A DNA stretch of 12,500 bases, from contig JADHZB010000039.1 of assembly GCA_015657535.1 (NCBI GenBank), positions 1 to 12,500 of the forward strand, given 5' to 3'. Below, one piece after another: positions 1 through 12,500 of this stretch. The position numbers and the translations under genes are program-made. The notes under the pieces were generated by a model. It did no database searches. It worked only from the letters and a program-made list of their open reading frames with translations, and was not told the DNA's origin. Numbering within the stretch: position 1 is the stretch's first letter; each line of letters opens with the position of its first letter. Source of the stretch: Nephromyces sp. MM_2019 (lineage: Eukaryota > Apicomplexa > Aconoidasida > Nephromycida).

Positions 1-4
1 AATA

Positions 5-162
5 AGTTGTAGTAAACGGGAACGGAAGCAATTTTAGGTATGTGTCAAAGAGCTTCAACATATGTCCACTCTATTCGATATGTGCAATGCCTACTACCCC
101 CATATTGAATAACCAAATCAAATGATTTAAGTTTCTAAATACGAGGGGTTAACATGCACTCA
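5..162 (-). ncRNA. snR37: H/ACA snoRNA, snR37-like (LSU pseudouridine 2944 equivalent)
   Basis: Two-hairpin H/ACA RNA read on the minus strand. Hairpin 1: lower stem from 159-153 with 89-82 (GTGCATG with CATTGCAC, one bulge) and upper stem ACCCC (149-145) with GGGGT (100-96). Fourteen nt after the upper stem comes ATATCG (81-76), a hinge that misses the ANANNA H box only at its last base. Hairpin 2: lower stem AGTGGAC (70-64) with GTTTACT (17-11, two G-U pairs), upper stem GAAGC (56-52) with GCTTC (29-25), then exactly 14 nt to ACA (10-8) and 3 more nt. Its right guide CGTTCCC is complementary to GGGAACG of the large rRNA. This places the U of GGGAACG-U-G-AGC in the pocket, the site modified by yeast snR37. 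The left guide pairs over only 3 nt. Identity is inferred from this target; hairpin 1 has no target I recognise. Confidence 0.62.
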
Positions 163-407
163 GGGCTAGTTATATATTAAAACATATGTGTATTTATTTA
201 GAAATATTAGGGTATATATCATTTAGAGATGTCACCAATTTACTTCTAAACTATTCTCATTATCTCAGCAACCCAAGAATGTATTCTTGTATTGTGTGAA
301 TACATATCTGATATAGCTGAATGTAATGTATACACATAAATTTTTATATACATAATATAATAATATGTATGTATATTTACTACTTTATATGTAAAATAAG
401 TGTGTTT

Positions 408-494
408 GCCTATCAGAAGTATAAATATAGATTTCTGCATAATGACAAATATTGCCTTCAGTACAGGTCTGTATTATATCTCATCTTGTGGGCA
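408..494 (-). ncRNA. SNORD25: C/D box snoRNA, U25/snR56-like (SSU G1428 equivalent)
   Basis: Minus-strand C/D RNA. Box C is AAGATGA (487-481, one base from RUGAUGA), box D' CTGA (461-458) and box D CTGA (416-413), with 75 nt from C to D. The guide before D' reads ACAGACCTGT (472-463) plus one nucleotide, and is complementary over 10 nt to the conserved small-rRNA sequence ACAGGUCUGU. The fifth nucleotide from D' pairs with the first G of ACAGGU, the Gm site guided by human U25 and yeast snR56; from memory, human U25 carries the same guide followed by CTGA. Flanking TGCC and GGCA can close a short terminal stem. C' is degenerate. The RNA lies about 0.5 kb past the RPL5 stop codon on the same strand. 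Confidence 0.83.
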
Positions 495-527
495 GATAAA
501 TAATATGTATGTTTCGACATAAATATA

Positions 528-622
528 ACACATCAGAACATCTGAATACTTTATAATGTGATCGATCATGAATGATCAGATGCAAATTACCCATAAAGTT
601 ATTTTTCATCATGATTCTGCGT
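528..622 (-). ncRNA. SNORD16: C/D box snoRNA, U16/snR87-like (SSU A436 equivalent)
   Basis: Minus-strand C/D RNA with a perfect box C ATGATGA (612-606), D' CTGA (579-576), a C'-like TGATCGA close after D', and D CTGA (536-533); C to D spans 80 nt. The guide before D' is TGGGTAATTTGC (593-582), complementary over 12 nt to the universally conserved small-rRNA sequence GCAAAUUACCCA. The fifth-nucleotide rule selects the first A after GC, the methylation site of human U16 and yeast snR87. The flanks offer a terminal stem, CGCA with TGTG (one G-U) and AAATA with TATTT, separated by a small internal loop. It sits about 45 nt from the U25-like RNA on the same strand, so the two may be processed from one precursor. 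The guide before D matches nothing I recognise. Confidence 0.8.
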
Positions 623-658
623 ATTTAAATCATGTATGTGTATGTAAAATGTATGTGT

Positions 659-696
659 GTTTGAATTGGAATTCTTAAATAAATTCCAATACAAAC
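659..696 (-). other. Long perfect-arm hairpin between RPL5 and the C/D snoRNAs
   Basis: Arms 665-673 and 682-690 are a perfect 9-bp inverted repeat (ATTGGAATT/AATTCCAAT). They are extended, after a single mismatch on each side, by a further 5 bp (659-663 with 692-696), and the loop is 8 nt. It lies between the RPL5 stop codon and the U16-like snoRNA. In a common minus-strand transcript it would form a stable stem-loop. A role in cleaving the snoRNA precursor (RNase III type) is inference only. Confidence 0.45.
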
Positions 697-935
697 TCAC
701 AATTTTTATGTCAATTATACTTGAGATAATTACATGATTGTGTGAAGATCTCAATGGGTATTGACTATATTTGTATATACTATAGGATATATATTCATAT
801 ATATATATATATACACATAATATGTATATTCTATTTGATACATATAAAGAACAAACAAACAAACAATTATTTTCAGATAGTAAAAGCATTAAGTTAGTAG
901 GGGTTGTTGTAGTTGTTGGAAAATTGAAAATAAAA

Positions 936-941
936 TTTATT
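936..941 (-). terminator. Candidate polyadenylation signal of RPL5
   Basis: The minus strand reads AATAAA, 16 nt past the RPL5 TAA stop, in a T-rich context. Its position suits a short 3' untranslated region, but the hexamer is expected often by chance in DNA this AT-rich. Confidence 0.35.
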
Positions 942-957
942 AAAATGATGACATATA

Positions 958-3119
958 TTATTCGGCGGCTGAGGTTGCCTCTAATTCTTCTTGAATTTTC
1001 ATCATCTATAATATAAATAAGAATGTAATTATGAATAAACTTAATTGTTTATATGTAAAAACTATATTTAAACATGTAAAAACTAGAATCTTAGAATATA
1101 TTTATTATATGAAATTTACACCAAGGTCGCACAGTTTGTACTTCTATAACAAAAACCATATACTAAAGATAAGTATACACACTTTGCGTCCCTTCCCCAT
1201 ACAAAAAAATTTCAAACAGTGACATACCTTTTGGGTAACTCTTTCTTTTCTTTGTTCGCCAGTCAATTTCTTGAAGCGTACGTATGATCCCTTGGAAGTT
1301 TTGATAACATTTCCTTCCTTTGTGGGAGTCCATTTTACTTTCTTGGCCGATTTAGATTCAGGGTTTGCCCTAATCATTTTGTGGCAATCTCCATACATCT
1401 TTTCAATAGTGTCTGGTTCAATGTTGTGCTTAATATAGTGGCTGAAATGTTGTTGATATTTATCAGGGTCTTCATCTTGTAGGCTCTTCATATAATCAGC
1501 TACGTGTGTACCAAAGATTCTGGCTCTGAGTGCTTCTGCACCTTCGTCATCTTTAGAACCGAAGAATTTTGAAGGACTGTGTGGGATATGTAAACCACCG
1601 TCACATGCACCTTTCATTGCTCCGAATACACGATTTCCTATATTAAGAATGTTATGGATATTGTGGGATTTGCTTATAATAGTGTATGTACATTATACAA
1701 TAATATATATATATATATACATATATATATCAGATTTGGTAAGCAATTGCAATTCATGGAAAATCTGCAAATCGGGTTGATATCATCATTGAATTAATTA
1801 TAGTTACATCTAATTATATGGTTACGAACGTTTTGTGTATATTTAAAATCCACAAACACAATTTCTATTTTTGTAGAAATTCCCTATGTATGTAAATGTA
1901 TATGCAATTTTCTTTCGAAATATATACCACAGTCATCTATCTGAATACCTTCCGCCCCGATTAAAATACACAAAAGAGTATATACCTTTAGTAGTTCTGA
2001 TGATACCAACATCTAAGAAACATTTGAAGGGTCTACGTTCATCATAGTCTTCCTCGACATGATACTCTGCACCAGTGGCTTCTTCAGCACCTTTAAATTC
2101 TTGATCCATTCCCAATTTTTGGAGAAGGCGTCGGGCCAACAAGAGGCCTGTGGCATAACAGGCTGAGTAGTTGGTCAAACCAACAGGCACACCATAGTTT
2201 GTTAGCTCAGAGGAATCAGCGGAACATACCACAAAATCACCGTTGAGTGTAGCATAGATTACTTGACAGATAACCTTTGAATTAGTTATCCTAACTACAA
2301 ATCGATATTTCTTTGTGTTGTATTTATTCTTATCCTGTGAAATCAATATTCGACGTCTTCTATAATTTGTTTTACCATCTGTACATAAATTTAAGAGTAA
2401 AAGGTAATTATATGTATATAAATACTATTAATTATTTATGTATATAAGTGTCGAAAGAATTACTTAATATTTATACATACTACCTATTGTATATGACTCT
2501 GTATATAAAAATATGTCAATTATATGTGCTCTATGTGTAAAGACGAGTACAATTGTATTAAGTAATGCAAAAATGTTCGATAAATTTTTGTATAGTATTG
2601 TCCCATAGGACAGGTCGAGTGGTGATTTGACGAAAATATATACAAACACCCTCGGTTTTAAAAATGGGATAATATTACTCTTCCGGTATACGACAACTCA
2701 TAAAATACAAGATTGGTTTAACAAGCGTTTTTTAACCGGAAATAATTGATTATGTATATACGAGCATGCTTCTTTATCAAAATGATGCTCTATATATCGT
2801 CTATGTTCTTACATGTTCTATTTCTCGATATGTATAGATGAATATTTTAGTGTATCTATGAGAAGTGTGTGATGAGATTATACTCAGTGATCAAGTGTGT
2901 GAGCAATCAATTTATTAAGAATTTCTGTGTGTTTGAGTATTAAAAATAGGAGTAATGGGAATGCCATAAGGAAAAATTTATCTCTATAGACGCATCTCCG
3001 TATATATACAAGAATATGCATATATATTATTAGTGTAAATGTATACCTCTTCTCCTCCTCATCTTAACTTGGTAGCGTTTAAAATACGCTTTGTTTTTAA
3101 CGACTTTAACGAACGTCAT
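958..3119 (-). CDS. RPL5: 60S ribosomal protein L5 (uL18), four exons
   Basis: Exons on the minus strand are 3119-3047, 2378-1986, 1637-1228 and 1005-958. They join without frame conflict (intron phases 1, 1, 0) into 307 aa, close to the usual ~300. The protein starts [19 protein letters not shown], the family N terminus. It continues through [35 protein letters not shown] and [11 protein letters not shown], then [12 protein letters not shown] across the third exon, and ends in a basic/acidic tail, [10 protein letters not shown]. uL18 binds 5S rRNA and, with uL5, forms the 5S RNP of the large subunit. Donors are GTATAC, GTATAT and GTATGT; acceptors end TACAG, TATAG and TATAG. Intron 1 (668 nt) and intron 2 (348 nt) each hold a guide snoRNA. 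Intron 3 is 222 nt, with no recognised RNA. The gene diverges from RPL7A. Confidence 0.95.
1726..1795 (-). ncRNA. Intronic C/D box snoRNA in RPL5 intron 2
   Basis: On the host strand, box C ATGATGA (1789-1783) and box D CTGA (1733-1730) are 60 nt apart. The guide directly before D reads TGCTTACCAAAT (1745-1734), complementary over 12 nt to AUUUGGUAAGCA, a conserved large-rRNA sequence. The fifth-nucleotide rule points to the first G of UUUGG, about seven nt upstream of the adenine methylated by U38/snR61. I know of no yeast methylation there, so the target nucleotide may be lineage-specific. Box D lies about 90 nt from the 3' splice site, a usual arrangement for intronic snoRNAs. The terminal stem is weak and AT-only, and D' (possibly CAGA) is degenerate. 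Confidence 0.7.
2596..2745 (-). ncRNA. snR42: Intronic H/ACA snoRNA in RPL5 intron 1, snR42-like (LSU pseudouridine 2975 equivalent)
   Basis: Two hairpins on the host strand. Hairpin 1: lower stem TTCCGGT (2741-2735) with ACCGGA (2687-2682), and upper stem CTTGTTAAA with TTTTATGAG (one mismatch, G-U pairs). Fifteen nt later comes a perfect H box AGAGTA (2681-2676). Hairpin 2: lower stem CCCAT with ATGGG (2606-2602), and an upper stem of about 12 bp with two bulges (2654-2643 with 2629-2616). Fourteen nt later comes ACA (2601-2599), then 3 nt. Hairpin 2 guides fit the large-rRNA segment GACAGGU-U-A-GUUUUA, with 7 bp on one side and 6 bp on the other. That puts yeast U2975, the snR42 site, in the pocket. 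Hairpin 1 has no target I recognise. Confidence 0.8.
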
Positions 3120-3122
3120 TTT

Positions 3123-3149
3123 TGTTAAAAATTTAAAAATATTTTAACA
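3123..3149 (-). repeat. AT-rich inverted repeat just before the RPL5 start codon
   Basis: TGTTAAAA (3123-3130) and TTTTAACA (3142-3149) are perfect 8-bp arms around an 11-nt AT-only spacer, ending three nucleotides from the RPL5 ATG. If transcribed, the leader could fold here. Chance is quite possible in such AT-rich sequence. Confidence 0.5.
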
Positions 3150-3184
3150 AGAAAATGTCAAAACGTCAAATTTTAAGAAAGAGG

Positions 3185-3425
3185 TAATCCTCTGTAAAAA
3201 TATGTGAAGGAAAGAAGAAAGTGAAGTGAGAAATAATATGTGTTAGTGTATATTTTACCCTCTACAAGAAGTGTAAAGGAAAGAAGAAAAACTGGTGTGT
3301 GTATGTGAGAGTGTAATCCTTTATAAAAAATGTAAAGGAAAGAAGAAAATGTGAAAAGTATGTGAGTATGTGAGTGTGAAATGTAATTTTATGTAATATG
3401 TGAAGGAAGAAGAAAAATGTAAGAT
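3185..3425. repeat. Degenerate 59-69 bp direct repeats upstream of RPL5
   Basis: The 14-mer AAGGAAAGAAGAAA occurs exactly at 3207-3220, 3276-3289 and 3335-3348, with a degenerate fourth copy at 3403-3416. Starts are 69, 59 and 68 bp apart. Each is preceded by a related TAATCCTnTnTAAAAA-like block and a T/G-rich stretch, so the repeated unit is longer than the core. The array begins about 70 bp upstream of the RPL5 ATG; in RPL5 sense it is a TTTCTTCTTTCCTT pyrimidine motif. Confidence 0.65.
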
Positions 3426-4851
3426 GTTGGGGACTGAAGAAAAAATGCTATGTGTGTGTGTGTATGCTATTGTGCTTTTATATCTATACATATAAATATG
3501 TGCTTATGTATATAGGAAGAAGGTTTTTTATGTGCGTGTATGAAGAACGTGTGTCAAGAGAATATGAATTATACCTATGTATGTGTGCGCATAAAATGTA
3601 AAGTATGTGAGAAGAAAATGGGTGTGTGTGTCTGAAGAATGTAGTCAGTCATATATTGTGTGTGCGTGGGAAGAAAGTAATTGCAGTATTTTGTGTGTGT
3701 GTGAAAGGAGTCCAAATTGTGTGTGTAAAGTTTTTCTTTAATCGAGTGTAACTGTTTGTGTGAATTGTTAGTTAGCTTCGAGTAGAAAAGAATAAAGATA
3801 AAAGCTTATGCGTTTGCAAAGTGTATGAATGTGTGCTCGTGTTTGTATAACACTATAACACCTTGAGCTGTTCAATCTGTTAAACAAAATCATATAAAAA
3901 AACACACTTTCACAAGTGTGTCAATTGACTTGATTAGTATAAGTGTGTAGATTATTTGTGTTGCTTGTTGCATGGTGCACATATGTATGTGGGTAAAAAG
4001 ATCTCGGGAGAAGAATAGACTCTATGTTTATAGATAACGCACAAGTGTGTTAGTGTGTAGGTTTTGTATATAATTTCTCCAACAAACATAAGCTTGATGT
4101 TCCTAAAATACTATACAATTTCACATAATTTGTATAAATTTAGACACTCAAATAGAGAATCATATACTCACACATACAAAATAATATTAGATTAAAACGA
4201 GACTACAACTCTTAAGTGATGTAACTGTTTTATAAAGCATGTAGGACACACCCCCACACACACACACTCAATTATAATTATAACTTACATCCGAAACATA
4301 CACATACTCACACCCCACAAACATACATAGACTTAGGCACAAGCTATGTACTTGTACATATATATATATATAGATATGCATAACCTACACACAGAAAAAC
4401 ACAAACAATCACATACACATACATAACACACACACCTATAACACACCCTCACACATAATACATACACACAAGCAATAAATAGGTCCTATCTTTCAACCTT
4501 GACTCGCACACAAATACATCTACATCTCCTAATCTTCTTCATATCTATACACGAACTCAATCTTCTTCTCCCTCCCCCCCCTCTCACATTCCCCTGACAT
4601 ACACACACTTTTCTTATATATAAATAGATAGCATACACACACACACACACGCTCATCTTCCTCTCTTCTTTTTCTTGAGTACACATTTTTTGTATACAAA
4701 TTTCTAATTACAAATTTCAAATTACACTTCTTCTTTTTTGATGATTTTCTTGTCAACGGAAAAATTCATTTCTGTGAATTTGTTTAGTATTTAATTACCT
4801 CCTCCTCTTTTATATTTCTACACATCTTCATCTCTCCATTTCTCCAATAAA

Positions 4852-6861
4852 ATGGTAAATCCTTATATTTGTATATATTTTTATATTCGTACTCATTGGT
4901 ATATGCGTGTTGACCTTTTTACTTCTTTTTGTGTGTGTATGCTAACAAACTTCTTCTCTTTATTTCAATGATGAATGTAGTGTGTATATCAGCGTAATTT
5001 TTGTATATATACTATGTGTATATCTATATCTATAACACCCAATTACTTGTAAATGTGTATTTGATTTATCTAATATGCCCTGTTTATATGTGTTATGTAT
5101 GTGATGTGTATTTTATATATGATATGTTTTGTATATATGATGTGTATTGTATGTGTGATGAGTGTTGTATATATAATGTGTGTTGCGTATTTGTGAGGAA
5201 TAATGTCTCTTCTTTGCCTAAATATATACGTGTGTATATACACGCATATTAACACAATGAATATAACACCTCTTCTTGAAACAAGTTTGGAAAAATTTCA
5301 AAATATCTTTATGGTTTTGTATATCTCATTGATCACATTACCTATTTATCTTGACCTATTATGATGCTCTTTACCTTTCTATGATCACATTATAAACCTC
5401 CGCCTTTTACCCACCTTCTTATAAACACCCTAAATCCACCCATATATATACCACAACACACATTCACTCAACCCGCATCTAGATACACACACTCTTATTC
5501 ATAAACACATAATCTATAGGCCCCAACCACCAAAAAACCATCAAAGCGTTTACCTGCCAATCCTATGGCAAAGAAAACATCCCCACCTGCCAAAACGGCC
5601 AACAAATTTATTGAAAAAACTCCCCGAAATTTTGGCGTTGGTGGTGCCATCCAACCACAGAAGGACCTCCGTCGTTTTGTACGCTGGCCTAAATATATTC
5701 GTATGCAACGACAAAAACGAATTTTATTACAGCGTTTGAAGGTCCCCCCAGCTCTTAATCAATTCAATAACCCCCTTAATAAGAACCATGTATGTACTAT
5801 GTGTATGTGTGTGAGCTTGGGAATTGCTATATTGGGGCGGGTTAAAGATGTTTATATGTGATGAATAATCAGTCGTTTCACTTAAATATTATAACATTTT
5901 TTTTTATAGTATATCATATATATATGACACCCTTCACACCATCTAAATATTGAATATTGATAAACATTCACGGAATTTTTTTTTGTTTATACATGTATCC
6001 AAGCTTAGATATTCAATACACACATTATTTTTTCTATACACACATACATCTTTACTCTCTACGCATAGCACACATTTTAACACACCCATTTTACTTATTT
6101 TCATACATACATATACCACAATTATACATTATATTATAGGCTGCTCAATTGATTAAGTTATTGGATAAGTATAAGCCAGAAACACCTCAACAAAAGAGAA
6201 CACGTTTGACCGCAGAGGCAGAACAACAAGATGAGGGTGAAATGGCTCACAGTAAGAAACCTGTTTTATTGAAATATGGTTTAAATCATGTAACTGATTT
6301 AATTGAATTAAAGAAGGCCAAATTGGTTGTTATTGCACACGATGTTGACCCTATGGAATTGGTTATATGGTTACCTGCATTGTGTAGAAAGAAGGATGTA
6401 CCTTATTGCATTATCAAGGGAAAATCTAGGCTTGGAAAACTTGTACACAAGAAAAATACCTGTGTTGTTGCTGTTGATAACATCCGCAAAGAGGTGCGTA
6501 TGTGGGTGGGTGTAGGGATATGTGTGTGTGTTTAGGGAGGTGTATTTGGGTGTGTTTTCTATGATAGAGTATGTGTGAGCTGCTTCTAATATATATATAT
6601 ATATATTAGAATGTGTGTATATGTTTGTATATAATTAGATAACTGTATATATATATGAATCTAATACGTGTGTGTATGTATATATAGGACGCAAAGGAAT
6701 TTGAAACATTGTGTAAAAGTATTCGGTCATTCTTCAATGATGATACTACAATGAGAAGAAAATGGGGTGGTGGTATCATGGGTAGAAAATCCCAACACGC
6801 TACAGAAAAACAAGAGAAACAAAGGGCTATAGAGTTAGCTAAGAGAATGGGAAAAAATTAG
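4852..6861 (+). CDS. RPL7A: 60S ribosomal protein L7a (eL8), four coding exons
   Basis: Exons 4852-4854, 5520-5789, 6140-6493 and 6688-6861 join in phase 0 into 266 aa, the length of human RPL7A. The first coding exon is only ATG, followed at once by donor GTAAAT; the acceptor CTATAG resumes with GCC and gives an N terminus [16 protein letters not shown]. The Met codon at 5565 is in frame but would make a 250-aa protein lacking the usual basic tail. Family signatures are [39 protein letters not shown], the L7Ae core around residues 150-195 ([36 protein letters not shown]) and KWGGGIMG near the C terminus. eL8 is an L7Ae-type RNA-binding protein of the large subunit. Introns are 665, 350 and 194 nt, and no guide RNA was recognised in them. 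The short split-start exon is inferred; the rest is seen directly. Confidence 0.92.
5330..5392 (+). repeat. Repeated TGATCACATTA element in RPL7A intron 1
   Basis: TGATCACATTA occurs exactly at 5330-5340 and 5382-5392, 52 bp apart, in otherwise unrelated sequence. The second copy runs into TATAAAC, which recurs 29 bp later. In the four-exon gene model this is intronic, so it would be an intronic enhancer-like pair or chance; if transcription starts downstream, it would be promoter sequence. Confidence 0.35.
6584..6611. repeat. 28-bp perfect palindrome in RPL7A intron 3
   Basis: TTCTAAT and ATTAGAA flank a pure alternating AT core, giving a perfect palindrome. It could extrude as a cruciform or fold as an RNA hairpin within the intron. 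TA repeats are common in this window, but here the non-TA ends also match. Confidence 0.6.
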
Positions 6862-7351
6862 ATATTGATTAACTTTCTATACACACACACCTTCTCTATC
6901 TAATTTAAAGGATACTCATATCCTCTACCTGTTTTCCACACACACACACACTCTATGTGTTTTACCAACAATTCCTCTTCCTGATAATCCCTTCACCCCC
7001 TATCCAAATTTAAAAATTTTTTTTCTGAATGGGGGGAAATAATTAGGCCTATCTATAAACAAAATACACACAATTTTTTTTGGGTCTATTTTTATATATA
7101 TATATATATACAAGTATATAAACCTATCTACACACTTAAGTTTTAGGGATGTTTAAGTGATATATATTTATATATATATAGAAACTCAACCTACACACAA
7201 CTTCACAGACATATTTGTGGAATAAATTCGTAATATATTTCATTTTACAAACCAGATGAATATATACCCAGATTGATTAATTTGTGTATATATATATATA
7301 TATATATATATTAGGATAGCATACACATTTCATGTGTGTATAATTTCCTAT
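6862..7351 (+). other. RPL7A 3' region up to the snoRNA cluster
   Basis: There is no coding sequence. The first 100 bases after the stop are CA/CT-rich on the sense strand, then come T-runs, a G-run and several TA-dinucleotide tracts (for example 7289-7311). AATAAA at 7221-7226 is a candidate polyadenylation signal. The stretch ends at the snR34-like RNA, so the snoRNAs lie either on a longer read-through transcript or on their own unit. Confidence 0.4.
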
Positions 7352-7491
7352 AATACCGCTTCTTTGCCACAGATTTGTTCTATTTTGTGTGAGCAAAATC
7401 TTCTGCCAAAAGTCGCGAAAATTAACGACTAGCCAGGAACCTTTTTGTGATAATTAAATGATCAAAAGGGGCCGTAGCTAAGTCTACACAC
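7352..7491 (+). ncRNA. snR34: H/ACA snoRNA, snR34/U65-like (LSU pseudouridines 2826 and 2880 equivalents)
   Basis: A GC-richer island with two hairpins. Hairpin 1: lower stem CGC..CTTT (7357-7365) with AAAG..GCG (7409-7417), upper stem using AGA and TTTGTTC with GAGCAAA and TCT, then 14 nt to the H box AAATTA (7419-7424). Hairpin 2: lower stem GACTAGC (7427-7433) with GCTAAGTC (7477-7484, one bulge), upper stem CCTTTT (7440-7445) with AAAAGG (7464-7469), then ACA at 7486-7488, 15-16 nt later. Pocket 1 (TTGCCAC left, GCCA right) fits UGGC-U-U-GUGGCAG of the large rRNA, yeast position 2826. Pocket 2 (AGGAA left, GCCG right) fits CGGC-U-C-UUCCU, position 2880. Yeast snR34 and its homologue U65 guide this same pair of sites. 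Agreement of both pockets makes the assignment strong. Confidence 0.87.
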
Positions 7492-7532
7492 ATATTTTTA
7501 CATTTACACACATATATATACATATATTTATA

Positions 7533-7638
7533 CACACAATATTTTATGATGAATCCAATGGAGAAAAGGAAGTGCCGTCTGAACAAATTTATATTTGTAT
7601 GTTGATCAGCCTCCTATTCTGATTATATATCATGTGTG
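7533..7638 (+). ncRNA. C/D box snoRNA, orphan
   Basis: Box C ATGATGA (7546-7552), D' CTGA (7579-7582), a C'-like TGTTGAT (7600-7606) and D CTGA (7619-7622); 77 nt from C to D. CACACA (7533-7538) and TGTGTG (7633-7638) can close an outer stem, with ATAT/ATAT inside. The guides read GGAAGTGCCGT before D' and CAGCCTCCTATT before D. I could not match either confidently to conserved rRNA or spliceosomal RNA, so the target is unknown. The second conserved-looking, GC-richer interval of the cluster, it lies about 45 nt after the snR34-like RNA. Confidence 0.63.
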
Positions 7639-7675
7639 TAAAATAATTCACCTATTAATATTATATGTATATGTA

Positions 7676-7771
7676 TGTGCATTTAATATGATGATAAACT
7701 ATTGTAATCAACCATCTTTCGGGACTGAATACTCTGATGATTCAATAAGTATCTGATAAATCTAATGCACA
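7676..7771 (+). ncRNA. snR39b: C/D box snoRNA, snR39b-like (LSU G805 equivalent)
   Basis: All four boxes are perfect: C ATGATGA (7688-7694), D' CTGA (7725-7728), C' TGATGA (7735-7740) and D CTGA (7753-7756). The terminal stem pairs ATTTA (7681-7685) with TAAAT (7757-7761), and an overlapping outer match pairs TGTGCATT (7676-7683) with AATGCACA (7764-7771). The guide ACCATCTTTCGGG (7711-7723) is complementary over 13 nt to the conserved large-rRNA sequence CCCGAAAGAUGGU. The fifth nucleotide from D' faces the G of CCCG, yeast G805, the site of snR39b. The second guide, before D, has no target I recognise. Confidence 0.85.
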
Positions 7772-8625
7772 CATACATACATGTGTTTCACATATATATA
7801 TGTAATATATATTCATATTTAGTTAATACATACTATAGGTGTGTAAAACACGAATAGATGCATATTAAGTTTATGTAATTGCTATACTTTAACCTGTATA
7901 TATACTGTGTATATATATGTTTGTAAAATTTAAATATAAATACACAAGAGTTGAAGGATGATAAATTTTATAAATTCTGAAAAAATAAATTTGAAGAAAA
8001 TTATTTTTTGGAGATCTGATCTGATAACTCACAAATGTGTAAAATTATTTTGTTGAAATTAATCATTAACATACATTTATGAAATGTGTATGTGTGTATA
8101 TATGTAGTAATGTTCTTATAATCTTGAATGGGTGTTAATTTTTACCATAGATTTTTTTACAATACTTCTTTAAAAAAATGTGTAGGCATAGTGTATAAAT
8201 TTAATTAACAGTGTATATATAAATCATTTAGAATAGATTCAATCAAAAGCTTAGGTGTGATGATGTATACTATATATGTAAAAGTGTGTGTTTGAACTTA
8301 TGTGTGTATATGAAGCTGTTTTTGCACTTATTTAAGTGTGTATGTATAGTTATTTTTGTTAATGTGTTTGAGTTTGTTGTTGATGTATACATTGGTCATT
8401 GTTCGTGTATTATAACGTATGTGTGTATATATTATATTCAATAAATTTTAATTAGATTAATGAACTTGTAAACAATTGTTTTATTCAAGAAGGTTTCCTT
8501 ATAAAAATTTAAATGTGTTTGTGTAAATGTAAATAAATATAATGCTAAAAATGAAAGTGTGTATAAACTACTATGTATATGGTATGAAAATTTATCAATG
8601 TGTATGTGTGTAAAATTTTGTTTTA
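7772..8625. other. Convergent intergenic region between the snoRNA cluster and the Cwc21-like gene
   Basis: No gene. The composition is AT-rich, with TG-rich tracts on the plus strand increasing towards the minus-strand gene. On the minus strand AATAAA is present at 8627-8622, overlapping the tandem TAA stops of the Cwc21-like gene, and again at 8485-8480; either could serve as its polyadenylation signal. A weak C/D-like candidate at 7948-8030 is listed separately. Confidence 0.4.
7948..8030 (+). ncRNA. Weak C/D-box-like candidate
   Basis: GAGTT (7948-7952) and AACTC (8026-8030) form a 5-bp stem enclosing ATGATAA (7958-7964, one base from box C), CTGA at 7977-7980 and CTGA twice near the end (8016-8019, 8021-8024). 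The putative guides are nearly all A/T and match no rRNA I recognise. The spacing is right and it follows two good C/D RNAs on the same strand, but this could be chance. Confidence 0.25.
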
Positions 8626-11600
8626 TTAACGTTCAATTGCAGTGCGTTTAGAACTCCTATTATTATAGTTAGTCCGATCACCATTTCTATACTTTGATCT
8701 TCGTCTAATTTCCTTCAAAATTTAATAAATACACACACAGATCAAATGATATGTGTAAAACAATGTGTGTGTGTATGTAATGTTTGTGTGTATGCATACT
8801 AGTATCAATGTGTATGTGTGTGTACTTGTATCAATGTGTGTGTATATGTGTATGTATAATAGTATCAATGTGTGTGTGTGTGTACCATTGAATTAGAAGA
8901 AGAGGATCTAGGTCTGTGTGTAGGAGGTGAGTGGGATCGACGATATCGCCTTTGTGAGGGTGAATTAGGCTGACTTTGATTTCGAACTTTATTTCTACCT
9001 AATGATTGAATGTTAGATTGTGGGGGACTTTTAGAGGGAGATGTGTGTGTGTGTGTTCTGGTGGGTGATTTGTGTGTACGTGTTGTGTGTTTCCTAGTGG
9101 GCGATCGGTTTGTACGTGTTGTGTGTGACCTAGGAGGAGACTTCTGTGTACGTGTGTGTGTCTTAGAAGGTGATCTGTGTATACGTGTGTGTGTCTTAGA
9201 AGGTGATCTGTGTATACGTGTGTGTGTCTTAGAAGGTGACCTGTGTATACGTGTGTGTGCCTTGCGACTATCTGAATCTCTTCTTAAGTGTGTAGAAGGT
9301 GAACGGCTATTTGATTTGTGTGTACGTTTGGGGGAACGAGATTTTTTTCTCTTATCTATAAAAAAAAATATACGTATGTATATATATATATATGTGTATA
9401 AGTTTTGAGATTGTGTGTAGTTTTAAGAGTGGATGTGTATATGTTTTGTGTTTGTGTGAATGTGTTAATACCTGTACTAGCATCCTGAGCTCGCCTTTCT
9501 CGCGGTGAAGGGGATCTAATATAGTGGATATATAGGAAATTAGTATATAAATAAGTATATAAATGTGTGTACAAGCTGAGTGCTTTATATATATATATAA
9601 ATATACATATATATTGTAGGATTACCTTTTCTTTATTGTTTGCTTTGTGTTTCGTTGATCTTTTTCATGGTGTTCCTCAGTGTGAGTGTGTGTACGAGTT
9701 TTGGGTTGATTTTCCAGCTAATTAAAATATTGAATATAAATTGTTTTTAATATATTTTACACATTTTATTTCATACATCATACTTTACACATTTTATTTC
9801 ATACATCACATTTTACACATTTAATTTACCTTATCTTTCTTGTGTTGAAGTTGTGATTCTTCATCTTCAGCTGAGGGTAATCAATAATTGATTTATATAT
9901 ATATATATGTTTGTGTGTGTGTATATACACAATTCAGTTTCTTATTTTTACATATAACAAAATGTATAGAATAATGTGTGTGTATACAGAGTATATGAGA
10001 GAATATAAGTATCAATGTGTGTACAGAGTATATGAGAAAAAGTGAGTGTCAATGTATGTACACCGAGTATGTGAGAGAAAACGAGTATCAATGTGTGTAC
10101 AATTTACATGCGATAGTGTGTATATCATCTTCTGAATGTTCATCACTTTGATCAGAACTTGAATTAGATGATGATGAACTCCCAGAACGACTCAAACTTG
10201 CCTTCGAATTTGGCGAATTTCCTCCGCTGGACTTACTCGAATTGGAGGATGATGAGGAGGAGGAGGAGGACGACGACGACGACAATGACCTGGAATGCTT
10301 TTTTTTTTTGGTATGTGTGTTTGTCGTCTCTAACTCTCTATAATATATATTTATATATGTATATATATACACAGGTGAGTATATTCAAGTAGGTGTGTGG
10401 AGGTTGGAGTGTATATGTGTAAAAGAGATGTGTTAATATATCATTGATGTCTGTTATATGAACATAATGTGTTTGTGTATGAAATTGTTATTGATATCTG
10501 TGTGCCTATGAAATGGAATTGATGTGTATGTTTGAAATGTTATAAATGTATATGTATATAAACATAATATATGTATATGTATATGGACATAATATAAGTG
10601 TGTGTATGTGTACATAATATAAGTGTTTGTATGTGTACATAATATAAGTGTGTGTATGTGTACATAATATAAGTATGTGTATATGTACATAATATAAGTG
10701 TGTGTATATGTACATAATATAAGTGTGTGTATGTGTACATAATATAAGTGCGTATATATCTATATAATATAAGTGCGTATATATCTATATAATATAAGTG
10801 TGTGTATGTGTACATAATATAAGTGTGTGTATGTGTACATAATATAAGTGTGTGTATGTGTACATAATATAAGTGTGTGTATGTGTACATAATATAAGTG
10901 CGTATATATCTATATGATATAAGTGTGTGTATATGAACATAATATATGTGTGTGTATAATGTGTGTGTATGTGTAATAATTACCGTTTTCTTTTCTCTTC
11001 TTGGGCTACAATTTTTTCTAATTTTTTCGCCTCAAAATCAAAGGCTGAGCCGGGTTTATAACTTTCGTGTGAAATATTAAACGCCTTGGCCATCTTCTTC
11101 ATTTCTTCATCTTTTAGTGCAGCAATTTCATGTGTATTCATCCTGTGTATAAATATACACACATATAATAAAATCATATGTAAATGTGTGTAGTGTGTGA
11201 GTATGTGTATGTGGATGTGTATGTGTGTGTGTGTATGTGTGTGTGTGAGTGTGTATAATTCTTACATTTTCTGAGCATCCTTTTCAACATTTTGAGTTGG
11301 GTTGTTTACCTCAGCCAATAATTTGTCTCTCAATGCCCGGGTACGTTGTTCGATGGAGACCTCGTCCATACCTTCGTCTCTGAGTGTGTCCTCCAACTCC
11401 AAAACTTTGACTTCGATTTTACGTTTTCGTTCGTGTGTAAGAAGTGCTTCATCGGCTGTGTTAACCTTCAAACTTGCCTAAATTTTAAAACAATCAAATG
11501 TGTGTGTGTGTATAGACAGTGTGTGGAATTATGGGGAGTTATGTCGTAGTTATGTGGAGTCAGCATGTGTGTGTGTGATCTAGTTATGTAGAGTGTGTGG

Positions 11601-11871
11601 AATTGTTTAGTAATTGTATGGGATCGTGTCGTAATCGAGTGGAGTATGTGTATAAGTGTATCGTAGTGATGTTTAGTATAGGTGTGTGGTTAAAAGTGTA
11701 TGTATTTTATATGGGATTTTGTGTTTGTGTGTGAGTACTTACTATCTTTTTGACTGAGAATTCATCTGCAGGCATATCAGTCCTCTTTGGTTGAATGAAG
11801 GCCAAACTTTTTTGTATATACCCACTTGTCCCTGACCCCCTTGGAGTTTGTAGACCTACACCGTTATACAT
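8626..11871 (-). CDS. CWC21: Cwc21/SRRM2-type splicing factor with RS-like tail, nine exons
   Basis: Exons on the minus strand are 11871-11743, 11477-11266, 11142-10984, 10337-10108, 9870-9830, 9717-9626, 9515-9472, 9355-8886 and 8712-8626. All junction phases agree and give 487 aa. An in-frame TAA lies two codons before the ATG. The N terminus [20 protein letters not shown] is the signature of Cwc21/SRRM2, proteins that bind the catalytic spliceosome near Prp8. Residues 58-80 ([18 protein letters not shown]) are the cwf21 helix, and a second conserved stretch ([17 protein letters not shown]) follows in exon 3. Exon 4 carries a 13-serine run encoded by mixed codons. Exon 8 holds SP/TR repeats, including three near-identical 11-residue units [11 protein letters not shown]. 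Exon 9 supplies [10 protein letters not shown]...TAIER and tandem TAA stops. The last junction (donor GTACAC, acceptor TTGAAG) is least certain; without it, translation would stop a few codons into the intron. Confidence 0.88.
8801..8873 (-). repeat. Repeated GTATCAATGTGT motif in intron 8 of the Cwc21-like gene
   Basis: The plus strand carries three copies of (A/T)GTATCAATGTGT at 8801, 8827 and 8861, joined by TG microsatellite. The sense strand reads ACACATTGATAC, starting just after the exon 8 donor. The same motif recurs in intron 4, also just after its donor. Confidence 0.5.
9050..9270 (-). repeat. 33-36 bp coding tandem repeat in exon 8
   Basis: Three almost identical 33-bp units start at 9162, 9195 and 9228, followed towards lower coordinates by more diverged 33-36 bp units. 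Each encodes an 11-12 residue block of the type [11 protein letters not shown]. Unit length is always a multiple of three, so copies can be gained or lost without a frameshift. Confidence 0.8.
9755..9820. repeat. 28-bp tandem repeat in intron 5 of the Cwc21-like gene
   Basis: The block TTTACACATTTTATTTCATA plus CATCA occurs at 9756 and 9784, with a truncated third copy at 9811. It fills most of the short intron 5. Confidence 0.65.
9975..10100. repeat. 37-39 bp tandem repeat in intron 4 of the Cwc21-like gene
   Basis: About three imperfect units of the form GTGTGTACAGAGTATATGAG followed by AGAAAAnGAGTATCAAT. The anchor TCAATGTGTGTAC recurs at 10012, 10049 and 10088, 37 and 39 bp apart. The final copy abuts the exon 4 donor. 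Confidence 0.65.
10562..10965. repeat. 25-bp minisatellite, about 16 copies, in intron 3 of the Cwc21-like gene
   Basis: The anchor AATATAAGTG recurs exactly every 25 bp from 10591 to 10891, with diverged units at both ends (10566, 10916, 10941). Two main unit types are seen: A, ending TGTGTATGTGTACAT, and B, ending CGTATATATCTATAT. B occurs as a pair at 10741 and 10766 and again at 10891, either side of a run of four A units. Because 25 is not a multiple of 3, each strand shows long but meaningless open frames. Confidence 0.9.
11195..11255. repeat. TG microsatellite in intron 2 of the Cwc21-like gene
   Basis: An interrupted (TG)n tract with TATG and GAG interruptions fills most of the 123-nt intron 2, which reads (CA)n on the sense strand. 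Confidence 0.7.
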
Positions 11872-12245
11872 ATTTTAGAGGAGGTTTATGAAGCTGGTGG
11901 TATTGGGTGTAGGGAGGGGAGACAATTAATAGTGGAAGGGGGTGGAGGTATTATACCCGGGAATGAGGTAGGGAAGGTTTGGTGTGTATAAAGTAGAGGT
12001 GTGTGAGGGTAAAATATATGACTTGTGTTTGAGAAACAGTTTATTTCTATTATCTATGTAATCAGATGTGTATGAGTTATGTATATATATGTATATATAT
12101 ATATGTGTGTGTGAATTATTTCAAAATAATGTGTTTACTCTTTTAAATAAGACTTTACAACATGTGTCAAATTGTATATACATGAGTTATTTATACACAT
12201 ATATTATATAAAATACACTCCATGTAGGTATGTATGGTTTGGTGT
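11872..12245 (-). promoter_or_regulatory. Upstream region of the Cwc21-like gene
   Basis: The first 130 bases upstream of the ATG are strongly G-rich on the plus strand, that is C/T-rich in the sense direction (runs such as CCACCCCC and CTCCCC). This resembles the pyrimidine-rich leader seen before RPL7A. Beyond about 12000 the sequence returns to AT-rich DNA with TA tracts. No TATA box or gene could be assigned. Confidence 0.4.
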
Positions 12246-12392
12246 ATGTTGCTATGTGTGTGTGTGGGAGTGTGTGAATGTGGTGTGTGTGTGAGTGTGG
12301 TGTGTGAGTGTGTGTGTGAGTATGGTGTGTGAGTGTGTGTGTGAATGTGGTGTGTGAGTGAGTGTGGTGTGTGAGTGTGTGTGTCAGTATGC
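12246..12392. repeat. TG/GAGTG-rich imperfect minisatellite
   Basis: Interspersed units of GTGTGTGAGTGTG(G) and TGTGTGTGAGTATGG recur with varying length. The plus strand has no C in this stretch until a CAG near its end. There is no coding potential. Confidence 0.75.
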
Positions 12393-12433
12393 AAGTGTAT
12401 ATCTTTTAAAAATTTGCTGATTCTACACCCTTA

Positions 12434-12493
12434 TTAGCGCTAAACATACACATACTCCAAAGCACTATATTTATTCACATATAAGTTTAGTGC
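12434..12493. other. Palindromes at the window edge
   Basis: TTAGCGCTAA (12434-12443) is a perfect palindrome. GCACTA (12462-12467) with TAGTGC (12488-12493) makes a 6-bp stem around an AT-rich loop. This patch is less repetitive than its surroundings, so it may be the edge of another structured RNA or gene, but the window ends here. Confidence 0.25.
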
Positions 12494-12500
12494 AATTTAA

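What the first reader, a model, noticed from the sequence alone, without database searches (positions are those of the whole stretch)
5..7771. Two divergent ribosomal protein genes carry and are flanked by at least eight rRNA-modification guide RNAs
Five C/D and three H/ACA RNAs lie within 7.8 kb, each on the strand of the nearest ribosomal protein gene: two inside RPL5 introns, three downstream of RPL5, three downstream of RPL7A. The layout mixes the animal mode (one guide per intron) with the plant/protist mode (non-intronic clusters). It puts ribosomal proteins and rRNA modification in one locus. The RNAs are seen in sequence; co-transcription is inference.
Basis: partly seen in the sequence, partly recalled or inferred. 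Interest (0 to 1): 0.88.

Follow-up and report, generated by a model that had tools for sequence, protein, structure and literature searches.

The report
Ribosomal gene pair with guide RNAs
In what is likely a relative of the malaria parasite, two neighbouring ribosomal protein genes carry nine sequences that look like guide RNAs for chemically editing ribosomal RNA and are likely made from the same transcripts; four of them match guides already published in or beside the same two genes of the malaria parasite, and eight recur, two of them weakly, at the matching genes of a second organism in the same assembly, so the arrangement looks old rather than new.

Summary
The window holds head-to-head RPL5 (minus) and RPL7A (plus) genes of an apicomplexan, most likely near Cardiosporidium, with guide-RNA sequences on each host's strand, in RPL5 introns and downstream of both genes. 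Four C/D RNAs correspond to PFS8-PFS11 of Plasmodium falciparum, which lie in or beside the same two genes; that layout was published in 2009 (PMC2656528), with RNA blots and one RNA shown inside the RPL7a 3' UTR. New here: the same assembly holds a second, divergent RPL5 and RPL7A on other contigs, with counterparts of eight of the nine in the same order. For six of the eight the alignment beats all 200 shuffles (two of these narrowly); for the U49 type only the guide is conserved, and the U59 type is weak. The three H/ACA RNAs, absent from the paper's C/D tables, are supported this way. The C/D RNA in RPL5 intron 2 remains unconfirmed. Co-transcription and rRNA targets are inferred. A new member of a known kind; the interest lies in its apparent age and in each guide set staying with its own gene.

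The parts
958..3119 (-). RPL5 gene; exons 3119-3047, 2378-1986, 1637-1228, 1005-958
   Evidence: spliced model reads 307 aa; Pfam PF17144 E 1.3e-80 and PF14204 E 5.2e-12
4852..6861 (+). RPL7A gene; exons 4852-4854 (start codon alone), 5520-5789, 6140-6493, 6688-6861
   Evidence: spliced model reads 266 aa; Pfam PF01248 E 7.7e-23
5..160 (-). H/ACA-like RNA downstream of RPL5; 3' pocket CGTTCCC; predicted target LSU U2944 (yeast-equivalent)
   Evidence: counterpart C791:27078-27228, alignment 160 against best shuffle 158, 0 of 200; fold 3 of 300 shuffles as good; my H box search did not list it and its H box is imperfect by eye
411..491 (-). snR56/U25-type C/D RNA (SSU G1428 guide), like PFS10
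   Evidence: Rfam snR56 47.3 bits, E 0.00048; PFS10 element 2 of 200; counterpart on C791 near 26378, 0 of 200, narrowly
525..622 (-). snR87-type C/D RNA (SSU A436 guide), like PFS11
1726..1793 (-). C/D-like RNA in RPL5 intron 2; predicted target LSU G1126 (yeast-equivalent)
   Evidence: C box ATGATGA and D box CTGA; 11 nt complementary to LSU beside the D box, reached in 20 of 400 shuffled windows; no counterpart found (155, 135 and 139 of 200)
2589..2744 (-). H/ACA-like RNA in RPL5 intron 1; predicted target LSU U2975 (yeast-equivalent)
   Evidence: counterpart C791:21191-21355 in the second RPL5's intron 1 (Rfam snoR137 31.2 bits, E 0.09); alignment 206 against best shuffle 161; 12 of 29 predicted pairs kept through changes on both sides, two sequences
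7356..7491 (+). H/ACA-like RNA downstream of RPL7A; target unresolved
   Evidence: two-hairpin fold with H and ACA boxes, 1 of 300 shuffles as good; counterpart C87:15249-15393, alignment 157 against best shuffle 132; 5 of 18 predicted pairs kept through changes on both sides
7542..7624 (+). U49-type C/D RNA, like PFS9
   Evidence: Rfam SNORD49 24.9 bits, E 0.026; PFS9 element 0 of 200; guide kept on C87 near 15032, but whole-RNA alignment 106 of 200
7681..7761 (+). snR39b-type C/D RNA (LSU G805 guide), like PFS8
   Evidence: Rfam SNORD96 33.5 bits, E 0.0031; 13 nt complementary to LSU, 0 of 400 shuffled windows; PFS8 element 10 of 200; counterpart C87 near 14655, 0 of 200
7948..8030 (+). [not shown]
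   Evidence: Rfam snoZ159 23.3 bits, E 1.5; counterpart C87:14245-14346 (snoZ159 33.2 bits, E 0.0066); alignment only 23 of 200; D-box end shared

Best explanation
The window is most likely the apicomplexan RPL5-RPL7A locus already known from Plasmodium, whose nine guide-RNA-like sequences lie on the strand of the adjoining ribosomal protein gene and are likely transcribed with it and then cut out to direct methylation and pseudouridylation of ribosomal RNA. The two RNAs in RPL5 introns would be freed by splicing, debranching and exonuclease trimming. The seven downstream RNAs would be cut from 3'-extended or multi-RNA precursor transcripts. Shown here: sequence, boxes, order, strand, and counterparts of eight of nine in a second organism. 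Shown by others in Plasmodium (PMC2656528): the small RNAs, the U49-type RNA inside the RPL7a 3' UTR, and one precursor holding PFS11 and PFS12. Inferred here: transcription, processing and the rRNA targets.
For: Four C/D RNAs match PFS8-PFS11 at the same gene and side. Eight of nine have counterparts in the same order at a second RPL5 (C791) and RPL7A (C87); six of eight beat 200 of 200 shuffles. Nine of nine lie on the host strand. Two H/ACA alignments keep pairs through changes on both sides (5 of 18; 12 of 29). The snR39b-type guide has 13 nt complementary to LSU (0 of 400 shuffled windows).
Against: No transcript data. In P. falciparum no RT-PCR product joined PFS11 to RPL5. No Rfam match in the window reaches its gathering score. 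The organism's own rRNA could not be used. The intron-2 C/D has no counterpart; the U49 and U59 pairs fail the whole-RNA shuffle test; one of two negative controls reached 1 of 200. By the element test alone PFS8 (10 of 200) does no better than PFS6 (10 of 200), which is not at this locus.
Confidence: 0.75

Rival explanations
1. The downstream RNAs are real guides with promoters of their own, as most yeast C/D RNAs have, and lie beside ribosomal protein genes by inheritance of gene order only.
For: No RT-PCR product joined PFS11 to RPL5 in P. falciparum. Table 4 of PMC2656528 lists most yeast counterparts as monocistronic or polycistronic, not intronic.
Against: PFS9 is inside the RPL7a 3' UTR in P. 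falciparum, with EST support in P. vivax. Seven of seven downstream RNAs here are on the host strand. The 8-mers shared by the stretches upstream of the seven downstream RNAs were simple AT- and CA-repeats (seven stretches of uneven length, so a weak test).
Confidence: 0.2
2. Some of the nine are chance box matches: the intron-2 C/D and perhaps the U59-like RNA are not genes, so the set is seven or eight.
For: Intron-2 C/D: no counterpart, and an rRNA complement of 11 nt or more appears in 20 of 400 shuffled windows. U59-like: E 1.5 in Rfam and 23 of 200 in alignment.
Against: The intron-2 C/D has perfect C and D boxes inside a host intron on the host strand. The U59-like RNA keeps the D-box guide of its family and its place after the snR39b type, as on C87.
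Confidence: 0.3
3. The second RPL5 and RPL7A are diverged paralogues of the same organism rather than a second species, so the conservation is within one genome.
For: All contigs come from one assembly. One half of C87 resembles the window in tetranucleotide use (0.68) as much as it does one half of C791 (0.61).
Against: Exons are only 49-69% identical, as far apart as listed apicomplexan species; the trees do not pair the window with C791 or C87; other tetranucleotide correlations set C791 and C87 (0.74-0.87) apart from the window (0.21-0.43).
Confidence: 0.12

Closest known systems
P. falciparum chromosome 14 RPL5 (PF14_0230) / RPL7a (PF14_0231) snoRNA locus, PFS8-PFS13 (PMC2656528)
   Same: Same gene pair with guides on outward strands; snR56, snR87, U49 and snR39b types on the same sides; U49 before snR39b after RPL7a
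   Different: snR56 and snR87 types in the opposite order; U59 type after RPL7A here but after RPL5 in P. falciparum; no U18 type (PFS13) accepted here; three H/ACA RNAs here that are not in its C/D tables
Intron-encoded snoRNAs of animal ribosomal protein genes (recalled: RPL5 and RPL7A host snoRNAs in humans too)
   Same: One guide per intron of a ribosomal protein gene (RPL5 introns 1 and 2)
   Different: Recalled human residents are other guides; most RNAs here are downstream, not intronic
Mixed C/D and H/ACA clusters of plants and trypanosomatids (as described in PMC2656528)
   Same: Both classes of guide side by side on one strand
   Different: Here they trail protein-coding genes; no repeated cluster units were seen

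Membership tests
Plasmodium-type RPL5/RPL7a snoRNA locus | Divergent RPL5 and RPL7A with guides downstream of both | tested here: met
   gene models; guides; layout in P. falciparum
Plasmodium-type RPL5/RPL7a snoRNA locus | The same guides as PFS8-PFS13 | tested here: inconclusive
   PFS8, PFS9, PFS10, PFS11 types found; PFS12 (U59) type weak and on the other gene's side; PFS13 match at 3540-3635 rejected as TG-rich
Plasmodium-type RPL5/RPL7a snoRNA locus | U49-type RNA within the RPL7A 3' UTR | not testable with these tools
   needs RNA; it starts 681 bases after the RPL7A stop here, 602 in P. falciparum
Box C/D snoRNA | C and D boxes with a guide next to D or D' that pairs with rRNA | tested here: met
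   boxes; 13-nt LSU complement for the 7681-7761 RNA, 11 nt for the intron-2 RNA; SSU guides rest on likeness to PFS10 and PFS11, as the SSU stretch was not at hand; snR56- and U59-type C boxes deviate from the consensus
Box H/ACA snoRNA | Two hairpins, H box between, ACA at the 3' end | tested here: met
   2589-2744 and 7356-7491; 5-160 has the hairpins and ACA but an imperfect H box by eye
Box H/ACA snoRNA | Pocket pairing with rRNA around a uridine | tested here: inconclusive
   pockets read by eye fit LSU U2975 and, on one side mainly, U2944; none found for 7356-7491
Box C/D and H/ACA snoRNA | Expressed as a stable small RNA in a snoRNP | not testable with these tools
   no RNA or protein-binding data held

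The most novel reading that the evidence does not exclude
Since early in apicomplexan history each of these two ribosomal protein genes has owned an ordered set of both C/D and H/ACA guides, and each set has stayed with its gene even where the gene pair came apart, so that one transcript couples making a large-subunit protein with modifying ribosomal RNA.
Probability: 0.5. Interest if true: 0.6.

Novelty: new member of a known kind. Interest (0 to 1): 0.42.

Why it matters
It turns an arrangement described in Plasmodium into what looks like an old apicomplexan one and adds H/ACA guides to it. It makes testable whether guide RNAs in or after 3' UTRs are a general apicomplexan mode and whether guide supply follows ribosomal protein transcription. 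It also offers anchors (gene pair, order, guide elements) for annotating snoRNAs in apicomplexan genomes, where here no Rfam match reached its cut-off.

Tried and rejected
Rfam miRNA matches such as mir-297 score far below their cut-offs and lie in TG/TA-rich DNA; rejected. A strong two-hairpin candidate at 650-766 (-), 0 of 300 shuffles folding as well, has no counterpart (184 and 170 of 200) and, by eye, hardly any pocket in its 3' hairpin; left unexplained. A longest-shared-word test against the 18 Plasmodium RNAs singled out only PFS9, so a box-framed element test was used. PFS13's match at 3540-3635 (2 of 200) is TG-rich, between the genes; rejected. In the folding-energy scan for H/ACA the best totals of 12 shuffled windows, -26.0 to -35.0, overlap the real candidates (-33.1 to -34.7), and repeats and an exon's antisense rank as high, so energy alone was not used as proof. 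The target of the 7356-7491 RNA was sought with one pattern in the rRNA pieces at hand and not found. L005-L040 came from patterns meant to find SSU rRNA and were not read. No 5S rRNA match in the assembly.

Full report
What is in the window. The window is a whole contig (C11, 12,500 bases) of an unnamed 48.3-Mb assembly in 1,127 contigs. RPL5 lies on the minus strand in four exons and RPL7A on the plus strand, its first coding exon being the start codon alone; Pfam confirms both. Among named hits the closest by identity are from Cardiosporidium cionae, RPL5 64% and RPL7A 68%. Plant proteins scored higher in bits (Brassica for RPL5; Vigna and one more for RPL7A) at 50-55% identity; the Brassica one carries a duplicated segment, the others I did not read. 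Trees of 26 rows (24 of 120 listed RPL5 hits) and 18 rows (16 of 120 listed RPL7A hits) place the window beside Cardiosporidium with moderate support, 97/79 and 91/93. So it is an apicomplexan, most likely near Cardiosporidium. No near-identical protein was listed.

Already known in Plasmodium. Mishra et al. 2009 (PMC2656528; I read the outline with abstract, parts 1 and 2 of 3 of the results and part 1 of 2 of the discussion) list 18 P. falciparum C/D RNAs. Six lie at this gene pair: PFS10 (SSU Gm1428) in the last RPL5 intron, downstream of RPL5 in some other species; PFS11 (SSU Am436) and PFS12 (SSU Am974) downstream of RPL5; PFS9 (U49 type), PFS8 (LSU Gm805) and PFS13 (LSU Am649) downstream of RPL7a. 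They report expression for 14 of 18, PFS9 inside the RPL7a 3' UTR, PFS11 and PFS12 on one transcript, and no product joining PFS11 to RPL5, and call the layout a mixture of yeast, vertebrate and plant patterns. I tested 17 distinct guide elements from their table (PFS15 and PFS16 share one) inside C/D-like frames of the window against 200 shuffled windows: PFS9 0, PFS11 0, PFS10 2, PFS8 10. Against this reading, PFS13 gave 2, in a TG-rich stretch between the genes that I reject, and PFS6, not of this locus, 10; the other eleven gave 50 or more. The case for the PFS8 type therefore rests on its 13-nt LSU complement, Rfam and its counterpart below. The four matching guides are on the same sides as in P. 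falciparum; the snR56 and snR87 types are in the opposite order.

A second copy in the same assembly. Searching the assembly with each protein found a second RPL5 on C791 and a second RPL7A on C87, exons 49-69% identical, and two weak L7Ae-like matches elsewhere. Tetranucleotide profiles of C791 and C87 correlate at 0.61-0.87 with each other and 0.21-0.68 with the window (the ranges overlap), and the trees do not pair either with the window, so they are most likely from a second apicomplexan in the sample. C791's RPL5 intron 1 holds an H/ACA RNA (Rfam snoR137, 31.2 bits, E 0.09); downstream come snR87-type, snR56-type and H/ACA RNAs. After C87's RPL7A come an H/ACA RNA and U49-, snR39b- and U59-type RNAs. 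The order on both sides is the window's. Local alignment against 200 shuffles each: intron-1 H/ACA 206 (best shuffle 161), RPL7A-side H/ACA 157 (132), snR39b 153 (119), snR87 164 (132), snR56 125 (123), RPL5-side H/ACA 160 (158): 0 of 200 for these six; U59 23 of 200; U49 106 of 200, since little but the guide is kept. The intron-2 C/D found nothing (155, 135 and 139 of 200 in three targets), nor did the extra hairpins at 650-766 (184 and 170). The RPL5-side H/ACA against the C87 side gave 61. Two negative controls gave 26 and 1 of 200, the latter with TG-rich intron DNA. Predicted pairs kept through changes on both sides: 5 of 18 (RPL7A-side H/ACA) and 12 of 29 (intron-1 H/ACA), on two sequences each.

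The genes need not be neighbours. Among the 120 best hits listed for each protein, RPL5 and RPL7A share a contig length, so presumably a contig, in Cardiosporidium (54,468), a fly-labelled record (26,534), an unnamed 4,579-base contig and Theileria equi (3,677,484). In the second organism no RPL7A lies in the 7 kb before RPL5 on C791 (the fetched DNA before that reads N) and no RPL5 in about 7.5 kb before RPL7A on C87. If both contigs are one organism, the head-to-head pair has come apart while each gene kept its guides.

Targets. The organism's own rRNA was not available: SSU and LSU family searches failed, an SSU pattern had no match, and the LSU by the one 5.8S found reads N. I used 3,338 bases of other organisms' rRNA placed by Rfam. 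The snR39b-type guide has 13 nt complementary to LSU (0 of 400 shuffled windows), the intron-2 RNA 11 (20 of 400). Anchoring on PFS2 (Am2946) and PFS6 (Am1133), with PFS17's C2959 falling on a C, the pockets point to LSU U2975 (intron 1) and U2944 (5-160), and the intron-2 guide to LSU G1126. Pockets were read by eye on the folds; the 5' pocket of the 5-160 RNA fits only about three bases in the window. That yeast snR42 and snR37 guide those two sites is recalled. The third H/ACA target is unresolved.

How it likely works. Inferred: transcription with the ribosomal protein genes, intronic RNAs freed after splicing, downstream RNAs cut from longer transcripts. Support: strand, conserved order, distance (the U49 type starts 681 bases after the RPL7A stop; PFS9 602) and the Plasmodium RT-PCR. 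The PFS11 result warns that the RPL5 side may have its own start.

Verdict. Real, conserved, a new member of a known arrangement. In paper searches (listings; besides PMC2656528 I saw only passages of PMC3979661) I saw no report of these H/ACA RNAs at this gene pair or of the arrangement outside Plasmodium. The library holds open-licence papers only; the earlier Plasmodium survey by Chakrabarti et al., which PMC2656528 says reported 16 of its 18 RNAs, was not held (a look-up by recalled identifier), and PMC3979661 reports 20 H/ACA candidates in P. falciparum whose positions I did not see, so the H/ACA RNAs may be known there.

Noticed in passing
G000:C791 (L049-L051) and G000:C87 (L060-L062): A second, divergent RPL5 and RPL7A in the same assembly, most likely a second apicomplexan in the sample.
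   Followed up: partly
8600-11880 (-): A minus-strand gene after RPL7A: the piece 11262-11477 has a cwf21 domain (Pfam E 3.2e-16) and an arginine/serine-rich stretch lies at 8865-9422, suggesting a Cwc21/SRRM2-like splicing factor.
   Followed up: partly
650-766 (-): Two very stable hairpins with H- and ACA-like boxes downstream of RPL5 (0 of 300 shuffles fold as well) but no counterpart in the second organism.
   Followed up: partly
10540-10950: Head-to-tail copies of a roughly 25-base acataatataagtgtgtgtatgtgt-like unit, seen by eye.
   Followed up: no
G000:C1039:10411-10560 (-): The only 5.8S rRNA match in the assembly; no SSU rRNA was found in the 9.4 kb before it, and no 5S match in the assembly.
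   Followed up: partly
L041, L042: Eukaryotic rRNA in two bacterial genome records, a Bacteroidetes MAG and a Mangrovicoccus ximenensis contig: likely contamination or misassembly.
   Followed up: no
L063: A contig in a viral collection that begins with a eukaryotic LSU rRNA end.
   Followed up: no
P0014, P0177, P0075: Apicomplexan-like RPL5 and RPL7A in a record labelled as a fly (Condylostylus longicornis) and RPL5 in one labelled as a quail (Colinus virginianus); the quail one groups with coccidia: likely parasite contamination.
   Followed up: partly
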